Below, one piece after another: positions 1-64,000 of a stretch of 64,000 nucleotides of DNA. Origin of the DNA: Phycisphaeraceae bacterium D3-23 (GTDB lineage: Bacteria > Planctomycetota > Phycisphaerae > Phycisphaerales > Phycisphaeraceae); assembly GCA_039555135.1 (NCBI GenBank), contig CP114179.1, positions 124,001 to 188,000 of the forward strand, given 5' to 3'. The notes under the pieces were generated by a model. It saw only the letters and a program-made list of their open reading frames with translations. It was not told the DNA's origin and did no database searches. Each line of letters begins with the position of its first letter. The stretch's first letter is position 1. A program made the translations under genes and the position numbers.

Positions 1-1127
1 TCGCGATCGACCACGCGGCCGGTCGTGTGCTCGCCGAGCCGATCCACGCCGACCGCGACAGCCCGGCCCACGACGTCTCGGCGATGGACGGCTACGCGGT
101 GCGGCTGTCGGACTTCGACGACGCGGGCCGACTGCCCGTCGCGGGGGAAGTCACGACCGGCGCTGCGCCGCCCGACCTGCTGCCGGGCCATGCGCTGCGC
201 ATCTTCACTGGCGGATGTGTGCCCAGTCAGGCCGAGCTTGTCATCAAGCGTGAAGACGTCGCCGAGACACGCGAGCTGATCGAGCTCAATGTCACGCGTG
301 AATCACTCAAGCCCGGCCAGCACATCCGACGCCGCGGCGAAAACGCGAAACAGGGCGACGAAATCGTAGCCGCCGGGGCTGCGATGACCCCCGCCGTGGT
401 CGGCGCCGCCGCGAGCTTCGGGGCCTGTACGCCCGGCGTGTACCGCAAAGTACGCGTCGGCCTGCTCATCACCGGCGACGAGTTACGCGCGCCCGACGAC
501 CGGCCCGAGCCGTGGCAGATCCGCGACAGCAACGGCCCGGTGATTGCCGCCATGCTCCAAGGCGTGCCGTGGCTCGATGTTTTCGCCACCGAGCGCGGCA
601 ACGACAACCCGAAGCAACTCACCGCGCAGCTCGGCGGGCTGCTCGAACAGTGCGACGCGGTCATCACCACCGGCGGCGTGTCGATGGGCGACCACGACTA
701 CATCCCCGCCGTGGTCCGCGCGGTCCGCGGCGAAGTGGCGTTCCACAAACTCCCCGTCCGCCCCGGCAAGCCGATGCTTGGCGCGACCGGGCCCAACGGC
801 CAGGCGATCCTCGGGCTCCCCGGCAACCCGGTCTCCGCAATGGCCACGCTCCGGCGCTTCGGCAACGCGGCGCTGCGCCGGCTTGCAGGATTTACGCAGT
901 CCATGACACCCGCAGGAATAATCGAATGCGGTGAGCCCATCGCCAACCCGACCGCGCTGTGGTGGTTCCGCCTTGCCAAGATCAACGACAAGGGGTTCGC
1001 CGAGTGTGTCGCGACGCGTGGGTCGGGCGATTTGGCCTCGGCCGCGCGGAGCGACGGGATACTCGAAGTCCCGCCGGGTACGATGGACGCGACACGCCTT
1101 GTGTTTCACCCATGGACCCTGGGCTGA
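1..1127 (+). CDS. moeA: Molybdopterin molybdenumtransferase MoeA (5' end cut by window)
   Basis: MoeA inserts molybdate into adenylylated molybdopterin in the cytoplasm, the last common step of molybdenum-cofactor synthesis. The frame is already open at the first bases (base 3 onward reads AIDHAAGRVLAEPI), so the gene starts upstream of the window; the GTG at 27 is internal. Family motifs seen are SAMDGYA near the N-terminus, VGLLITGDEL, the MoCF-domain TTGGVSMGDHDY, and LPGNPVSA near the C-terminus. About 375 residues are visible, close to the usual ~400, so only a short N-terminal part is missing. It is the first visible gene of a packed run moeA-moaC-mog-mobA-fdhD; the gap to moaC is 9 bases. 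Confidence 0.95.
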   Translation, partial: AIDHAAGRVLAEPIHADRDSPAHDVSAMDGYAVRLSDFDDAGRLPVAGEVTTGAAPPDLLPGHALRIFTGGCVPSQAELVIKREDVAETRELIELNVTRESLKPGQHIRRRGENAKQGDEIVAAGAAMTPAVVGAAASFGACTPGVYRKVRVGLLITGDELRAPDDRPEPWQIRDSNGPVIAAMLQGVPWLDVFATERGNDNPKQLTAQLGGLLEQCDAVITTGGVSMGDHDYIPAVVRAVRGEVAFHKLPVRPGKPMLGATGPNGQAILGLPGNPVSAMATLRRFGNAALRRLAGFTQSMTPAGIIECGEPIANPTALWWFRLAKINDKGFAECVATRGSGDLASAARSDGILEVPPGTMDATRLVFHPWTLG

Positions 1128-1136
1128 TCGACCATC

Positions 1137-1670
1137 ATGCACCCCCCCCCACCCCCCGAACCCGGCACCGACTCCCCCGCACTGTCGCATGTCGATGCGC
1201 AGGGCAGAGCGCGCATGGTCGATGTCGGCGACAAAGATATCACCAGGCGAACCGCGATCGCACGCGGCCGGGTACGTATCAGCGACGCGCTCGCACAGCG
1301 TATCGCCGCGAACGACCTGGCCAAGGGTTCGTTGCTCGACGTCGCCCGCCTCGCCGGGGTGATGGCGGCCAAGCGCACGGACGAGCTGATCCCGCTGTGC
1401 CACTCGCTCCCGCTCGACCATGTCGATGTTGTTGCGCATGTTGAAGGCAATTATGTCCATCTCGAAGCGACCACCTCTGTTTCCGCACGCACCGGGATCG
1501 AGATGGAGGCGCTCACAGCCGTGAGTGTCGCAGCACTGACGGTCATCGACATGGGCAAAGCCGTCGACCCCGCGATGGTGATCGAAGAGGTCAAGCTCAT
1601 CGAGAAGCGCGGCGGGCGTCGCGGCACGGTTCGGCCACACGACCAACCTGACGGTGGTGTCCATGGCTAA
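1137..1670 (+). CDS. moaC: Cyclic pyranopterin monophosphate synthase MoaC
   Basis: MoaC works with MoaA to turn GTP into cyclic pyranopterin monophosphate, the first step of molybdenum-cofactor synthesis. The 177-residue product carries LIPLCHSLPLDHV and TGIEMEALTAV, and IDMGKAVD with the conserved Asp and Lys. E. coli has Cys where this protein has Gly in that last motif (DMCKAV). The start is followed by a Pro-rich leader not typical of the family, and the last ~14 residues after KRGGRRGTV are unlike the usual short tail, so both ends are less certain than the core. The stop overlaps the start of the next gene by 8 bases, implying translational coupling. No moaA is visible. Confidence 0.93.
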   Translation: MHPPPPPEPGTDSPALSHVDAQGRARMVDVGDKDITRRTAIARGRVRISDALAQRIAANDLAKGSLLDVARLAGVMAAKRTDELIPLCHSLPLDHVDVVAHVEGNYVHLEATTSVSARTGIEMEALTAVSVAALTVIDMGKAVDPAMVIEEVKLIEKRGGRRGTVRPHDQPDGGVHG

Positions 1671-2247
1671 GCCCGCCCCACTCCACCCGCCGATGCGTGT
1701 CGCGGTGCTGACCGTGAGCGACCGCTGCTCACGCGGCGAAACCGAAGACACGACCGGCCCCGCCGTCGCGGCGTTGTGCCGTGTCGCACTCGACGCCGAA
1801 GTGGTCGCCACGCAGTGCGTCCCCGACGAGGTCGAAGCGATCCGTGGCGCGATCCTCGGCTGGGCCGACGCGGGCAACACACCCACTCCGCGCGAGCGCC
1901 TCGACCTGATCCTCACTGCGGGCGGCACCGGCCTCGCGCCGCGCGATGTCACACCCGAGGCCACCGCCCCACTGCTTGAACGCCGACACCCGGCCCTGCT
2001 CGAACTCGCACGGCTGCGCTGCTACGAGATCACGCCGCGCACCTTCCTCTCGCGCGGCGAAGCCGGCACGGTGGGTCAAACGCTCGTCATCAACCTGCCC
2101 GGCTCCAAACGCGGCGCAACCGAGATGCTCGCCGCGGTCGCCGACATCCTCCCCCACGCCATCGACACCCTGCGCGGCGACGTGCAGGACGACGGCCGAC
2201 CCGACGCCGAGCCGAGCACCGGCAAAGTCGTCAGACATAGCGACTAA
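1663..2247 (+). CDS. mog: MogA/MoaB-type molybdopterin adenylyltransferase
   Basis: Proteins of this family adenylylate molybdopterin with ATP, preparing it for metal insertion by MoeA. The 194-residue protein has VAVLTVSDRCSRG at the N-terminus, the MoCF motif LTAGGTGLAPRDVTPEAT mid-protein, and LVINLPGSKRGA near the C-terminus. I chose the ATG at 1663, which overlaps the moaC stop; in-frame GTGs at 1654 and 1657 and an ATG at 1693 are alternatives. It lies between moaC and mobA with 2 bases to the latter. MogA and MoaB are hard to separate by eye, so the symbol is a family-level choice. Confidence 0.9.
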   Translation: MAKPAPLHPPMRVAVLTVSDRCSRGETEDTTGPAVAALCRVALDAEVVATQCVPDEVEAIRGAILGWADAGNTPTPRERLDLILTAGGTGLAPRDVTPEATAPLLERRHPALLELARLRCYEITPRTFLSRGEAGTVGQTLVINLPGSKRGATEMLAAVADILPHAIDTLRGDVQDDGRPDAEPSTGKVVRHSD

Positions 2248-2249
2248 CC

Positions 2250-2921
2250 ATGCCTCCGACGCAGCCGCCCGAATCCGACTCGTTGCGAAACGATGCGCCC
2301 CCGGCGTACATCCTCGCCGGCGGCCGGAGCGTGCGCTTCGGCAGTGACAAGGCCCGCGCGGTGGTCGAGGGCCAAACGCTCATCGCGCATGTCGCGCATG
2401 CGGTGTCCCAAGTCGCGCGTTCAGTCACCGCCGTTGCACAAGACGCCGGCCACTATGCGGACCTCGGGCTCGCGACGATCGCCGACGCCGCCGCAGACAA
2501 CGGCCCGGTGCAGGGCCTGCTCGCCGCACTCATCCACCGTATCGAAACGCACGGCCACGGCTGGCTCCTCCTCGCCGCGTGCGACATGCTTGTTGCAGAC
2601 GACTCGCCGTACAACACATTGCTCGCCGCGCTCCAAGTCGTGCCCAAAGACTGCCAGGTGGTCGCCTTCCGCACCGACCGCTGGCACCCGATGCCGGGGC
2701 TCTACCACACGGCGATGCTCCCGATTGTCGCGGCGTTCCTCGCGGACGGCGGCCGTGCGTTTCAAGACCTGCTCAACCACCCCGCGCTCGCCGCCTTCGC
2801 ACCGCACACGCAGACCGACCCGCTCGCCAAACTCGTCCACGCCAACACCCCCGACCAGCTCCGCACGGGCTTGCGACAGCGAGACGACCCCACACAAACG
2901 AATCCGGCCGACCCCACATGA
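2250..2921 (+). CDS. mobA: Molybdenum cofactor guanylyltransferase MobA
   Basis: MobA links GMP to molybdenum cofactor to make the guanine dinucleotide form used by DMSO-reductase-family enzymes such as formate dehydrogenase. The 223-residue product has the nucleotide-binding signature YILAGGRSVRFGSDKA at residues ~17-32 and a later LLLAACDML resembling the family's metal-binding Asp region. Length is near the family norm (~190-220). It starts 2 bases after mog and its stop overlaps the fdhD start in an ATGA arrangement. Its presence next to fdhD suggests the operon serves a bis-MGD enzyme encoded elsewhere. Confidence 0.9.
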   Translation: MPPTQPPESDSLRNDAPPAYILAGGRSVRFGSDKARAVVEGQTLIAHVAHAVSQVARSVTAVAQDAGHYADLGLATIADAAADNGPVQGLLAALIHRIETHGHGWLLLAACDMLVADDSPYNTLLAALQVVPKDCQVVAFRTDRWHPMPGLYHTAMLPIVAAFLADGGRAFQDLLNHPALAAFAPHTQTDPLAKLVHANTPDQLRTGLRQRDDPTQTNPADPT

Positions 2922-3733
2922 CCCAGCCCGATGACAACCCGGCCGTCCGCAAGATCCAGATGCAGCGCTGGTCACAGGGCGGCTCGACCCCGACCACCGA
3001 CGAGCTCGCGGTCGAGGAGCCGCTCGAAATCCGCGTGCGCGGCCGAGCGGTGAGCATCACGATGCGCACGCCCGGCCACGACGACGAGCTCGCGCTCGGG
3101 TTCCTCTTGTCCGAAGGGCTCATCCGGTCGGCGGACGATGTCAGCCGGGTCGATCCCTGCGTCCGCGCGGCCGAGGGCAACGTCATCAACGTGTTCCTCG
3201 CGCCGCACGTCGCGGTTGATTTCGACAAGCTCACCCGGCACGTCTTCGCCTCCTCAAGCTGCGGCGTCTGCGGCAAAGCGAGCATCGACGCGATCCGCAT
3301 CGGCTTCTCTTCGGTGTCCTCGGAGGCAACGTTCAGCGCGGAGACGATCCAGCGCCTCCCGGAGGCGCTGCGCGACGAACAATCCACCTTCGACCGTACC
3401 GGCGGGCTGCACGCGGCGGCGCTGTTCGATCCTGACGGAAACCTGATCGTGCTTCGCGAAGATGTGGGCCGGCACAACGCGGTCGACAAGGTACTGGGCT
3501 GGGCGATCCGTCAGCCGGGCCTGGCACTAGGAGAGCACGGCCTGATGGTCAGCGGGCGGGCGTCGTTTGAAATCGTCCAGAAGGCCTTGGCCGCGGGGCT
3601 GCCGCTGATCGCGGCGGTGTCGGCACCGTCATCGCTCGCGGTCGAGCTCGCCCACGACAGCGGCCAGACCCTGGTCGGCTTCCTGCGCCCGGGCCGGATG
3701 AACATCTACACCCACGCGAGCCGGGTCGTGTAG
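2918..3733 (+). CDS. fdhD: Formate dehydrogenase accessory sulfurtransferase FdhD
   Basis: FdhD passes sulfur from a cysteine desulfurase to the molybdenum/tungsten cofactor and is needed for active formate dehydrogenase. The 271-residue protein carries the catalytic SSCGVCGK with Cys115 and Cys118, an N-terminal EEPLEIRVRG, and a C-terminal GRASFEIVQKA plus AVSAPSSLAVELA. The ATG at 2918 overlaps the mobA stop by 4 bases; a longer open frame begins upstream but would run through mobA. It ends the visible operon and is followed after 55 bases by a tRNA gene. No formate dehydrogenase subunit is in view. Confidence 0.95.
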   Translation: MTQPDDNPAVRKIQMQRWSQGGSTPTTDELAVEEPLEIRVRGRAVSITMRTPGHDDELALGFLLSEGLIRSADDVSRVDPCVRAAEGNVINVFLAPHVAVDFDKLTRHVFASSSCGVCGKASIDAIRIGFSSVSSEATFSAETIQRLPEALRDEQSTFDRTGGLHAAALFDPDGNLIVLREDVGRHNAVDKVLGWAIRQPGLALGEHGLMVSGRASFEIVQKALAAGLPLIAAVSAPSSLAVELAHDSGQTLVGFLRPGRMNIYTHASRVV

Positions 3734-3788
3734 CTTTCGAGGTTGCGGGGTTGGTCGCCGTCCGCTGGCGGGCATAAGATAGGTCGAG

Positions 3789-3862
3789 CCGCGCGTAGCT
3801 CAGTAGGATAGAGCAATGCTTTCCTAAAGCATAGGTCGCAGGTTCGAGCCCTGCCGTGCGGA
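3789..3862 (+). tRNA. tRNA-Arg (anticodon CCT)
   Basis: A 74-base cloverleaf. Acceptor stem CCGCGCG (3789-3795) pairs with CGTGCGG (3855-3861) with one G-T; D stem GCTC/GAGC at 3798-3801 and 3811-3814; anticodon stem ATGCT/AGCAT (3816-3820, 3828-3832) with loop TTCCTAA and anticodon CCT at 3823-3825; T stem GCAGG/CCTGC with loop TTCGAGC. Discriminator A at 3862; no CCA is encoded. It reads AGG codons. Confidence 0.95.
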
Positions 3863-4065
3863 TTGCTTGGCTGCGTCGTGAGGTCGGACGTCGCGCGGGC
3901 CCTTCTGCGAGTGACATTGCCGCGTCGGGTAGATGCCCGAAACAGCGGGAGACTACACGATGATTCGGAGTCTTATAATTTATGTAGACCCGAGATTCGC
4001 CTTATAGATGCGGGCTATCAGCCCGATACGTGAGACTAGAGCCGTATTGTTCCAGGAGCTAGAGG

Positions 4066-7029
4066 ATGCCATCGACACACACCTTCGTAGTAAGCGCCGT
4101 GGCCGTCGCCTTAGCCGCGGCGGTCGGCTGCAATAGGTCATCTGACAACCCGGACGACGAAGCAACGACACCGCCCACCGGACAAACGTCGGCACAGGGT
4201 ACGACGCTGCCCGGTGGCGGCATCGAGACATTCGCGCTGGCCGACCGCTCCGCGCCGGGCGACACGCTCTTTACCCGGCTGGACTCTGCGGCGACGGGTG
4301 TCGACCTGGTCAACATGCTCGACATCGACTACCCGCGCGACTTCCTCTACAACTCCGGCTTCGCCTGCGGCGGGATCTCGATCGGCGACATTAATGGCGA
4401 CGGCAAACCCGACCTGTTCTTCTCGCGCGGCCGAGCCGGCAATGTGCTCTACCTCCAGCGCGACTCGATGCGGTTTGAGGATGTAACCGACCAGGCCGGC
4501 GTCGCGGGCGGCCCGGACGACTGGGCGAGCGGATCGACCCTCGTGGATATCGACAACGATGGTGATCTGGACATCTATGTCTGCAACTATGACGCGCCCA
4601 ACCAGCTCTTCATCAACCCCGGCCAGGAGGGCGCAGCTTTTGAAGAAGCCGCCGAGTCCTGGGGGCTCGCGATTGTCGATGCCTCGTTGACGCCGGCTTT
4701 CGCGGACTACGACCATGACGGCGACATGGATGTGTACATCCTGACCAACCGGTACACCGACCCGGACGGCCGACCGACCGACCCGCCGATACGGATGGTG
4801 AATGGTCGGCCCGAGGTGCTGGCCGAGTACGAGCAGTTCTATTATCTGCGGCAGATCGGGGCGCAGAACTGGACGATCGAGGAAGGCGGACGGGCCGACC
4901 ACCTGCTGCGCAATGACGACGGCCGGTTCGTTGATGTCACGGCCGAGGCCGGCATGGGCGGCGTCCGTGGGCACGGCCTGTCTTCAACCTGGTTTGATTT
5001 CGACGGCGATGGCTGGATCGACCTGCATGTCGGAAACGACTACACCGACGCCGACCGTCTCTATCGCAACAACGGCGACGGGACATTCACCGACGTGGTC
5101 GCCGACGCCATGCCCTTCACATCCTGGTCGACGATGGGCGCGGACGCGGGCGACCTGGATGGCGACGGCCGTCTGGACTTTATGACCGCCGACATGGCGA
5201 ACACCACGCACTACAAGTCCAAGGTCTCGATGGGGGAGATGGGCGATCGGCAGTTCTTCCTGGAGACCGCCTGGCCCCGGCAGATCATGCGCAACGTCGT
5301 CTACATGAACACCGGTACCGGGCGATTCGCCGAGGCGGGGTTCCTCAGCGGGCTGGCCAAGTCCGACTGGACCTGGGCGGTGAAGATCGCAGACTTTGAT
5401 AACGACGGGCTCAACGACGTCTATCTCACCAACGGCATGGCGCGGAACTTCTCGAACGCCGACCGGGTCATCACCGACGAGATGCGAGTAGGCCAGACCG
5501 AGTGGGAGATGTGGGAAGATACGCCGCCGCTGACGGAAGCCAACCTCGCGTTCCACAACCTTGGCGACATGCACTTCGAAAAGGTCGCCCAGGCATGGGG
5601 GCTCGGCCATGTCGGCATGAGCTACAGCGCCGCGACGGCCGACCTTGACGGCGACGGGGACCTGGACCTCGTTGTCAACAACCTCGACGAGCCCAGCCAC
5701 ATTTATCAAAACAACAGCGCCCAAGGCCACCGCGTCGTGATCGAACTCATCGGCTCACAAAGCAACCGCTACGGCGTCGGCGCGGTGGTACACGTGACCA
5801 CCTCGGGCGGCAGGCAGGTCCGGCAGATGATGCCGGCGACAGGGTTCCTCTCGACCAACGACACGAAGCTGCACTTCGGGCTGGGCGAGGCCGACACGAT
5901 CGAAACACTCAGCGTCCACTGGCCCAGCGGCCAGGTGCAGCGTTTCGACAGCATCGCGGCAGACCAACGCCTGGTGATTACCGAGCCGACACAGGCCGAT
6001 GACGCCTCGCGACCGACACCCACCGAGCCGCCTGCTCGCCCGCTGCTGGCGAGCCGTGACCTGATCGAGATCGGGCTGCTCTACGCCCACCGCGAGACGG
6101 ACTACGACGACTTCGCGGTCCAGCCGCTGCTGCCCGGCAGGCTGTCGCAGCTCGGCGGCGGCGTCGCGGTCGGGGATATCGATGGCGACGGCCATGACGA
6201 CATCTACCTCTGTGGGCCCGCCGGCCGGGCCGGGTCGCTCCGGGTCTGGCGCGATGGGCGATACGAGCAGGTATCGGGCCCCTGGCAGCGGCACTTTGCG
6301 GGCGAAGAGATGGCCGCGCTGATGCTTGATGTCGATGGCGATGGCGACCGCGACCTGCTCGTCACGGCCGGCAGCTACGAGCTCCCGCGCGGCGCTGAGT
6401 CGCAGCGCGACCGGCTCTACCTCAACGACGGGGCCGGCGCATTCACCTACGCCGAGGACGCCCTGCCGATCCTCGGCGAAGTCAGCGGCCCCGCCGCCGC
6501 GGCCGACTTTGACGGCGACGGCGACCTCGACCTCTTCATCGGTGCACGCACCGTGCCGGGCGAGTACCCCACAACGCCTGTCAGCCGGCTGCTGCGAAAC
6601 GATGGCGGGACGTTCAGCGATGTCACCGCGTCGCTCGCCCCCGAACTCGCTACCGTCGGGATGGTCACCGGCGCGGCCTGGGCCGACACCGACGACGACG
6701 GCCGGCCCGACCTGCTGCTGTCGCTCGACTGGGGCCCGATCAAACGCTTTGCCAACACCGAAGCAGGGCTCGTAGACCGTACGCAGGATGCTGGTCTCGC
6801 AGGCCGGCTCGGGTGGTTCAACAGCGTGACGCCCTGCGACACCGACGGCGACGGCGACATCGACCTCGTCGCCATGAACTACGGGCTCAACACCAAATAC
6901 GGCCACCCCTCCCCCGACTACCTTTCGCACATCTTCTACGGCGACTTCAACGGCGACGGCACCCGTAACCTTGTCGAGGCCAAGCCCGGCCAGGACCACG
7001 ACCTGCTCCCCGTGCGCGGGTTCAGCTGA
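4066..7029 (+). CDS. FG-GAP/VCBS repeat lipoprotein with ASPIC/UnbV domain, N-terminal part ending at an in-frame TGA
   Basis: A large exported beta-propeller-type protein of unknown substrate. The first ~21 residues are hydrophobic and end AAAVGC, a plausible lipobox with Cys22, followed by a low-complexity linker. From about residue 85 there are many FG-GAP repeats with Ca-binding DxDGDGxxD loops (DINGDGKPD, DIDNDGDLD, DLDGDGDLD). An ASPIC/UnbV domain with VHWPSGQVQRF lies at ~560-640, followed by a second block of FG-GAP repeats. The frame stops at TGA 7027-7029 after LLPVRGFS, but the next codons continue the same protein in the same frame through 7818. A Shine-Dalgarno-like AGGAG lies upstream of the ATG. 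I treat this and the next entry as one gene. Confidence 0.85.
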   Translation: MPSTHTFVVSAVAVALAAAVGCNRSSDNPDDEATTPPTGQTSAQGTTLPGGGIETFALADRSAPGDTLFTRLDSAATGVDLVNMLDIDYPRDFLYNSGFACGGISIGDINGDGKPDLFFSRGRAGNVLYLQRDSMRFEDVTDQAGVAGGPDDWASGSTLVDIDNDGDLDIYVCNYDAPNQLFINPGQEGAAFEEAAESWGLAIVDASLTPAFADYDHDGDMDVYILTNRYTDPDGRPTDPPIRMVNGRPEVLAEYEQFYYLRQIGAQNWTIEEGGRADHLLRNDDGRFVDVTAEAGMGGVRGHGLSSTWFDFDGDGWIDLHVGNDYTDADRLYRNNGDGTFTDVVADAMPFTSWSTMGADAGDLDGDGRLDFMTADMANTTHYKSKVSMGEMGDRQFFLETAWPRQIMRNVVYMNTGTGRFAEAGFLSGLAKSDWTWAVKIADFDNDGLNDVYLTNGMARNFSNADRVITDEMRVGQTEWEMWEDTPPLTEANLAFHNLGDMHFEKVAQAWGLGHVGMSYSAATADLDGDGDLDLVVNNLDEPSHIYQNNSAQGHRVVIELIGSQSNRYGVGAVVHVTTSGGRQVRQMMPATGFLSTNDTKLHFGLGEADTIETLSVHWPSGQVQRFDSIAADQRLVITEPTQADDASRPTPTEPPARPLLASRDLIEIGLLYAHRETDYDDFAVQPLLPGRLSQLGGGVAVGDIDGDGHDDIYLCGPAGRAGSLRVWRDGRYEQVSGPWQRHFAGEEMAALMLDVDGDGDRDLLVTAGSYELPRGAESQRDRLYLNDGAGAFTYAEDALPILGEVSGPAAAADFDGDGDLDLFIGARTVPGEYPTTPVSRLLRNDGGTFSDVTASLAPELATVGMVTGAAWADTDDDGRPDLLLSLDWGPIKRFANTEAGLVDRTQDAGLAGRLGWFNSVTPCDTDGDGDIDLVAMNYGLNTKYGHPSPDYLSHIFYGDFNGDGTRNLVEAKPGQDHDLLPVRGFS

Positions 7030-7818
7030 TCGCGCCGCGCGATCTCGGCCGTGGGCCGAGACTTTGACACCTACCACGACTTCGCCTCTTCCAACCTCGA
7101 CGAAATCTACGACCCCGACGACCTCGCATCGTCGCTGCACCTGACCACCAACTGTCTGGAAAGCGGCATCTACCGCAACAACGGGGATGGCACGTTTACC
7201 TGGCAGACGTTGCCACGCATGGTCCAGCAGTCGCCGGGCTACGGCGTGGCAGTGATCGACCTCGACGCCGACGGCTACCTCGACCTCGCCATCACGCAGA
7301 ACTTCTTCACCATGCAGGCCGAGACGGGCCTGCTCCGCGGCGGGATGGGCGTCATCCTGCACGGCAGCGCAGGGGGTTCATTCACAGCGATGTCGCCCGA
7401 TGCTTCGGGCATGGTCGTCTTCGGCGACGGCAAGGGGCTGGCGGTGCTCGACGCCGACCACGACGGCCGGCCCGACCTGCTCGCGATTCAGAACAACGAT
7501 GTCCCCGTCCTCCTGACCGATGCCGGGCATCACGGCCGCAACTACCTGTATGTCCGGCTCGAAGGCCCGGCGGGCAACCCAACCGGCATCGGGGCGCGTG
7601 TCACTGCCACCTACGTCGACGGCCACACCCAGGCCCTATTCGTTGCGGCCGGGGGCGGATACCTCTCGCAGTCCTCTGCGGCACTCGCCTTCGGCCACCC
7701 CGAGGGCAATCCGGTCACGGCCGTCTCCATCGTCTGGCCCGACGGCACCACCTCAGAGGAACAGATAGAGCCGGGCAACTCGTCTGTCCGCCTGACGCCC
7801 AACGGCACAGACCGATAG
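7030..7818 (+). CDS. C-terminal part of the same FG-GAP/ASPIC-UnbV protein, downstream of the TGA
   Basis: In frame with the preceding entry, 262 codons directly after TGA 7027-7029. It continues the family with RDFDTYHDFASSNLDEIY, more FG-GAP loops (DLDADGYLD, DADHDGRPD) and a second ASPIC/UnbV domain ending VSIVWPDGTTSEEQ. Alone it has no signal peptide and no convincing ribosome binding site; the nearest start is GTG 7051. It is therefore either read by suppression or recoding of the TGA, or it is the dead end of a gene with a nonsense mutation. Two hairpins follow the TGA: 30-42 (TCGCG/CGCGA) and 7043-7061 (TCTCGGCC, loop GTG, GGCCGAGA). Both lie within the coding frame. Confidence 0.7.
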   Translation, partial: SRRAISAVGRDFDTYHDFASSNLDEIYDPDDLASSLHLTTNCLESGIYRNNGDGTFTWQTLPRMVQQSPGYGVAVIDLDADGYLDLAITQNFFTMQAETGLLRGGMGVILHGSAGGSFTAMSPDASGMVVFGDGKGLAVLDADHDGRPDLLAIQNNDVPVLLTDAGHHGRNYLYVRLEGPAGNPTGIGARVTATYVDGHTQALFVAAGGGYLSQSSAALAFGHPEGNPVTAVSIVWPDGTTSEEQIEPGNSSVRLTPNGTDR

Positions 7819-8105
7819 GCCACGGTGAGATCACGGTTTCGTCTGGCTCTAGACTTGAAACGAAGCCGAACCCTTCCACAGGGCCTCAGCCGACCTCAGG
7901 CCCTATTGGTCACATTCAAGCCGGATGCTGGGCAAGCTAGGCAGTTTGGTGCATGGAAGCCATGCTCCCCATGCCAATACCGCTAGAGCTACTGGCATCT
8001 TTGCTGTGCACGTTGTCTTGGCGACTCCACCTCCAAGGGGGAGCCAGTACCCGGCCACTTCCTTTTTCGCAAGTTGCTCTGGTATGAATTTTTCAGATTT
8101 GCATG

Positions 8106-8134
8106 TTAGATTTCATCGTCGCAGGACGTATAAT
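8106..8134 (+). promoter_or_regulatory. Candidate sigma-70 promoter of the first PEP-CTERM gene
   Basis: TTAGAT (8106-8111), 17-base spacer, perfect TATAAT (8129-8134). It sits in the 446-base gap 7819-8264, which holds nothing else I can identify. The predicted leader to the ATG at 8265 is about 125 bases, long enough for a regulatory element, but I recognise none. Confidence 0.5.
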
Positions 8135-8264
8135 TGTGCTATCTACGTCCTGCCGAGTGTTTTCGGTAGGTTACCATCGCGGTTCTTTGCCTGGAGCAGT
8201 GCTCGGGCTAACTCCGCTGCGAATGGCTTTTTTGTCCCTTGCAATTCTCATTAGGAGAGAAAAC

Positions 8265-9002
8265 ATGCAGATTGTCAGAATCACCACCGCGGCCCTCGCG
8301 GCAGCGGCCCTCTTCGGCGTCAACGCCGACGCGGCCAGCATCTCGCTGAACTTCAGCGAGAACGCCAGCAACCAGGTTTTTGCTGGCGGCGAGAACATCG
8401 GCCCGTTCGCCACCAACAGCACCAACTGGAACAACACGGCTTCCTTTGGGGCTGGCAACGAGGGGACCGGGAACTTGGACAACCTGATCGACGACTCCGG
8501 CGCAGCGACGACCGCTGATGTGGACTGGAGTTCGGCCAACACCTGGTTCAACGCTTCGGGCACAGGTACGGATGACCAACGATTGGCCGTGGGCTATCTC
8601 GATGATGGTGGCGCGGGCAACAGCATCACGATCTCTGATATTCCCTACGCCGTGTACGACGTCACCCTTCTGTTCGGCAGCGACATCGGCGACACCTACA
8701 CCACGCTGGATTTCACGGTCAACGGTTCCGCACTGCTCGGTGGTCCTGCGAGCGCCTACGGCAACATCCTCGCGGCCAACACCGCGACCGGCAGCAACTG
8801 GGTAGAAATCTCCCCCGGTGTAACGGGCAACTATGCCACCGCTGCAGGCGAGACCAGCTCGACGCTGACCATTGTCGGTACAAACGGAGCCGGCGGACGT
8901 GGCTCGGTGGCCGCCGTCATCATCAATCAGGTTCCCGAGCCCGGCTCGCTGGCCCTGCTCGGCCTCGGTGGCCTGATGGTCGCTCGCCGTCGCCGCGCCT
9001 GA
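8265..9002 (+). CDS. PEP-CTERM sorting domain protein (paralogue 1)
   Basis: A 245-residue exported protein. It has an N-terminal signal peptide (about residues 1-22, AALFGVNADA), a Gly/Ala/Asn-rich beta-type body, and a C-terminal PEP-CTERM tail: [15 protein letters not shown] followed by a basic cluster RRRRA. PEP-CTERM proteins are usually processed by an exosortase and directed to the cell surface or matrix; no exosortase gene is in view. The start at 8265 has a good ribosome binding site (TAGGAGAG), while the longer open frame from 8103 has none. The body resembles the next gene: both have DDSGAxTTADV-W-SANTW and IPYAVYDV, so they are diverged tandem duplicates. A strong terminator follows. 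Confidence 0.85.
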   Translation: MQIVRITTAALAAAALFGVNADAASISLNFSENASNQVFAGGENIGPFATNSTNWNNTASFGAGNEGTGNLDNLIDDSGAATTADVDWSSANTWFNASGTGTDDQRLAVGYLDDGGAGNSITISDIPYAVYDVTLLFGSDIGDTYTTLDFTVNGSALLGGPASAYGNILAANTATGSNWVEISPGVTGNYATAAGETSSTLTIVGTNGAGGRGSVAAVIINQVPEPGSLALLGLGGLMVARRRRA

Positions 9003-9032
9003 CCTGGCTAACCACTTCCTATAGCTCAATCC

Positions 9033-9067
9033 GCCGCCGGCCTCTCACCCAGGCCGGCGGCTTTTTT
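9033..9067 (+). terminator. Rho-independent terminator after PEP-CTERM gene 1
   Basis: Perfect 11-bp stem GCCGCCGGCCT (9033-9043) with AGGCCGGCGGC (9051-9061), 7-base loop, then six T (9062-9067). Confidence 0.9.
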
Positions 9068-9129
9068 ACAGCCCGGCCAAGGCCTCTTAGCCAATCACAG
9101 TCTCATACGCATCCCCGAAAAAACACGCG

Positions 9130-9243
9130 TTCCGGGGTGCCACACAACTGGCCTGTCCGCAGGCCTGCTGTGTGCCGGGACGAAAGATGGCATCGGGTTG
9201 TCGCACACAGCAGCCCTACGGGCAGTGGTGTGGCACCCCGGAA
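9130..9243. repeat. Nested palindromic intergenic element
   Basis: Outer arms 9130-9150 and 9223-9243 match as inverted repeats at 20 of 21 positions (TTCCGGGGTGCCACAC...). Inner arms CTGCTGTGTGC (9165-9175) and GCACACAGCAG (9203-9213) are perfect. The whole can fold into one long interrupted stem. It has no coding potential and no terminal duplication I can see. It lies in the 9068-9488 gap between the two PEP-CTERM genes, whose remainder holds only the downstream promoter. Confidence 0.7.
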
Positions 9244-9357
9244 GATACGCGCGCGAATCAACTGGGATGCGTATCAACCCTAGTTGCATTGCCCTCCACT
9301 GCGATCAATCGGCCCCATGGTTGTCCAGGATACTTCCCAGATGGGGGCAACAACCCT

Positions 9358-9386
9358 TTGATTCGGCCTCCAGCATCTGGTACACT
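9358..9386 (+). promoter_or_regulatory. Candidate sigma-70 promoter of the second PEP-CTERM gene
   Basis: TTGATT (9358-9363), exact 17-base spacer, TACACT (9381-9386). The predicted transcript would carry a ~95-base leader before the ATG at 9489. Confidence 0.5.
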
Positions 9387-9488
9387 TGCGCTGTCACATG
9401 CCTCTATTATCACGAGACATGTTGCCCAGGCTGGTACTTGGGCGGTATAGAGTCACATTTCATCATTCACTTTGCATAGGAGAAGATC

Positions 9489-10196
9489 ATGATTCAGACA
9501 CGAATGCTTCTAGGCGCTATCGCCGCTGCGGGCTTGGCCTGTGGCGCGTCGGCCGCGTCCATCGGTGTCAGCTTCGCCGGCGACAACGGCGGCGGGACAT
9601 CGGTCCAGATCACCTCGGCACAGACCGCCGGTGTGGTGGCGCAGTCCAACTGGAACGCCGGTACAGGCGCTGCCGGTGCTGCGTCCGACCTCAACGATGA
9701 CAGCGGCGCTGGCACGACCGCCGACGTCAGCTGGACCTCGGCGAACACTTGGGGCGGCACCGGTGCTACCACCGATGACGAGGCCATGATGAATGGCTGG
9801 CTCGACGATGGTGCCCTTAGCATCACCGTCACCGAGATCCCCTACGCCGTGTACGACGTCTACGTCTACGGCTCGGCAGACGCGGGCAACGAAGGTGGCG
9901 CGCTGAACACCATCGTGAACGGTACTACGTTCACCAGCGGCGGCACCTTCACGACGCTTTCGGGCAACGGCTCGTTCTTTGACGGCAGCAACTATGTCGA
10001 TGGAGGTACCGCCGCCGCCGATCCGTCGTACCACCTGGTCTCCGGCCTGTCCGGCGATCTGGTCATCACCGGCCAGCGTGATGGCGGCAACCGCTTCGGC
10101 GTTGCCGGCTTCCAGATCGTCGAAGTCCCCGAGCCCGGCTCGCTCGCACTGCTTGGCCTCGGTGGCCTGGCCGTCCTGCGTCGCCGACGCGGCTAA
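9489..10196 (+). CDS. PEP-CTERM sorting domain protein (paralogue 2)
   Basis: A 235-residue exported protein with a signal peptide (residues 1-22, [15 protein letters not shown]), a Gly/Thr/Asn-rich body and the tail [15 protein letters not shown] then RRRRG. It shares with the previous gene the order: signal peptide, Asn-Trp segment, [36 protein letters not shown], and the PEP-CTERM tail. Expected location is the outer surface or extracellular matrix after exosortase processing. AGGAGA at 9479-9484 is a good ribosome binding site. A hairpin follows the stop. Confidence 0.85.
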
Positions 10197-10214
10197 ACCA
10201 AAAGCCAACTCTCC

Positions 10215-10242
10215 CACGGGGCCCGTCAACGCGGGCCCCGTG
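10215..10242 (+). terminator. Terminator-like hairpin after PEP-CTERM gene 2
   Basis: 11-bp stem CACGGGGCCCG (10215-10225) with CGGGCCCCGTG (10232-10242), followed by TCTTT. The T tract is short, so termination may be partial and read into the prepilin-like gene. Confidence 0.7.
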
Positions 10243-10347
10243 TCTTTCCGCCTCACGTCCGCTGCCTCGTGTTTGCTGCCACTTCTGGGTGTTTCACTGC
10301 GTCTCTCGCTGGTGTCCGTCTTTCACCCCGTCGTGCGTACCCACATC

Positions 10348-11118
10348 ATGAAGAAGCCCGCCGCCTTCACCCTCATCGAGCTGCTCGTGGTGATCTCGAT
10401 CATCGCGCTGCTCATCGCCATCCTTCTACCCGCGCTGGGCGCGGCCCGATCCAACACACGCGACCTGTCGTGCAAGTCCAGCATCCGCCAGTGGGTCATG
10501 GTCTGGCACGTCCACGCGACCGACAACAAGAACCGACCTGTCCAGAGCTGGCAGTACACCAACGAGGTGAATGCCGGCCCGGGCCAGCACTGGTACGTCG
10601 AGGTCCGCGAGTACATGGGGGGTGAAGAAGCCCTCGTCCTGGCCTGCCCCACCGCCGGCGACCCCACCGGCAGCGGGAGCACCGGGTCCTACGGCACGGC
10701 CACGCAGAACTGGTACCCCGGCTCGGGTCATGCCGGCCTCCGTGACCAGCACGTCGGCGGGTTCGGCTACAACAACTGGTGGGAAGAGAGCAGCGTCACC
10801 CGCAACGACACCGCGTGGATCAAGAACGCCGACGCCGCGATCGAGCCCACCAGCATGCCCGTCTTCTTCGACGGCACATGGGCCGACATCGGCTGGGTCC
10901 TCGAGACCGACATCATCCCGGGCGAGGCCTTCCGCAACGACCCGATGGGGACGCTGGGTGCCGGCATCCCATACATCAAGCGCGTCGCGCTTAACCGCCA
11001 CACCGGCAACACCGTCAACCTCGGCCATGCCGACGGCTCGCTCGTATCCTCCGACATCGATGACCTCCTACGCGACTTTGTCTGGCACAACGACTGGGAC
11101 AAGAGCACGAATCCGTAG
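10348..11118 (+). CDS. Prepilin-type N-terminal cleavage/methylation domain protein
   Basis: A 256-residue exported protein of the type II pseudopilin-like family that is greatly expanded in planctomycetes. The N-terminus is a short basic MKKPAA then [20 protein letters not shown], with the prepilin peptidase site before Phe and the conserved Glu at position 5 of the mature chain. The C-terminal domain contains the HADGS element ([12 protein letters not shown]) of the planctomycete pseudopilin family. Its exact role is unknown; a structural or secretion-linked role at the envelope is inferred. The open frame extends upstream to 9979, but the ATG at 10348 is the only sensible start because it places the prepilin signal at the N-terminus. 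Confidence 0.85.
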
Positions 11119-11141
11119 CGCCCCTAGAGCCCAACCCCAGT

Positions 11142-14100
11142 GTGGAATGCCCCGACGTCCCGCCTAACCAGTCTGGCTTCACCCTCGTCGTGATGCGCGG
11201 CCGAGGATCCCGCCCGTTCGGCACCGCCCTCCCCAAGGCCGTTGAACAGCGCGAAATCACTGGTTTTATGCCGTTTTTCGGGTATGATTACGGGTGCGTG
11301 GGTGGATTCTCGCACGCCCTGCTGGAGCTTCTCTTGCCTGATACGACCGACGCCCGTTTGGGTCACACGCTGTCATCTGCCAACCGCCCGCCCAGCCCGG
11401 TCGAGGCGCTTGAGCCACGCATGCTGTTCTCCGCAGTCCCGCTCATCACCGAGCTGCTCGCGGTCAACAACGACGGTCTCGAAGACGAGGACGGCAACAA
11501 CAGCGACTGGCTCGAGCTCCACAACGCAGGCGACATGGCGCTCAACCTCGACGGCTGGTTCCTCACCGACGATGCGTCGGACCTGGAGCAGTGGGCGCTG
11601 CCCAACGTCACGCTCGGTGTCGGGGAGTACTTGGTGATCTTTGCGTCGGGCGAGGACCGCGCCGCCGCGGGCGGCGAGCTGCACACCAACTTTAGGCTCG
11701 GCTCGGGCGGTGAGTACCTCGCGCTGGTCGAGCCCGACGGCAACACGATCGCCCACGAGTACGCACCAGAGTTTCCCGCGCAGTCGTCGGATGTGTCCTA
11801 CGGTCTCGCGTTCGATAACCCGGGCAGCCCCGGGTACTTCAACACACCGACGCCCGGCCAGGCCAACGGCGCGGCCGCGGTCAACGAGACCGTCACCTTC
11901 TCGCACACCGCCAACGTCTTCACCGGCTCGTTCCAGCTCACGCTCTCCGGCGCGGGCGCGGGGCAGACGATCAGCTACACCCTCGACGGCTCGGTGCCCC
12001 ACAGCGGTTCGCCGACCTACTCGGGCCCGATCACGATCAACTCGACCACGCAGGTCCGCGCGCTGATCCGCGAGGTCGGCATGGTCGACGGCCGGGTGAC
12101 AACGATGAGCTATTCACGCCTGGGCGCGGATGTGCAGGCCTTTGCGTCCCAGCTCCCGATCCTGCTCATCGAGAACTTCGGCGGCGGCGCGGTCCCGGCC
12201 AAGGGCTGGAACCAGACCGGCGACAACATCGTCCAGGTCCCACGCCAATCGTCCGCCATCACGATCTTCGACAACAGCAGCGGGACGTCGAGCTTTACCG
12301 GCCCGGTCGATCTCCACAGCCGAACGGGCATCCGCGAGCGCGGCGCGTTCTCCTCGACATTCCCTGAGCCGCAGTACTCGCTAGAAACCTGGGGCGAGGC
12401 GGACGACGACCAGGATGTCGAGGTCTTCGGCATGGCCGGCGAGTCCGACTGGATCCTCTACTCGCCCAACCCGCAGTACGACCAGACGCTGATGAACAAC
12501 CAGTTCATGTACGCGCTGGCGAACCAGATGGGGCTCTGGGCGCCGCAGGTGAGATACGTCGAGGCGTTTCTGAATACCGACGGCGGCGATGTGACGATGG
12601 CGGACCATGTCGGGCTCTACGTCTGGACCGAGAAGGTCAAGCGCGACCCGGGCCGGCTGGACTTCGAAGCGTTTAACGCCGACGGCACGGAAGGCGGGTT
12701 CCTGCTTTCGATCAACCGGCAAGACGCGATCCCCGAGGGGCTGCCGTCCAACACCGTCCAGCCCCACTTCCACACCGCCGGTGCCAACGGCATCCAGCAG
12801 ACCCCCCCCAACAGCTTCGGCGTCGGCGACGACATCCCGCGCCAGTCCAACGCCTTCATCAACTACGAACACCCCAACGGCTACGAGATCAGCCAGGTCC
12901 AACGCAACGCCATCGGCGACTGGTTCCAGGAGATGGAGGATGTACTCTTCGGCCGCGCCGGTGTGACGTGGAACGACCCCGTGGAAGGCTACTCGAAGTA
13001 CATCGACGTCGACAACTTCATTGACTACTTCATCCTCCACAACCTCTCGAAGAACGGCGACGGGCTGCTTCTTTCGATGTGGGTCTACAACCCCGACCCC
13101 AACAACGGCGGCAAGCTGCGCATGGGCCCGCCGTGGGACCACGACCTGGGCTCATTCGAGGGGTCGACGTCGTCGAGTTTACTCCACCGCGCCGACCGGC
13201 TGTGGTACGGGCGTATGTTCCAGGACCCCGCCTTCGTGCAGCAGTACCAGGACCGCTGGCAGATGTGGCGGCAGAGCGTGCTGACCGACGCGAATATGAA
13301 CGCGGTGTTTGACAGCTTCGTCGCCGAGATCGGCAACGACGCGATCGTGCGCGACGGCGTCACGAATATCACCAGCCGGATCAACGCCGTCAAGAGCTGG
13401 CTCGCGTCGCGCGCGGCGGCGATCGACGCGCAGTTCACCGCGCCCCCGCTCTTCAGCCAGAACGGCGGCGAGGTCGATCCGGGATTCGGCCTCTCCATGA
13501 CCGCCCTGGCCGGCACGATCTACTACACCAACGACGGCAGCGATCCGCGGCTGGCCAACGGCAACGTCAGCCCCGGCGCGCTGCTCTACGATGGCACGGC
13601 CGTCGGCACACAGCTCATCACGACCGGGTCCAACTGGCGCTACCTCGACAACGGCACCAACCAGGGCACCGCCTGGCGCAACGCCGGCTTCAACGACACC
13701 GCATGGGCCAGCGGCGACGCCCAGCTCGGCTACGGCGACGGCGACGAATCCACCGTCGTCTCGTACGGCCCCAATGAAACCAACAAGTACATCACCACCT
13801 ACTTCCGCTCCACCTTCAACGTCGCCGACCCCAGCGCCTTCACCAGCGTCGTCCTCAACCTCCTAAGGGACGACGGGGCCTCGGTCTACATCAACGGCGA
13901 AGAAGTCGTACGCAGCAACATGCCCGGCGTCCTGGGCGACAACACCATCACCTACACGACCCCCGCCGCGGCCACGGTCAACGGCAATGCCGAGTCCACG
14001 CTCTTCTTCGCCTACAACATCGACGCCGCAGACCTCATCGTCGGCACCAACACCATCGCCGTCGAGATCCACCAGTCCGTCGTCAACAGCTCCGATATCA

Positions 14101-15392
14101 GCTTCGACCTTGAACTGATCGGGCAGACGGCGAGCGACCAGCCCATCACGCTCAACCAGACCCAGACGATTACCGCCCGATCGCGCAACGGCACGAGCTG
14201 GAGCGGCATGGCCCAGGCCGACTTCTTCGTCGGTACCAAGCAGGCCGACGACGAGAACGTCCGAATCACCGAGGTCCACTACAACCCGGTGGGGCCCAGT
14301 GCCAGCGAACAAGGCGCGGGCTTCACCGATGGCGACCAGTTCGAGTTCCTCGAAGTGCTCAACGTCTCGGCCGACACGGTCGACTTCAAGGGTGTCACCT
14401 TCGGTGCCGGGCTGACCATGTCGGTGGGCGAGTTCGCCGAGCTCGCGCCCGGGCAGCGCGGCGTCTTCGTGAGCGACGCCGCCGCGTTCCAGGAACGCTA
14501 CGGCACAGGCGTCACCATCCTCGGCACCTACACCGGCAACCTCTCCAACGGCGGCGAGGCGATCTCGCTCAACGACAACAAGACGGGCGGCGTGATCAAG
14601 GCCTTCACCTTCGAGGACGGCACGGGCGTCGGCGAAGAAGGCTGGCCTACCACGCCCGACGGCGACGGCCCGTCCCTCGTCGTCATCGACACCGAAGGCG
14701 ACTACAACGACGGGAACAACTGGAAGGCATCAACCGCCACGCACGGCACACCCGGCGCATCCGAAGCCGCCGACATCCTGGGCGACATCAACGGCGACGG
14801 CTTCGTCGGCGCAGCCGATCTCGACGCCCTCCTCGCGCACTGGGGCGACGCGGCGAGTTCATCACGCATGGCCCAGGACGCCGACCTCAACGGTGACGGC
14901 ACCGTCAACAGCCCCGACCTCAGCATCGTCATCGCCAACTTCGGCAACGGCACGCCGCCCGCCGCCCCGACCAGCAACGGCGAAACACCCGACGACAACG
15001 ACAACGACAACGACGCGGTCGGCAACGACGCCGGCGGCAACAATCCCGCCGATCGCCCGAGCTCACCCACACGGCCCGCCCCTACCCCGGAAGCCACCGA
15101 CCCCGCCCCGCCACAGCGCCCGCGCCCCACCGCGCCGCCCTCGCGCGACCCCCAGCCCGCTGATGTACCCCCCCCAGCGCGGCCGACACCACCGCTCTGG
15201 CCCGACCAACAACGCGCGGCCAGCACACGCACTCCCGACGCCCTGGCCCTGACACGCCCCGTGTCGACGACCCCAGCCGGCGAGGCGCCCGGCACCGAGC
15301 CGACCCAGGCCGCGACCAAACCCAAGCCCAGGTTCGACGCCATGTCGTTACGCCCTGCGACCCCAACCACCAAGGCAACGCCTGGTACGTAG
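11142..15392 (+). CDS. LEPR-XLL protein with lamin-tail, CotH and dockerin domains
   Basis: A giant secreted or surface protein of 1416 residues. In order: the planctomycete LEPR-XLL motif EALEPRMLFSA at ~88-98; a lamin-tail (LTD) domain at ~105-230; a chitobiase C-terminal-like Ig module (ISYTLDGSVP) at ~255-325; a CotH kinase-like domain at ~340-760 (PPWDHDLGSFEG); a second ISYT-like module (IYYTNDGSDP); a galactose-binding-like module with DDGASVYINGEEV; a second LTD at ~1045-1190; a dockerin pair (DINGDGFVGAADL and DLNGDGTVNSPDL) at ~1215-1275; and a ~130-residue Pro/Thr-rich tail. The start is uncertain: GTG 11142 gives the longest frame; ATG 11193 or 11268 and later GTG/TTG codons before the LEPR motif are possible. 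No cohesin partner is visible. Confidence 0.85.
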   Translation: MECPDVPPNQSGFTLVVMRGRGSRPFGTALPKAVEQREITGFMPFFGYDYGCVGGFSHALLELLLPDTTDARLGHTLSSANRPPSPVEALEPRMLFSAVPLITELLAVNNDGLEDEDGNNSDWLELHNAGDMALNLDGWFLTDDASDLEQWALPNVTLGVGEYLVIFASGEDRAAAGGELHTNFRLGSGGEYLALVEPDGNTIAHEYAPEFPAQSSDVSYGLAFDNPGSPGYFNTPTPGQANGAAAVNETVTFSHTANVFTGSFQLTLSGAGAGQTISYTLDGSVPHSGSPTYSGPITINSTTQVRALIREVGMVDGRVTTMSYSRLGADVQAFASQLPILLIENFGGGAVPAKGWNQTGDNIVQVPRQSSAITIFDNSSGTSSFTGPVDLHSRTGIRERGAFSSTFPEPQYSLETWGEADDDQDVEVFGMAGESDWILYSPNPQYDQTLMNNQFMYALANQMGLWAPQVRYVEAFLNTDGGDVTMADHVGLYVWTEKVKRDPGRLDFEAFNADGTEGGFLLSINRQDAIPEGLPSNTVQPHFHTAGANGIQQTPPNSFGVGDDIPRQSNAFINYEHPNGYEISQVQRNAIGDWFQEMEDVLFGRAGVTWNDPVEGYSKYIDVDNFIDYFILHNLSKNGDGLLLSMWVYNPDPNNGGKLRMGPPWDHDLGSFEGSTSSSLLHRADRLWYGRMFQDPAFVQQYQDRWQMWRQSVLTDANMNAVFDSFVAEIGNDAIVRDGVTNITSRINAVKSWLASRAAAIDAQFTAPPLFSQNGGEVDPGFGLSMTALAGTIYYTNDGSDPRLANGNVSPGALLYDGTAVGTQLITTGSNWRYLDNGTNQGTAWRNAGFNDTAWASGDAQLGYGDGDESTVVSYGPNETNKYITTYFRSTFNVADPSAFTSVVLNLLRDDGASVYINGEEVVRSNMPGVLGDNTITYTTPAAATVNGNAESTLFFAYNIDAADLIVGTNTIAVEIHQSVVNSSDISFDLELIGQTASDQPITLNQTQTITARSRNGTSWSGMAQADFFVGTKQADDENVRITEVHYNPVGPSASEQGAGFTDGDQFEFLEVLNVSADTVDFKGVTFGAGLTMSVGEFAELAPGQRGVFVSDAAAFQERYGTGVTILGTYTGNLSNGGEAISLNDNKTGGVIKAFTFEDGTGVGEEGWPTTPDGDGPSLVVIDTEGDYNDGNNWKASTATHGTPGASEAADILGDINGDGFVGAADLDALLAHWGDAASSSRMAQDADLNGDGTVNSPDLSIVIANFGNGTPPAAPTSNGETPDDNDNDNDAVGNDAGGNNPADRPSSPTRPAPTPEATDPAPPQRPRPTAPPSRDPQPADVPPPARPTPPLWPDQQRAASTRTPDALALTRPVSTTPAGEAPGTEPTQAATKPKPRFDAMSLRPATPTTKATPGT

Positions 15393-15449
15393 GCCGAGTA
15401 GGCACAGCCCATTGAGCGATAGGCCGAACGACCGAAGCAGTGTGCCGCC

Positions 15450-17974
15450 CTACATCCGACGCCGCCTGCGCATCAGCGCCATCGCGCCTAACGCCAGCAG
15501 CGCCGCCGAGCCGGGCTCGGGGACGTTCCCGCCGGGCGCGCCTGCGCCGAAGTGGGCCTGCACGATGGCGAGGTCCGCCTGCCCCACAACGCCGTCTCCC
15601 GAGGCGTCGCCAGCGCTGTAGTCGAACGCGAGCACGCTTTCGCCCCAGTTGGCCAAGAGGATGTCGAGGTCTTCCGCGCCGACAAAGCCGTCTTGGTTCA
15701 GGTCGCCCGCAAGTTCAACATGCAACTCGCCGTCGGTGTAGAGCTTGCCGAGATGCCAGCCCAGCCCGCTGTCGAGCGTGGGCAGCAGCATGTCCGCAAA
15801 CGTGCCGGTGGAGGATGCTAAGTTGAAGATATCAAACGTGTCGCCTGCGTCGGGGGCAAAGCCATTGATGAGCTGGATGTCGAGTGTGCCACCGAGGGCG
15901 GTGGACTTGGCGTTGTTGATCTGGTCGTGCTGTGAGCCCGCGGTCGTACCACCGAGTTCGATCTGTGTGGTCGCGCTGGACATCAGGAACAGGTGGACGT
16001 CGTGGTTGACTGCCGCGGGACTGTTGCCTGGACGCAGGTCGCCGTGGAGGAACACGGTGCCGCCGCCGGTGATAGCGCCGCTGCCCGACACGTCGCCGAA
16101 GAAGACGGCCGTGGACGACACGGGGCCCGCCGCGGCGACGATGAACGTGCCGGTGCTGCCGACATCGTCATAGAACGTGGTGTTGGAGCCGCCGGAGAGG
16201 ACGATCGAGCCGGTGACCTTGTTGGTAATGTCGCCAAAGAACCGGCTGGTGCCGAAGCTGACAGCCACTGCGCCGTTATTGTTGAGCCCGCCGTTGAAGC
16301 GGAAGGTTGCGTCTTCACCGGCAATGAGCCCGAGGTTGGCATTGTTGGAGAGGATATGCTCGAACTCGATCTGGCCGCCGATCACCTCGATGCGTCCTGA
16401 GTTGGAGCTAGCCAGCCCCTCGCCCATGATGCGCAGGTGCTGGCCCTGCTCGACACGGACCTCGCCGTCCCCGGCGTTGGTAAACCGGGCGGTGATGCGG
16501 CCGTCGCCGGTGACAAGGCCCTCGTTGGTCAGAAAGAAGCCGAAGGTGAGGTTGTCGGCAAGGACGGTGCCATAGTTATTCGCGAAGGTTGTGCCGATGG
16601 TGCCGTCGCCGGTCAGGACGCCGGTCGATTCGACGACGAGGCCACTGGTGGTGATCGTCCCGCCGTTGAGCGACAGCGTCGCGATGCCGCTGCCCCCGCC
16701 GACGGTGAGCTGGTCGATCGTGACGTTGCTTGATGGGCCGGTGACGGTGAGGGAGACGTCGGGGTCAATGTAGACATCGTGGGGGTCGCCTGGGAGTTGG
16801 CTGAGGGTCCAGCGCGAGGCGATGTCCCACGAGCTGGAGAAAGTTGTGTTCCAATGCAGGTCGGGGGTGTAGAGGAAGACGCCCTGATCCCCATTGGTAA
16901 AGGTCGCTCGGTAGGTGATCTGGCTGTAGTTGTTGATGGTACGACCCATGCCATCGGCCCCGCCTGAGCCGGTCGTGATGGACACACTACTGATCTGCCG
17001 TCCCGCAAGGGCGTCGCCCTCTCGGGCGACCAGCAACGTCTGGCCGTTGATACCCGCGAGCCAGAGCCCGCTATTGTTGCTGCTCGTAACGCCGCCCTCG
17101 CCGGTGCGTAGCCCGGCCAAATACGCGAGCTGCCCCGCATCGTTGAGCACCGGGTCGCTGCCAAAGAAACTGAAAACCGCGCCATCGGGGGTGCCCGGGG
17201 CCTGGCTGCCCTCGCGCGCGATCAGCTGCGTGTTCCGCCAAATCCCTGTGTCATTGTTGAAATCGACGCCGCCCGCCCCTGTGGTCAGATTCGCGCGATA
17301 GGCCACATGCCCTGAATTGCTGATGACCGGGTTGTTCGTCATGTTGGCGAAGACGATGCCGTTCGCGACGCCGCCGGCTTGGCTGCCTTCCCGGGCCAAA
17401 AGGGTAGAGCCCCGCCAGATGCCCGTATCGCTTAAGAGCGTCACCCCGCCACCGCCCAGATGCAGTTCGCCAAGGAAGGCAACCTGGCCCGAGTCGTTGA
17501 TCCGGAGGTTGCGGAACTCCTCGAAGACCGAGCCGGAGGGTGTACCGCCGGCCTGGTTGCCCTCCCGGGCGATCAGGCCCGAGTCGAGCCAGATCCCAAC
17601 ATTGTTCTGTGTGCCGACCCCGCCCGAACCAATCCTCAGTACGCCGCGGAAGGCGTACTGGCCCGAGGCGTTCACCGTCGGTACCGACAAGATGAAAAAC
17701 TCAGCGCCAGCCGGTGTGCCGTCGGCCTGATCGCCTTCGCGCACCAAAAGCGAGCTGCCCTGCCAGATCCCAGCGTTGTTGTCGCTCGTCACACCACCCG
17801 GGCCGATCTGCATCGAGTTTGTAAAAAACTGGTCGCCCGACGGATTCAACGTGACGCTGCTACTGAAACCCGAGTGCAGCGCTGAAGACACCCCGCCCGC
17901 CTGTGACCCCTCGCGTGCGGTCAACACCCCATCGACCCAGAGCCCCGTGTCGTTTGTTGAATCCACCCCCCCCC
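15450..17974 (-). CDS. NxxGxxxxAREG tandem-repeat PEP-CTERM protein, main part downstream of a frameshift
   Basis: This frame encodes most of a large exported repeat protein. It begins in sense at GGVDSTNDTGLW just after the homopolymer at 17966-17974. It contains six of the gene's seven copies of a ~65-residue repeat with the core N(N/D)xGxW...AREG, for example NNVGIWLDSGLIAREG and NDTGIWRNTQLIAREG. It then has a Gly/Thr-rich beta-helix-like region, a dockerin-type pair (DLNQDGFVGAEDLD, DASGDGVVGQADL), and the PEP-CTERM tail VPEPGSAALLALGAM plus RRRRRM. The open frame continues upstream to 18224, but that upstream part is nonsense relative to the repeats. The N-terminus is the next entry. 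Function unknown; surface location inferred. Confidence 0.75.
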
Positions 17975-18351
17975 GCACCCCACCGCAGCACGCCGGAGTA
18001 TGCCAACTCGCCCGCATTGTTGAGCACCAACGGAGTCGATAGATGGTCAAAGGCCGACCCCGCCGGCGTGCCGCCCGCCTGCGACCCCTCCCGAGCGACG
18101 AGGGTCGAATCGACCCAGAGCCCGCTGTTGTTACTCGACACCGCATCGCCCGATCCGATCTCCAGCAGTCCCAGGTAGGCGACCTGCCCCGCATCATTGA
18201 GGACGGGATTCCCGAACGTATCAAAGTCCGTCCCGAAGGGTACGCCGCCCGCCCAGTCGCCGGTCAACGCGACCGTCTCAACATCCGCCATACCGCGCTG
18301 CGCATAGCCCACCGCCATCGCCGCGCCCAAGAGTAGTGCCGTGCGATTCAT
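17966..18351 (-). CDS. N-terminal part of the NxxGxxxxAREG repeat protein, before the frameshift
   Basis: Starts at ATG 18351 with a signal-peptide-like segment (MNRTALLLGAAMAVGYAQRG) and the first repeat copy NNSGLWVDSTLVAREG. The frame then leaves the repeat pattern at the C9 run 17966-17974 (G9 on the coding strand), reading GGGGFNKRHGAL instead of GGVDSTNDTGLW, and stops at 17860. Removing a single G from the tract fuses it in frame with the next part, WGAGGVDSTND, which matches the other copies (for example TGAGGVDFNNDTGIW). So this is one gene, 15450-18351, with a one-base indel in a nine-base homopolymer: real loss, phase variation or a sequencing error. Confidence 0.75.
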
Positions 18352-18868
18352 CTTCTATGCTCCATTCACGTGACCCAAACCCGTCGCGTCGCGGGGGCAG
18401 AACACCCCATGAGACCGAACGCAGCATACCACACCGCATGAACCGGGCGAAGCGCCGTGATGCCAGATTGCGAGGTGACACGGCCGTCGGCAAAAATCAA
18501 AACAGGGCCCCAGCCGCCTGTAGACCTATGGATACAGTGCAGATGGGGGTGTACATGAGGACCGTCTTTTCGCCATTTGCAATCGTGGCAAAGGAGCCGA
18601 GCCAAACCGTTTCACACTACTTCTTGTTGGCTTGTCGGTGATCAAAAAACTGTTGTATGCTCCATCACATGCATCAAGTTGCTCTGTGCAAAGTCTGTAT
18701 CCAATGTGTGGCCCTCTCAACAGTCTGGTCGTGTAAACTCCACCGTCCTTGGCGTTATGCAGGACCGTGCGGATGAATGATGTAGTCTCAGCAGGGTAGA
18801 TAGGGTATAAGGAATGGATGAAAGAACCAGGTGAAGATTGACACCAAATCTTGAGTGACAGAGGCTTT
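18352..18868. other. 517-base gap without a recognisable gene
   Basis: Lies between the start of the repeat-protein gene (minus strand) and tRNA(CAT). It is less GC-rich than its surroundings in its second half. I see no conserved ORF, clear hairpin terminator or mobile-element end. Promoters for both flanking genes must lie here, but none stands out. Confidence 0.4.
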
Positions 18869-18941
18869 GGGGGCGTAGCTCAGTGGTTAGAGCACGGGAC
18901 TCATAATCCCTTGGTCGCAGGTTCGAATCCTGCCGCCCCTA
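18869..18941 (+). tRNA. tRNA with CAT anticodon (Ile2 or elongator Met)
   Basis: A 73-base cloverleaf. Acceptor GGGGGCG (18869-18875) pairs with CGCCCCT (18934-18940, one G-T); D stem GCTC/GAGC; anticodon loop CTCATAA with CAT at 18902-18904; T stem GCAGG/CCTGC with loop TTCGAAT. Discriminator A at 18941; no encoded CCA. The outermost anticodon-stem pair is a C-T mismatch. The stretch GACTCATAATC-CTTGGTCGC resembles E. coli tRNA-Ile2, where the first anticodon base is changed to lysidine, so Ile2 is as likely as elongator Met. It lacks initiator features. Confidence 0.92.
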
Positions 18942-19005
18942 TTTTCGTTTCGATGCGTATCGCGCGGCGGCTGGAATGCGCGGCCGAAGTTGCTACGCTT
19001 GGGCA

Positions 19006-19950
19006 ATGACGAGACGCAGCTACGCGATCTTGGGCACCGGCGCGTTAGGCGGGTACTACGGCGCACGCCTGCTGCAGGCCGGTTGCACCGTCCGGTTTTT
19101 GGTGCGCGGCGATTACGAACATGTGCGCGGCCACGGGATGCGCGTCGAGTCGATGCACGGCGACCAGCGCCTCCCCAGCGTCCAAGCGTTTCGCGATGCG
19201 GGTGATATGCCGCCCAGCGACGTGGCGGTCGTGGCGATGAAAACCACGCAGGACGCGGCGCTCACGCAGATGCTGCCACATGTGGTGAGGCCCGGCGGGG
19301 TGGTGCTGGTCTTGCAGAACGGCCTCGAACCCGAGCGGCACGCAGCCGGGCTCGTCGGCAAAGAGCGTGTCATCGGCGGGCTCTGCTTTTTATGCTCGAA
19401 CCGCGTCGGGCCCGGCCACTTTGTGCAGACCCGGTTCGACCACATCCGCCTGGGCGAGTACGGGCAGCGCGGCCTGACACCCCGGCTACGCGATATCGCC
19501 GACGATTTCTGCGCAGGCGGCGTCCAGACCGAGGCGGTGGCTGACCTGCGGCTCACCCGCTGGAAGAAGCTGGTCTGGAATATCCCGTACAACGGGCTCA
19601 GCGCCGTGCTGGATGCGGACACCGAGCAGCTCATGCGGCACCCCGACACCGAGGCACTCGTCGCCGAGCTGATGCACGAGACCGCCCGCGCGGCCAAGGC
19701 GACTGGCGGGCACGACATCGATGATGCTTTTATCGAGACGATGCTGGGCAACACGCGGAAGATGGGGCCCTACCTACCCAGCATGCAGATCGACCGTCGG
19801 CTTGGCCGGGCGATGGAAGTCGAGGCGATCTTCGGCGACCCGGTCCGTCAGGCAGTCGCTCACGGCTGTGCGGTACCGCTGATCCAAACAGTGTATCGGC
19901 AGCTCAGGTTGTTGGATGATCTCCGCGGAGGGGCGCAGCGCGAAACCTGA
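19006..19950 (+). CDS. panE: 2-dehydropantoate 2-reductase (ketopantoate reductase)
   Basis: Reduces ketopantoate to pantoate with NADPH in coenzyme A synthesis. The 314-residue protein has an N-terminal Rossmann motif ILGTGALGGYYG, then VVAMKTTQ and LVLQNGLEPE typical of the family, and a C-terminal helical domain with the RLTRWKKLVWNIPYNG segment containing the conserved Lys and Asn. I chose ATG 19006: TACGCT at 18994-18999 lies 6 bases before it, suggesting a leaderless message; an in-frame upstream start at 18976 lacks support. It converges with the next minus-strand gene. Confidence 0.9.
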   Translation: MTRRSYAILGTGALGGYYGARLLQAGCTVRFLVRGDYEHVRGHGMRVESMHGDQRLPSVQAFRDAGDMPPSDVAVVAMKTTQDAALTQMLPHVVRPGGVVLVLQNGLEPERHAAGLVGKERVIGGLCFLCSNRVGPGHFVQTRFDHIRLGEYGQRGLTPRLRDIADDFCAGGVQTEAVADLRLTRWKKLVWNIPYNGLSAVLDADTEQLMRHPDTEALVAELMHETARAAKATGGHDIDDAFIETMLGNTRKMGPYLPSMQIDRRLGRAMEVEAIFGDPVRQAVAHGCAVPLIQTVYRQLRLLDDLRGGAQRET

Positions 19951-20007
19951 CGCTCCGCGGACATAGCTTCGGCGTGGGTTGGTGTCGAGGCCAGATGCGA
20001 TGTGCGG

Positions 20008-21093
20008 CTAGTCCGCGAGTTCGACGTTGTCGTTGACCGGCTTGTCTTCCTCGGGTTCATCTTCCTCGGGTTCATCATCCTCTGCGGGCTGCGCACCTTC
20101 TTCCGCGTCGAGGCCTTCGAGACGATTCACAACGTGCTCGATGTAGTCTCGCCGATGCTCACGCCGCATCTCGTTGATGAGTGCGACAAACTCGGCCTTG
20201 GTATAGCCCCGGCTGGCGATGACTTCGAGGAACTGGACCTCGGTCAGCTCGCGCTCGAGCAGTGCTGCGGGGATCGCGGTGACCAGCCCGTCCTCGACCG
20301 AGATGATTGCAAGGTGCAGGCCGTTGCGGGCGGCGTTGCCCTGGGGCCAGCGTTCTTCGACAACAAGCCGCTCGGTGTTGAACCCCACGATACGCCAGCG
20401 GAGTTGGCGGAAGTCCTCTTCGCGCTGACGTTCGAGCGCGGCCTGACGGTCTGCGAACCGATAGGTTTGGGCCTCGGTAAGCATCTCACGGATCTCACGC
20501 GCCGCGCGCTGACGCTCAGCGGCATCGACCCTCCGGTTCCGGCCTGCCGCGAGTTCGCGGACGCGATCGCTCAGCGTCCGGCCCTCTTCGTGGCGTGCCT
20601 CGGTGACCATCGCGCCGTCGAGGAGCAGGACGGAGCGCAGGATCATCTCGTCGCCATCGACGATGCTCTCGATCGCGCCGGTACTGATGTAGCCATACTG
20701 CCCGGGCTGTGGGTCGTCGAGAAGCCAGAGCGCGGCTTGGGCATCTTCGACCGGCTTGCTGATGATGATCGACCGATTCCGGCTTAGTTCGTCCTTGAAC
20801 TCGGCTTCGTATGCGGTCCTGCGGATATAGTCATTGACCTCGGTCGTCGTGCTGCTTGGTCGGTCGCGGCTGTAGGCCGGGAAGCAGACATAGCCGTCCT
20901 CATAGGGGACATAGAACTCCGCAAAATCCTCCCACTCACGCACCCAGGTGCGGTCGATGCGCGGATCAGTGTCTTGTGTCAGCTTGAGAACCGGGGGTTC
21001 CCCCGCCGAAGCGGTGGGCACTGCGGCGACTCCCAACAATCCTGCGACAAGGGTCACGGCTGCCACGCAACGTCTTTTAGCCCTGTCCTGCAT
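20008..21093 (-). CDS. Exported protein of unknown function, tandem paralogue A
   Basis: A 361-residue protein I do not recognise. It has an N-terminal signal peptide (about residues 1-30, VTLVAGLLGVAAVPTASAG), no further membrane segment, and an acidic Glu/Asp/Pro tail (EDEPEEDEPEED) ending VELAD. It is clearly related to the adjacent gene on the same strand. Shared blocks are PSST near residue 80, GQYGYI near 135, RW-IVG near 235, and ELTEVQFLEVIASR near 295. Both have conserved charged positions and no obvious catalytic motif. A candidate promoter (TTGGAT, 15 bases, TATGAT) and GGGAGA ribosome site lie upstream of 21093. Function unknown; periplasmic or surface location inferred from the signal peptide. 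Confidence 0.75.
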   Translation of the reverse strand: MQDRAKRRCVAAVTLVAGLLGVAAVPTASAGEPPVLKLTQDTDPRIDRTWVREWEDFAEFYVPYEDGYVCFPAYSRDRPSSTTTEVNDYIRRTAYEAEFKDELSRNRSIIISKPVEDAQAALWLLDDPQPGQYGYISTGAIESIVDGDEMILRSVLLLDGAMVTEARHEEGRTLSDRVRELAAGRNRRVDAAERQRAAREIREMLTEAQTYRFADRQAALERQREEDFRQLRWRIVGFNTERLVVEERWPQGNAARNGLHLAIISVEDGLVTAIPAALLERELTEVQFLEVIASRGYTKAEFVALINEMRREHRRDYIEHVVNRLEGLDAEEGAQPAEDDEPEEDEPEEDKPVNDNVELAD

Positions 21094-21197
21094 AAGCGAT
21101 CTCCCGGATAGAAATGACTCATTGTCAATAATGCATCATAGCAGCCAGGGGGCCAATCCAAAACAGGGTGCCCGGAGATCTTGGGCGGAACAAAGCA

Positions 21198-22244
21198 CTA
21201 ATCCGCCAATTCAACCGACTCATTGGTGTCGTAAGGATCGACCACTTCTTCGCCTTCGAGCCGGGCGAGGACGAGCGGCAGGTAGTCGTTGCGGGATTCG
21301 CGTTTGGCTTCGGTGAGAAGTTCGACGAACTGGGCCTTGGTCAGGTCGCGCTGTGCCAGCAGATCGAGGAACTGGACCTCGCTGATCCCGCGGCCGATGG
21401 TCTCGGCGGGGACGGCGGTGATGTTGCGGCCCTCGACGGCGACGATGACAAGCTGGAGCCCTTCTTCCGCGGCACGGCCGGCGGGCCATCGCGCGTCTTC
21501 TTCGAGCCGGTCGGTGCGGTAGCCGACGATCTCCCAGCGGTAGCGCACAAACTCCCGGTCCATGTGGCGCAGCGCCGCGGCGGTCCGGTCCTCATACGCC
21601 CAGTCGATCGCGTCGTTCTCGGCCCCCCGCCGCTGTGCGATCCCGTCGCCGCGGTTACGCCGCTCGTTGCGTCCACGGTCGCGGATCGCATCGCCGATAT
21701 CTTCGACGGCACCGCGCACTACGTCTTCCTTCATTGCCTGCATCTCTGCCTTGGCCGCCTCGGCGTCGAGGAACCAGACGCGGTTCAAGACAAGCGTCTG
21801 ATCATCTTCGATCTGGTCGATGTTGCCCGAGTGGATGTAGCCGTACTGCCCGACCTCGATCGCGGGGAGGATGGCGACGGCGGCGTGGGCCTCTGCATCG
21901 GGCTTGACTAATGTACGGGTGCGGTCGCGGCCGCGCTCGTCGGTGTACTCCTGCTCCCAGGCCGACTGCTCCTGGTAGTCGTCGATGGTCATGCCGGTGC
22001 TGCTGGGCAGCCGCCGGTCGTAGCCGGGCACGCAGATGAAGGTGCCGTCGTGCTCGAGGTAATACGGAGCAAACTCGCGCCAGGCGCGGTTCCACAGCCG
22101 GTCGATCCGCGCCTCTTCGCGCTGGCGTTCGAGCTCGGCGGAGCGGGTGTCGGCCGCGCCGTCGTCGGGCTGCGCCGCGACCGGGCCGGCGGCGAGCAGG
22201 GCCCCGGCGGTGACGGCCCACAAGGTGGTTCGGATTCGCTTCAT
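21198..22244 (-). CDS. Exported protein of unknown function, tandem paralogue B
   Basis: A 348-residue protein with a signal peptide (AVTAGALLAAGPVAAQ), related over its whole length to the gene immediately downstream at 20008-21093. Shared features include LPSST, GQYGYIHSG, RWEIVGYRTDRL, ISEVQFLDLLAQRDLTKAQF, and the same C-terminal VELAD. It differs by a charged insertion with Arg-rich RDRGRNERRNRGD at ~205-220 and lacks the acidic repeat tail. GGGAAGA precedes ATG 22244, and TATGAT lies a little further upstream. The two genes are 104 bases apart and probably arose by local duplication. Neither shows a domain I can name. Confidence 0.75.
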   Translation of the reverse strand: MKRIRTTLWAVTAGALLAAGPVAAQPDDGAADTRSAELERQREEARIDRLWNRAWREFAPYYLEHDGTFICVPGYDRRLPSSTGMTIDDYQEQSAWEQEYTDERGRDRTRTLVKPDAEAHAAVAILPAIEVGQYGYIHSGNIDQIEDDQTLVLNRVWFLDAEAAKAEMQAMKEDVVRGAVEDIGDAIRDRGRNERRNRGDGIAQRRGAENDAIDWAYEDRTAAALRHMDREFVRYRWEIVGYRTDRLEEDARWPAGRAAEEGLQLVIVAVEGRNITAVPAETIGRGISEVQFLDLLAQRDLTKAQFVELLTEAKRESRNDYLPLVLARLEGEEVVDPYDTNESVELAD

Positions 22245-22598
22245 AGTCTTCCCGTTGAAATCATAGGCGGCGATCGCTACCTCTTAGAATCGGCCGATGA
22301 GCCGTGTCAGGCCAACGCGGTCCGCCGGGGCCGGATTGCAACCCCTTCCCCCACTCGATACCGCCCGCCGGGCTGGGGGATGCAGCGCGATCGGCCAGAA
22401 TCGCGGATTTGGCGACTTGACCGGGGCCGTCGATCTCGTCACAATCTCCCGTCTTGGCCGAGATACCGGCGTACGCGTGTGGGCGCGGCGTCTGGCGTGG
22501 GTCGGCCGAGCAGTTTCCCTAGCGAAACCAACCCTACTCTCTCCCCACGAGACACCCAACACCCGCCCCACAGCAACTTGCCCCAGGAGGCAATCGCG
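22245..22598. other. 354-base divergent intergenic region upstream of tig
   Basis: Separates paralogue B (minus) from tig (plus). It must hold promoters for both. The tig ribosome site CAGGAGG is at 22584-22590. The rest is GC-rich with C-rich runs, and I see no clear -35/-10 pair, hairpin or small gene. Confidence 0.4.
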
Positions 22599-24068
22599 AT
22601 GGCTGACGAAACCGCTACCGAGACCGAAGAACAAGCCGTGTCCTACGATGTCAAAATCGAGGACGCCGGGCCCGCCTGTAAGGCCCTGACGATCACGATC
22701 CCCGCCGACCGGATCAAGGACAAGATCGAAGAGAGCTACGGCACGCTTCAGACCGACGCCGTGCTCCCCGGCTTCCGCCGCGGCCGAGCGCCCCGCCGGC
22801 TGCTCGAGAAGCGATTCGCCTCGTCGATCGGCGACGATGTCAAGAACCAGCTCCTGAGCGAGTCCTACTCCAAGGCCCTCGAAGACCACGAACTCGACGT
22901 CCTGGGCGACCCCGAGATCGAAGGCGTCGAAGACCTCAAGCTGCCCGAGGACGGCGACCTGACCTACACCGTCAAAGTCGAAGTCACCCCCGACGTCGAA
23001 CTGCCCGCGTTCGATACGCTCAAGCTCAACAAGACCGTGGTGAATGTCACCGACGACGAAGTCAAGGAAGAGCTCCAGCGCGTGCGTGACCAGGCCGGCA
23101 CCCCGACAACCGTCGAGGACCAGCCGATCGAAGAGGGCGACTACGCGATGGTTGACACGCTGATCCTCGCCGGCGAAGACGCGGGCAAGGACGCCGACAC
23201 CCTGGCCCACTACCCCGCAGCGCATGTCCTCGTGCACGGCAAAGACAAAGACTTCAAGGGCCACGTCGCCGGCATCCTCATCGAAAATCTCGGCAAGGAG
23301 ATGATGGGCAAGAAGGTCGGCGACGTCGTCACGATCTCGATGACCGGGCCTTCGAGCCACGAGGACGAGAAGATCAAGGACCAGCCGATCACGGTGAAGA
23401 TGGACATCACCGCGATCCACCGGATCGAGCCCGCCCCGATCGAAGACCTCCTCGAGCGCATGGGGCTGGGCAGTGAGGAAGAGCTGACCGAGCGCGTGAA
23501 GGCCTCGCTCGAGCAGCGGGCCGAGCAGAACCAGAAGGCCGACCTCTACCAGCAGGCGTGCGACCAGCTTGTTGAGAAGGTTGAGCTCGACCTGCCGGCG
23601 GGGATCTCCTCGCGCCAGACCGAGCGTGTGCTCCAGCGTCAGCAGATGGACATGATGTACCGCGGGACGCCGGCGACGGAGATCGACGAGAAGATCGCCG
23701 AGCTTCGTACCGAATCGGAAGACGCCGCGCAGCGCCAGCTCAAGCAGTTCTTCATCCTCGACAAGGCGAGCAAGGACCTCGACGTCGATGTGGATGAGCA
23801 GGAGCTCAACGGCCGGATCGCGATGATGGCGATGCAGAGCGGCCGACGCCCCGAAAAGGTCCGCCAGGAGATGATGCAGCAGGGCCAGATCGAGCAGCTC
23901 TACCTGCAGATCCGCGAGCAGAAGACGCTGGACAAAATCATCGACCAGGCGACCGTGACCGAGGTCGAGGGCGAGGGCGACGACAAGCCCGCGGCGAAGA
24001 AGAAGTCGACCAAGAAGAAAACCAGCAAGAAAAAGGCGGCCGCGAAGAAGGACGACGACGCTGAGTAA
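22599..24068 (+). CDS. tig: Trigger factor
   Basis: Ribosome-bound chaperone that meets nascent chains at the exit tunnel. The 489-residue protein has the ribosome-docking loop in the form GFRRGRAPRRLLEKRF (the family's GFRxGxxP) at ~48-65. The middle region at ~165-270 (the FKBP-like domain's place) is divergent, and I cannot confirm its peptidyl-prolyl isomerase residues. The helical C-terminal domain fills ~275-445. It ends in an unusual Lys-rich tail (KKKSTKKKTSKKKAAAKK). The start at 22599 follows a perfect-looking CAGGAGG; the open frame continues upstream to 22050 without a better start. A strong terminator follows. Confidence 0.93.
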   Translation: MADETATETEEQAVSYDVKIEDAGPACKALTITIPADRIKDKIEESYGTLQTDAVLPGFRRGRAPRRLLEKRFASSIGDDVKNQLLSESYSKALEDHELDVLGDPEIEGVEDLKLPEDGDLTYTVKVEVTPDVELPAFDTLKLNKTVVNVTDDEVKEELQRVRDQAGTPTTVEDQPIEEGDYAMVDTLILAGEDAGKDADTLAHYPAAHVLVHGKDKDFKGHVAGILIENLGKEMMGKKVGDVVTISMTGPSSHEDEKIKDQPITVKMDITAIHRIEPAPIEDLLERMGLGSEEELTERVKASLEQRAEQNQKADLYQQACDQLVEKVELDLPAGISSRQTERVLQRQQMDMMYRGTPATEIDEKIAELRTESEDAAQRQLKQFFILDKASKDLDVDVDEQELNGRIAMMAMQSGRRPEKVRQEMMQQGQIEQLYLQIREQKTLDKIIDQATVTEVEGEGDDKPAAKKKSTKKKTSKKKAAAKKDDDAE

Positions 24069-24090
24069 TCCGTCTCGATCGTGAATCAAC

Positions 24091-24125
24091 ACAAGCCCGT
24101 AGCCAGCGCTGCGGGCTTGTTTTTT
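24091..24125 (+). terminator. Rho-independent terminator after tig
   Basis: Stem ACAAGCCCG (24091-24099) with CGGGCTTGT (24112-24120), extended inwards by a further 4 pairs around loop CAGC, followed by a T run to 24125. Confidence 0.9.
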
Positions 24126-24183
24126 CGAGTGCCTGCCGGTCCCCCATTGCGGCCAACCGCCGCCCCGCTTACGCTGTTTAGCG

Positions 24184-24516
24184 ATGCTACTCCTCCTCGC
24201 CCAAACCCCACAAGAGGCCGCCAAGGGGATCTACTTCTGGCTCGGCATGATCGTCGTGGCGGCGGTGGTCCTGACGGTGGCCGCCCTGATCCTGCGCAAG
24301 CTCCTGCTGGGTGGGGCCGACGAGCCGGTCAACCTCGGCTTTACGCTGGCCGACCTGCGCGACCTCCACGCCAAGGGCGAGCTGACGGATGAGCAGTTCG
24401 ACCAGGCCAAACGGCAGATGATCGCCCGGGGCAAGTCGATGCTGGCGGACGACGCGGAGGGGGCCGACGCGGGGGGAATCTCTGGAAACCCGGTGGAAGA
24501 AATCGACCTGGGCTGA
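24184..24516 (+). CDS. Small membrane protein with SHOCT-like C-terminal segment
   Basis: A 110-residue protein with one strong transmembrane helix (about residues 17-40, FWLGMIVVAAVVLTVAALIL) and a cytoplasmic tail. The tail contains FTLADLRDLHAKGELTDEQF, which has the pattern of SHOCT-type short helical domains (L..L...G.lt..Ef...K). It lies between tig and clpX, a place where clpP is often found; nothing in it resembles ClpP. TACGCT 8 bases before the ATG could be a -10 for a leaderless transcript. Function unknown. Confidence 0.7.
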   Translation: MLLLLAQTPQEAAKGIYFWLGMIVVAAVVLTVAALILRKLLLGGADEPVNLGFTLADLRDLHAKGELTDEQFDQAKRQMIARGKSMLADDAEGADAGGISGNPVEEIDLG

Positions 24517-24814
24517 CGGCCCCCGATAAAATCGTCTGCCCAGCGGCCGCGCGATCGGCAGGGTGATAACCCTGCGCGTCTGTTCGTTTTTAGACGCTAT
24601 TGCCGGTTGATTCGGCTATGATTGTTTGTCGCGCGTGTGGGGCGGGTCCGAAGATCCCGGCCCCCAAGCGGGCTGCCGGCCGCAGGCCGAATCGTGCTAA
24701 CGGCTGGCTGGTATTTGGACGATGGGTCCGGTGTGGGTGCCGCTTTGTGGCGGCGTCCGCGAGGATTCGACTCAACGGAGGCAGGGGCTCGGGTCCTGCG
24801 AAAGAAAGTAACCG

Positions 24815-26146
24815 ATGGCTGATAAGAACGGCGGGAATGATGGTACGGGCGGCAACGACTCGGGCGCAGCGCTGGGCGGCGGCGATGGCGGCTTCAAGGG
24901 CCGGCGCGTGACGACCTGCTCCTTCTGCGGCAAGAGCTCGCGCGAAGTGGGCCCGATGGTCGAAGGCCCCAACGATGTCTACATCTGTGCCAACTGCACC
25001 GAACTGTGCCAGAACATCTTCAAGCAGGAACGCCGGCGTGTCCACTCAGGCCGACCCGCGATGGGCGCGATCCCCTCGCCCCGCCAGCTCAACGAGTTCC
25101 TCGACCAGTACGTCATCGGGCAGCAGACCGCCAAACGCGCGCTCTCCGTCGCCGTGCACAACCACTACAAGCGGCTCAGCGCCGCCGAGAAAGAAGCACC
25201 CGTCGAGCTCGATAAGTCCAACGTCCTGCTCATCGGCCCCACGGGCTCGGGCAAGACGCTGCTCGCGCGCACCCTGGCCCGCACGCTCAACGTGCCCTTC
25301 GCCATCGGCGACGCGACGACGCTCACCGAGGCGGGCTACGTCGGCGAAGACGTCGAAAACCTCCTGCTCAAGCTGCTCCAGGCCGCGGACTACGACCTCG
25401 ACGCCGCCCAGCGCGGGATCATCTACATCGACGAGATCGACAAGATCGGGAAGACAAGCCAGAACGTCAGCATCACCCGCGACGTGTCGGGCGAGGGCGT
25501 CCAGCAGGCGCTCCTCAAGATGCTCGAAGGCACCACCGCCAACGTCCCCCCCCAGGGCGGGCGAAAGCACCCCGAGCAGCAGTACATCCAGCTCGACACG
25601 ACTAACATCTTGTTCATCTGCTCGGGCTCGTTCGTCGGGCTCGACGACATCATCCGAAAGCGCCTGGGTCAGAAGGCCATCGGCTTCGGCGCCGAGCAGT
25701 CCAAGGGCGAGCAGCAGATCAACGACTCGGACATCCTCCTGCACGTGACCCAGGACGACGTCCTGCACTTCGGCATGATCCCCGAGCTGATCGGCCGACT
25801 GCCGATCATCACGCCGCTCGAAAAGCTCACGCCTAAGACGTTGACGCGCATCCTGACCGAGCCTAAGAACGCGCTGGTCCGCCAGTACGAGTACTTCTTC
25901 CAGATGGAGGGGGCCGAGCTCGAGTTCACCGACGACGCCCTGCTCGCGCTAGCCGAGTTGGCGATCGCGCGTGACACGGGCGCACGTGCTCTGCGTTCCG
26001 TGATGGAAGACATCATGCTCGACCTGATGTACGACCTGCCGGACATGAACAACGAGCAGGCCCACTACGTAATAGATGCGTCGGCGATCCACACGCCCCG
26101 CCCGCTCGCCGAGCTGCGTGTCGCGCCGAAGAAAGAGTCGGCCTGA
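24815..26146 (+). CDS. clpX: ATP-dependent Clp protease ATP-binding subunit ClpX
   Basis: AAA+ unfoldase that feeds tagged or damaged proteins to ClpP. The 443-residue protein has the N-terminal four-Cys zinc domain ([11 protein letters not shown]... CANCTELC, ~34-60), Walker A GPTGSGKT at ~140-147, Walker B IIYIDEID at ~203-210, and GYVGEDVE and the pore-region sequence between them. The Gly/Asp-rich first 28 residues are longer than usual. The 298-base gap upstream has no gene; TATGAT at 24617-24622 is a possible -10. No clpP is in the window. A terminator follows. Confidence 0.97.
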
Positions 26147-26232
26147 CCCGCATCCTCATCACCCGAGGGCCGCCGGCTGCCGAAAGGCAAAACACCCCCG
26201 GCGGACCACGGACGCGTCCCAAACGCACCCCC

Positions 26233-26256
26233 AACCCGCCCCAAGGCGGGTTTTTT
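26233..26256 (+). terminator. Rho-independent terminator after clpX
   Basis: Stem AACCCGCC (26233-26240) with GGCGGGTT (26245-26252), loop CCAA, followed by Ts to 26256. Confidence 0.88.
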
Positions 26257-26394
26257 CATCCCCTTGTGCCCCGCGACCGCCCCAGACGTCCTTCCTACAA
26301 TGTCCCCCAGACATCTGCCCACACTGGCCGATGGGCCCGACCCCAAACCACCGATAATCCAACAACGACCGCCATCCCCACGAGGAGCACCCCT

Positions 26395-28575
26395 TTGACC
26401 CCACGACACGCTCGCATGACCACCTTCGCCCGGCTCACCGCGTCGCTCTCGCTCGCCGTCGGGCTCCTCGCCGCCTCGCCCACCCTGGCGCAGGTCACCG
26501 GCGATCAGGTCGCGGGGCTCGCCGAGGAAGGCCGCTTCGACGACCTGCTCGACGCCCTGGACCAGCAGCCCGCCGACGGCCCCGCCGCAGGACTCGTCGC
26601 CGACCTCGAGCTCTACCGCGACCACCTCGCCGCCCGCACGACGGCCCGCCGCGAAGCGTTCGACCTCGCGCTCGAAGAAGCCCAGCAGCGCATCGACGAG
26701 GACAAGCTCGAAGACGCCATGGTCAAGCTCATCGAGGCCCACGACCTGGCCGACGACCCCGACGCGTTCCTCGAACTCGAACGCGTCGTGTCGCTGACTC
26801 AAGCCGTCAAGGAACGCGCCGAAGCAGCAGCCGAGGGTGATGTCTGGGTCGATGCGCTTGGGCTCTACCGACTGCTCGACCTGCTCTACGAAGACTCGCG
26901 GCTGTTCCACGACGAGTTCCTCGACGCCGCCAGCCACGTCCGCATCCTCCAGCTCTACAACCCGCTGCACCTGCGCGACCTCTACGAGGAACGCGCCGAG
27001 CGCCTGGGCATCGAGGACGACGCCGCTGCCGAAGTCGAAGACGAACCCGTCGACGAAGAAGACCTCGAGGACTGGAACATCAAGCTCGCCGGCGTCACCC
27101 GCCAGCAGATGTTCCAGGCGCTCTCGCAGGCCACCGGCCGACACATCGACCAGGGCGGCTACGCCGAGCTCATGGTCGGCGCGCTCAACGGACTCCGCAC
27201 CCTGCTCGAAACCCAGGGCCTCGAAGAGCCCTTCCCCGGCATGGGCAACGAGCAGCGCGTCAGAGCCCTGCTCGCCGAGATCGACGACAAGCTCGAAGAC
27301 CTCGCACGCCCGGGCCGACGCCTGACGCGCGGCACGTCGACCGAGATGATCGAGGCGATCCTCAACGCCAACACCCGCACCGTCCGCCTCCCCGAAGAGG
27401 TCGTGGTCTACGAGCTCACCACCGGCGCGACCGGCGAACTCGACCCCTTCTCCACCGTGATCTGGCCCGAGGACCTGCGCCAGTTCAGCCGATCCATCAG
27501 CGGCGACTTTGTCGGTGTCGGCGTGCAGATCCAGCGCCTCGACGGCAAGCTCGTCGTCGTCACCCCACTCGAAGGCACCCCCGGCATGGAGGCCGGCATC
27601 AAGGCCAACGACATCATCATCCGCGTCAACGGCCGATCCACCAGTACGTGGAGCATCGACAAGGCCGTCCGCGAAATCACCGGCCCCGAAGGCACCCGCG
27701 TCACCCTCACCATCGCACGCCCCGGCGTCGAAGACCCGATCGACATGACGATCGTCCGCAAGAAGATCATCCTCGAATCCATCAAGGGCTGGGCCCACCG
27801 CGAAGAAGGCGGCTGGGACTACTGGGTCGATGAAGAGGCCGGGCTGGGCTACATCCGCATGACCCAGTTCCTGCGCCAGACCGCCGACGACATGGACGCC
27901 GCCATCGAGCAGATGCAGCGCGAGGGCGAGATCAACGGCATCATCCTTGACCTCCGCTTCAACCCCGGCGGGCTCTTGTCCACCGCCGTCGAGGTGGTCG
28001 ACCGCTTCGTCCCCGCCGGCCGGATCGTCTCCACCGTCGACGCCGACGGTCGGCAGACCAACAGCCAGAACGCCCGCCGACGCACGACCTACTCGGGCGA
28101 CTTCCCCGTCGTCGTCCTGATCAACCGCGGCTCGGCCTCGGCCTCGGAGATCGTCTCGGGCGCGCTCCAGGACTACGAACGCGCCTTCATCATCGGCGAA
28201 AACAGCTACGGCAAGGGCTCGGTCCAGGACATCTTCCCGCTGGGCCGGGGCGACGCGCTCTTCAAGTGTACGACCCAGTACTACCAGCTCCCCCAGGGCC
28301 GGATCATCCACCGCACGCCCGAGTCGGAAGTCTGGGGCATCCAGCCCGACCTCGCCGTCCGCATGACGACCACCGAGATCGCCGACTGGCTCGAGGCCCG
28401 GCGTGATGCGGATGTCATCGTCGCCACCGAGGACGTCGACCCCGACAACCCCCGCGTCGAGCCGGACGACATCCTCGCCGACGGCATGGACACCCAGCTC
28501 GAAGCCGCGATCCTCTACCTCAAAGCCCAACGCCTCTCGACCAGCGAAGACGCGTTTGCGCAGCGGGACGAGTAG
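26395..28575 (+). CDS. S41-family C-terminal processing peptidase
   Basis: Exported serine protease of the Ctp/Prc type, acting on C-termini of envelope proteins. The protein is ~726 residues. It has a signal peptide (LTASLSLAVGLLAASPTLAQ), a long helical N-terminal region rich in Asp/Glu/Leu (~40-340), and a PDZ domain (GVGVQIQRL ... GTPGMEAGIKANDIII, ~370-455). The S41 core contains NRGSASASEIVSGAL and YGKGSVQ; Ser582 and Lys607 are spaced 25 apart as in known Ser/Lys dyads. The start is chosen as TTG 26395 because GAGGAG lies 7 bases upstream; ATG 26416 is the alternative. The long helical N-terminal extension is unusual compared with classic CtpA (~400 residues). Confidence 0.92.
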   Translation: MTPRHARMTTFARLTASLSLAVGLLAASPTLAQVTGDQVAGLAEEGRFDDLLDALDQQPADGPAAGLVADLELYRDHLAARTTARREAFDLALEEAQQRIDEDKLEDAMVKLIEAHDLADDPDAFLELERVVSLTQAVKERAEAAAEGDVWVDALGLYRLLDLLYEDSRLFHDEFLDAASHVRILQLYNPLHLRDLYEERAERLGIEDDAAAEVEDEPVDEEDLEDWNIKLAGVTRQQMFQALSQATGRHIDQGGYAELMVGALNGLRTLLETQGLEEPFPGMGNEQRVRALLAEIDDKLEDLARPGRRLTRGTSTEMIEAILNANTRTVRLPEEVVVYELTTGATGELDPFSTVIWPEDLRQFSRSISGDFVGVGVQIQRLDGKLVVVTPLEGTPGMEAGIKANDIIIRVNGRSTSTWSIDKAVREITGPEGTRVTLTIARPGVEDPIDMTIVRKKIILESIKGWAHREEGGWDYWVDEEAGLGYIRMTQFLRQTADDMDAAIEQMQREGEINGIILDLRFNPGGLLSTAVEVVDRFVPAGRIVSTVDADGRQTNSQNARRRTTYSGDFPVVVLINRGSASASEIVSGALQDYERAFIIGENSYGKGSVQDIFPLGRGDALFKCTTQYYQLPQGRIIHRTPESEVWGIQPDLAVRMTTTEIADWLEARRDADVIVATEDVDPDNPRVEPDDILADGMDTQLEAAILYLKAQRLSTSEDAFAQRDE

Positions 28576-28599
28576 TAGACTGCACTCACCCAACCGAAG

Positions 28600-28620
28600 C
28601 CCACGGATTCAATCCGTGGG
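28600..28620. repeat. Palindrome, 9-bp stem with 3-base loop (REP-like copy 1)
   Basis: CCCACGGAT (28600-28608), loop TCA, ATCCGTGGG (28612-28620). An identical stem with loop GCA occurs at 58537-58557. Same stem and different loop in two distant intergenic gaps suggests a dispersed repeat. Confidence 0.75.
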
Positions 28621-28640
28621 TGAACCCAACCGACCCCCGA

Positions 28641-28666
28641 AACCCCCGCACACGCCGGGGGTTTTT
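28641..28666 (+). terminator. Rho-independent terminator after the S41 peptidase gene
   Basis: Stem AACCCCCG (28641-28648) with CGGGGGTT (28656-28663), 7-base loop, and a T run to 28666. It lies 65 bases after the stop and just before the next start, which argues against the upstream GTG 28620 as that gene's start. Confidence 0.82.
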
Positions 28667-28679
28667 CTATGATGTCGGC

Positions 28680-29411
28680 TTGGACGCGAAGAAGAACAAC
28701 AAAGGGCTGGGACTCGGAGCGCTCGGCCTGCTGCTTCGCAGTGCAGCACTGATACCAGGCGGCTTCCTGATCTGGGCAGATCTATCGACGCGATCCTATG
28801 CGCTATGCCTGGTGCTAACGGTAGTCGGCGGGCTATTCGGATCGTGGCTACTCATCCGCGGCATGGGGCTGTACGCCCAAGCAAAACTGCAAAGTACGTG
28901 GTGGGGCATCCTCGGCATGTTCGGATTGCTCGGTTTCGTTCTGCTGTGCACCCTGCCAGACCGGCACGCGGTTATGCATCGCTACGCCGACCAACGCCCC
29001 GCCGGCAAACCGCAACCACCCGCGCAGCCGGCCCGATACACCTGTATCGATTGTGGTTATCTACTCAACGGGCTCGCGAGTTCCGCCTGCCCCGAATGCG
29101 GCCGACCTTTCGATATCACCAACGCAAACACGCTCAACATCAACATCCACATCGCCGGCAATCAACCCAAGCCACCCGACTCGGGGAAATGGGCGATCGT
29201 GTTCGGCCTGCTCGGCTTTGCCCTCTTTTGTATCCCGATCGTCGGAGTCATGGTCCCTGCCGTTGGTGTCGTGTGCGGGCATATCGCTATCGTCCAGTGC
29301 AGGCGGATGCCCAAACGCCCCGACATGAGTGGCGCGGTTTTCGGGCTCGTCATCAGCTACGCCGCATTCATTTTCTCAGGCGGTATTCAGGGACTCTTGT
29401 TCCTCTCCTAA
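28680..29411 (+). CDS. Membrane protein with internal zinc ribbon
   Basis: A ~243-residue protein of unknown function. Two hydrophobic segments near the N-terminus (LGLLLRSAALIPGGFLIWA and the stretch following YALCLV) and a third at WWGILGMFGLLGFVLL precede a cytoplasmic zinc ribbon, YTCIDCGYLLNG...CPECGRPF, with two Cys pairs. Two more hydrophobic segments follow (FGLLGFALFCIPIVGVMVP, GAVFGLVISYAAFIF), a DUF4190-like arrangement. Ribbons of the CxxCGYxLxGL form are common in planctomycete membrane proteins. The start is uncertain: TTG 28680 lies after the terminator; GTG 28620 would run through it. Confidence 0.65.
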   Translation: MDAKKNNKGLGLGALGLLLRSAALIPGGFLIWADLSTRSYALCLVLTVVGGLFGSWLLIRGMGLYAQAKLQSTWWGILGMFGLLGFVLLCTLPDRHAVMHRYADQRPAGKPQPPAQPARYTCIDCGYLLNGLASSACPECGRPFDITNANTLNINIHIAGNQPKPPDSGKWAIVFGLLGFALFCIPIVGVMVPAVGVVCGHIAIVQCRRMPKRPDMSGAVFGLVISYAAFIFSGGIQGLLFLS

Positions 29412-29496
29412 ACCGGCAGCATCTGGCCGATGATCCGATAGGCCGATCGCGTTCGACTTTGCTAAGCTGGAACACTTCACGTTTCTTGGAACCCTC

Positions 29497-30618
29497 ATGG
29501 CTGGATCAACCTTTGGCACCCTCTTCCGTGTGACCACGGCCGGCGAATCGCACGGGCCGGGCAATGTGTGCATCGTCGACGGCTGCCCCGCCGGGCTCCC
29601 GCTGTCGATCGACGACCTCATCCCCGACCTGCAACGCCGCCGGCCCGGGCAGTCGCGCATCGTCAGCCCGCGCCAGGAAGACGACACGCCCGAGATCCTG
29701 TCGGGGGTTTTCGAGGGCAAAACTACCGGCACACCGATCGCCATCCTCATCCGAAACCAGGACCAGCGGTCGCGCGACTACGGCGACATCAAGGATAAGT
29801 ACCGGCCCGGCCACGCCGACTACACCTTCGACGCGAAGTTCGGATTCCGTGACTACCGCGGCGGCGGACGCAGCAGCGCCCGCGAGACGACCGTCCGCGT
29901 CGCGGCGGCGGCGATCGCGAAGAAGCTGCTGCACACCGTCCACGGCATCGAGGTCGTGGGCTATGTCGACCAGGTCGGCGACCTGCGCTTCGCGACCGAC
30001 ACCCCCGAAGCTGTCACGCTCGAACAGGTTGAGCAAAACCCCGTGCGCTGCCCCGACCCGCAACTGGCGCGGAAGATGGAAGACCTCATCAAGCAGGTGC
30101 GCAAGCAGCAGGACTCGATCGGCGGCGCGGCGACGCTCGTCGCGAAGAACGTCCCGGCCGGGTGGGGCGAGCCCGTGTTCGACAAGCTCAAGGCCGACCT
30201 GGGTAAGGCGATGTTCTCGCTGCCCGCGGTGATGGGCGTCGAATACGGCGAGGGCTTCGGGGTCGCCACCGCACGCGGCACCGAGCACTGCGACACGTTT
30301 GTGCCGGCGGAAGGGGCCCAGGGGCCAAGGGGCCGAGAGGCCGAGCCCATCACCACAAGCACGAACCGCCACGGCGGGATGCTCGGCGGCATCTCGTCGG
30401 GGCTGCCCATCGTCCTGCGCTGCGCGGTCAAGCCCACGAGCAGCATCCCGCAGGACCGCCCCACCGTGGATACTGAGGGCAACCCGACGACGATCGCGAC
30501 GAAGGGCCGACACGACCCGTGCCTGCTGCCGCGTTTTGTCCCGATGGGCGAGGCGATGATGGCGCTGGTACTGGTGGACCACATGCTCCGCCAAAAGGCA
30601 GGCGACTTCTCGCTCTAA
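29497..30618 (+). CDS. aroC: Chorismate synthase
   Basis: Converts 5-enolpyruvylshikimate 3-phosphate to chorismate with reduced FMN, the last shared step to aromatic amino acids. The 373-residue protein has GTLFRVTTAGESHGPG at the N-terminus, RRRPGQSRI, the signature YRPGHADYTFDAKFG followed by DYRGGGRSSARET, and the C-terminal GRHDPCLLPRFVPMGEAM. Length is normal. A -10-like TAAGCT lies at 29463-29468. It converges with the minus-strand lipoprotein gene, with only 34 bases between them and no terminator visible. Confidence 0.97.
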   Translation: MAGSTFGTLFRVTTAGESHGPGNVCIVDGCPAGLPLSIDDLIPDLQRRRPGQSRIVSPRQEDDTPEILSGVFEGKTTGTPIAILIRNQDQRSRDYGDIKDKYRPGHADYTFDAKFGFRDYRGGGRSSARETTVRVAAAAIAKKLLHTVHGIEVVGYVDQVGDLRFATDTPEAVTLEQVEQNPVRCPDPQLARKMEDLIKQVRKQQDSIGGAATLVAKNVPAGWGEPVFDKLKADLGKAMFSLPAVMGVEYGEGFGVATARGTEHCDTFVPAEGAQGPRGREAEPITTSTNRHGGMLGGISSGLPIVLRCAVKPTSSIPQDRPTVDTEGNPTTIATKGRHDPCLLPRFVPMGEAMMALVLVDHMLRQKAGDFSL

Positions 30619-30652
30619 TCGCGCCGATCGGGGTCACGTTTGTGCGGGCGGA

Positions 30653-31408
30653 TCACTCTTCTTCGCCGTCGAACACCTCGCAGGGGGTATCGTCCCACCC
30701 GCTCGCCCAGACCGTGACGTTGTCGAAGCGGCCGGTGTCGTCGAACGATCCGACGCCGATGTAGCCCGAGGTAAACGTCGTGTCGCTCGCTTCGAGCACG
30801 GGGTTGTCCATGTCGTCGAAGTAGACGCGGATCGTGCCTTCACCGGCGTCGCGCACGAGGCGGACGTGGTGCCACTCATCGGTGCCCCAGTCCACGCCGA
30901 CGGTACGCTGCGTGGTGATGGGGGTGCGCGGCGCCTCGTTGACGATAAAGACCTGGTGCGCGTTGTCGTCACCCAGCGTCGCCATGTGGGCGTAGTAGTA
31001 GTGGTCCGCATCGACTACGCCGAAGAACAGGCACAGGTCGCGGTGGTTGTACTCCCGGCCCGACTGCATCATGTCGAGGTCGAGCACAAAGTCCGTCGCC
31101 GTGCCCGGCTTGAACAGCGCGATGTTGCCCGGCGAGCGGTAGGTCGGCCGATAGTCCGACGCGGCGAAGAGTTCGAGGAACGACCGCCCCTCCGCCTCGC
31201 GGATGCGCCACGCGTCGGCGTCGGTACATACGACATCTGCCAGGTCGTCGGCGTGATCGAAGTCCTTTGCGTAGACCCGCTCGTACCCGTTGGGGATATG
31301 CGCGGGCCGATCGGTGATCGGCGTGAGTTTGCAGCCGGTCAAAGACGCGAGCAGTGCCAGCAGGATTGCTATGACGAACGATTTTCGGATTCGCGGGGTC
31401 ATCACCAT
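30653..31408 (-). CDS. Putative lipoprotein with a LamG/DUF1080-like sandwich fold
   Basis: A ~251-residue exported protein. After a basic start, a hydrophobic segment FVIAILLALLASLTGC ends in a good lipobox (LTGC), so it is probably membrane-anchored in the envelope. The body has aromatic-rich beta-strand patterns (DLCLFFGVVDADHYYYAHMA, GYIGVGSFDDTGRFDNVTVW) like those of concanavalin-type sandwich domains found in planctomycete glycan-linked proteins; this is a fold-level guess. ATG 31408 is preferred because AGAGGA lies ~8 bases upstream; the open frame extends to 31444. No neighbour suggests a substrate. Confidence 0.7.
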   Translation of the reverse strand: MVMTPRIRKSFVIAILLALLASLTGCKLTPITDRPAHIPNGYERVYAKDFDHADDLADVVCTDADAWRIREAEGRSFLELFAASDYRPTYRSPGNIALFKPGTATDFVLDLDMMQSGREYNHRDLCLFFGVVDADHYYYAHMATLGDDNAHQVFIVNEAPRTPITTQRTVGVDWGTDEWHHVRLVRDAGEGTIRVYFDDMDNPVLEASDTTFTSGYIGVGSFDDTGRFDNVTVWASGWDDTPCEVFDGEEE

Positions 31409-31571
31409 CGGGGCGGTCCTCTGAATTGTTTCATGTTCCGGCACCGCGTCGCGGTGCGGCTAATTGCGAGACGTGCTTGTTACTCACTTCTTTGCTGATG
31501 CCGATGTCGTTGCTGATGCAGGATAAGCCATCGCGCCTGCTTCCGCATGGCGTCTGCACATCGCGCGCAAG

Positions 31572-31597
31572 AAAAAGCCCCGGCCGAAGCCGGGGCT
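31572..31597 (-). terminator. Rho-independent terminator after rpsA
   Basis: On the minus strand: stem AGCCCCGGC (31597-31589) with GCCGGGGCT (31584-31576), tetraloop TTCG, then a T run (A 31572-31575 on plus). It is 56 bases past the rpsA stop. Confidence 0.92.
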
Positions 31598-31652
31598 GTT
31601 GTTCTTCTTCACGCGGCCTTCATCTGGCCTTCATGTTCGCGCCGGTTTGGGC

Positions 31653-33443
31653 TTACTCGCCCGAGCCGCCGAAGGTGATCTTGTCGGTGCCCAGGTGGTC
31701 GAGGCCTTCGCCCAGGCCACCGATCCCGCCGCCCGAGCCCGACGCGCTGTCGCCGCCCTTGCCCTCGGTGCGTTCGGCTGCGGCTTCCTGGTCGGCGGTC
31801 CACGCCGCCCGCTTGAGCGACAGGCCGATCTTGCGATCGTCCAGGTCGACGCGGAGGATCTTGACCTCGACGTCCTGGTTCTGCTGCACCACGTCCTGCG
31901 GGTTCTCGACCTTGTGGTCGGCCAGCTCGGAGATATGCAGGAGCCCTTCGAGGTCATCCTCAAGCTCGACGAAGACGCCGAAGTTGGTGATCTTGGTCAC
32001 CTTGCCGTGGACGATCATGCCCGGCTGGTAGGCCGACGGGATCGCTTCGAGCCAGGGGTCTTCTTCCATCTGCTTGAGCCCGAGCGCGACGCGTTGCTTG
32101 GTCTGGTCGACCTCGAGGACGACACACTTGCAGGCGTCGCCCTTCTTGAGCATCTCGTTGGGGTGGCTGATCTTCTTGGTCCACGACAGGTCGCTGACGT
32201 GCAGCAGGCCGTCGATGCCGGGCTCGATCTCGATAAACGCGCCGTAGCTGGCGAGGTTTCGGACCTTGCCCTCGACCATCGTGCCGGGCGGGTATTTCTC
32301 GGCGACGAGTTCCCAGGGGTTGACCTCGGTCTGCTTCATGCCCAGCGAGATCTCCTGCTTGTCCTTGTTGATGTCAAGCACGACGACATCCGCCTCTTCG
32401 CCGATCGACACGACCTCGGAGGGGTGGTTGATGCGCTTGGTCCAGGACATCTCGGAGATATGGACGAGGCCTTCGACGCCGTCTTCGAGCTTGACGAACG
32501 CGCCGTAGGACATGATGTTCGTGACCGTGCCCTTGACGCGGGTGTTCGCGGGGTACTTGGCCTCGATATCTTCCCAGGGCGACGAGTCCTTCTGCTTGAG
32601 GCCCAGCGCGATCTTCTCTTTTTCGTAGTCGATGTTGAGGATCTTGACTTCGATCTTCTCGTCGATCTTGACGACGTCGCTGGGGTGGTTGACCCGGCCC
32701 CAGGACATGTCGGTGATGTGGAGCAGGCCGTCGATCCCGCCGAGGTCGACGAACGCGCCGAAGTCGGCGATGTTCTTGACCGTGCCGGTGGTGATGTCGC
32801 CGACGTTGACCTTCTCCAGAAGCTCCTTGCGGAGGATGGATCGGCGGTCTTCGATGAGCTTCCGCCTGGAGATGACGATGTTGCGACGTTCGGTGTCGAT
32901 CTTGAGGATCTGTGCCTCGATGGTCTTGCCGATGTAGATGCCGATGTCGGCGGGCCGGCGGATATCGACCTGCGACGCGGGGAGGAACACAGGCACGCCG
33001 ATATCGACGAGCAGGCCGCCCTTGATCTTGCGCATGACCTTGCCTTCGACGGGGTCCTCTTCGCCCTTCTCGCTGATGATCTTTTCCCAGCCGCGGATGC
33101 GGTCGGCCTTGCGCTTGGAGATGGCGACCATGCCGCCTTCACCTTCGACCGACTCGAGCAGCACCTCGACGGTGTCGCCGATCTCGACGTCGCCGGGGTT
33201 TTCAAACTCGTGCTTGTCGAGGATGCCTTCGGACTTGAGCCCGACATCGACGAGGAAGTCGTCGCCGGCCATGCCGATGACTTTGCCCTGCAGGATCTTG
33301 CCGTTGGTGAAGTCTTCGATGTTGACTTCGAGCAGCGACTCCATGTTGCCGCCCGCGACGTCGTCGCCGAAGGCGTCCATCAGCATGGACTCGGCTTCGG
33401 CGTCGTCGACCGAGAGGGTGGCGATGAGGTTCTTGTTAACCAT
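31653..33443 (-). CDS. rpsA: 30S ribosomal protein S1
   Basis: Binds mRNA on the small subunit and helps initiation. The 596-residue protein holds six S1 domains at about residues 50-115, 135-200, 217-285, 302-372, 389-459 and 476-545; domains 3-6 have the typical VxNIxxFGAFVDL/GxxGLLHxSxxSW pattern. A Gly/Ser-rich tail (GKGGDSASGSGGGIGGLG) follows the last domain. The start at 33443 follows AAAGGAAA; the frame is open to 33572 but that extension is unlike S1. It is a single-gene unit with its own terminator. Confidence 0.97.
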   Translation of the reverse strand: MVNKNLIATLSVDDAEAESMLMDAFGDDVAGGNMESLLEVNIEDFTNGKILQGKVIGMAGDDFLVDVGLKSEGILDKHEFENPGDVEIGDTVEVLLESVEGEGGMVAISKRKADRIRGWEKIISEKGEEDPVEGKVMRKIKGGLLVDIGVPVFLPASQVDIRRPADIGIYIGKTIEAQILKIDTERRNIVISRRKLIEDRRSILRKELLEKVNVGDITTGTVKNIADFGAFVDLGGIDGLLHITDMSWGRVNHPSDVVKIDEKIEVKILNIDYEKEKIALGLKQKDSSPWEDIEAKYPANTRVKGTVTNIMSYGAFVKLEDGVEGLVHISEMSWTKRINHPSEVVSIGEEADVVVLDINKDKQEISLGMKQTEVNPWELVAEKYPPGTMVEGKVRNLASYGAFIEIEPGIDGLLHVSDLSWTKKISHPNEMLKKGDACKCVVLEVDQTKQRVALGLKQMEEDPWLEAIPSAYQPGMIVHGKVTKITNFGVFVELEDDLEGLLHISELADHKVENPQDVVQQNQDVEVKILRVDLDDRKIGLSLKRAAWTADQEAAAERTEGKGGDSASGSGGGIGGLGEGLDHLGTDKITFGGSGE

Positions 33444-33717
33444 AGAAATGCGTTTCCTTTGTTGAACGTTTACCCGCCCCGGCGCGTGCCGGGAGACAAC
33501 GGGTCGCGGCCCACGGATAGGCCGCCTGGTGGTGATGAGCGGCGGGCCACAACGGCCCACACGTGTGCTCATGGGGAATCCAAGATTGTACTCGGGCCAA
33601 GCTAAGTTGGCGAATCCTAATCGGGCCGCCGACTCCCACCTTATCTCCCTTTCAAATATGGAGTTATCGCGGCAATCCTGATTGTCTGCCCAGCCGAAAT
33701 CTATGCACTCCGCTGTT

Positions 33718-33744
33718 TTGTTTCATACCCGCTGCGGGTACACT
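33718..33744 (+). promoter_or_regulatory. Candidate promoter of the second prepilin-like gene
   Basis: TTGTTT (33718-33723), 15-base spacer, TACACT (33739-33744), 66 bases before the chosen start. The rest of the 33444-33809 gap must also hold the rpsA promoter; I see nothing else distinct in it. Confidence 0.35.
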
Positions 33745-33809
33745 GAGTAGTAGGTCTCAACGGCTCACATCTGATCTCCCCGTGTTTTTCGTCCATGAGG
33801 TTCCTCGCC

Positions 33810-34583
33810 ATGACCCGACGCGCTTTTACACTCATCGAACTGCTGGTTGTGATTTCCATCATCGCCCTGCTCATCGCGATCCTGCTGCCCGCGCTCGGGG
33901 CGGCGAAGAAGTCCGCCAAGAACATGCAGTGCACCAGCAATCTGCACCAGATCGGCATCGGGGCGCTGTCCTACGCGGGCGACTTCAAGGACCTGCTGCC
34001 GCCCAGTTCCATCGGCGGCAAACCTACGGACATTAAGTTCAACAACTGGGACATCCGCCACGCGGTCCGCGACTACATCGACTTTAACATCATGCAGTGC
34101 CCGCTCTCGCCCGCACAGATCGACCTGTTCATCGAGCCCGGCGTGCCCGTCATCGAATCCAACTACGGCTTCTACTGGAACTGGAAGTGGAACAACCAGG
34201 CCGACCTCCAGGCCATGGCCCGTGCCGACCAGAACTACTCCTACCGCAACGGCGGGATCGAGTACGAGTTCAATGTCCTGGCGATGGACTACGACACCTT
34301 CAACATAGGTAGCCAGGTCGCCGAAGGCCCACACCCCTCGAAGGGGGCCGAGGCCAATGTCCAACTCATCTCCGACGGCCTGACCAACGCCTTCTCGCGG
34401 TGGGACACAGCGGGCGGTGCGCCACGCGGTGAGATCACGAAGAACTACCTCTTCACCGACGGCCACGTCGAGACCTTCGGGCATGTCAACCCGCAACACA
34501 CCAACGTCGATATGCAACAGGTACCATCCTTCAACTCCGCTTGGGGCGGGTGGGTCGTGTACATGCCGGCAATCAATCCGTAG
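33810..34583 (+). CDS. Prepilin-type N-terminal cleavage/methylation domain protein
   Basis: A 257-residue pseudopilin-like exported protein. The mature N-terminus [20 protein letters not shown] follows a short MTRRA leader, with Glu at mature position 5. The C-terminal part contains [15 protein letters not shown], the Asp-Gly-His form of the planctomycete pseudopilin C-terminal motif. It is related to 10348-11118 in the N-terminal ~45 residues (same [27 protein letters not shown] core) but diverges after that. ATG 33810 is chosen because GAGG is 9 bases upstream; ATG 33795 is possible. It converges with purQ across a long palindrome. Confidence 0.85.
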
Positions 34584-34633
34584 CGATCCGCCACCATCTA
34601 TCGCGTTTGAATTGGCTCGCATGTTCTCAGCAA

Positions 34634-34752
34634 CGTGCCACAATCGATCCGCGCGGCGGTCGCCCGTGCTTGGGATCATGCGAAAACTCGCGACCGATGA
34701 AGTGTATCCCGCCGAAGCACGGGCCACCGCTGCGCGGATCGGTCGTGGCACG
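34634..34752. repeat. Long imperfect palindrome between convergent genes
   Basis: Arms 34634-34671 and 34715-34752 form a 38-base inverted repeat with two mismatches and two G-T pairs; the longest uninterrupted blocks are CGATCCGCGC and GCCCGTGCTT. GGGAT/ATCCC near the loop can pair further. No T tract, no ORF, no terminal direct repeat. It sits between the ends of the prepilin-like gene (plus) and purQ (minus). Confidence 0.75.
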
Positions 34753-34785
34753 ACACGTTCGTGAAAGATCGATACGCGTTGCGTG

Positions 34786-35610
34786 CTAAACCGCAGCCGG
34801 GCTATTTGCACGTGCGTGCTCCACCGCGTTCTCGAAGAACCGCAGCCCCGGCATCGGCTGGTCTAGAAAGACCTTGGGCTGACGGGTCCACTGCGGATGC
34901 TGCGTCGCAACCGTGTATCGCTCGGGGTGTGGCATCAATCCAAACACCACGCCCGACGGGTCGCAGATGCCCGCGATCGCGTCATCCGATCCATTGGGGT
35001 TGCCCCCGATTGTGCCCCCGGCAGTGTCCCCCCCGGGATCGGCTCCGGTTTCAGCCGAGGTGTCGTAGCGCAGCGCGACCTGGCCGTTGTCGTTGAGTTG
35101 CTGAATCAGCTCCGGCGGCGCGGTGAATCGGCCTTCGCCGTTGGCGACAGGCAACTCGAAGCGGCCGAGCCCCTGGGTCCAGATGCAGCATGACTGCGCA
35201 CTAGCCGCCATCGGCACCCACCTGCACATGAACCGCCCTGCCGCGTTGTCGCCCAGCGTCACCGCCTGCTTCGCTACCTCCGGATATGGCAGCAGCCCGA
35301 GCTTCACCAGCACCTGAAACCCGTTGCAGATCCCGATCATCGGCACGCCGCGCTTCACCGCGTCTTGCAGCGGCTCAAGGAGCCGATGCCGCAGGCGGTT
35401 GGCGAGGATGCGGCCCGCGGCAATGTCGTCGCCGTACGAGAAGCCGCCCGGAAAGCCGATCATGTCGAACCGTGCGATCAGCGACGGGTCTTCGATCAGT
35501 CGGCTCAGGTGCAGCGTCTGCGTCGTCGCGCCCGCCTGCTCAAACGCAAAGGCGAGCTCGGCGTCGCAGTTGGTCCCGGCCGTCCGCAAGATCAGGGTCG
35601 ATACGCTCAT
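34786..35610 (-). CDS. purQ: Phosphoribosylformylglycinamidine synthase glutaminase subunit PurQ
   Basis: Supplies ammonia from glutamine to PurL in purine synthesis. The 274-residue class I amidotransferase has GFPGGFSYGDDIAAGR, the nucleophile elbow GICNGFQ with Cys95, and the His-Glu pair in MPHPER near 227. A ~30-residue Gly/Asp/Thr insertion (ETGADPGGDTAGG) before the last motif makes it longer than the usual ~225. TATCAT lies 6 bases before ATG 35610, suggesting a leaderless transcript divergent from the CPBP gene. purS and purL are not in view. Confidence 0.93.
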   Translation of the reverse strand: MSVSTLILRTAGTNCDAELAFAFEQAGATTQTLHLSRLIEDPSLIARFDMIGFPGGFSYGDDIAAGRILANRLRHRLLEPLQDAVKRGVPMIGICNGFQVLVKLGLLPYPEVAKQAVTLGDNAAGRFMCRWVPMAASAQSCCIWTQGLGRFELPVANGEGRFTAPPELIQQLNDNGQVALRYDTSAETGADPGGDTAGGTIGGNPNGSDDAIAGICDPSGVVFGLMPHPERYTVATQHPQWTRQPKVFLDQPMPGLRFFENAVEHARANSPAAV

Positions 35611-35652
35611 CCGCCCATGATATCAGCTTGCCGCATGTCCTATGATGCCCCG

Positions 35653-37227
35653 ATGGACTTCGGCGGCGACGAACGCGACCCCTGGCAGGACCCGGCCCCT
35701 CGCGTGCCGCCGATCGTGCCGCCCTGCCCCGCTGCGCCGAATCCCGACGCGCCACCCGTGCCACCGATCCACCCGGTTCAACTGCCCCCGCAGTACGGGC
35801 AGCCGTCTCCACAAAGGACACCGCCGGCGAAACCCACCAAGCCGCCGGCGAAACCGCTCAGCCCAACCGGCCGCATCCGCGTCGGCCTCGCGTGGTTCTG
35901 GATCGTCGTCTTCTGCATCGTCGCCATCTTCGTCCAGCACGCGCAGACCAAGCTCATCCCCAGCGACCCGATCGCGACGACGCGCCCCGATTCGCAGTTC
36001 ACCGTCCAGGCGAAGATCACACTGTACATGGACCGCATCAACTCGGGCAGCCGGAATTCGGCCCAGCAGTCACAGATCGACGACGCGGTCCACCAGCTTG
36101 AAGGGATCGCGCTCAACTCACGCGACCTCATCCGCACCGCCATTATCCGCGGCGAAGTCTACGGCAGCGAGGACGCCCTCTACACACTCGATGAGATCCG
36201 CACGCCGGGCCTCTTTACCGTCAGCCCGACTGAAGAAGACCTCGTCGATATGGCTCTGCTGGAGAAGGTCTATCAGAACCAGCCGCTGACCGACGCCGAA
36301 GCCGACCGACTGAACCATCGACACCTCTGGTTCGGAGAACTCGCAACGACGTACAACCAACCCCCAGCGCAGTCTGCCCACAAACAGCCCCGAGCGTCGA
36401 GCACGCGGCTGGCATTCGGTTTCGCCTTCATCGGCATCGTCGTCGTTCTGATGGGGCTCGCGGGCCTGGTCCTGATGATCCTCGGGCTGTTCGCGTTGGC
36501 GAGCGGCAAGATCACATTCCGGTACAAGGCGGAGGCCCGGGCAGGCGAAGCGCCGCTGCTGCTTGAGTCGGTCGTCATCTTCCTGTTCCTCTTCGTGCTG
36601 ACCGGCGTGCTGACCCTCGCGTTGTTCGAGCAGTACGACCTGCTGATCGGCGTCGGCGGGCTGGCCGTGATCGCGCTGTGTGCGTTGACGCCGCTGCTGT
36701 TCGGGCTGGGCTGGGGCCGGTACCGTCAACTCGTCGGGCTGCACCGCGGGCAGGGGCTGTTGAAAGAAATCGCCTGCGGCGCGGTCGGCTACCTCGCGGG
36801 GATCCCGCTGATCGTCGTGGGCTTTGGGATTTCCTTCATCCTGTTCTTCATCGCGCTGGCCATCTGGCCGCCCGACCCCGACCTCCCGATCTTCGACCCG
36901 CTCGCCGGGCTGAGCCCCGCCGGACTCGTCGCGCTGGTCCTGATGCTTGTGGTCTGGGCACCGATCGTCGAGGAGATCATCTTCCGCGGCTACTTCTATG
37001 CTCACTGCCGGCGGTGGATGCACTGGTCCGTGTCGGCGCTCGTGGTGGGCGTCGCCTTCGCCGCGATCCACCCCCAGGGCATCTGGTTCGTCCCCGGGCT
37101 GACCTCCGTCGCGTTCGTCCTCGCCATGATCCGCGAGTGGCGCGGGTCGCTCGTCGGGTCGATGACCGCCCACGCGATCCACAACGGCACCGTCGCCACG
37201 CTCCTCGTGGTCATGACGCTTGCCTGA
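35653..37227 (+). CDS. CPBP-family intramembrane metalloprotease
   Basis: A ~524-residue membrane protein with an abortive-infection (CAAX-like) protease domain. A cytoplasmic Pro-rich N-terminus (~1-80) is followed by a first transmembrane helix (FWIVVFCIVAIFV), a ~140-residue extracytoplasmic segment, and then a multi-helix C-terminal half. The catalytic-site motifs are present: PIVEEIIFRGYFYAHC (EExxxR), then FAAIHPQG and SMTAHAIHNG with the two His. Substrate unknown; some relatives process prenylated or bacteriocin-like peptides, others serve in immunity. ATG 35653 has TATGAT 6 bases upstream; ATG 35635 is an alternative. Confidence 0.85.
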   Translation: MDFGGDERDPWQDPAPRVPPIVPPCPAAPNPDAPPVPPIHPVQLPPQYGQPSPQRTPPAKPTKPPAKPLSPTGRIRVGLAWFWIVVFCIVAIFVQHAQTKLIPSDPIATTRPDSQFTVQAKITLYMDRINSGSRNSAQQSQIDDAVHQLEGIALNSRDLIRTAIIRGEVYGSEDALYTLDEIRTPGLFTVSPTEEDLVDMALLEKVYQNQPLTDAEADRLNHRHLWFGELATTYNQPPAQSAHKQPRASSTRLAFGFAFIGIVVVLMGLAGLVLMILGLFALASGKITFRYKAEARAGEAPLLLESVVIFLFLFVLTGVLTLALFEQYDLLIGVGGLAVIALCALTPLLFGLGWGRYRQLVGLHRGQGLLKEIACGAVGYLAGIPLIVVGFGISFILFFIALAIWPPDPDLPIFDPLAGLSPAGLVALVLMLVVWAPIVEEIIFRGYFYAHCRRWMHWSVSALVVGVAFAAIHPQGIWFVPGLTSVAFVLAMIREWRGSLVGSMTAHAIHNGTVATLLVVMTLA

Positions 37228-37235
37228 GGGGCGAC

Positions 37236-37538
37236 CTACTCCGGCGATTCCGGCGTGCTGTCGCCCGCGTTGTCCACGACGCGCTCGCCGGTGGTGCGGA
37301 AAGTCGTCCGCCGCTTCGCGTACTCGGCCGGGCTCAGCGGGAGGTCGGGGTCGGGCTCGCCCGCAAGCGCTTGCTTGTGCAGCGACTTCAAGAACGGCAC
37401 GCACCACCCGCAGCCCGTCCCCGCCGACAGGCACTCGCTGATCAAAGACGCCACGGCAGGCCGCTCGCGCTTGCAGTAGTTCACGATCTTGCGCTTGCTC
37501 ACATGGAAGCACAGGCAGACGTTGTCGTCGTCATTCAT
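37236..37538 (-). CDS. BFD-like [2Fe-2S]-binding domain protein
   Basis: A 100-residue protein whose Cys pattern CLCFHVSKRKIVNYC ... GTGCGWC fits the bacterioferritin-associated ferredoxin-like [2Fe-2S] fold (CxC near the N-terminus and CxxC about 33 residues later). The first two ligands are in VCLCFHV; the second pair is CGWC. The C-terminal ~45 residues are acidic/basic without a domain. It starts at ATG 37538 with TACACT 6 bases upstream, and converges with the CPBP gene 8 bases away. Likely a small iron-sulfur electron carrier or sensor; the partner is unknown. Confidence 0.72.
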   Translation of the reverse strand: MNDDDNVCLCFHVSKRKIVNYCKRERPAVASLISECLSAGTGCGWCVPFLKSLHKQALAGEPDPDLPLSPAEYAKRRTTFRTTGERVVDNAGDSTPESPE

Positions 37539-37586
37539 ACAACAAGTGTAGGCGAAGGCCACTGTCGAGTGCTGCGGGGCTTTCGC

Positions 37587-37613
37587 TTGTTGTCGGCGCA
37601 ATCCACCTACAAT
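37587..37613 (+). promoter_or_regulatory. Candidate leaderless promoter of recR
   Basis: TTGTTG (37587-37592), 15-base spacer, TACAAT (37608-37613), then only 6 bases before ATG 37620. Transcription would start at or next to the start codon. Confidence 0.5.
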
Positions 37614-37619
37614 GCGGCC

Positions 37620-38273
37620 ATGCCCACGCCCTCCGCGTACGACAACCTGCTGGACCAGCTCGAGAAGCTGCCGGGCATCGGCCGCCGCTCGGCCGAGCGC
37701 ATCGCGTTCCACCTGCTGCGCCAGCCCGCCGAATCGAGCGTCGCGCTGTCCCGCGCCCTCGAGGCCTTCCGCACGAACCTGCGCGTCTGCGGCGTCTGCG
37801 GCCACGTCACCGAGTCCGACCCGTGCCCGATCTGCGCCGATGAGAAGCGTGACGGTTCGGTCGTGCTTGTCGTCGAACAGCCCAGCGACGTCTTCGCGAT
37901 CGAGCAGGCCGGGAGCTACCAGGGCCGCTACCACGTCTTGATGGGCCGGCTTGCGCCGATGGAGGCGATCGGGCCGGGCGACCTGAACATCCAGCCGCTG
38001 CTTCAGCGCGTGCGCGACAGCCGCGCCGGCCGCGGCGCGGGCACCGCCAACGACACCGGCGAAGCCGACACCATCCGCGAAGTCATCCTCGGCACGAACC
38101 CCACGCTCGAGGGCGACGGCACGGCGCTCTACCTCGGTGAAAAACTCCGTGAACTGGGTGTCGCCGTCTCGCGCCTGGCGCGCGGCATGCCGACGGGGTC
38201 GAGTCTGCAGGGTGTGTCCAAAGCCGTGCTCAGTGATGCCGTGCAGGGCCGTGTCCAGATGGACGACGACTAG
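37620..38273 (+). CDS. recR: Recombination mediator protein RecR
   Basis: Works with RecF/RecO to load RecA at gaps in DNA. The 217-residue protein has an N-terminal helix-hairpin-helix (LEKLPGIGRRSAERIAFHLL), a four-Cys zinc finger (Cys57, 60, 69, 72 in CGVCGHVTESDPCPIC), and a Toprim domain with VVLVVEQPSDVFAIE and a C-terminal LARGMPTGSSL. A ~12-residue insertion (SRAGRGAGTAND) lies in the Toprim domain. The open frame extends far upstream; ATG 37620 is fixed by family length and the promoter 6 bases before it. Confidence 0.95.
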   Translation: MPTPSAYDNLLDQLEKLPGIGRRSAERIAFHLLRQPAESSVALSRALEAFRTNLRVCGVCGHVTESDPCPICADEKRDGSVVLVVEQPSDVFAIEQAGSYQGRYHVLMGRLAPMEAIGPGDLNIQPLLQRVRDSRAGRGAGTANDTGEADTIREVILGTNPTLEGDGTALYLGEKLRELGVAVSRLARGMPTGSSLQGVSKAVLSDAVQGRVQMDDD

Positions 38274-38392
38274 CCCGATTCGCTGCGGAACCCGCTTCCC
38301 GGCTTTGATCCCGGCCCACGGATCACCGATAATCCACTAAGACGCAGTGCACCGCACCGCACGACTGACCCCGCCTCTTTGAGCCCCACACG

Positions 38393-39922
38393 ATGCGACT
38401 GGATACCGGACAACACCTGCGTATGGACCAGCGGATGAAGCTGGACCCGCGCATGATCCAGTCGATGGAGATCCTCCAGATGTCCACCCCGGCGTTGGAG
38501 GAGCGCATCGAGCAAGAACTCGCGAGCAATCCCACGCTCGAGCTCGCGCAGGGCGGCGCCGACCCCGAGGCGATCAAACGCGAGCAGGAGCAGGCCCGCC
38601 GCGACGACACGGAGACCGAGCGCCCCCTCGTCGTGAAAGAAGACCCCGACGGCAAAAGCTCGGCCGACGACTTTGAACGACTCAGCAACATCTCCGAGCA
38701 GTACGGCGAATCGTGGGACGCAAACATGTCCGAGGGGTCCAGCTCGTTCGCCCGGCAGCGGGTCGCCTCTACGGGCGGCGAGCGCGACGCGAAGATCGAC
38801 GCGATGGCGAACACCCAGGCGCGGACCGCGTCGCTCTACGACCAACTGATCGCGCAGTGGCACCTGACTGACGCCCCGGTCGAGCAGATGGCGTTGGGCG
38901 ATTACCTGATCGGCCAGATCGACGCCGACGGCTACCTGCGCACCCCCGACGACGAGTTGATGCAGCAGGCCCCGCCCGACACAACGGAGACCGAACTCGC
39001 CGATGCGATCGAGCGCCTGCAGCTCACGCTCGAGCCGCCAGGGCTTGGGGCGCGGGACCTGCGCGGCTGCCTGCTGCTGCAGATCGATGCCCGGCTGGCC
39101 GAGGAGCCGGAACGCGACCTGTCGCTCGAACGCCAGCTCGTCGATGGCTACCTCAAAGAGATCGAGCTCAACCGATACCCGAAGATCGCCAAGTCGCTGG
39201 ACCGCGGCATGGAAGAGATCAAGCAGGCGGTCTTGCACCTGCGCCAGTTCCACCCGCACCCGGGCCGGCTGCTCGCCAGCGACGAGGTGCGGTCGATCAC
39301 GCCCGACGCCGTCATCGAGTACGACGAGGAGCAGGACGCCTACACCGCAAAGCTGACCAACGGGATGCTGCCGCCGCTGACGATCAGCCGGGAGTACGAA
39401 GACCTCGCGAAAGACAAGCAGCAGGACAAGAAGACGCGCGACTTCGTGATGAAGAACCTGAGCAGCGCGAAGTGGCTGATCGAAGCGATCCAGCAGCGCA
39501 GCACGACGCTATTGCGCGTGATCGGCGTCGTGGTGCAGGCCCAGCGCGACTACTTCGACCAGGGCGCGCAGGCGCTGCGCCCGCTGCCGATGACGACGGT
39601 CGCCGACCAGTTGGGCGTCCACGTCGCGACGGTCAGCCGGGCGGTGAGCGAGAAGTACCTCCAGACCCCGCGCGGGATCCTGCCCCTGCGGATGTTCTTC
39701 TCGGGCGGCACGGAATCCGAGGACGGCGAGCAAGTCGCGTGGGGCGCGATCCAGGCGAAGCTCAAGCAGATCGTCGATGAAGAGGATAAGACCCAGCCGA
39801 TGACGGACGACCAGCTCGTCGATGCGCTGAAAGAAAAAGGCATCGAGATCGCACGGCGGACGGTCGCGAAGTACCGCAAGGTGCTGAACATCCCGCCGGG
39901 GCGTCAGCGGCGTGAGTATTGA
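38393..39922 (+). CDS. rpoN: RNA polymerase sigma-54 factor
   Basis: Alternative sigma factor for enhancer-dependent promoters. The 509-residue protein has the Gln/Leu-rich region I (MKLDPRMIQSMEILQMSTPALEERI), an acidic linker, a core-binding domain, and a C-terminal domain ending with the RpoN box ARRTVAKYR and the tail LNIPPGRQRREY. Length is normal. Its presence implies sigma-54 regulation in this organism; I found no convincing GG-N10-GC promoter in the window. It converges with glyA. Confidence 0.97.
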   Translation: MRLDTGQHLRMDQRMKLDPRMIQSMEILQMSTPALEERIEQELASNPTLELAQGGADPEAIKREQEQARRDDTETERPLVVKEDPDGKSSADDFERLSNISEQYGESWDANMSEGSSSFARQRVASTGGERDAKIDAMANTQARTASLYDQLIAQWHLTDAPVEQMALGDYLIGQIDADGYLRTPDDELMQQAPPDTTETELADAIERLQLTLEPPGLGARDLRGCLLLQIDARLAEEPERDLSLERQLVDGYLKEIELNRYPKIAKSLDRGMEEIKQAVLHLRQFHPHPGRLLASDEVRSITPDAVIEYDEEQDAYTAKLTNGMLPPLTISREYEDLAKDKQQDKKTRDFVMKNLSSAKWLIEAIQQRSTTLLRVIGVVVQAQRDYFDQGAQALRPLPMTTVADQLGVHVATVSRAVSEKYLQTPRGILPLRMFFSGGTESEDGEQVAWGAIQAKLKQIVDEEDKTQPMTDDQLVDALKEKGIEIARRTVAKYRKVLNIPPGRQRREY

Positions 39923-39964
39923 GCGCAGGTTGTTTTACTTTAACGAGAGCAATAATCGCGTTGA

Positions 39965-40025
39965 TACGCAACGCCGGTTCCGGTTCCCGACAAGTCCATT
40001 ACACGCATGCATCCAGCGTTGCGTA
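39965..40025. repeat. Short inverted repeat between convergent rpoN and glyA
   Basis: Arms TACGCAACGCCGG (39965-39977) and CCAGCGTTGCGTA (40013-40025): 12 Watson-Crick pairs and one A-C mismatch, separated by 35 bases. No T tract. Confidence 0.5.
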
Positions 40026-40062
40026 GCAACGTGGCTATCGATGCAAGTAGTCATTGACAACT

Positions 40063-41343
40063 TCAATGCGGCATCGGGAACCGCTTGCAGAGGTCGAGCA
40101 CTTTCGCGTTGGCGGATTTGATCTTCGCTTCGTCGCCGCCGCTGTTGATGACGTCGACGATGATTGCCCCGACCTCGCGGATGGCGTCGGCGTCGAGGCC
40201 GCGCGTCGTCAGTGCGGGCGTGCCCAGGCGGACGCCCGAGGTCTGGAACGGGCTGCGCTCGTCGCGGGAGACGGTGTTCTTGTTGGTGATGATGCCGGCG
40301 TCGGCGAGCCACTGCGCCGCCATCTTGCCCGTGACGTCGGGGTGGCTTGGCCGCAGGTCGATGAGCGCGAGGTGGTTTTCCGTCCCGCCGGTCGCGAGGG
40401 TGAGCCCGCCGGCGACGAGCACCTCGGCGAGCGCCTTGGCGTTGGTCACGACGTCGGCGGCGTACTGCTTGAACGCGGGCTTGAGGTTTTCGCCGAAGTT
40501 CACGGCCTTGGCGGCGATGATGTGCATCAGCGGGCCGCCCTGTGTGCCCGGGAAGATGGCCTTGTCGATCTTCTTGGCGAGGTCTTCATCGTTCGTCAGG
40601 ATCAGCCCCCCGCGTGGGCCGCGCAGCGTCTTGTGCGTCGTCGTCGTCACGACGTCGCACTGCGGGAACGGCGAGGGGTGCGCCCCGCCCGCGACGAGCC
40701 CGGCGATGTGGGCCATATCGCACAAGAGCAGCGCGCCGCACTTGTCCGCGATCGCGCGGAAGCGATCGAAATCGATCACGCGGGGGTAGGCGGAGTAGCC
40801 ACAGATCAGCAGCTTGGGCTTGTGTTCCATGCAGACTTTTTCGACGGCGTCGTAGTCGATGTAGCCCGCATCATCGCGCGACTCGTCGTAGACCAGCGGG
40901 TAGTGCACGGGGTTGAACCATTTGCCGGACATGGCGACCTTGCTGCCGTGCGTCAGGTGTCCGCCCTCGCTGAGTTCGATCGAGCAGAACGTATCGCCGG
41001 GCTCAAGGAGCGCGTAGAACACGGCGGTGTTGGCGTTCGCGCCCGAGTGGGCTTGGACGTTGGCGTAGTTGCAGCCGAAGAGCTGCTTGGCGCGTTCGAT
41101 GGCGAGGGTCTCGACTTCGTCGTAGTAGTCGCAGCCCGAGTAGTAGCGCTTGCCGGGGTAGCCCTCGGCGTACTTGTTGGTCATGTTCGAGCCGCAGGCG
41201 GCCATCACGGCGGGCGAGGTGTGGTTCTCGCTGGCGATCATCTCGAGCGTGTTTTCCTGGCGTTCGCCTTCCTGCGCGATGAGGCGTGCGACCTCGGGGT
41301 CGGCGGCGGCGATCGGGTCGTTGGCGAGGATCGAGGGGGTCAT
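40063..41343 (-). CDS. glyA: Serine hydroxymethyltransferase
   Basis: PLP enzyme interconverting serine and glycine with tetrahydrofolate, a main source of one-carbon units. The 426-residue protein shows ENHTSPAVM and [20 protein letters not shown] near the N-terminus, the [14 protein letters not shown] segment, and the PLP-lysine motif [14 protein letters not shown] near 230. Length is normal for bacteria (~415-430). ATG 41343 is preferred to 41382; the shorter start removes an unusual Pro/Arg leader. TAGAAT upstream is a possible -10. It is head-on to rpoN with a short palindrome between. Confidence 0.97.
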
Positions 41344-41462
41344 GTCGGGCTCCGCGGGTGCGCGTCGAAGGGGGTGGATCACGATACAGGACCGGGATTC
41401 TACCGGGGAAACGCGGGCCGCGAGGTGGCGGAGGCGGGTGTATTGCGCGGCGCGGCCGTGTG

Positions 41463-43286
41463 TTAGCGCCGGCCGGCCGTATCGCCCGTATCCGTCGCGG
41501 GTATCGGGGCGGGCGGGATGAGCATCGTCTGCGGGCCCATCGCGATGGCGAGCCCGGCGTGGGTGATCGCGGCGCGGCGTGGGTCGAGTGGGCCGTGGAC
41601 CGGGCCCAGCGTGTAGGTGTGTTCCAGCAGGCCGCTGGCCCGAGAGATCAGATCGATGCGGTACGACACATGCTGGCCTTGGGCGAGCAGCAGGTCGGGG
41701 TTGCCCGCGGCATCGATCGATGCGATGAGCGCGACGCGCGAGTTGCCGGCGAGCGCCTGGTGCACCGCACCGCCGCCGACACGCGGGGCATCGCGCCAGC
41801 GCACCTTGCCATCGGGTGCAATCGCGACGACGCCGTGCGCCCCGAACACGACGAGCCCATCACCCATGCGTCGCATCTCGGCATCGCCCGCCCCGCCTTC
41901 GAGCGCGATACGGAATCGCGAGATCACCGAAGCCGGCTCGTCGAGACGCATGACCTGCACCATCCCCGCAGTGTTCTCGACCGCAACCACACCGCCATGC
42001 GCAAGGCCGTTGGGTGTCGCCGGCTTGTCGCTCAAAGTCTGCTGCCACTGCGTCTCGCCGGTTGCTGCATCGAAAACAGTGACACGCGCGCCGCGCTGAC
42101 CGACCGCGACCAGCCGGCCCGCATCGAGCCCGATCACCTGTGGCCTAAAACCGACATGAAGATCGACACGATCGAGCACCGGGCTGCCCGTGTAAAGATC
42201 AAGCAGCACGAGCTTGCCGCGGCTCAGATCGATCTCGGGCCCGAGGATGCCCGCGACCACGAGCGTCCACGGGTCGACCGCGACAGCAGTCACGCTCGGC
42301 ACACCGGTCTCCACCGACCAGCGCACCGCGCCACGGTATCGGTCGACACCGACGACACGTCCCGAGCGGGCGGTGAAGCAGATCACCGACGGCCCGACAC
42401 TGACAAACGGGAGCTCTTCGGGGAGGACACGCCCGACATTCGCTTGGCCAGCATGTACCCCCTCGGGCTCTTCGCTCAACACGCTCAGATCAGTAGGCTG
42501 GTCCCACAAAATCTCGCCCGTCGCGCTGTCCAGCGCAACAAGTCGCTGCGCATCGACCGACCACACAAGCACTTGGCCCTGGTCGTCGGCGAGTACGTAC
42601 AACTGCCGACCCGGAACGGGGACGGACCATGCGGCCGCACGGCCCGACGCATCCATGAGCGCGACGCTGCCTTCGGCGGTGTGGATCAGCAGCGCGCCGT
42701 TGAGTGCCTCGGGATTCAGACCCGGCGGCGGCAGCAACAACCGGCCCGGTATGACGACCGGGTCGGCCAACGCCACAGGCGGGTCGAGCGCACCGTCGGC
42801 ATGCGCATCCATCGCAAGAAACACCGACCGCCACTGCTCGATCGTCGTCGGCTCACCGCCACGCTCAGGCTGGACCTGGGCACCCTCGCGTGCAAGACGA
42901 GTCAGGAGCGACATCGCTTCGTCCCGGCGGTTGGATCCCTCGTAGTAGACCAATAGCGCCCCCGCCGCAGCCCGCCGCTGGTCGTCGGTCATCGCGCTGG
43001 CGAGCGCCTGCTGATACTGACTCAATGCGCCGATCGGCTGGCCCTCGGCCTCCAAGCGCTCGGCCGCCGTCAATAATGCACGCGAAGCAGACAGCGCTAA
43101 GGGGTAACGCTGCGCGATCCGAGACAGCGAGTCGGGGTCGGCTGCGCCCGTCGCCAATAGCGTTTCGAGTTCCTGTTTCGCCAGCGCGTCATAGCGCTGG
43201 TAGATGCCTCGGCCGTGCTCGTTTACGAGCGCAACCAAGGCGCGCTGGGCCGTCCCCCCCGCCGGGCTACTCGCCGACGAATCCAC
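41463..43286 (-). CDS. PQQ-like beta-propeller protein, C-terminal part after an apparent frameshift
   Basis: Encodes ~607 residues of a PQQ-repeat beta-propeller, with strands like [30 protein letters not shown] and [19 protein letters not shown]. It has no signal peptide and no good start. Its frame continues in sense upstream of the listed start, reading [20 protein letters not shown], into the 3' end of the preceding gene. Deleting one base from the GGGG run (plus 43314-43317) joins the two into a single ~1407-residue protein. I regard both as one gene. Expected location: outside the cytoplasm, following the N-terminal part's signal peptide. Confidence 0.8.
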
Positions 43287-45684
43287 CGGGCTGTAGGCCG
43301 CCGCCGCCAGCGCGGGGATCGACCATCACCGACTGGTAATGGCGCACCGCCTGCTCATAACCACCGACCGCGACGAGGTGGCTGCCGCGCTCGATGTGGT
43401 ACGCGGCCGACTGCGTCGCCGACTGCGCGGCTTGGGCCATGAAGTCGAACAGCCGACCGCGCAGGGCATCACTCGCCGGCGACTCGGCACCCGCCATCGT
43501 GCGCATACCCTCGAAGACGCGGCCGCCTTCCTGCTGCGCCTCCGCGACGCCCATACGTTCGATCGCGGCCAGTGCAAAACCGAGCCCTTCGATCACGGTG
43601 TCGTCTTGCTCGCCCCGCGCCAGCGCGAGGAACGCCAGCGACATCCCCGGGCCCGCATCGGCGGGGTGGCGCTCGACGCGCCGGACCAGACGGGCGTACG
43701 CACCGTCCCAGCTCATGTACGACTGCAATGAGCCGTTCGCCGCGACGAGCACCTCGGTATCGAGCGCCGCGATGTTGCCTGTCATCGCATCGACCTCCGT
43801 GATCACCGTGCCGTCGCTGAGCCCAAGCACCGTCAGCCCCTGCACGGTCGGGATCATGACAAACTGTTTCGTCGCCGCGCCCTGCCCGCGCGGCTCTGCG
43901 CCCTGCGCCAGCGGATGCACCCACTTGACCTCACCGGCGTCGCCATCCCACAGCACGACGTAGGCCCGCGAGACAATCACCGCGCTGCCGTCGGCGTCGA
44001 GCACGTACAGCGCCCCCCGAAGACGCACATCGTCCTCCATCGTCCGCAGGATTCGGCCACTCGCCGGGTCGAGCAGGAAAAGCTGCTGGTCGTAGAGCGA
44101 CAGCTGTACCACGAGACCTGCAGGCGTCATCACCGGCGCGCCGTGCATGCCCTCATTGCTCAGCGTCAGCCGATTGCCCCGCCGGGCACGGTCGTCAGCC
44201 AGGACGCGCAACCAGCGGTACGCCCCACTGTGGACGTCGATCGATGCGGCCACCGCGAGCTGGTCGGTGAGGTAGAGCGTATCGCCGTCGAGCAACAGCT
44301 GAGGCGTGACACGCCCCGCAGCCGGGCTGTGGAGCACCTGGACCAGCGCGATATGCCGGAACCAATGCAGCCGGCCGTTACCCGCATCAAAAGCAGCGAG
44401 CCAAGTCGTGTGCAGCCCGGTCACACTCGTCTTGCGCACCAGCACAAACACTTTCCCCTGCGCCGCGACGGGCGTGCCGACGAAGTGCGTCTGCAGCAGG
44501 GCGCTCTGCACGCCGCGCATACCCAGTTCCAGCAGCGGCTCATCCTCAGCAATCTCTCCTGACTGCCGGCTCCAGACCGCCTGACCTGTCTGCGGGTCGA
44601 GACACACCAAGACATTGGGCGGCACGACCTCGGCCCCGCCGCGGCCCTGGCCGCCGCGACATGCGCCCAGCACACCGAACACGTGCCCGCGCGAGACCAC
44701 GACACCGCGCGTGTCCGGCCACTCTGGCAGATTCATCGCAAAACCGGGCCCGCGCCCGACCTCTTCGGGGTAGGCCCAGAGCTGCTGACCCGACGCACGG
44801 TCGAGCGAAAACACCTGCTCGCCGGAGTTGACCAGCACCTGCTCGCCGTAAGCGACCGGCAACGAGCGCAGCCCGTCGAAGCTCGATCGCGATCGTCCCG
44901 GCTGCGTGGCCATCGGCGTATCCCAGAGCGGGACCGACAGCCCCTGCGGCGCAGGGCCCGCGTCAACAAGGCCGCCGAGATCCCCGGCCGCCGGCAGCGA
45001 CAGCTTCGATTGGAATTGAACCAGCCGATCTGCCTGCGCGGCATCGGTCAGACGCAGTAGGTCCACCATCGCGCCGGCTTCGTCGTCATCGCCACGCAGC
45101 GCCGCACAGACACCGCGCAGGTACACCACACGCCCGCCCAACTCGGACTGGTCCGGGTGCCGCGCAAGCTCATGCATCAAGGCCGACGCCGCGGCGATAT
45201 CACCGCGCTCGAGCAGCCGACCCGCCAGCGCAAGCCCCGCCTCCAGGCCCGCCCGTGTCATGCCGTAACGGCGGTACGCTTCGCGCAACGCAACTAATGA
45301 CGTCGCGTTTGCCGCAGCATCTTCCTGCGCCAGTGCCAACGCACGCTCGGCAGACGCCGTGAAACGTTCTCGGTAGGCCGACAGCAGCGCGGGGTCACGC
45401 GACAGCTCACGCCGCGCCCACAGCTCCGCGTCGATGTACAGCCCCCCGTCCACAGCCACAAGCTTGAAGCGCGCGCCGTCGATCAGCTCCTGCAACAGGT
45501 CGGCCGCATCGTCGTGGCGCGACGCCCGCCGCAAGTCGTTGATCCGCGCGAGGTTCTGCTCGGTCGTCGGCTGATCGTCGATCGTCACGCTATCGCTCTG
45601 CGCCAACGCCGACGGCGCGAGCACCAGCGCCAGCACACAGGCCGAGCCCGCCACAACAATACGTCTCATCCATGACATCCGCAT
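43267..45684 (-). CDS. PQQ-like beta-propeller protein, N-terminal part
   Basis: Begins with a signal peptide (MRRIVVAGSACVLALVLAPSALAQ), then a ~190-residue helical, TPR-like region rich in Ala/Arg/Leu, then PQQ-type repeats (QVFSLDRASGQQLWAYPEEV, VLVCLDPQTGQAVWSRQSG, LFLLDPASGRILRTMEDDV). The frame goes wrong at the GGGG run 43314-43317, giving [17 protein letters not shown] and a stop, while the neighbouring frame continues as [17 protein letters not shown]. The ATG at 45684 has TAGAAT 6 bases upstream (45691-45696 complement), another leaderless-type start; GTG 45687 is an alternative. Function unknown; related planctomycete proteins are presumed periplasmic scaffolds. Confidence 0.8.
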   Translation of the reverse strand: MRMSWMRRIVVAGSACVLALVLAPSALAQSDSVTIDDQPTTEQNLARINDLRRASRHDDAADLLQELIDGARFKLVAVDGGLYIDAELWARRELSRDPALLSAYRERFTASAERALALAQEDAAANATSLVALREAYRRYGMTRAGLEAGLALAGRLLERGDIAAASALMHELARHPDQSELGGRVVYLRGVCAALRGDDDEAGAMVDLLRLTDAAQADRLVQFQSKLSLPAAGDLGGLVDAGPAPQGLSVPLWDTPMATQPGRSRSSFDGLRSLPVAYGEQVLVNSGEQVFSLDRASGQQLWAYPEEVGRGPGFAMNLPEWPDTRGVVVSRGHVFGVLGACRGGQGRGGAEVVPPNVLVCLDPQTGQAVWSRQSGEIAEDEPLLELGMRGVQSALLQTHFVGTPVAAQGKVFVLVRKTSVTGLHTTWLAAFDAGNGRLHWFRHIALVQVLHSPAAGRVTPQLLLDGDTLYLTDQLAVAASIDVHSGAYRWLRVLADDRARRGNRLTLSNEGMHGAPVMTPAGLVVQLSLYDQQLFLLDPASGRILRTMEDDVRLRGALYVLDADGSAVIVSRAYVVLWDGDAGEVKWVHPLAQGAEPRGQGAATKQFVMIPTVQGLTVLGLSDGTVITEVDAMTGNIAALDTEVLVAANGSLQSYMSWDGAYARLVRRVERHPADAGPGMSLAFLALARGEQDDTVIEGLGFALAAIERMGVAEAQQEGGRVFEGMRTMAGAESPASDALRGRLFDFMAQAAQSATQSAAYHIERGSHLVAVGGYEQAVRHYQSVMVDPRAGGGGLQPGGFVGE

Positions 45685-45784
45685 CACCTGATTCTAGGCC
45701 GTACGCTGCGCCCGCGCCGTACACCGGGCCGTCGGCCACACCTACCCACAGACGTCCCCGCCGTGGGGTTGTTCCTGAGCACGA

Positions 45785-45812
45785 TTCGCCATAGCGTTGA
45801 TCGGCATATAAT
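45785..45812 (+). promoter_or_regulatory. Candidate sigma-70 promoter of asd
   Basis: TTCGCC (45785-45790), 16-base spacer, perfect TATAAT (45807-45812); predicted start about 40 bases before ATG 45860. Confidence 0.5.
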
Positions 45813-45859
45813 GCCCGGTTTGGCCCAAACCTTACACCCATCGCCGCAGAGCAGCCACG

Positions 45860-46939
45860 ATGCCCCACGCCAAGCACCAAACCCCACGCACCGACGCCAC
45901 CCGCCCCCTAAGCGTCGCGATCGTCGGCGCGACCGGCGCGGTGGGGCAGGAGTTCCTGCGTGTCCTCGACCAGCGCCGCTTCCCGATCGAAGACCTGAAG
46001 CTCCTCGCCTCGGCACGTTCAGCAGGCACGGAGATGGCTTTTGCCGGCCGCCCACTGCTCGTCGAAGAGCTCACCGAAGACAGCTTCGCCGGGATCGACG
46101 TCGCGCTCTTCTCGGCTGGCGGGTCGATCAGCAAGCGGTACGCGCAATGCGCCGTTGATGCCGGCGCGGTGGTGGTCGATAACTCGTCGTGCTTCCGCAT
46201 GACCGAGGGTGTCCCGCTCGTCGTGCCCGAGGTGAACCCGCAGGCCGTCGCCGAGGCGAACATCGGGCTAGGCGAAGGCCAGACCCCGGGCATCATCGCC
46301 AACCCGAACTGCTCGACGATCCTGATGCTCGTCGCCGTGACCCCGCTGCACCGCGCGGCCGGCGTGAAGCGCATGGTCGTCAGCACCTACCAGGCCGCCA
46401 GCGGTGCCGGCGCCGCAGCGATGCGCGAGCTCGAACAGCAGACCCGTGAAGCGCTCGACCCCGCGAACGACGGCCAGGTACTCACCAAAGACATCTTCCC
46501 CTTCCAATACGCATTCAACCTCTTCAGCCACAACTCCCCGATGGAGTCCAACGGCTACAACCAGGAAGAGATGAAGATGGTCCATGAGACGCACAAGATC
46601 TGGGGAACAACGACACCGATCACCACGACGTGCGTGCGTGTACCGGTGATGCGGGCGCATGCGGAGTCGGTCAACCTGACGTTTGAAAAGCCGCTCTCCG
46701 AAGAGCAAGCCCGCGCGATCCTTTCGGAAGCGCCGGGTGTCTCGCTCATCGACGACCGCGCGGGCAACCGCTTCCCCACCCCGCTCGATGCGTCGCACCA
46801 AGACGATATCTTCGTCGGCCGAATCCGCCGGGACATCAGCCAGCCCGAGGGTACGGCACTCGACCTCTTCCTGTGCGGCGACCAGGTCCGCAAAGGCGCC
46901 GCGCTCAACGCGGTGCAGATCGCGGAGTTGCTGCTGTAG
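45860..46939 (+). CDS. asd: Aspartate-semialdehyde dehydrogenase
   Basis: Reduces aspartyl phosphate to aspartate semialdehyde with NADPH, the branch point to lysine, diaminopimelate, methionine and threonine. The 359-residue protein has the Rossmann VAIVGATGAVGQEFLRVL, FSAGGSISK, VDNSSCFRM, the catalytic ANPNCSTI with Cys151, and VSTYQAASGAGAAAM. A short basic N-terminal extension precedes the core. It is divergent from the PQQ gene, and its own promoter is upstream. It converges with the HDOD-GGDEF gene. Confidence 0.96.
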   Translation: MPHAKHQTPRTDATRPLSVAIVGATGAVGQEFLRVLDQRRFPIEDLKLLASARSAGTEMAFAGRPLLVEELTEDSFAGIDVALFSAGGSISKRYAQCAVDAGAVVVDNSSCFRMTEGVPLVVPEVNPQAVAEANIGLGEGQTPGIIANPNCSTILMLVAVTPLHRAAGVKRMVVSTYQAASGAGAAAMRELEQQTREALDPANDGQVLTKDIFPFQYAFNLFSHNSPMESNGYNQEEMKMVHETHKIWGTTTPITTTCVRVPVMRAHAESVNLTFEKPLSEEQARAILSEAPGVSLIDDRAGNRFPTPLDASHQDDIFVGRIRRDISQPEGTALDLFLCGDQVRKGAALNAVQIAELLL

Positions 46940-47009
46940 GGTGGATGGGGTGAGTCAGTAACCAAGGCCCCGCAATCCGGCGCAGACCTCCATGCCCAAC
47001 GTGCCGCCG

Positions 47010-48569
47010 CTACGCCGCGTCGGACTTCGGCACAACCTTCGGCACGAACACTCGCACACAGTTCCGCCCGGCCTGCTTTGCGGCGTAAACTCCACGGTCG
47101 GCGGCCTTGACGACCTGGTCCGCCCGTTTGAAGAATACGCCCTCGTAGCTGGCTACGCCGACCGAAGTGGTGACGTTGCGGGCAACTCCGTCTTCGACTA
47201 CGACACGGACTTGCTGGTCGATCGCTTCGCGCACGCGTTCGGCGAGTTCTGCGGCTAACTTGCGATCCATCCGCGGCGCGACGATTGCGAACTCCTCGCC
47301 CCCGTAGCGGAAGCACTCGCCTTCTTCGCCCAGCGTCTGGGTCAATACCTTGGCGTACAGCCTCAGGACCTCGTCGCCGACCGTGTGGCCGTGGGCATCA
47401 TTAAACCGCTTGAAGTGGTCGATATCGAGGAACAGGACACTCATCGGCGCTTGGGCCGTTGCGTGGATAAACGCCTCGGCGACGCAGCGGTCAAAGCTGC
47501 GTCGGTTACCGATGCCGGTGAGGCAGTCGGTGTTGGCCTCCTGCCGGAGCTGTTTGTTATCGCGCGCAAGTTCATGCGCAGTCTTCGCCGCGTTGAGGCC
47601 GATGCGCTCGAGCGCTTCATTCGCGCGGAGCAGGATCTCTTCTGCGCTGCCTAACTCACCCGTGGGCAAATCGAAGAGGCGCTGTATCTCTGCGGCATGG
47701 CTCTGGATCTGCGCGAGCAGCGGCTTGGCCTTCTCCGGATCCAGGCCATACCAGCTCTCGAGCAACTCGCCGCAGGCCCCAACGGTCTCGGCGTCATCCG
47801 GTGCCAGCAGCAGGTCGGCGATGTAGCCGCCCGCGACTACCGCACGTACCAGCGGCGTGACGATCTCCTCAGCATCTTCGGGAGACTCATGGAAACGGAT
47901 CGGCTCGGACAAGACAGGTGGCAGCCCCCATCGCTCGGCCAGCGCCCCGCCGACCTCCGCGTGGTCGCCCGATAGCGCCTCTTGCTCCAGCCCAACGAGC
48001 TTGCGGTGGTCTTCGCCAGCCTGCTTCAGAAGATGTGCATACTCCGAGCCCAGTACCTGGCCAAGCGCCAGCATCCCGACGTCCTGCAGCAGCGAGGACA
48101 TGAAGACCTCCTCCGCCTGCACGATGCCCGCGATGTCACAGATCTCCTTCGACGCCGTCGCGCTGTAGAGCGACCGCTTCCAGAAGGCGACATGGTCAAA
48201 CCCCTCGCCGCCCGCCTCGGTCAGATTGCCGACCAAGCTGAAACCCAACGCAAGGGTCTTGACGCTGTTAAGCCCGAGGACGATCAGCGCCTGGTTGATG
48301 GAGCTGATGGTCTTGGGCTGGCCGTAGAAACTGGAGTTGACCGTCTTGAGGATCTTGGTGGAGAGCGCGGGGTCGTGCTTGATCGTCTCGGCGATCTCGT
48401 CCATATCGACCTCGTCCTGCTGGACCAGGTCGATGATCTTCAGCGCCACCGCCGGGATGCTGGGCAGGCGGGGTGATCGCAACACGCGTTCGAGAAGTTC
48501 TTCGTGGATCGCCAAAGCGTCGAGTCTCCAATCAGCCGGTCGCTCATGCTGCGGCGACGCCGTAGTCAC
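47010..48569 (-). CDS. HDOD and GGDEF domain signalling protein
   Basis: A 519-residue cytoplasmic regulator. An HDOD domain (~25-230: RLPSIPAVALKIIDLVQQ, NSSFYGQPKTISSINQALIVLG) is followed by a linker and a C-terminal GGDEF domain (~345-515: DCLTGIGNRRSFDRC, LFLDIDHFKRFND, RYGGEEFAIV). The GGEEF signature and metal-binding Asp residues are intact, so diguanylate cyclase activity is likely. There is no RxxD inhibitory site 5 residues before GGEEF. The start is GTG 48569. It lies downstream of clpC, separated from it by a strong bidirectional terminator, so it probably has its own promoter. Confidence 0.9.
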   Translation of the reverse strand: MTTASPQHERPADWRLDALAIHEELLERVLRSPRLPSIPAVALKIIDLVQQDEVDMDEIAETIKHDPALSTKILKTVNSSFYGQPKTISSINQALIVLGLNSVKTLALGFSLVGNLTEAGGEGFDHVAFWKRSLYSATASKEICDIAGIVQAEEVFMSSLLQDVGMLALGQVLGSEYAHLLKQAGEDHRKLVGLEQEALSGDHAEVGGALAERWGLPPVLSEPIRFHESPEDAEEIVTPLVRAVVAGGYIADLLLAPDDAETVGACGELLESWYGLDPEKAKPLLAQIQSHAAEIQRLFDLPTGELGSAEEILLRANEALERIGLNAAKTAHELARDNKQLRQEANTDCLTGIGNRRSFDRCVAEAFIHATAQAPMSVLFLDIDHFKRFNDAHGHTVGDEVLRLYAKVLTQTLGEEGECFRYGGEEFAIVAPRMDRKLAAELAERVREAIDQQVRVVVEDGVARNVTTSVGVASYEGVFFKRADQVVKAADRGVYAAKQAGRNCVRVFVPKVVPKSDAA

Positions 48570-48637
48570 CCACCAGTCTTCCGCCGGCTATTCCATCATC
48601 GGGCAGGAAACGCCGGTAAATCACGTGACCTGCGCGG

Positions 48638-48663
48638 AAAAACCCGCTAAATAGCGGGTTTTT
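48638..48663 (-). terminator. Bidirectional Rho-independent terminator after clpC
   Basis: Stem AAAAACCCGCT (48638-48648) with AGCGGGTTTTT (48653-48663), loop AAAT. The A/T flanks give T tracts on either strand; here it follows clpC on the minus strand. Confidence 0.9.
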
Positions 48664-48702
48664 CACGATTTAGGTTGTTATCCGGACGCCAGCGCGCCGA
48701 GG

Positions 48703-51288
48703 TCAGGCCGACTCCGCCCCCGCCGGCGCGGCGGGTGTATCGCTGCCGTCCTTGGGACCATCGTCGTCGCCGCCTTCGTCATCGCCCGGGTCGGCGGGCT
48801 TATCGACGGCGTCGAAACTCAGGTGGTCCTTCTCATCCTCACGGGTCACGCGGATGACCTGGCCCTCGTGGATGTCGCCCTTGAGGATCGACTCGGACAG
48901 CGGGTCCTCGACGTACTGGCCGATCGCGCGGCGGAGCGGCCGAGCGCCGAAGTCGGGGTTGTACCCCTTGTCGATCAAGAACTCCTTGGCCTTCTCGTCG
49001 AGCTCCAGGATCATCTCGCGCTCTTCGAGACGCTTGAAGACCTTAGCCAGCTCGAAGTCGACGACCGTGTACAGGTCCTTCCGGTCCAGCGGGCGGAAGA
49101 CGATGATGTCGTCGAGCCGGTTGATGAACTCGGGACGGAAGTACCGCTCGATCTCGGTCGTGAGTGTCTTCTTGATCTTGTCATAGTCGGCGTCGGGGTC
49201 GTGCTTGGCGAAGCCGAAGCCCGCCTTGTTCTTGATGAGGTCCGCGCCGACGTTGCTTGTCAGGATCAGGATCACATTGCGGAAGTCGACGTGCCGGCCG
49301 AACGAGTCGGTGAGCTGGCCCTCTTCCATGATCTGGAGGAGCATGTTGTAGACGTCCGGGTGCGCCTTCTCGATCTCATCGAGCAGCACGACGGAGTACG
49401 GCCGACGGCGGATCTGCTCGGTGAGTTGGCCGCCCTCTTCGTAGCCGACATAGCCGGGAGGCGCGCCGATAAGGCGCGACACGTTGTGCTTCTCCATGTA
49501 CTCGGACATGTCGATGCGGATGAGCGAGTCCTGGTCGCCGAACATGAACTCGGCCAGCGCCTTGGCGAGCAGGGTCTTGCCGACACCCGACGGCCCGATG
49601 AACATGAACGAGCCCACGGGCAAACGCGGGTCGCGCAGCCCGGCCCGGGAGACGCGGATCGCCTTGGACACGGTCTTGACCGCCTCGTCCTGCGACACGA
49701 CGGTCTTGTGCAGTTCTTCTTCGAGCTGGAGCAGACGCTGGGACTCGGCCTTTTCGAGCCGGGTCAGCGGCACGCCCGTCATCTTGCTCACGACCTCGGC
49801 GATCGTCTCGGCGTCCACGACGCCATCGATCTCACGCGCCTTGGCACGCCAGTCGCGCTGGATCTGTTCCTTCTCACGACGCAGCGACTCCGCCTCGTCC
49901 CGAAGCTCCGCGGCCTTCTCGTAGTCCGCGGCCTTCACGGCCTCGTCCTTGTCGACGCTGAGCCGCTCGATCTTCTCTTCGATGTCCGCGAGGTCCGGGG
50001 GCTTGCTCATCGACTTGAGCCGGATGCGCGCGCCGGCCTCGTCGATCACGTCGATCGACTTGTCGGGCTGCACCCGCGCCGTGATGTAGCGCTCGCTCAT
50101 CTCGACGGCGGTTTCGACCGCCTCGTCGGTGATCTTCACGCGGTGGTGCTGCTCGTAACGTTCGCGGAGCCCTTTGAGGATCTCGATCGTGTCCTCGCGG
50201 TTGGGCGGGTTCACGGTGATCGCCTGGAACCGGCGGGCCAGCGCGTTGTCCTTCTCGATGTACTTGCGGTACTCGTCGAACGTCGTCGCGCCGATGCACT
50301 GGATCTCGCCGCGGCTGAGCGCGGGCTTGAGGACGTTGCTCGCGTCGATCGCGCCCTCCGCGCCGCCCGCCCCGACCAGCGTGTGCAGCTCGTCGATGAA
50401 CAGCAGGACGTTCTTAGCGCGACGCACCTCGTTCATCACGGCCTTGATGCGTTCCTCAAACTGACCGCGGTACTTCGTGCCCGCGACCATCATCGCCAGG
50501 TCCAGCACCACGATCCGCTGGTCCAGCAGGATCTCGGGGACGTCCTGCAGGATGATCTGCTGGGCGAGGCCTTCGACGATCGCGGTCTTGCCCACGCCGG
50601 CCTCGCCGAGGAGGACGGGGTTGTTCTTCGTGCGTCGGCAGAGGATCTGCACCAGGCGTTCAATCTCCTTGGCCCGGCCGATGACCGGGTCGAGCGAGCC
50701 CTCGCGCGCCATCTCGGTCAGGTCGCGACCGAAGCTGTCGAGCGCGGGCGTCTTGCTTTTGCTCTTGCCCGACGACCGGCTGGAGCCGCTTCCGCCGCCG
50801 CCGGCTTCGCCCTCGGGCTTGCCGCCCTCGTCGACCTCGTCGGGCTCAACGCCCGCGCCGAGCAGTTCGAGAACTTCTTCGCGGACCTCTTCGAGCTTGA
50901 GCCCAAGGTTCATCAGGACCTGCGCCGCGACGCCTTCGTGCTCGCGCAGCAGGCCGAGCAGCAGGTGCTCGGTGCCGACGTAGTTGTGGTTGAGTGTGCG
51001 GGCCTCTTCGATGGCGAACTCGATCACCTTCTTGGCGCGCGGGGTCTGGGGCAGCTTGCCCATCGTGACCATGTCGGGGCCGGACTTCACGAGCTTCTCG
51101 ACCTCGAGGCGGACCTTGCGCAGGTCGACGTTGAGGTTCTTGAGGACGTTCGCGCCGACGCCCGAGCCCTCTTTGACCAGCCCGAGCAGGATGTGCTCGG
51201 TGCCGATGTATTCGTGGTTGAAGCGCTGGGCCTCCTGGTTGGCCAGGGCCATCACTTTGCGGGCGCGGTCTGTAAATCGTTCAAACAT
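48703..51288 (-). CDS. clpC: ATP-dependent Clp protease ATP-binding subunit ClpC
   Basis: Two-domain AAA+ unfoldase that delivers proteins to ClpP and can disaggregate proteins. The 861-residue protein has the double Clp N domain (~5-145), a Gly/Ser-rich linker, AAA-1 with Walker [11 protein letters not shown] at ~228, a UVR-like middle segment ([20 protein letters not shown]), AAA-2 with [13 protein letters not shown] at ~564, and a C-terminal acidic tail. Length and layout are those of ClpC rather than ClpA or ClpB. It forms a single-gene unit ended by a strong terminator. clpP must lie elsewhere. Confidence 0.97.
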
Positions 51289-51631
51289 AGTTGACCCATC
51301 CTTTGGTACGGCTTGCGGGGCATTCTAGGGCGGCGGCGGCGAAACGTCCTCGACCGACGCCTGTAAACCTACAAAGCCCGTGCCAGCGGTCTATCAGCTC
51401 TAACGCGCCGACAAACCCGTATGTTCCCTATCGGCAAGGATTGCACCCCCCGCCAGCAATCGTGGCAGAGAATGCGGATGCTGCCGGATCGGCAGGGGCG
51501 GCGCGGGTACCGGGTTTCGGGTTTCGGGATCGGGAGATGCCCCGCACGCGCAAATTTTAGATGCCATGGGACATGCGGCGAACTCGATTCAACCCGCCCG
51601 AAACCCGGCACCCCAGACCCAAAACACGATC
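51289..51631. other. 343-base gap without a recognisable gene
   Basis: Lies between the clpC start and the radical SAM stop, both minus strand. It contains a small palindrome CTGCCG-GAT-CGGCAG (about 51480-51494) and a direct repeat of GGGTTTC near 51510-51525. I see no ORF with family features; the clpC promoter must be at the left end, but no clear -35/-10 stands out. Confidence 0.4.
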
Positions 51632-52849
51632 CTAAAACAGCCCCATCTGCCCGCCCACCTCCGGCCGACGAAACGACTTACCGGACAGCGGACGCACATC
51701 GCGGTTGAGCCCGTGGCGTCGGCAGCAGACATCAAACACCTTGGCCGTGTTCACCGCGATCGCGCCCCGGCCGCGTCCGCGCTGGCCCTTCTTGGCGTTG
51801 TAGAGCTTCCCGCCATGCGCCTGACGCAGCAGCGACTCGACCCGCGCCGCGCGGTCGGGCACGTGCCGTTGCAGCCAGTCCAGGAATAACTCCTTGAGCT
51901 GGTACGGCAGACGCAGCATCACCCACGCTACGCGCTTGGCCCCCGCCTGCGCGATTTGCTCCATAATCGCCGGCACCTCGTGGTCGGTCAGCCCGGGGAT
52001 CACCGGCGCGATATTGACCGACACGTTGACGCCCGCTTTGGACAGTTCCCGGATCACCCGCAGCCGGCCGATCGGCGAACTGGCGCGCGGCTCGAGCACG
52101 GCCGCCAAGTTTGCGTCGAGCGTCACGAGCGTCACCGTCACCCGGCCCGCGTTGATCGCCGACAGCCCCGCCCACAGCTCCGTGTCGCGCAGCACCAGCG
52201 TGTTCTTCGTCATCGTCGTCACGGGCTGCGAGCAATCCGCCATCACCTCCAGGCACCCCCGCGCGATCCGCAGCTCCTTCTCGATCGGCTGGTAGATGTC
52301 CGTGATCGCCGACATCACGATCGGCTCGGGCTTCCACTTCGTCTTGGCCAGCTCCTGCTTGAGCATGTCGGGGGCGTTGTGCTTGGCGACGATCTTCGTC
52401 TCGAAGTCCTCGCCCATCGAGAACCCGAGGTACTCGTGGTACGGCCGCGCGAAGCAGTAGATGCAGCCGTGCTCGCAGCCGCGGTACGGGTTCAGCGTCC
52501 AGTCGAACGGCACGTCCGACGTCGGCGTCACGCGGTTGATGATCGACTTTGTCTTGTCCGCAAAAATTTGCAGCGGGACCACCCGGCCGCCGCCCGGCAC
52601 GTCCGCCACCTTCACTCCGGCCAGCGGCCTGCCGCCCGGGCCCACCGACTCGGCCAACTCGCGCTCCCGCTCGTGCCGCTCGTAGTCCAGAAACTCACCG
52701 AGCTGATGCACGCGGTTGGCCTCGAAGCGGTTGCCCGGGTTGAGCCCCGCGCCACGCCGATGCCCGGGCGTCGCGCCCGGGAGCGCATCGCGGTAGTCGA
52801 ACTCGCCCGCTTCGTGATCACGGTCATGGTCGTTTGTGTTTCCGTGCAT
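51632..52849 (-). CDS. PA0069-family radical SAM protein
   Basis: A 405-residue radical SAM protein. The iron-sulfur cluster motif CEHGCIYCFARPYHEYLG (CxxxCxxC) lies near 130-150, preceded by DWTLNPYRG and followed by ETKIVAKHNAP, the pattern of the PA0069/SPL-related family. Later conserved segments are VMSAITDIYQPIEKELR and TKNTLVLRDTE. The exact reaction is not known. The protein ends QMGLF; a basic RGRGRGAIAVNTAKVF segment precedes this. The upstream promoter TTGACA-N16-TAATGT is the best in the window, and its -10 ends 6 bases before ATG 52849. Confidence 0.88.
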   Translation of the reverse strand: MHGNTNDHDRDHEAGEFDYRDALPGATPGHRRGAGLNPGNRFEANRVHQLGEFLDYERHERERELAESVGPGGRPLAGVKVADVPGGGRVVPLQIFADKTKSIINRVTPTSDVPFDWTLNPYRGCEHGCIYCFARPYHEYLGFSMGEDFETKIVAKHNAPDMLKQELAKTKWKPEPIVMSAITDIYQPIEKELRIARGCLEVMADCSQPVTTMTKNTLVLRDTELWAGLSAINAGRVTVTLVTLDANLAAVLEPRASSPIGRLRVIRELSKAGVNVSVNIAPVIPGLTDHEVPAIMEQIAQAGAKRVAWVMLRLPYQLKELFLDWLQRHVPDRAARVESLLRQAHGGKLYNAKKGQRGRGRGAIAVNTAKVFDVCCRRHGLNRDVRPLSGKSFRRPEVGGQMGLF

Positions 52850-52855
52850 ATACGA

Positions 52856-52883
52856 ACATTATCCATACAAATATGCTTGTCAA
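52856..52883 (-). promoter_or_regulatory. Leaderless-type promoter of the radical SAM gene
   Basis: On the minus strand: TTGACA (52883-52878), 16-base spacer, TAATGT (52861-52856), then 6 bases to ATG 52849. The -35 is a perfect consensus. Confidence 0.6.
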
Positions 52884-53001
52884 TGCCGGCCGCCGCCGAT
52901 ACACTCGGGCTTAAGCGTCGCCTGAATCGCGTCGCGTGCTGCACCAGCCGATCGCGGCTTCGCGCCCACCACCTTTTCTCACCCTTGAACAGGAAATCGC
53001 C

Positions 53002-53463
53002 ATGACCGTCCCCTACAAGTGCGAAGGCTTCCACACCGCCACCCCCTACCTCATCTGCAAAGACGCCAAGGCCGCGATCGACTTCTACAAAAAAGCGTTC
53101 AACGCGACCGAGATCATGCAACTCGATATGCCTGATGGCCGACTCGCACACGGCGAAATCAAGATCGGCGACTCGCCCATCATGCTCTCCGATGAGCACC
53201 CCGACATGAACATCCGAGGCCCCAAAACCCTGGGCGGCACACCCGTCTCCATCATGCTCTACGTCGAAGACTCCGACGCGATGTTTGCCCAGGCCCTCGC
53301 CGCCGGCGCGAAAGAACTCCGCCCCGTCAAAGACCAGTTTTACGGCGACCGCTCCGGCACCCTCGAAGACCCGTTCGGCCACCACTGGACGATCTCGACC
53401 CACAAAGAAGACGTCCCGCCCGAAGAACTCGAAACACGCATGAAAGCCGCGATGGGCGGGTAG
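53002..53463 (+). CDS. VOC-superfamily (glyoxalase/PhnB-like) protein
   Basis: A 153-residue cytoplasmic protein with two beta-alpha-beta-beta-beta units: ATPYLICKDAKAAIDFYKKAF, AHGEIKIGDSPIMLSDE, and the second unit VSIMLYVEDSDAMFAQALA ending DRSGTLEDPFGHHWTISTHKED. This is the DPFGHxW ending typical of PhnB/YhdN-like members of the vicinal-oxygen-chelate superfamily. Substrate unknown. AGGAAA precedes ATG 53002 at a good distance; the frame extends upstream without a better start. It converges with the SASA gene over a long palindrome. Confidence 0.88.
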   Translation: MTVPYKCEGFHTATPYLICKDAKAAIDFYKKAFNATEIMQLDMPDGRLAHGEIKIGDSPIMLSDEHPDMNIRGPKTLGGTPVSIMLYVEDSDAMFAQALAAGAKELRPVKDQFYGDRSGTLEDPFGHHWTISTHKEDVPPEELETRMKAAMGG

Positions 53464-53499
53464 TCAGCCGGCCCGCGCGTGCAATGTTTAGACTCACAC

Positions 53500-53573
53500 G
53501 TTTAGCCATCGCCCAACGGGCGGCGCGTTGTAGTGACCACCGCGGCGCGCCGCCCGTTGGGCGACGGCTAAAC
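53500..53573. repeat. Long near-perfect palindrome between convergent genes
   Basis: Arms 53500-53527 and 53546-53573 pair over 28 bases with one mismatch (GTTTAGCC(A)TCGCCCAACGG...); loop of 18 bases. No T tract and no ORF. It lies between the ends of the VOC gene (plus) and the SASA gene (minus). Confidence 0.8.
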
Positions 53574-53604
53574 AATCGGCTATGGCACCGCCCACGATGC
53601 ACAC

Positions 53605-54594
53605 CTAGTCCGACACCAACCCCACCAGCGCCTCGCCCATCGTCGTGCCGATCAGGTAGTACGTCTCCCAGTTGCGGTTCCAGTGGTACTCCTGGTTCGA
53701 GGGCGATTCCTCGCGCGGCCGCCAGAAGTCACGCGTCTCTACCCCCGCCACCGTCCCCGCAAACTCCGGGTGCTCCTCGGGGTCGGCCAGGTCGAGCTGG
53801 TCCTCCATCAACCGCTCGACCCGCGTCTTGTAGTGCGCCGTCTCGGGGATATCCCAGCCGCCCATGCCGGTGTTGGCGATGACGAATGGCAGGTCCTCGA
53901 CGCCGAGGTCGTCGCGCATGTCGATGATGAAGTGCGCCATGTTTTCTTCATAGGCGTTCACAGCGTCCGCATTGATCCGGTCGTTCCAGCCCTGGTGCCA
54001 GCCGAACCCGACGATCTCAAACCCCTCGCCCGCATAGCCGGGGAAGTAGGTTTCGAGGTTCTCCGTGATTTCCTTGACGTGCCGAACCACCTCGGCGTAT
54101 TGGAAGCCCATGTCGCCGTCCTTCTCGGGGGTGTCGTACTCGGCCGCGCTGGGCGGCAGGAAGTTGTGCACCAGCGACCGCCCGCCCCACGCGCACTTGA
54201 TGATGAGCACCGGGTCTTCGTAGTAGTCGCCCACGGCAAAGCCAAACCCATACTCGGGCCCGATGTGCTCTTCGCTCGCCCCATACCCCACGGTAAGCCA
54301 GCCCTGCCGCTGCTTGTCTTCGTAGGAGAGGTCCACGATCCACACATCGTCGCGCACGACGGGCTCGCCGCCGTCATCAACGAGGTGCCCATAATCGTCG
54401 GGGTTCTCCACGACGCAGCCCTCCATCGTCCCCGGCCCACCTTCGAGCGTGCCAAACCCGACCATATTCGACTGGCCCGAGACGACGAAGACCTTGAGCT
54501 TGCCGTTGGCGGGCTGGGGGTCGGGCTGGGCGTTCGCGAAAGCCGGGACGACTAGCAAGACCAAGAGGATCCGAAATGGGATGCATAACCGCAT
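53605..54594 (-). CDS. Exported SASA-domain (sialate O-acetylesterase-like) protein
   Basis: A 329-residue secreted esterase-like protein. The signal peptide is ILLVLLVVPAFANA. The catalytic block I is VVSGQSNMVGFG with Ser42, the block III Asp/His region is FGWHQGWNDR, and a GGRSLVHNF segment lies between, consistent with the SGNH/SASA fold. Relatives remove acetyl groups from sugars or polysaccharides; here the substrate is unknown. AAGGA precedes ATG 54594. It is immediately 3' of glnS on the same strand (73 bases). Confidence 0.85.
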   Translation of the reverse strand: MRLCIPFRILLVLLVVPAFANAQPDPQPANGKLKVFVVSGQSNMVGFGTLEGGPGTMEGCVVENPDDYGHLVDDGGEPVVRDDVWIVDLSYEDKQRQGWLTVGYGASEEHIGPEYGFGFAVGDYYEDPVLIIKCAWGGRSLVHNFLPPSAAEYDTPEKDGDMGFQYAEVVRHVKEITENLETYFPGYAGEGFEIVGFGWHQGWNDRINADAVNAYEENMAHFIIDMRDDLGVEDLPFVIANTGMGGWDIPETAHYKTRVERLMEDQLDLADPEEHPEFAGTVAGVETRDFWRPREESPSNQEYHWNRNWETYYLIGTTMGEALVGLVSD

Positions 54595-54667
54595 GGGATG
54601 TCCTTCCAGTGAGATGATTGCCGGTGCATGTCTGGATCTGGCATTGAGTCGTCGTTGCGTTTTCGCT

Positions 54668-56416
<1,749 letters not shown>

Positions 56417-56439
56417 AGCGGGGCAGTTTAGCGGAATGA

Positions 56440-56601
56440 AAACCGCCAAGACGGCAAGACGCCAAGGAAGTCAGAGGAGTTAGCCACAATAATGCACAGA
56501 AGGCACAAAATCTGTCCGCCCCCCGTCTTTGTGCTTCTTGTGCCTCTTTGTGGCGAACAATGCCTTGCGGCCTTCCTTCGCGCCTTGGCGTCTTGGCGGT
56601 T
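56440..56601. repeat. Imperfect palindromic element between glnS and gltX
   Basis: Arm AACCGCCAAGACG (56440-56452) followed by GCAAGACG and CCAAGG matches the reverse complement of 56582-56601, with an 8-base insertion in the left arm. Inside, CACAA/TTGTG-type arms near 56482-56500 and 56540-56572 also pair imperfectly. It occupies most of the divergent gap, so it overlaps the likely promoter region of both genes. Confidence 0.6.
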
Positions 56602-56636
56602 CAATCCGTCCCGCCCAACCCGCTACAATCCCGCCC

Positions 56637-58493
56637 ATGACCCCGCCCCCGGAAACCGAATACGTGCCTACCGACCGCCCTGTCGTCACCCGCTTCGCGC
56701 CCAGCCCGACCGGGGCGCTGCACATCGGCGGTGCGCGCACCGCGCTGTTTGCGTGGGCCTTTGCCAAGAAGCACAGCGGCCGGTTCATCCTCCGCGTCGA
56801 GGACACCGACCTCAAACGGTCCAGCCCGGAATCGACCAAGGGCATCCTCCGCGACCTCGCCTGGCTCGGGCTGTTCTCCGACGAAGGGCCCAAGTACCCC
56901 TGCGGCAAGCACGGCTGCGGCTGTGGCAAGGCCGTGGACGACGCGGGCTACGACCCCTACGACCGCGACCGCCAGCTCGGCGACAACGGTCCGTACTTCC
57001 AGAGCCAGCGCGCAGCCGACGGTATCTACGACAAGTATGTCCAGTTGTTGCTCGACGCCGGCAAGGCCTATGAGGACGACGGGGCCGTGCGTTTCCGGAT
57101 GGATAAGACAATCGCGTTCACCGACGCGGTATTCGGCAACATCAGTGTTGGCCAGGACGACCTCGAAGATTTCGTGATCCGCAAGGGGGAGGACGGCGGG
57201 AAGCTGCCGACGTTCCACTTCGCCGTGGTCGTGGATGACGCCCTGATGGAAGTCACCCACGTCATCCGCGGGCAGGAGCACCTGAGCAACACGACCAAGC
57301 ACGCGGCGCTGTACGACGCCCTGGCCGAGGTCACCGGCGACGCCGACACGTGGCGGCGGCCGGTGTGGGTGCATACCCCGTCGATCATGAACCCCGGTGG
57401 CTCGAAGATGAGCAAGCGGGATAAGGCGAAGGCGGTACGAAATGCGATTGTGCATAATCCCGATGCAATTGACATGAATGAGGCAATCAACTTTGTCAAG
57501 ACAGAGATGTTTGGGTCACTGATTCCGATTGAAGAAAGTATGCCCGCTCAGTTGGATTCGTCCGTTAACAGTAAACTTATGTCTCGTATCCAGCATAAAG
57601 GTAATGTTCCTGATGACTTTGCCGGCTCACCAGTTACAGCAGCTACAGATGAGTACACCAGATTTATAGATGGCGAGAATGACAATGCCGTGATGGCATA
57701 CCTTCTTGCGATGTTCATTCAGGAAAATGTTCCTGAGTTGGATTTGAAGTTGCCCGAGATAGAGGTAGATGATTTTCGAGGAGCCGGCTACCTCCAAAGC
57801 GCCCTGCTCAACTACATCGCCCTGCTCGGCTGGAACCCCGGCGACGACATCGAGCACTTCGACCTGGATTTTCTCTGCGAGAAGTTCTCGCTGGAGCGGA
57901 TCGGCAAGAGCAATTCAACGTTCGATCGTACGAAGCTCAAGGACTTCAACGCGACGGCGGTCCGTGCGTTGGATATCGATACGTTTGTGAGTCGCATGAC
58001 GAAGTTTGTCGAGGCATACCGCCCCATCTGGGCTGAGGCGTCTGTGTTCACGGACGCTGCGAAGTGGCAGGCGTTCTGCTCTGCGGTGCAGGAGCGGACG
58101 CATGTGTTGCCTGAGCCGTTGGAGATGAATGCGTTTTTGATCGCGAATGATGACGCGGTTGCGTACGACTTCACGCCCAAGGCGATCCGCAAGGCGATGA
58201 TGGGCAACGATGCGCAGGGTGTGACGCTGCTTGAGGAAATGCTCACGGCGTTTGCGCAACTGCCGGCCGAGGGGTTTGGGGCCGCGGCGCACGAGAAGAT
58301 CAACGCGCTGGCCGAGGCGTCCGGGATCAACATGGGCAAATTTGCGCAGCCGGTGCGGATCGCGGTGTCCGGGGGGCCGGTGACGCCGCCGATCGATGTG
58401 ACGCTGGAGCTGCTGGGCAAGGAGGCGACGCTGGCGCGGATGCGGCGTTGTGTGGCGGCGGCAAAGGCGCATCTGGAAACGATATCACAATAG
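56637..58493 (+). CDS. gltX: Glutamyl-tRNA synthetase with an AT-rich internal insertion
   Basis: Charges tRNA-Glu. The 618-residue protein has the HIGH region RFAPSPTGALHIGGARTA at ~18-35, LRVEDTDLKRSSPES, and the KMSKS motif as SKMSKRDK near 257. It is much longer than the usual 470-500: a ~115-residue segment, about 265-381, separates KMSKRDK from the normal VDDFRGAGYLQSALLNYIALLGWNPG. The DNA of that segment is AT-rich (131 of 300 bases G or C at 57481-57780, about 44%, against about 68% in a flanking 60-base sample) and uses different codons. The frame is intact throughout. TACAAT lies 7 bases before the ATG. The C-terminal anticodon-binding part looks normal. Confidence 0.93.
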   Translation: MTPPPETEYVPTDRPVVTRFAPSPTGALHIGGARTALFAWAFAKKHSGRFILRVEDTDLKRSSPESTKGILRDLAWLGLFSDEGPKYPCGKHGCGCGKAVDDAGYDPYDRDRQLGDNGPYFQSQRAADGIYDKYVQLLLDAGKAYEDDGAVRFRMDKTIAFTDAVFGNISVGQDDLEDFVIRKGEDGGKLPTFHFAVVVDDALMEVTHVIRGQEHLSNTTKHAALYDALAEVTGDADTWRRPVWVHTPSIMNPGGSKMSKRDKAKAVRNAIVHNPDAIDMNEAINFVKTEMFGSLIPIEESMPAQLDSSVNSKLMSRIQHKGNVPDDFAGSPVTAATDEYTRFIDGENDNAVMAYLLAMFIQENVPELDLKLPEIEVDDFRGAGYLQSALLNYIALLGWNPGDDIEHFDLDFLCEKFSLERIGKSNSTFDRTKLKDFNATAVRALDIDTFVSRMTKFVEAYRPIWAEASVFTDAAKWQAFCSAVQERTHVLPEPLEMNAFLIANDDAVAYDFTPKAIRKAMMGNDAQGVTLLEEMLTAFAQLPAEGFGAAAHEKINALAEASGINMGKFAQPVRIAVSGGPVTPPIDVTLELLGKEATLARMRRCVAAAKAHLETISQ

Positions 58494-58513
58494 ACAACTG
58501 TACTTGATTGCAG

Positions 58514-58557
58514 CCCAGCCCTTGCAGGGCTGGGGTCCCACGGATGCAATCCGTGGG
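58514..58557. repeat. Two adjacent 9-bp/3-base-loop palindromes (REP-like copy 2)
   Basis: CCCAGCCCT-TGC-AGGGCTGGG at 58514-58534 and CCCACGGAT-GCA-ATCCGTGGG at 58537-58557. The second has the same stem as 28600-28620. The pair lies between gltX and the EVE gene, just after the gltX stop. Confidence 0.75.
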
Positions 58558-58583
58558 CTTCGCAAGGTTAGGGCAACCTCATT

Positions 58584-59000
58584 ATGAACTACTGGCTGAT
58601 CAAAACCGAACCGGGCACCTGGTCGTGGGACGACCAGATGAAGTCGCCACGCAAGACCACCGAGTGGGACGGCGTGAAGAACCACCAGGCGAACAACAAT
58701 CTCAAGGCGATGGCCAAGGGCGACCGCTGCTTCTTCTACCACTCGGTGAACGACAAGTGCGTCGTGGGCATTGTGGAGGTAAGTAAGGCCTGGGTGCAGG
58801 ACCCCAAGAAGCCGGACGAGCCCTGGGGGTATCCGTGTGTGAAGGCGGTCGAGAAGCTGCCGACGCCGGTGACGCTGGCGGACGTCAAGCAGAACCCGAA
58901 GCTGGACGCGATGGTGCTGGTGAAGAACTCTCGTCTGAGTGTGCAGCCGGTGACGGCGAACGAATGGAAGCTCGTCTGCAAGATGGGCGGATTGAAGTAA
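58584..59000 (+). CDS. EVE domain protein
   Basis: A 138-residue single-domain protein. MNYWLIKTEPGTWSWDDQ at the start, WDGVKNHQANNNLKAM, and KGDRCFFYHSVNDKCVVGIVEV are the hallmark of EVE domains, a PUA-like fold that recognises modified bases in nucleic acids. The C-terminal portion NPKLDAMVLVKNSRLSVQPV fits the family. It stands alone, not next to a restriction enzyme, so a housekeeping or RNA/DNA modification-reading role is more likely than defence. It lies downstream of gltX on the same strand. Confidence 0.93.
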   Translation: MNYWLIKTEPGTWSWDDQMKSPRKTTEWDGVKNHQANNNLKAMAKGDRCFFYHSVNDKCVVGIVEVSKAWVQDPKKPDEPWGYPCVKAVEKLPTPVTLADVKQNPKLDAMVLVKNSRLSVQPVTANEWKLVCKMGGLK

Positions 59001-59008
59001 CTGTTTTT

Positions 59009-59158
59009 GCCCACAGATTTCACAGATGACACCGATTGGGGAAGCCCACGCAGAGGCCCCAAGACGCTGAGAAGAAAACGATCTCTAAAAACCGCGCCTT
59101 TGCGCCTCTGCGAGAGACGGCCTTGTTCCCATCTGTGCCATCTGTGAAATCTGTGGGC
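59009..59158. repeat. Nested palindromic intergenic element
   Basis: Perfect 20-base inverted repeat: GCCCACAGATTTCACAGATG (59009-59028) and its complement at 59139-59158. Further in, CGCAGAGG... (about 59050) and ...CCTCTGCG (about 59105-59112) pair as a second stem. Fills the gap between the EVE and PfkB genes. Confidence 0.75.
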
Positions 59159-59178
59159 CTCTTCTTTTAGGAATCGTT

Positions 59179-60093
59179 ATGAGCTTGATCGTGACCGGCA
59201 GCGTGGGCATCGACACCATCGAAACGCCTGACGGCCAACGGGCGGACGAGGTGCTGGGGGGCTCGTCGATCTACTTCGCGGCCGGGGCGTCGTACTTCAC
59301 AAATGTCCGGCTGGTCGCGGCGGTCGGCGACGACTTCCCCGACCACCTGCACCGGCAGTTCGCACAGTTCGATGTGTGTACCCAGGGGCTGGAGCAGGGC
59401 GCAGGGTCGAAGACGTTCCGCTGGCACGGGCGGTACCACGAGAACATGAACGACCGCGACACGCTGGAGGTGCAACTCAACGTGCTGGGCGAGGCGCTCG
59501 CGCCGGTGCCCGACGGATACCGCGATTCGAAGTACATCTTCCTGGCCAACTCGCACCCGGCGGCGCAGCTGTCGCTGCTGGACCAGTTCCCCGACCGAAA
59601 GCTCGTCGTCGCGGACACCATGGACCTGTGGATCGAGACCGAGCGGGGGCTGCTCAAGGATCTGCTAAAACGGCTCGACGGTTTTGTGCTCAACGACTCG
59701 GAGGCGAAGCTGCTGACGGGCGAGAACAACATCATCCGCGCGGCCGACGCGGTGCTGGCGATGGGGCCGACGTTCGTGGTGGTGAAGAAAGGCGAGCACG
59801 GCGCGATCCTCCGGCACCGCGATGGCACAGGCGTCCTGCCCGCCTACCCGGCTGCGGATGTCGTTGACCCGACCGGCGCGGGCGACTCGTTCGCCAGCGG
59901 GATGATGGGCTACCTCTGTGAGCAGGACGACACGTCGCTGGCCGCGATCAGACGCGCGATGGCCTATGGCACCGTCGTCGCGAGCTACACGATCGAGAAG
60001 TTCTCGACAGATCGGCTGGCGGAGATCGACCGTTCGCATCTCGATGCTCGGCTTGCGGATTTCGCGGGGCACTTACGAATCGCGGGGGAGTGA
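59179..60093 (+). CDS. PfkB-family carbohydrate/nucleoside kinase
   Basis: A 304-residue ribokinase-fold kinase. The N-terminal signature GSVGIDTIETP and VLGGSSIYFAAGASYF is followed by LVAAVGDDFP; the ATP-site and catalytic base motif near the C-terminus is VDPTGAGDSFASGMMGYL with the catalytic Asp. Between them are ANSHPAAQLSLLDQ and DTMDLWIETERG, then LNDSEAKLLTGE and VVKKGEHGAIL, all in the expected order. Members phosphorylate ribose, fructose or nucleosides, and I cannot choose the substrate. TAGGAA precedes ATG 59179. Confidence 0.92.
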   Translation: MSLIVTGSVGIDTIETPDGQRADEVLGGSSIYFAAGASYFTNVRLVAAVGDDFPDHLHRQFAQFDVCTQGLEQGAGSKTFRWHGRYHENMNDRDTLEVQLNVLGEALAPVPDGYRDSKYIFLANSHPAAQLSLLDQFPDRKLVVADTMDLWIETERGLLKDLLKRLDGFVLNDSEAKLLTGENNIIRAADAVLAMGPTFVVVKKGEHGAILRHRDGTGVLPAYPAADVVDPTGAGDSFASGMMGYLCEQDDTSLAAIRRAMAYGTVVASYTIEKFSTDRLAEIDRSHLDARLADFAGHLRIAGE

Positions 60094-60593
60094 ATGAACC
60101 GCAGAGTCGCGAAGAGCGCCTTGGCGGCTCGTCTTTGTTTTCAGTTTTTCAAACGAACCCCGCAAAAAGTGCTTGGTGATTAAGCGCTCGCGCGATAGAG
60201 TTGAGGCAGACAACCTGACACGGTGTGGGCATGGGTGCGGGCGAACGACTTTCCATTGCCATCTTCATCCTCATCTTTCCTTTCTCTCGCTTCCCCCACA
60301 CAACTGAGATTGCCCCGGTCTTGTTGGCTGGATGTGTTGAGCCGACAAGGCCACGCCGAGGGCGGTGTTGCGCGGTGGCGGTGCATATTGCATGTTCCGC
60401 GGCGGTGTTCACCCAGGCGTGACGCGGCTGTCGGCTTGCTTGCGGCGCTGCGTCCACCCCCGGCGCGGCCGGTGCGCGTGTGTTGATCCGCGGCCGACGG
60501 GGCCCCTACCGCTTGGGACTTTTTCCCTCGGCGCGTTGGCTGCACCCGCATGTCGCGGCACCGCCCGTGCGTCGGCTGAAAGGATGGTGGACC
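60094..60593. other. 500-base gap without a recognisable gene
   Basis: Lies between the PfkB gene and the membrane protein. Short frames are open here but none has family features or good codon use. There is a pyrimidine-rich tract near 60258-60295 and an AACCGC...GCCTTGGCGG remnant just after the PfkB stop resembling the palindrome arms at 56440. The next gene's ribosome site AAAGGATG is at its right end. Confidence 0.4.
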
Positions 60594-61928
60594 ATGACCG
60601 AGCCCCCCCGGCACCCCCGCAACCCCGCGCCCCCGTCGCCGGGCACCCCCCCGGCCGACCCCAACGGCGAGACGGTGCTGATCGATTCGCCCGCTGCGTC
60701 GGCCGACGCCCCGCCGCCTTGGTGGCACTGGGTCATCGACCGCAACCCGTTGTTCCTGCTGAGCGGGGTGAGCATGTTCGCGGGGTGTTTCGCGATCAGC
60801 CGGGCGATCCACGCAGACTCGGAGAACCCCAAGGCGCTCTTGATGCTGCTCGGGCTGCTGGGGCTGTTGAACCTGTATGAGCTGATGGTGATCGCGCTGG
60901 GGCTGTTGCTCGCGCGGAGCGCGGCGCTGGTACGGGATGCGCGTCACCTGCTCGGGCTTGCGTTGCTGCTGATGATCGACCTGGGCTTTGTGTACCACGA
61001 GTCGGCGACGGCGAGCCTGACCGCGGGTGTCGCGATCGGCGCGGCAGCGACAGTGCTCGGGCTCATCAAGACCGTTGCGTTGACGCGCGGGGTCGGGGTC
61101 CGACTCAGCCCGCTGGTGACAGGGCTGGTCGGGCTCGACCTCGGAGCGGTTTTTTTCATGCCGGTCGTGATGCGGTGGATCGCGGGCGATGGGTTTGTCT
61201 CGCCCGGCGCGATGCTGAGGGTGTTCTGCGGGGTTGGATTGCTGGTGGCGCTGCACGCGCTGCCGGGCACGTGGTCACGTTCGATCGCCGCGCCCCACCG
61301 CGACTTTCGCCAGCTCCAGTCGCTGGTCCACGGCGGCGCGGTGCTGCTGCCGGCGCTGTCTGCGATCGCGCATGCCGGGGTCGGGCCCTGGGTGTATGGG
61401 ACGGGGTATCTGGCGGCATATGTGTCGCCGGTGCTGCTCGGGCTGGCGGTGGTGATCGGCCGGCAGCTTGTGCTGATGGGCTCACGGCGTGTGGCTTCGG
61501 GCTCGGCGCTGGTCTTGGTGAGCGCGGGCGTAGCGGCGGCGCTACCTTCGCCGGAGATGCTGGTCGGGCTGATCGATGGGCCGGTCGATGTTTACGTGTC
61601 GCCGCTGCGCGGTGCGTTGCTAGCCGCGGCGGGGATCGTTTTCTGGCTGGCGTTGCGGGATCGCAAGGTACTGCTGTTTGGCGCTGCGTGCGCGGCGGCG
61701 GGCCTGGCGGTGCTGGGTCACACCGTGCAGGCGATGCTACATCGGCTGGTGCGCTGGCTTGATGCGGCGCTCGTGTTGGTGCTCGACATCATCCCACGCA
61801 GCCAGTTCGAGTGGGGTGTGCTTGGTGTGACCTGTGCGTTCCTGCTGCTCGCGCTGGGCGCGGCAGCGAGCTTGTGGCGGCACAAACGCGGGGGCCCATG
61901 TATCTCCGGGGCATCGCACAGCGCGTAG
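60594..61928 (+). CDS. Polytopic membrane protein of unknown function
   Basis: A ~444-residue integral membrane protein. After a Pro-rich, cytoplasmic-like N-terminus (~1-45) come about ten to twelve hydrophobic helices (for example LLMLLGLLGLLNLYELMVIALG, LLGLALLLMIDLGFV, VLGVTCAFLLLALGAAASLW). No catalytic motif or known transporter signature is visible. The chosen ATG 60594 has AAAGGATG upstream; a GTG near 60480 is possible. A strong hairpin follows. It could be a transporter or an envelope protein; I cannot assign a family. Confidence 0.65.
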   Translation: MTEPPRHPRNPAPPSPGTPPADPNGETVLIDSPAASADAPPPWWHWVIDRNPLFLLSGVSMFAGCFAISRAIHADSENPKALLMLLGLLGLLNLYELMVIALGLLLARSAALVRDARHLLGLALLLMIDLGFVYHESATASLTAGVAIGAAATVLGLIKTVALTRGVGVRLSPLVTGLVGLDLGAVFFMPVVMRWIAGDGFVSPGAMLRVFCGVGLLVALHALPGTWSRSIAAPHRDFRQLQSLVHGGAVLLPALSAIAHAGVGPWVYGTGYLAAYVSPVLLGLAVVIGRQLVLMGSRRVASGSALVLVSAGVAAALPSPEMLVGLIDGPVDVYVSPLRGALLAAAGIVFWLALRDRKVLLFGAACAAAGLAVLGHTVQAMLHRLVRWLDAALVLVLDIIPRSQFEWGVLGVTCAFLLLALGAAASLWRHKRGGPCISGASHSA

Positions 61929-61986
61929 CCGCGCGATGGGGCCAGCAGCCGGCGCTGAGGCGTGGGCTCAACCGAGTGCGCAAAAC

Positions 61987-62035
61987 ATCCGCCGTGTGGT
62001 CCGGTTCCGGGCGGGCCACACGGCGGATTGATTTT
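61987..62035 (+). terminator. Terminator after the membrane protein gene
   Basis: 16-bp stem (61987-62002 with 62013-62028, one G-T) with a 10-base loop, followed by TGATTTT. It could also act on the opposite strand after ugd. Confidence 0.7.
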
Positions 62036-62124
62036 GGGGGTACTTGATGGCTTGTGGACTCGATCCGGGCCTTCGCGGACTCAGGCCTCGGCGTGGGGCG
62101 TTGTCGCGCAGAAGCTGTGCTGGA

Positions 62125-63501
62125 TTAGCTTGCGGCAACGCCGGACTGGTTTACGACCTCGCGGCCTACGGAGTAGTACGAGAACCCGTCTTCGCGCATC
62201 GCCTCGGGTCGGTAGAGGTTGCGGCCGTCGAAGATGACGGGGTGGTTCATGCGGGCTCGCATCTGGTCGAAGTCCGGCTGCTTGAAGCTGGGCCAGTCGG
62301 TGCAGATGATGAGCGCGTCTGCGCCATCGAGGACGTCGTAGGGGTCATCGACGTAAGTGATTTTGTCGCCCATGCCGTGGTCCTGGCATGATTCGTGCGC
62401 GACGGGGTCGTGCGCGGTGACGGTGCCGCCCTGTTTGAGAACGGCTTGCATCACGGTCAGCGAGGGGGCTTCGCGGATGTCGTCGGTGCCGGGCTTGAAG
62501 GCGATGCCCCAGATGCCGATCTTCTTGCCCGCGAGCCCGCCGGGGCCGAAGTGGGTGTCGAGTTTCTGGAGGAAGCGGTCGCGTTGGGCCTGGTTGACTT
62601 TATGGACGGCGTCGAGGAGCTGGGTCGGTCGGCCGCAGTCTTCGCCCATGGAGATGCAGGCGAGTACATCCTTGGGGAAGCAAGACCCGCCGTAGCCCAG
62701 GCCGGGGTACAGGAACTTGTTGCCGATGCGGCTGTCGGTGGTCATGCCGCGCCAGACCTCGTCGACGTCGCTGCCGTAGGCCTCGCAGAGGTTGGCGATC
62801 TCGTTGATGAAGCTGATTTTCGTGGCGAGCATCGCGTTGGCGGCGTACTTGACCATCTCGGCCGAGGGGATGTCCATGACGAAGACGGGGTTGCCGTTGC
62901 GGACGAACGGGTCGTAGAGTTTGCGGAGTCGTTCGCCGGTGCCTTCGTCTTCTGCGCCGATGACCACTCGGTCGGGCTTGTTAAAGTCGTTGATCGCGGC
63001 GCCTTCTTTGAGGAACTCGGGGTTCGAGCCCATCTTGAACGGCTTCTTGGTGTGCTTGGCGATCTCGGCTTGCACCTTCTTATTGGTGCCGACGGGGACG
63101 GTGGACTTGACGACGATAATCTTAGCGCGGCGCTCTTCGTCGCCGCCACCCGTGGCGCCCGGCGCGGCTTCGATGGCCTTGCCGATGTCGGCGGCCGCGG
63201 CGAGGACGTACTTAAGGTCGGCGCGACCGTTGTCATCGCTGGGCGTGCCCACGCAGATGAAGATGACTTCCGCCGACTGGTAGGCCGGCGCGGCGTCGGT
63301 GGTAAAGTTGAGTCGGCCGGCCTTGTGGTTGCGGCTGATCATCTCGTCCAGGCCCGGCTCGTAGATCGGCGAGATGCCGTTGTTCAGCTTGTCGATCTTG
63401 TTTTGATCGATGTCCAAACACGTCACATCATTGCCGACGTTTGCAAAGCAGGTGCCCGTCACCAGGCCGACATAGCCGGTCCCAACCATCGTAAGGTGCA
63501 T
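62125..63501 (-). CDS. ugd: UDP-glucose 6-dehydrogenase
   Basis: Oxidises UDP-glucose (or a related UDP-sugar) to the uronate with two NAD, supplying exopolysaccharide synthesis. The 458-residue protein has the N-terminal Rossmann MVGTGYVGLVTGTCFA, FICVGTPSDDNG, SNPEFLKEGAAINDF, the catalytic LGYGGSCFPKD with Cys near 270, and IWGIAFKPGTDDIREAPS. AGGGAGA is a good ribosome site upstream of ATG 63501. UDP-ManNAc dehydrogenases are related; the FLKEGxAxxDF/GGSCFPKD form favours UDP-glucose. It diverges from the partial reductase gene. Confidence 0.95.
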   Translation of the reverse strand: MHLTMVGTGYVGLVTGTCFANVGNDVTCLDIDQNKIDKLNNGISPIYEPGLDEMISRNHKAGRLNFTTDAAPAYQSAEVIFICVGTPSDDNGRADLKYVLAAAADIGKAIEAAPGATGGGDEERRAKIIVVKSTVPVGTNKKVQAEIAKHTKKPFKMGSNPEFLKEGAAINDFNKPDRVVIGAEDEGTGERLRKLYDPFVRNGNPVFVMDIPSAEMVKYAANAMLATKISFINEIANLCEAYGSDVDEVWRGMTTDSRIGNKFLYPGLGYGGSCFPKDVLACISMGEDCGRPTQLLDAVHKVNQAQRDRFLQKLDTHFGPGGLAGKKIGIWGIAFKPGTDDIREAPSLTVMQAVLKQGGTVTAHDPVAHESCQDHGMGDKITYVDDPYDVLDGADALIICTDWPSFKQPDFDQMRARMNHPVIFDGRNLYRPEAMREDGFSYYSVGREVVNQSGVAAS

Positions 63502-63630
63502 CGTTAGATCTCCCTGATCGTGGCCCGCGGGCCGAGTAAAACATTATCTTAGCACCGTTATCTTCGGCCAGCAGGGGCCTTCAATGCAGTCACACGGCGG
63601 ATTTCACGGGATACCCCTTACAAGAAACGC

Positions 63631-63658
63631 TTGCCCGGGTTTTCGCCCGCTCTACAAT
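63631..63658 (+). promoter_or_regulatory. Candidate sigma-70 promoter of the reductase gene
   Basis: TTGCCC (63631-63636), 16-base spacer, TACAAT (63653-63658), about 46 bases before ATG 63705. Confidence 0.5.
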
Positions 63659-63704
63659 GGTTCGTTTTGCCCGACTCGGCCGATAACCCCGGAGCTCAAG
63701 CCCC

Positions 63705-64000
63705 ATGGCCCCCGCCAAGACCCCCGACCTCAACCTGCGCACCCCCGCCGACCAGCACAACAAGGTCGAGCAGTACAAGCGCGACTCCGCCGGCGTCGTC
63801 GGTGCCCTGCCCGAGCACGTGCGCGACCTGGACAACGGCAACCTTGCCGAGGACTCCGAGCAGCTCGCCAAGAGCCACGGCATCTATCTCGAGTACAACC
63901 GCGCGCAGACCGGCCGCGAGAAGGACTGGCTCTACATGGTCCGCGTGACCGTGCCCGGCGGCGGGTCGTTCACCGCCAACCAGTGGCGTGTCTTCGACCA
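63705..64000 (+). CDS. Sulfite/nitrite reductase-like hemoprotein, N-terminal fragment (cut by window)
   Basis: The first 98 codons of a gene running off the right edge. The visible residues NKVEQYKRDSAGVVGALPEH, LAEDSEQLAKSHGIYLEYNR and YMVRVTVPGGGSFTANQW follow the N-terminal pattern of siroheme/[4Fe-4S] assimilatory sulfite and ferredoxin-nitrite reductases (LK...HG.Y...R, ...M.R...PGG.lt..Qw). The cluster-binding Cys motifs would lie outside the window, so sulfite versus nitrite cannot be decided. Confidence 0.72.
   Translation, partial: MAPAKTPDLNLRTPADQHNKVEQYKRDSAGVVGALPEHVRDLDNGNLAEDSEQLAKSHGIYLEYNRAQTGREKDWLYMVRVTVPGGGSFTANQWRVFD

Follow-up and report, generated by a model that had tools for sequence, protein, structure and literature searches.

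AT-rich diversity loci, surface-antigen genes among them, are hypervariable and recur in separate lineages, and in-frame mobile inserts such as Rickettsia palindromic elements can interrupt an essential gene while keeping its frame open. Class I aminoacyl-tRNA synthetases have lineage-specific insertions known as conserved signature indels. For glutamyl-tRNA synthetase (GluRS), an excerpt of PMC4381286 names Phycisphaera mikurensis among the enzymes that lack the putative zinc-binding domain and does not use the term "insertion", and a survey of titles and abstract openings in the open-licence literature returned no account of the GluRS insert described here or of two states of it. Here, we describe gltX in a window of 64,000 nucleotides from Phycisphaeraceae bacterium D3-23. 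In this gene a domain beside the KMSKS loop exists in a second state in some lineages, in which it is usually longer, can hardly be aligned between congeners and lacks the codon bias of the genome.

An AT-rich segment within gltX

We read gltX from the ATG at 56637, a start picked by us, to a stop codon ending at 58493; the reading frame is open over the full gene, insert included (Table 1). The translation matched the Pfam domains tRNA-synt_1c (4.2e-66) and Anticodon_2 (6.1e-24), both over the cut-off, and has the class I catalytic domain and GluRS anticodon-binding domain of a bacterial GluRS, a HIGH-like signature (APSPTGALHIGG) and KMSKR. Both sides of the insert match solved GluRS. Between KMSKRDK and VDDFRG, which begins at 57765, the gene has a GC content of 0.445 and a GC3 of 0.469 (57426-57764), compared with 0.668 and 0.891 in the 768 bp upstream of KMSKRDK and 0.613 and 0.798 in the 726 bp from VDDFRG onward. 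Taken up to GYL, the 120 codons of the insert have a GC3 of 0.45, where the upstream part of the gene has 0.90 and the downstream part 0.82 (binomial p ~8e-26 for an expected 0.86), and on both sides the composition shifts sharply, within a few codons. These values confirm the AT-rich in-frame segment after KMSKS that an earlier note on this DNA had described, and its count of 131/300 (43.7% GC) at 57481-57780 agrees with the 0.437 that we measured over 300 bp from 57480.

Table 1 Features of gltX and its insert; positions are those of the window
Feature	Position	Strand	Basis or remark
gltX, glutamyl-tRNA synthetase, 618 aa	56637..58493	+	ORF, translation, Pfam domains
KMSKRDK signature loop, left border of insert	57405..57425	+	GC3 drops within ~5 codons downstream
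Inserted domain, 120 codons	57426..57785	+	between KMSKRDK and GYL (GYL from 57786); GC3 0.45
Variable middle of insert, 69 codons	57456..57662	+	class alignment; GC3 0.42
Insert part alignable with the class domain (FIDGEND... LPEIEVDDF)	57663..57785	+	AT-rich too, GC3 0.52 and 0.42
Non-inserted section C2 (codons +60 to +124 counted from GYL)	57966..58160	+	fast-evolving and mildly low in GC3 in AT-rich lineages; GC3 0.74 here

The segment stands out against the genome as well. We scanned 864 kb (19% of the genome), in which only 0.18% of 300-bp windows were equally low in GC. Among 604 ORFs of at least 260 codons with a coding signature, called mechanically and including some wrong frames, the gltX insert was the lowest internal 60-codon dip in GC3 between GC-rich flanks (0.38); the next-lowest, at 0.48, looked by eye like read-through of non-coding sequence. 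The gltX domain was again lowest in G042, a second genome with the AT-rich state (400 kb, 301 ORFs), at 0.43 against 0.52 for the next. Composition singles out gltX in both genomes.

No second copy of the insert was found in its own genome at the DNA or protein level, the remaining matches having E values of 0.35 or worse. Pfam matched no family to the insert alone, and the single Rfam match, with an E value of 0.83, was far under the cut-off and outside the insert. We rejected an in-frame mobile element: the insert is present once, has no shared terminal sequence, and only repeats of 10-14 nt occur within the region. An assembly chimera is unlikely because the genome is a single contig and the AT-rich state is seen in further genomes too. 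The insert is translated, protein-coding sequence: the 16 AT-rich modules described below contain no stops in 1401 codons, against 74 expected, which also speaks against splicing or bypassing.

Two further observations concern the gene and its surroundings. A cysteine cluster, CGKHGCGC (56901-56924), lies between DEGP and GPYFQSQR; three cysteines are present in all four complete GluRS of the genus and at most two in the other 31 pattern-readable rows, and the cluster may be a genus-specific metal site. A GlnRS gene (54668-56416, minus strand) adjoins gltX. The two genes are divergent neighbors here and lie close together in several further genomes of the family, which suggests that they share a promoter region.

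A class-wide GluRS domain

From 101 surveyed genomes we read GluRS in 69; two sequences (L013 and L015) were cut by contig ends, leaving 67 complete sequences from the order (families f1-f6), one of which (L040) duplicates another (L034). All 67 carry a domain of 56-120 aa between KMSKRDK and GYL, a site at which ordinary bacterial GluRS have about 10 residues (10 in two proteobacterial sequences). Two more of the 101 genomes (L081 and L086), not counted in the 67, have domains of 64 aa with a GC3 of 0.81 and 0.77 against 0.78-0.80 and 0.91-0.92 in their flanks. Of 20 loci read elsewhere in the class, 18 carry ~65-80 residues and the other two ~20. By contrast, all 19 GluRS that could be read from other classes of the phylum lack the domain and have the ordinary short form. 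Short forms L106, L108, L110, L115, L116, L118 and L128 were read by eye where the pattern missed or misplaced the border, as was class locus L111; no motif could be read in L109, L123, L126, L127 and L130, and L121 resembles a short paralogue. A single scan of genome contigs returned two distant loci only.

In its base form the domain is 56-75 aa long, matched in composition to the flanks and about as conserved as they are. The class alignment yields a common core, KAKAARKAAK...F..K.NDD...A..IA..L.L.LPEIDVADFR.SGYLP. The insert in the window fits the class frame (KMSKRDKAKxxR ... F-x-x-x-x-[ND]D ... LPEIxVxDF-x-x-GYL) and matches that of congener L010 with an E value of 2e-7. Collectively, these data show that the insert is an old GluRS domain specific to the class, situated between the KMSKS loop and the helix with which the following domain begins; the earlier suggestion that related GluRS carry an insertion at this spot thus proved true of the class in general. 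We rejected a recent foreign insertion because the domain is present in the congeners and throughout the order and the search for a source was negative, with no similar sequence in its own genome, in IMG/VR or in phage or plasmid records. Neither a donor nor absence from close relatives, the marks of a horizontally acquired segment, was found.

Two compositional states, hypervariability and codon use

Domain GC3 is near that of the flanks in 51 of the 67 sequences and 0.22 to 0.42 below it in the remaining 16, whose modules have a GC3 of 0.40-0.59 next to N-flanks of 0.72-0.93. These 16 were picked by eye from the table and lie roughly -0.22 or further from their flanks; their number reflects a cut-off and not a gap because the scale is continuous (the 16th module lies at -0.22, the 17th at -0.21 and the next at -0.20). 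Fourteen come from f1 and two from f6, and the AT-rich state is found in each of the four complete GluRS from the genus of D3-23 (its own and those of three congeners). What the earlier note had named as speaking against its idea, close relatives that all carry a homologue of like AT-rich composition, is partly the case, in that the congeners carry one. A tree built from the flanks requires, at its supported branches, at least 10 changes of state; the count comes from a quick method, and the tree does not give their direction. GatB is not associated with the AT-rich state (16/16 vs 43/51, p 0.18), and GlnRS was found for at least 14 of the 16 AT-rich rows.

AT-rich modules tend to be long. Modules of at least 66 aa, a length cut chosen post hoc that makes p-values optimistic, make up 15 of the 16 AT-rich rows vs 14 of the other 51, the latter 14 mostly composition-matched. 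Across the 67 sequences domain length and GC3 are negatively correlated (Spearman -0.50, uncorrected for kinship), and of 10 independent pairs about 8 have the long module in the AT-rich row as well, while about two do not differ. At the start of its insert the congener L011 has a tandem repeat, AKIAKIAKIAK, possibly a trace of how the insert changes length.

The AT-rich domains are also hypervariable. Between AT-rich congeners (10 pairs) domain identity is 23-54% and N-flank identity 67-91%, compared with 48-97% and 81-98% between composition-matched congeners (11 pairs). L001 and L006, for example, are 91% identical in the N-flank, 26% in the domain and 93% in the 60 codons that follow the insert. 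In a comparison of the window's genome (G000) with G002 across 69 ORF pairs, chosen mechanically and including some wrong frames, the gltX insert gave the least conserved windows among genes with more than 60% identity, and GC3 was lowest there too. Taking all 2326 windows together, GC3 rises mildly with identity (Spearman 0.25); in the 13 windows with less than 20% identity, those of gltX among them, it averages 0.62. However, windows of other genes at 20-50% identity still have a mean GC3 of 0.85-0.88; divergence alone therefore does not lower GC3, and these control windows lend no support to low GC3 as an ordinary effect of fast evolution. The nearest analogue of the insert in its own genome is a linker in another conserved gene (contig C1, ~699.1-700.1 kb, minus strand), with 17% identity to G002 and a GC3 of 0.63.

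One AT-rich pair, L007 and L008, can be aligned without gaps, over a shared module of 98 aa with a GC3 of ~0.40 in both; other pairs are not reliably alignable for dN/dS. With dN 0.38, dS 1.45 and dN/dS ~0.26, this module is under moderate purifying selection and not in free drift. The divergence of this pair and the identities between congeners support the earlier suggestion of a "fast-evolving lineage insert". The recurrence of the AT-rich state in separate lineages, and its link with hypervariability, extend that suggestion.

Section C2, which is not inserted, is fast-evolving too, and its GC3 shift is -0.12 in AT-rich lineages vs -0.03 in others (p 7e-4, an optimistic value for a section chosen after inspecting the profile). 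The shift toward AT in C2 is seen both at kept and at changed residues. GC3 is likewise depressed in the codons for consensus residues, to 0.60 vs 0.81 in the module and 0.70 vs 0.83 in C2. At fourfold sites the 16 AT-rich modules, pooled, use A, C, G and T at.26,.27,.22 and.25 (n=604), compared with.07,.51,.34 and.07 in their flanks (n=3700) and.11,.43,.37 and.10 in the other 51 modules (n=1741). When codon endings are ranked by flank preference, the modules use them at 0.28, 0.22, 0.24 and 0.26; codon bias is therefore absent and not reversed, because the flank-ranked codons are used about equally. In L009, the gltX of G042, fourfold sites in the flanks are C 0.85, G 0.03, A 0.10 and T 0.01, and those in the insert C 0.37 and A 0.34.

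Explanations and comparison with known systems

The reading that we favor, and to which we give an even chance, is that a class-specific GluRS domain changes fast in some lineages and there escapes GC-biased fixation, a cause that we infer. The domain would be a peripheral appendage next to the active-site loop, and catalysis would not depend on its exact sequence. It is probably helical, judging by the impression that its sequence gives and by an AlphaFold model of three sequences that was itself useless (mean pLDDT 37.6). In AT-rich lineages, constraint on the domain would be relaxed or its variation favored. Alleles might then grow so different that homologous recombination stops across the segment. 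An excerpt of PMC4450053 proposes that GC-biased gene conversion accompanies recombination in bacteria; were recombination to cease, such conversion could be absent as well, synonymous sites could drift to near-equal bases, and the codon bias once lost might not be restored. Weighing against this reading are the windows of other genes that diverge yet keep a high GC3, the moderate purifying selection on the L007 and L008 module, the long modules with composition-matched codons and the graded scale of the state.

Under repeated import, AT-richer alleles from a donor pool would replace the domain through horizontal recombination, as at other diversity loci, and bring in both the odd composition and the unalignable sequence. 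This would fit the abrupt fall in DNA identity at both borders between congeners and the fact that the module nearest to that of L010 belongs to another genus (L039, 42% over 84 aa) and not to a congener. We nevertheless consider it unlikely. None of the records searched held a donor, C2 is depressed without being inserted, and AT-rich rows of different genera show no raised synonymous similarity at the borders (40 rows, 14 AT-rich). A recurring border sequence had been noticed; shared recombination borders between genera were rejected on the same 40 rows, AT-rich pairs being no more alike there. L007 and L008, moreover, keep a GC3 of 0.40, and an import into genus g9 followed by pure amelioration would need a donor or ancestor at ~0.17 (bootstrap -0.01 to 0.32). 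An old import ameliorating toward host composition is also unlikely because this value is far under the lowest flank GC3 among the 67 GluRS, ~0.5. Acquisition by transfer or recombination, which the earlier note had entertained, thus finds no support: beyond the missing donor and border signature, the insert keeps the conserved motifs of the domain, and the three further complete members of the genus share the AT-rich state.

Could the codons themselves be selected? Unbiased codons might slow the ribosome past the catalytic domain so that the halves of the enzyme fold in turn, a longer insert requiring more of this slowing. The low GC3 of long modules, the depressed codons of conserved residues and the second, milder dip in C2 are all in keeping with this, yet codons are used evenly, without a shift toward the rarest ones, some long modules are composition-matched (L031, L030 and L024), and the hypervariability of the protein is left unexplained; we regard such selection as quite improbable. 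Conflict is a further candidate. The domain adjoins the KMSKS loop, within which Ser239 of E. coli GltX lies. According to an excerpt of PMC6581861, E. coli HipA phosphorylates that residue. Under diversifying selection the domain might shield or disguise the loop from an antagonist directed at GluRS, for instance a HipA-like kinase, and the fast variation of C2, a second section, would agree. However, a resident HipA shows no association with the AT-rich state (2/16 vs 9/51) and is absent from the window's genus, and the sole alignable AT-rich pair has the low dN/dS given above, so that we hold this arms race to be very unlikely. We are scarcely less doubtful of a version that joins conflict to lost recombination, in which an antigen-like hypervariable domain by the active-site loop, switched on in separate lineages, is varied by a putative GluRS-directed antagonist and the lost codon bias is the footprint of non-recombining alleles.

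If the favored reading, escape from GC-biased fixation, is true, a short stretch of one core gene repeatedly sheds a compositional bias that persists elsewhere in the gene. With genome, expression and chromosomal location common to flank and module, this would be a natural test of what keeps bacterial GC high, be it gene conversion, codon selection or mutation. It would also mark a site in GluRS where large changes in sequence and length are tolerated or favored, which bears on the way in which tRNA synthetases acquire new surfaces, and it would illustrate that odd base composition within a gene is no proof of transfer.

Like the conserved signature indels of class I aminoacyl-tRNA synthetases, the gltX domain is an in-frame segment at one site, general in its class and missing from the sister classes sampled; unlike them, it has two states, one of which is hypervariable and without codon bias. 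With Rickettsia palindromic elements it shares an in-frame position within an essential gene, but it is single-copy, has no shared element sequence and aligns in part with a class-wide domain. It resembles AT-rich diversity loci in being AT-rich, hypervariable and recurrent across lineages, and differs from them in that it is a sub-segment of a single-copy housekeeping enzyme, with no exchange seen between genera.
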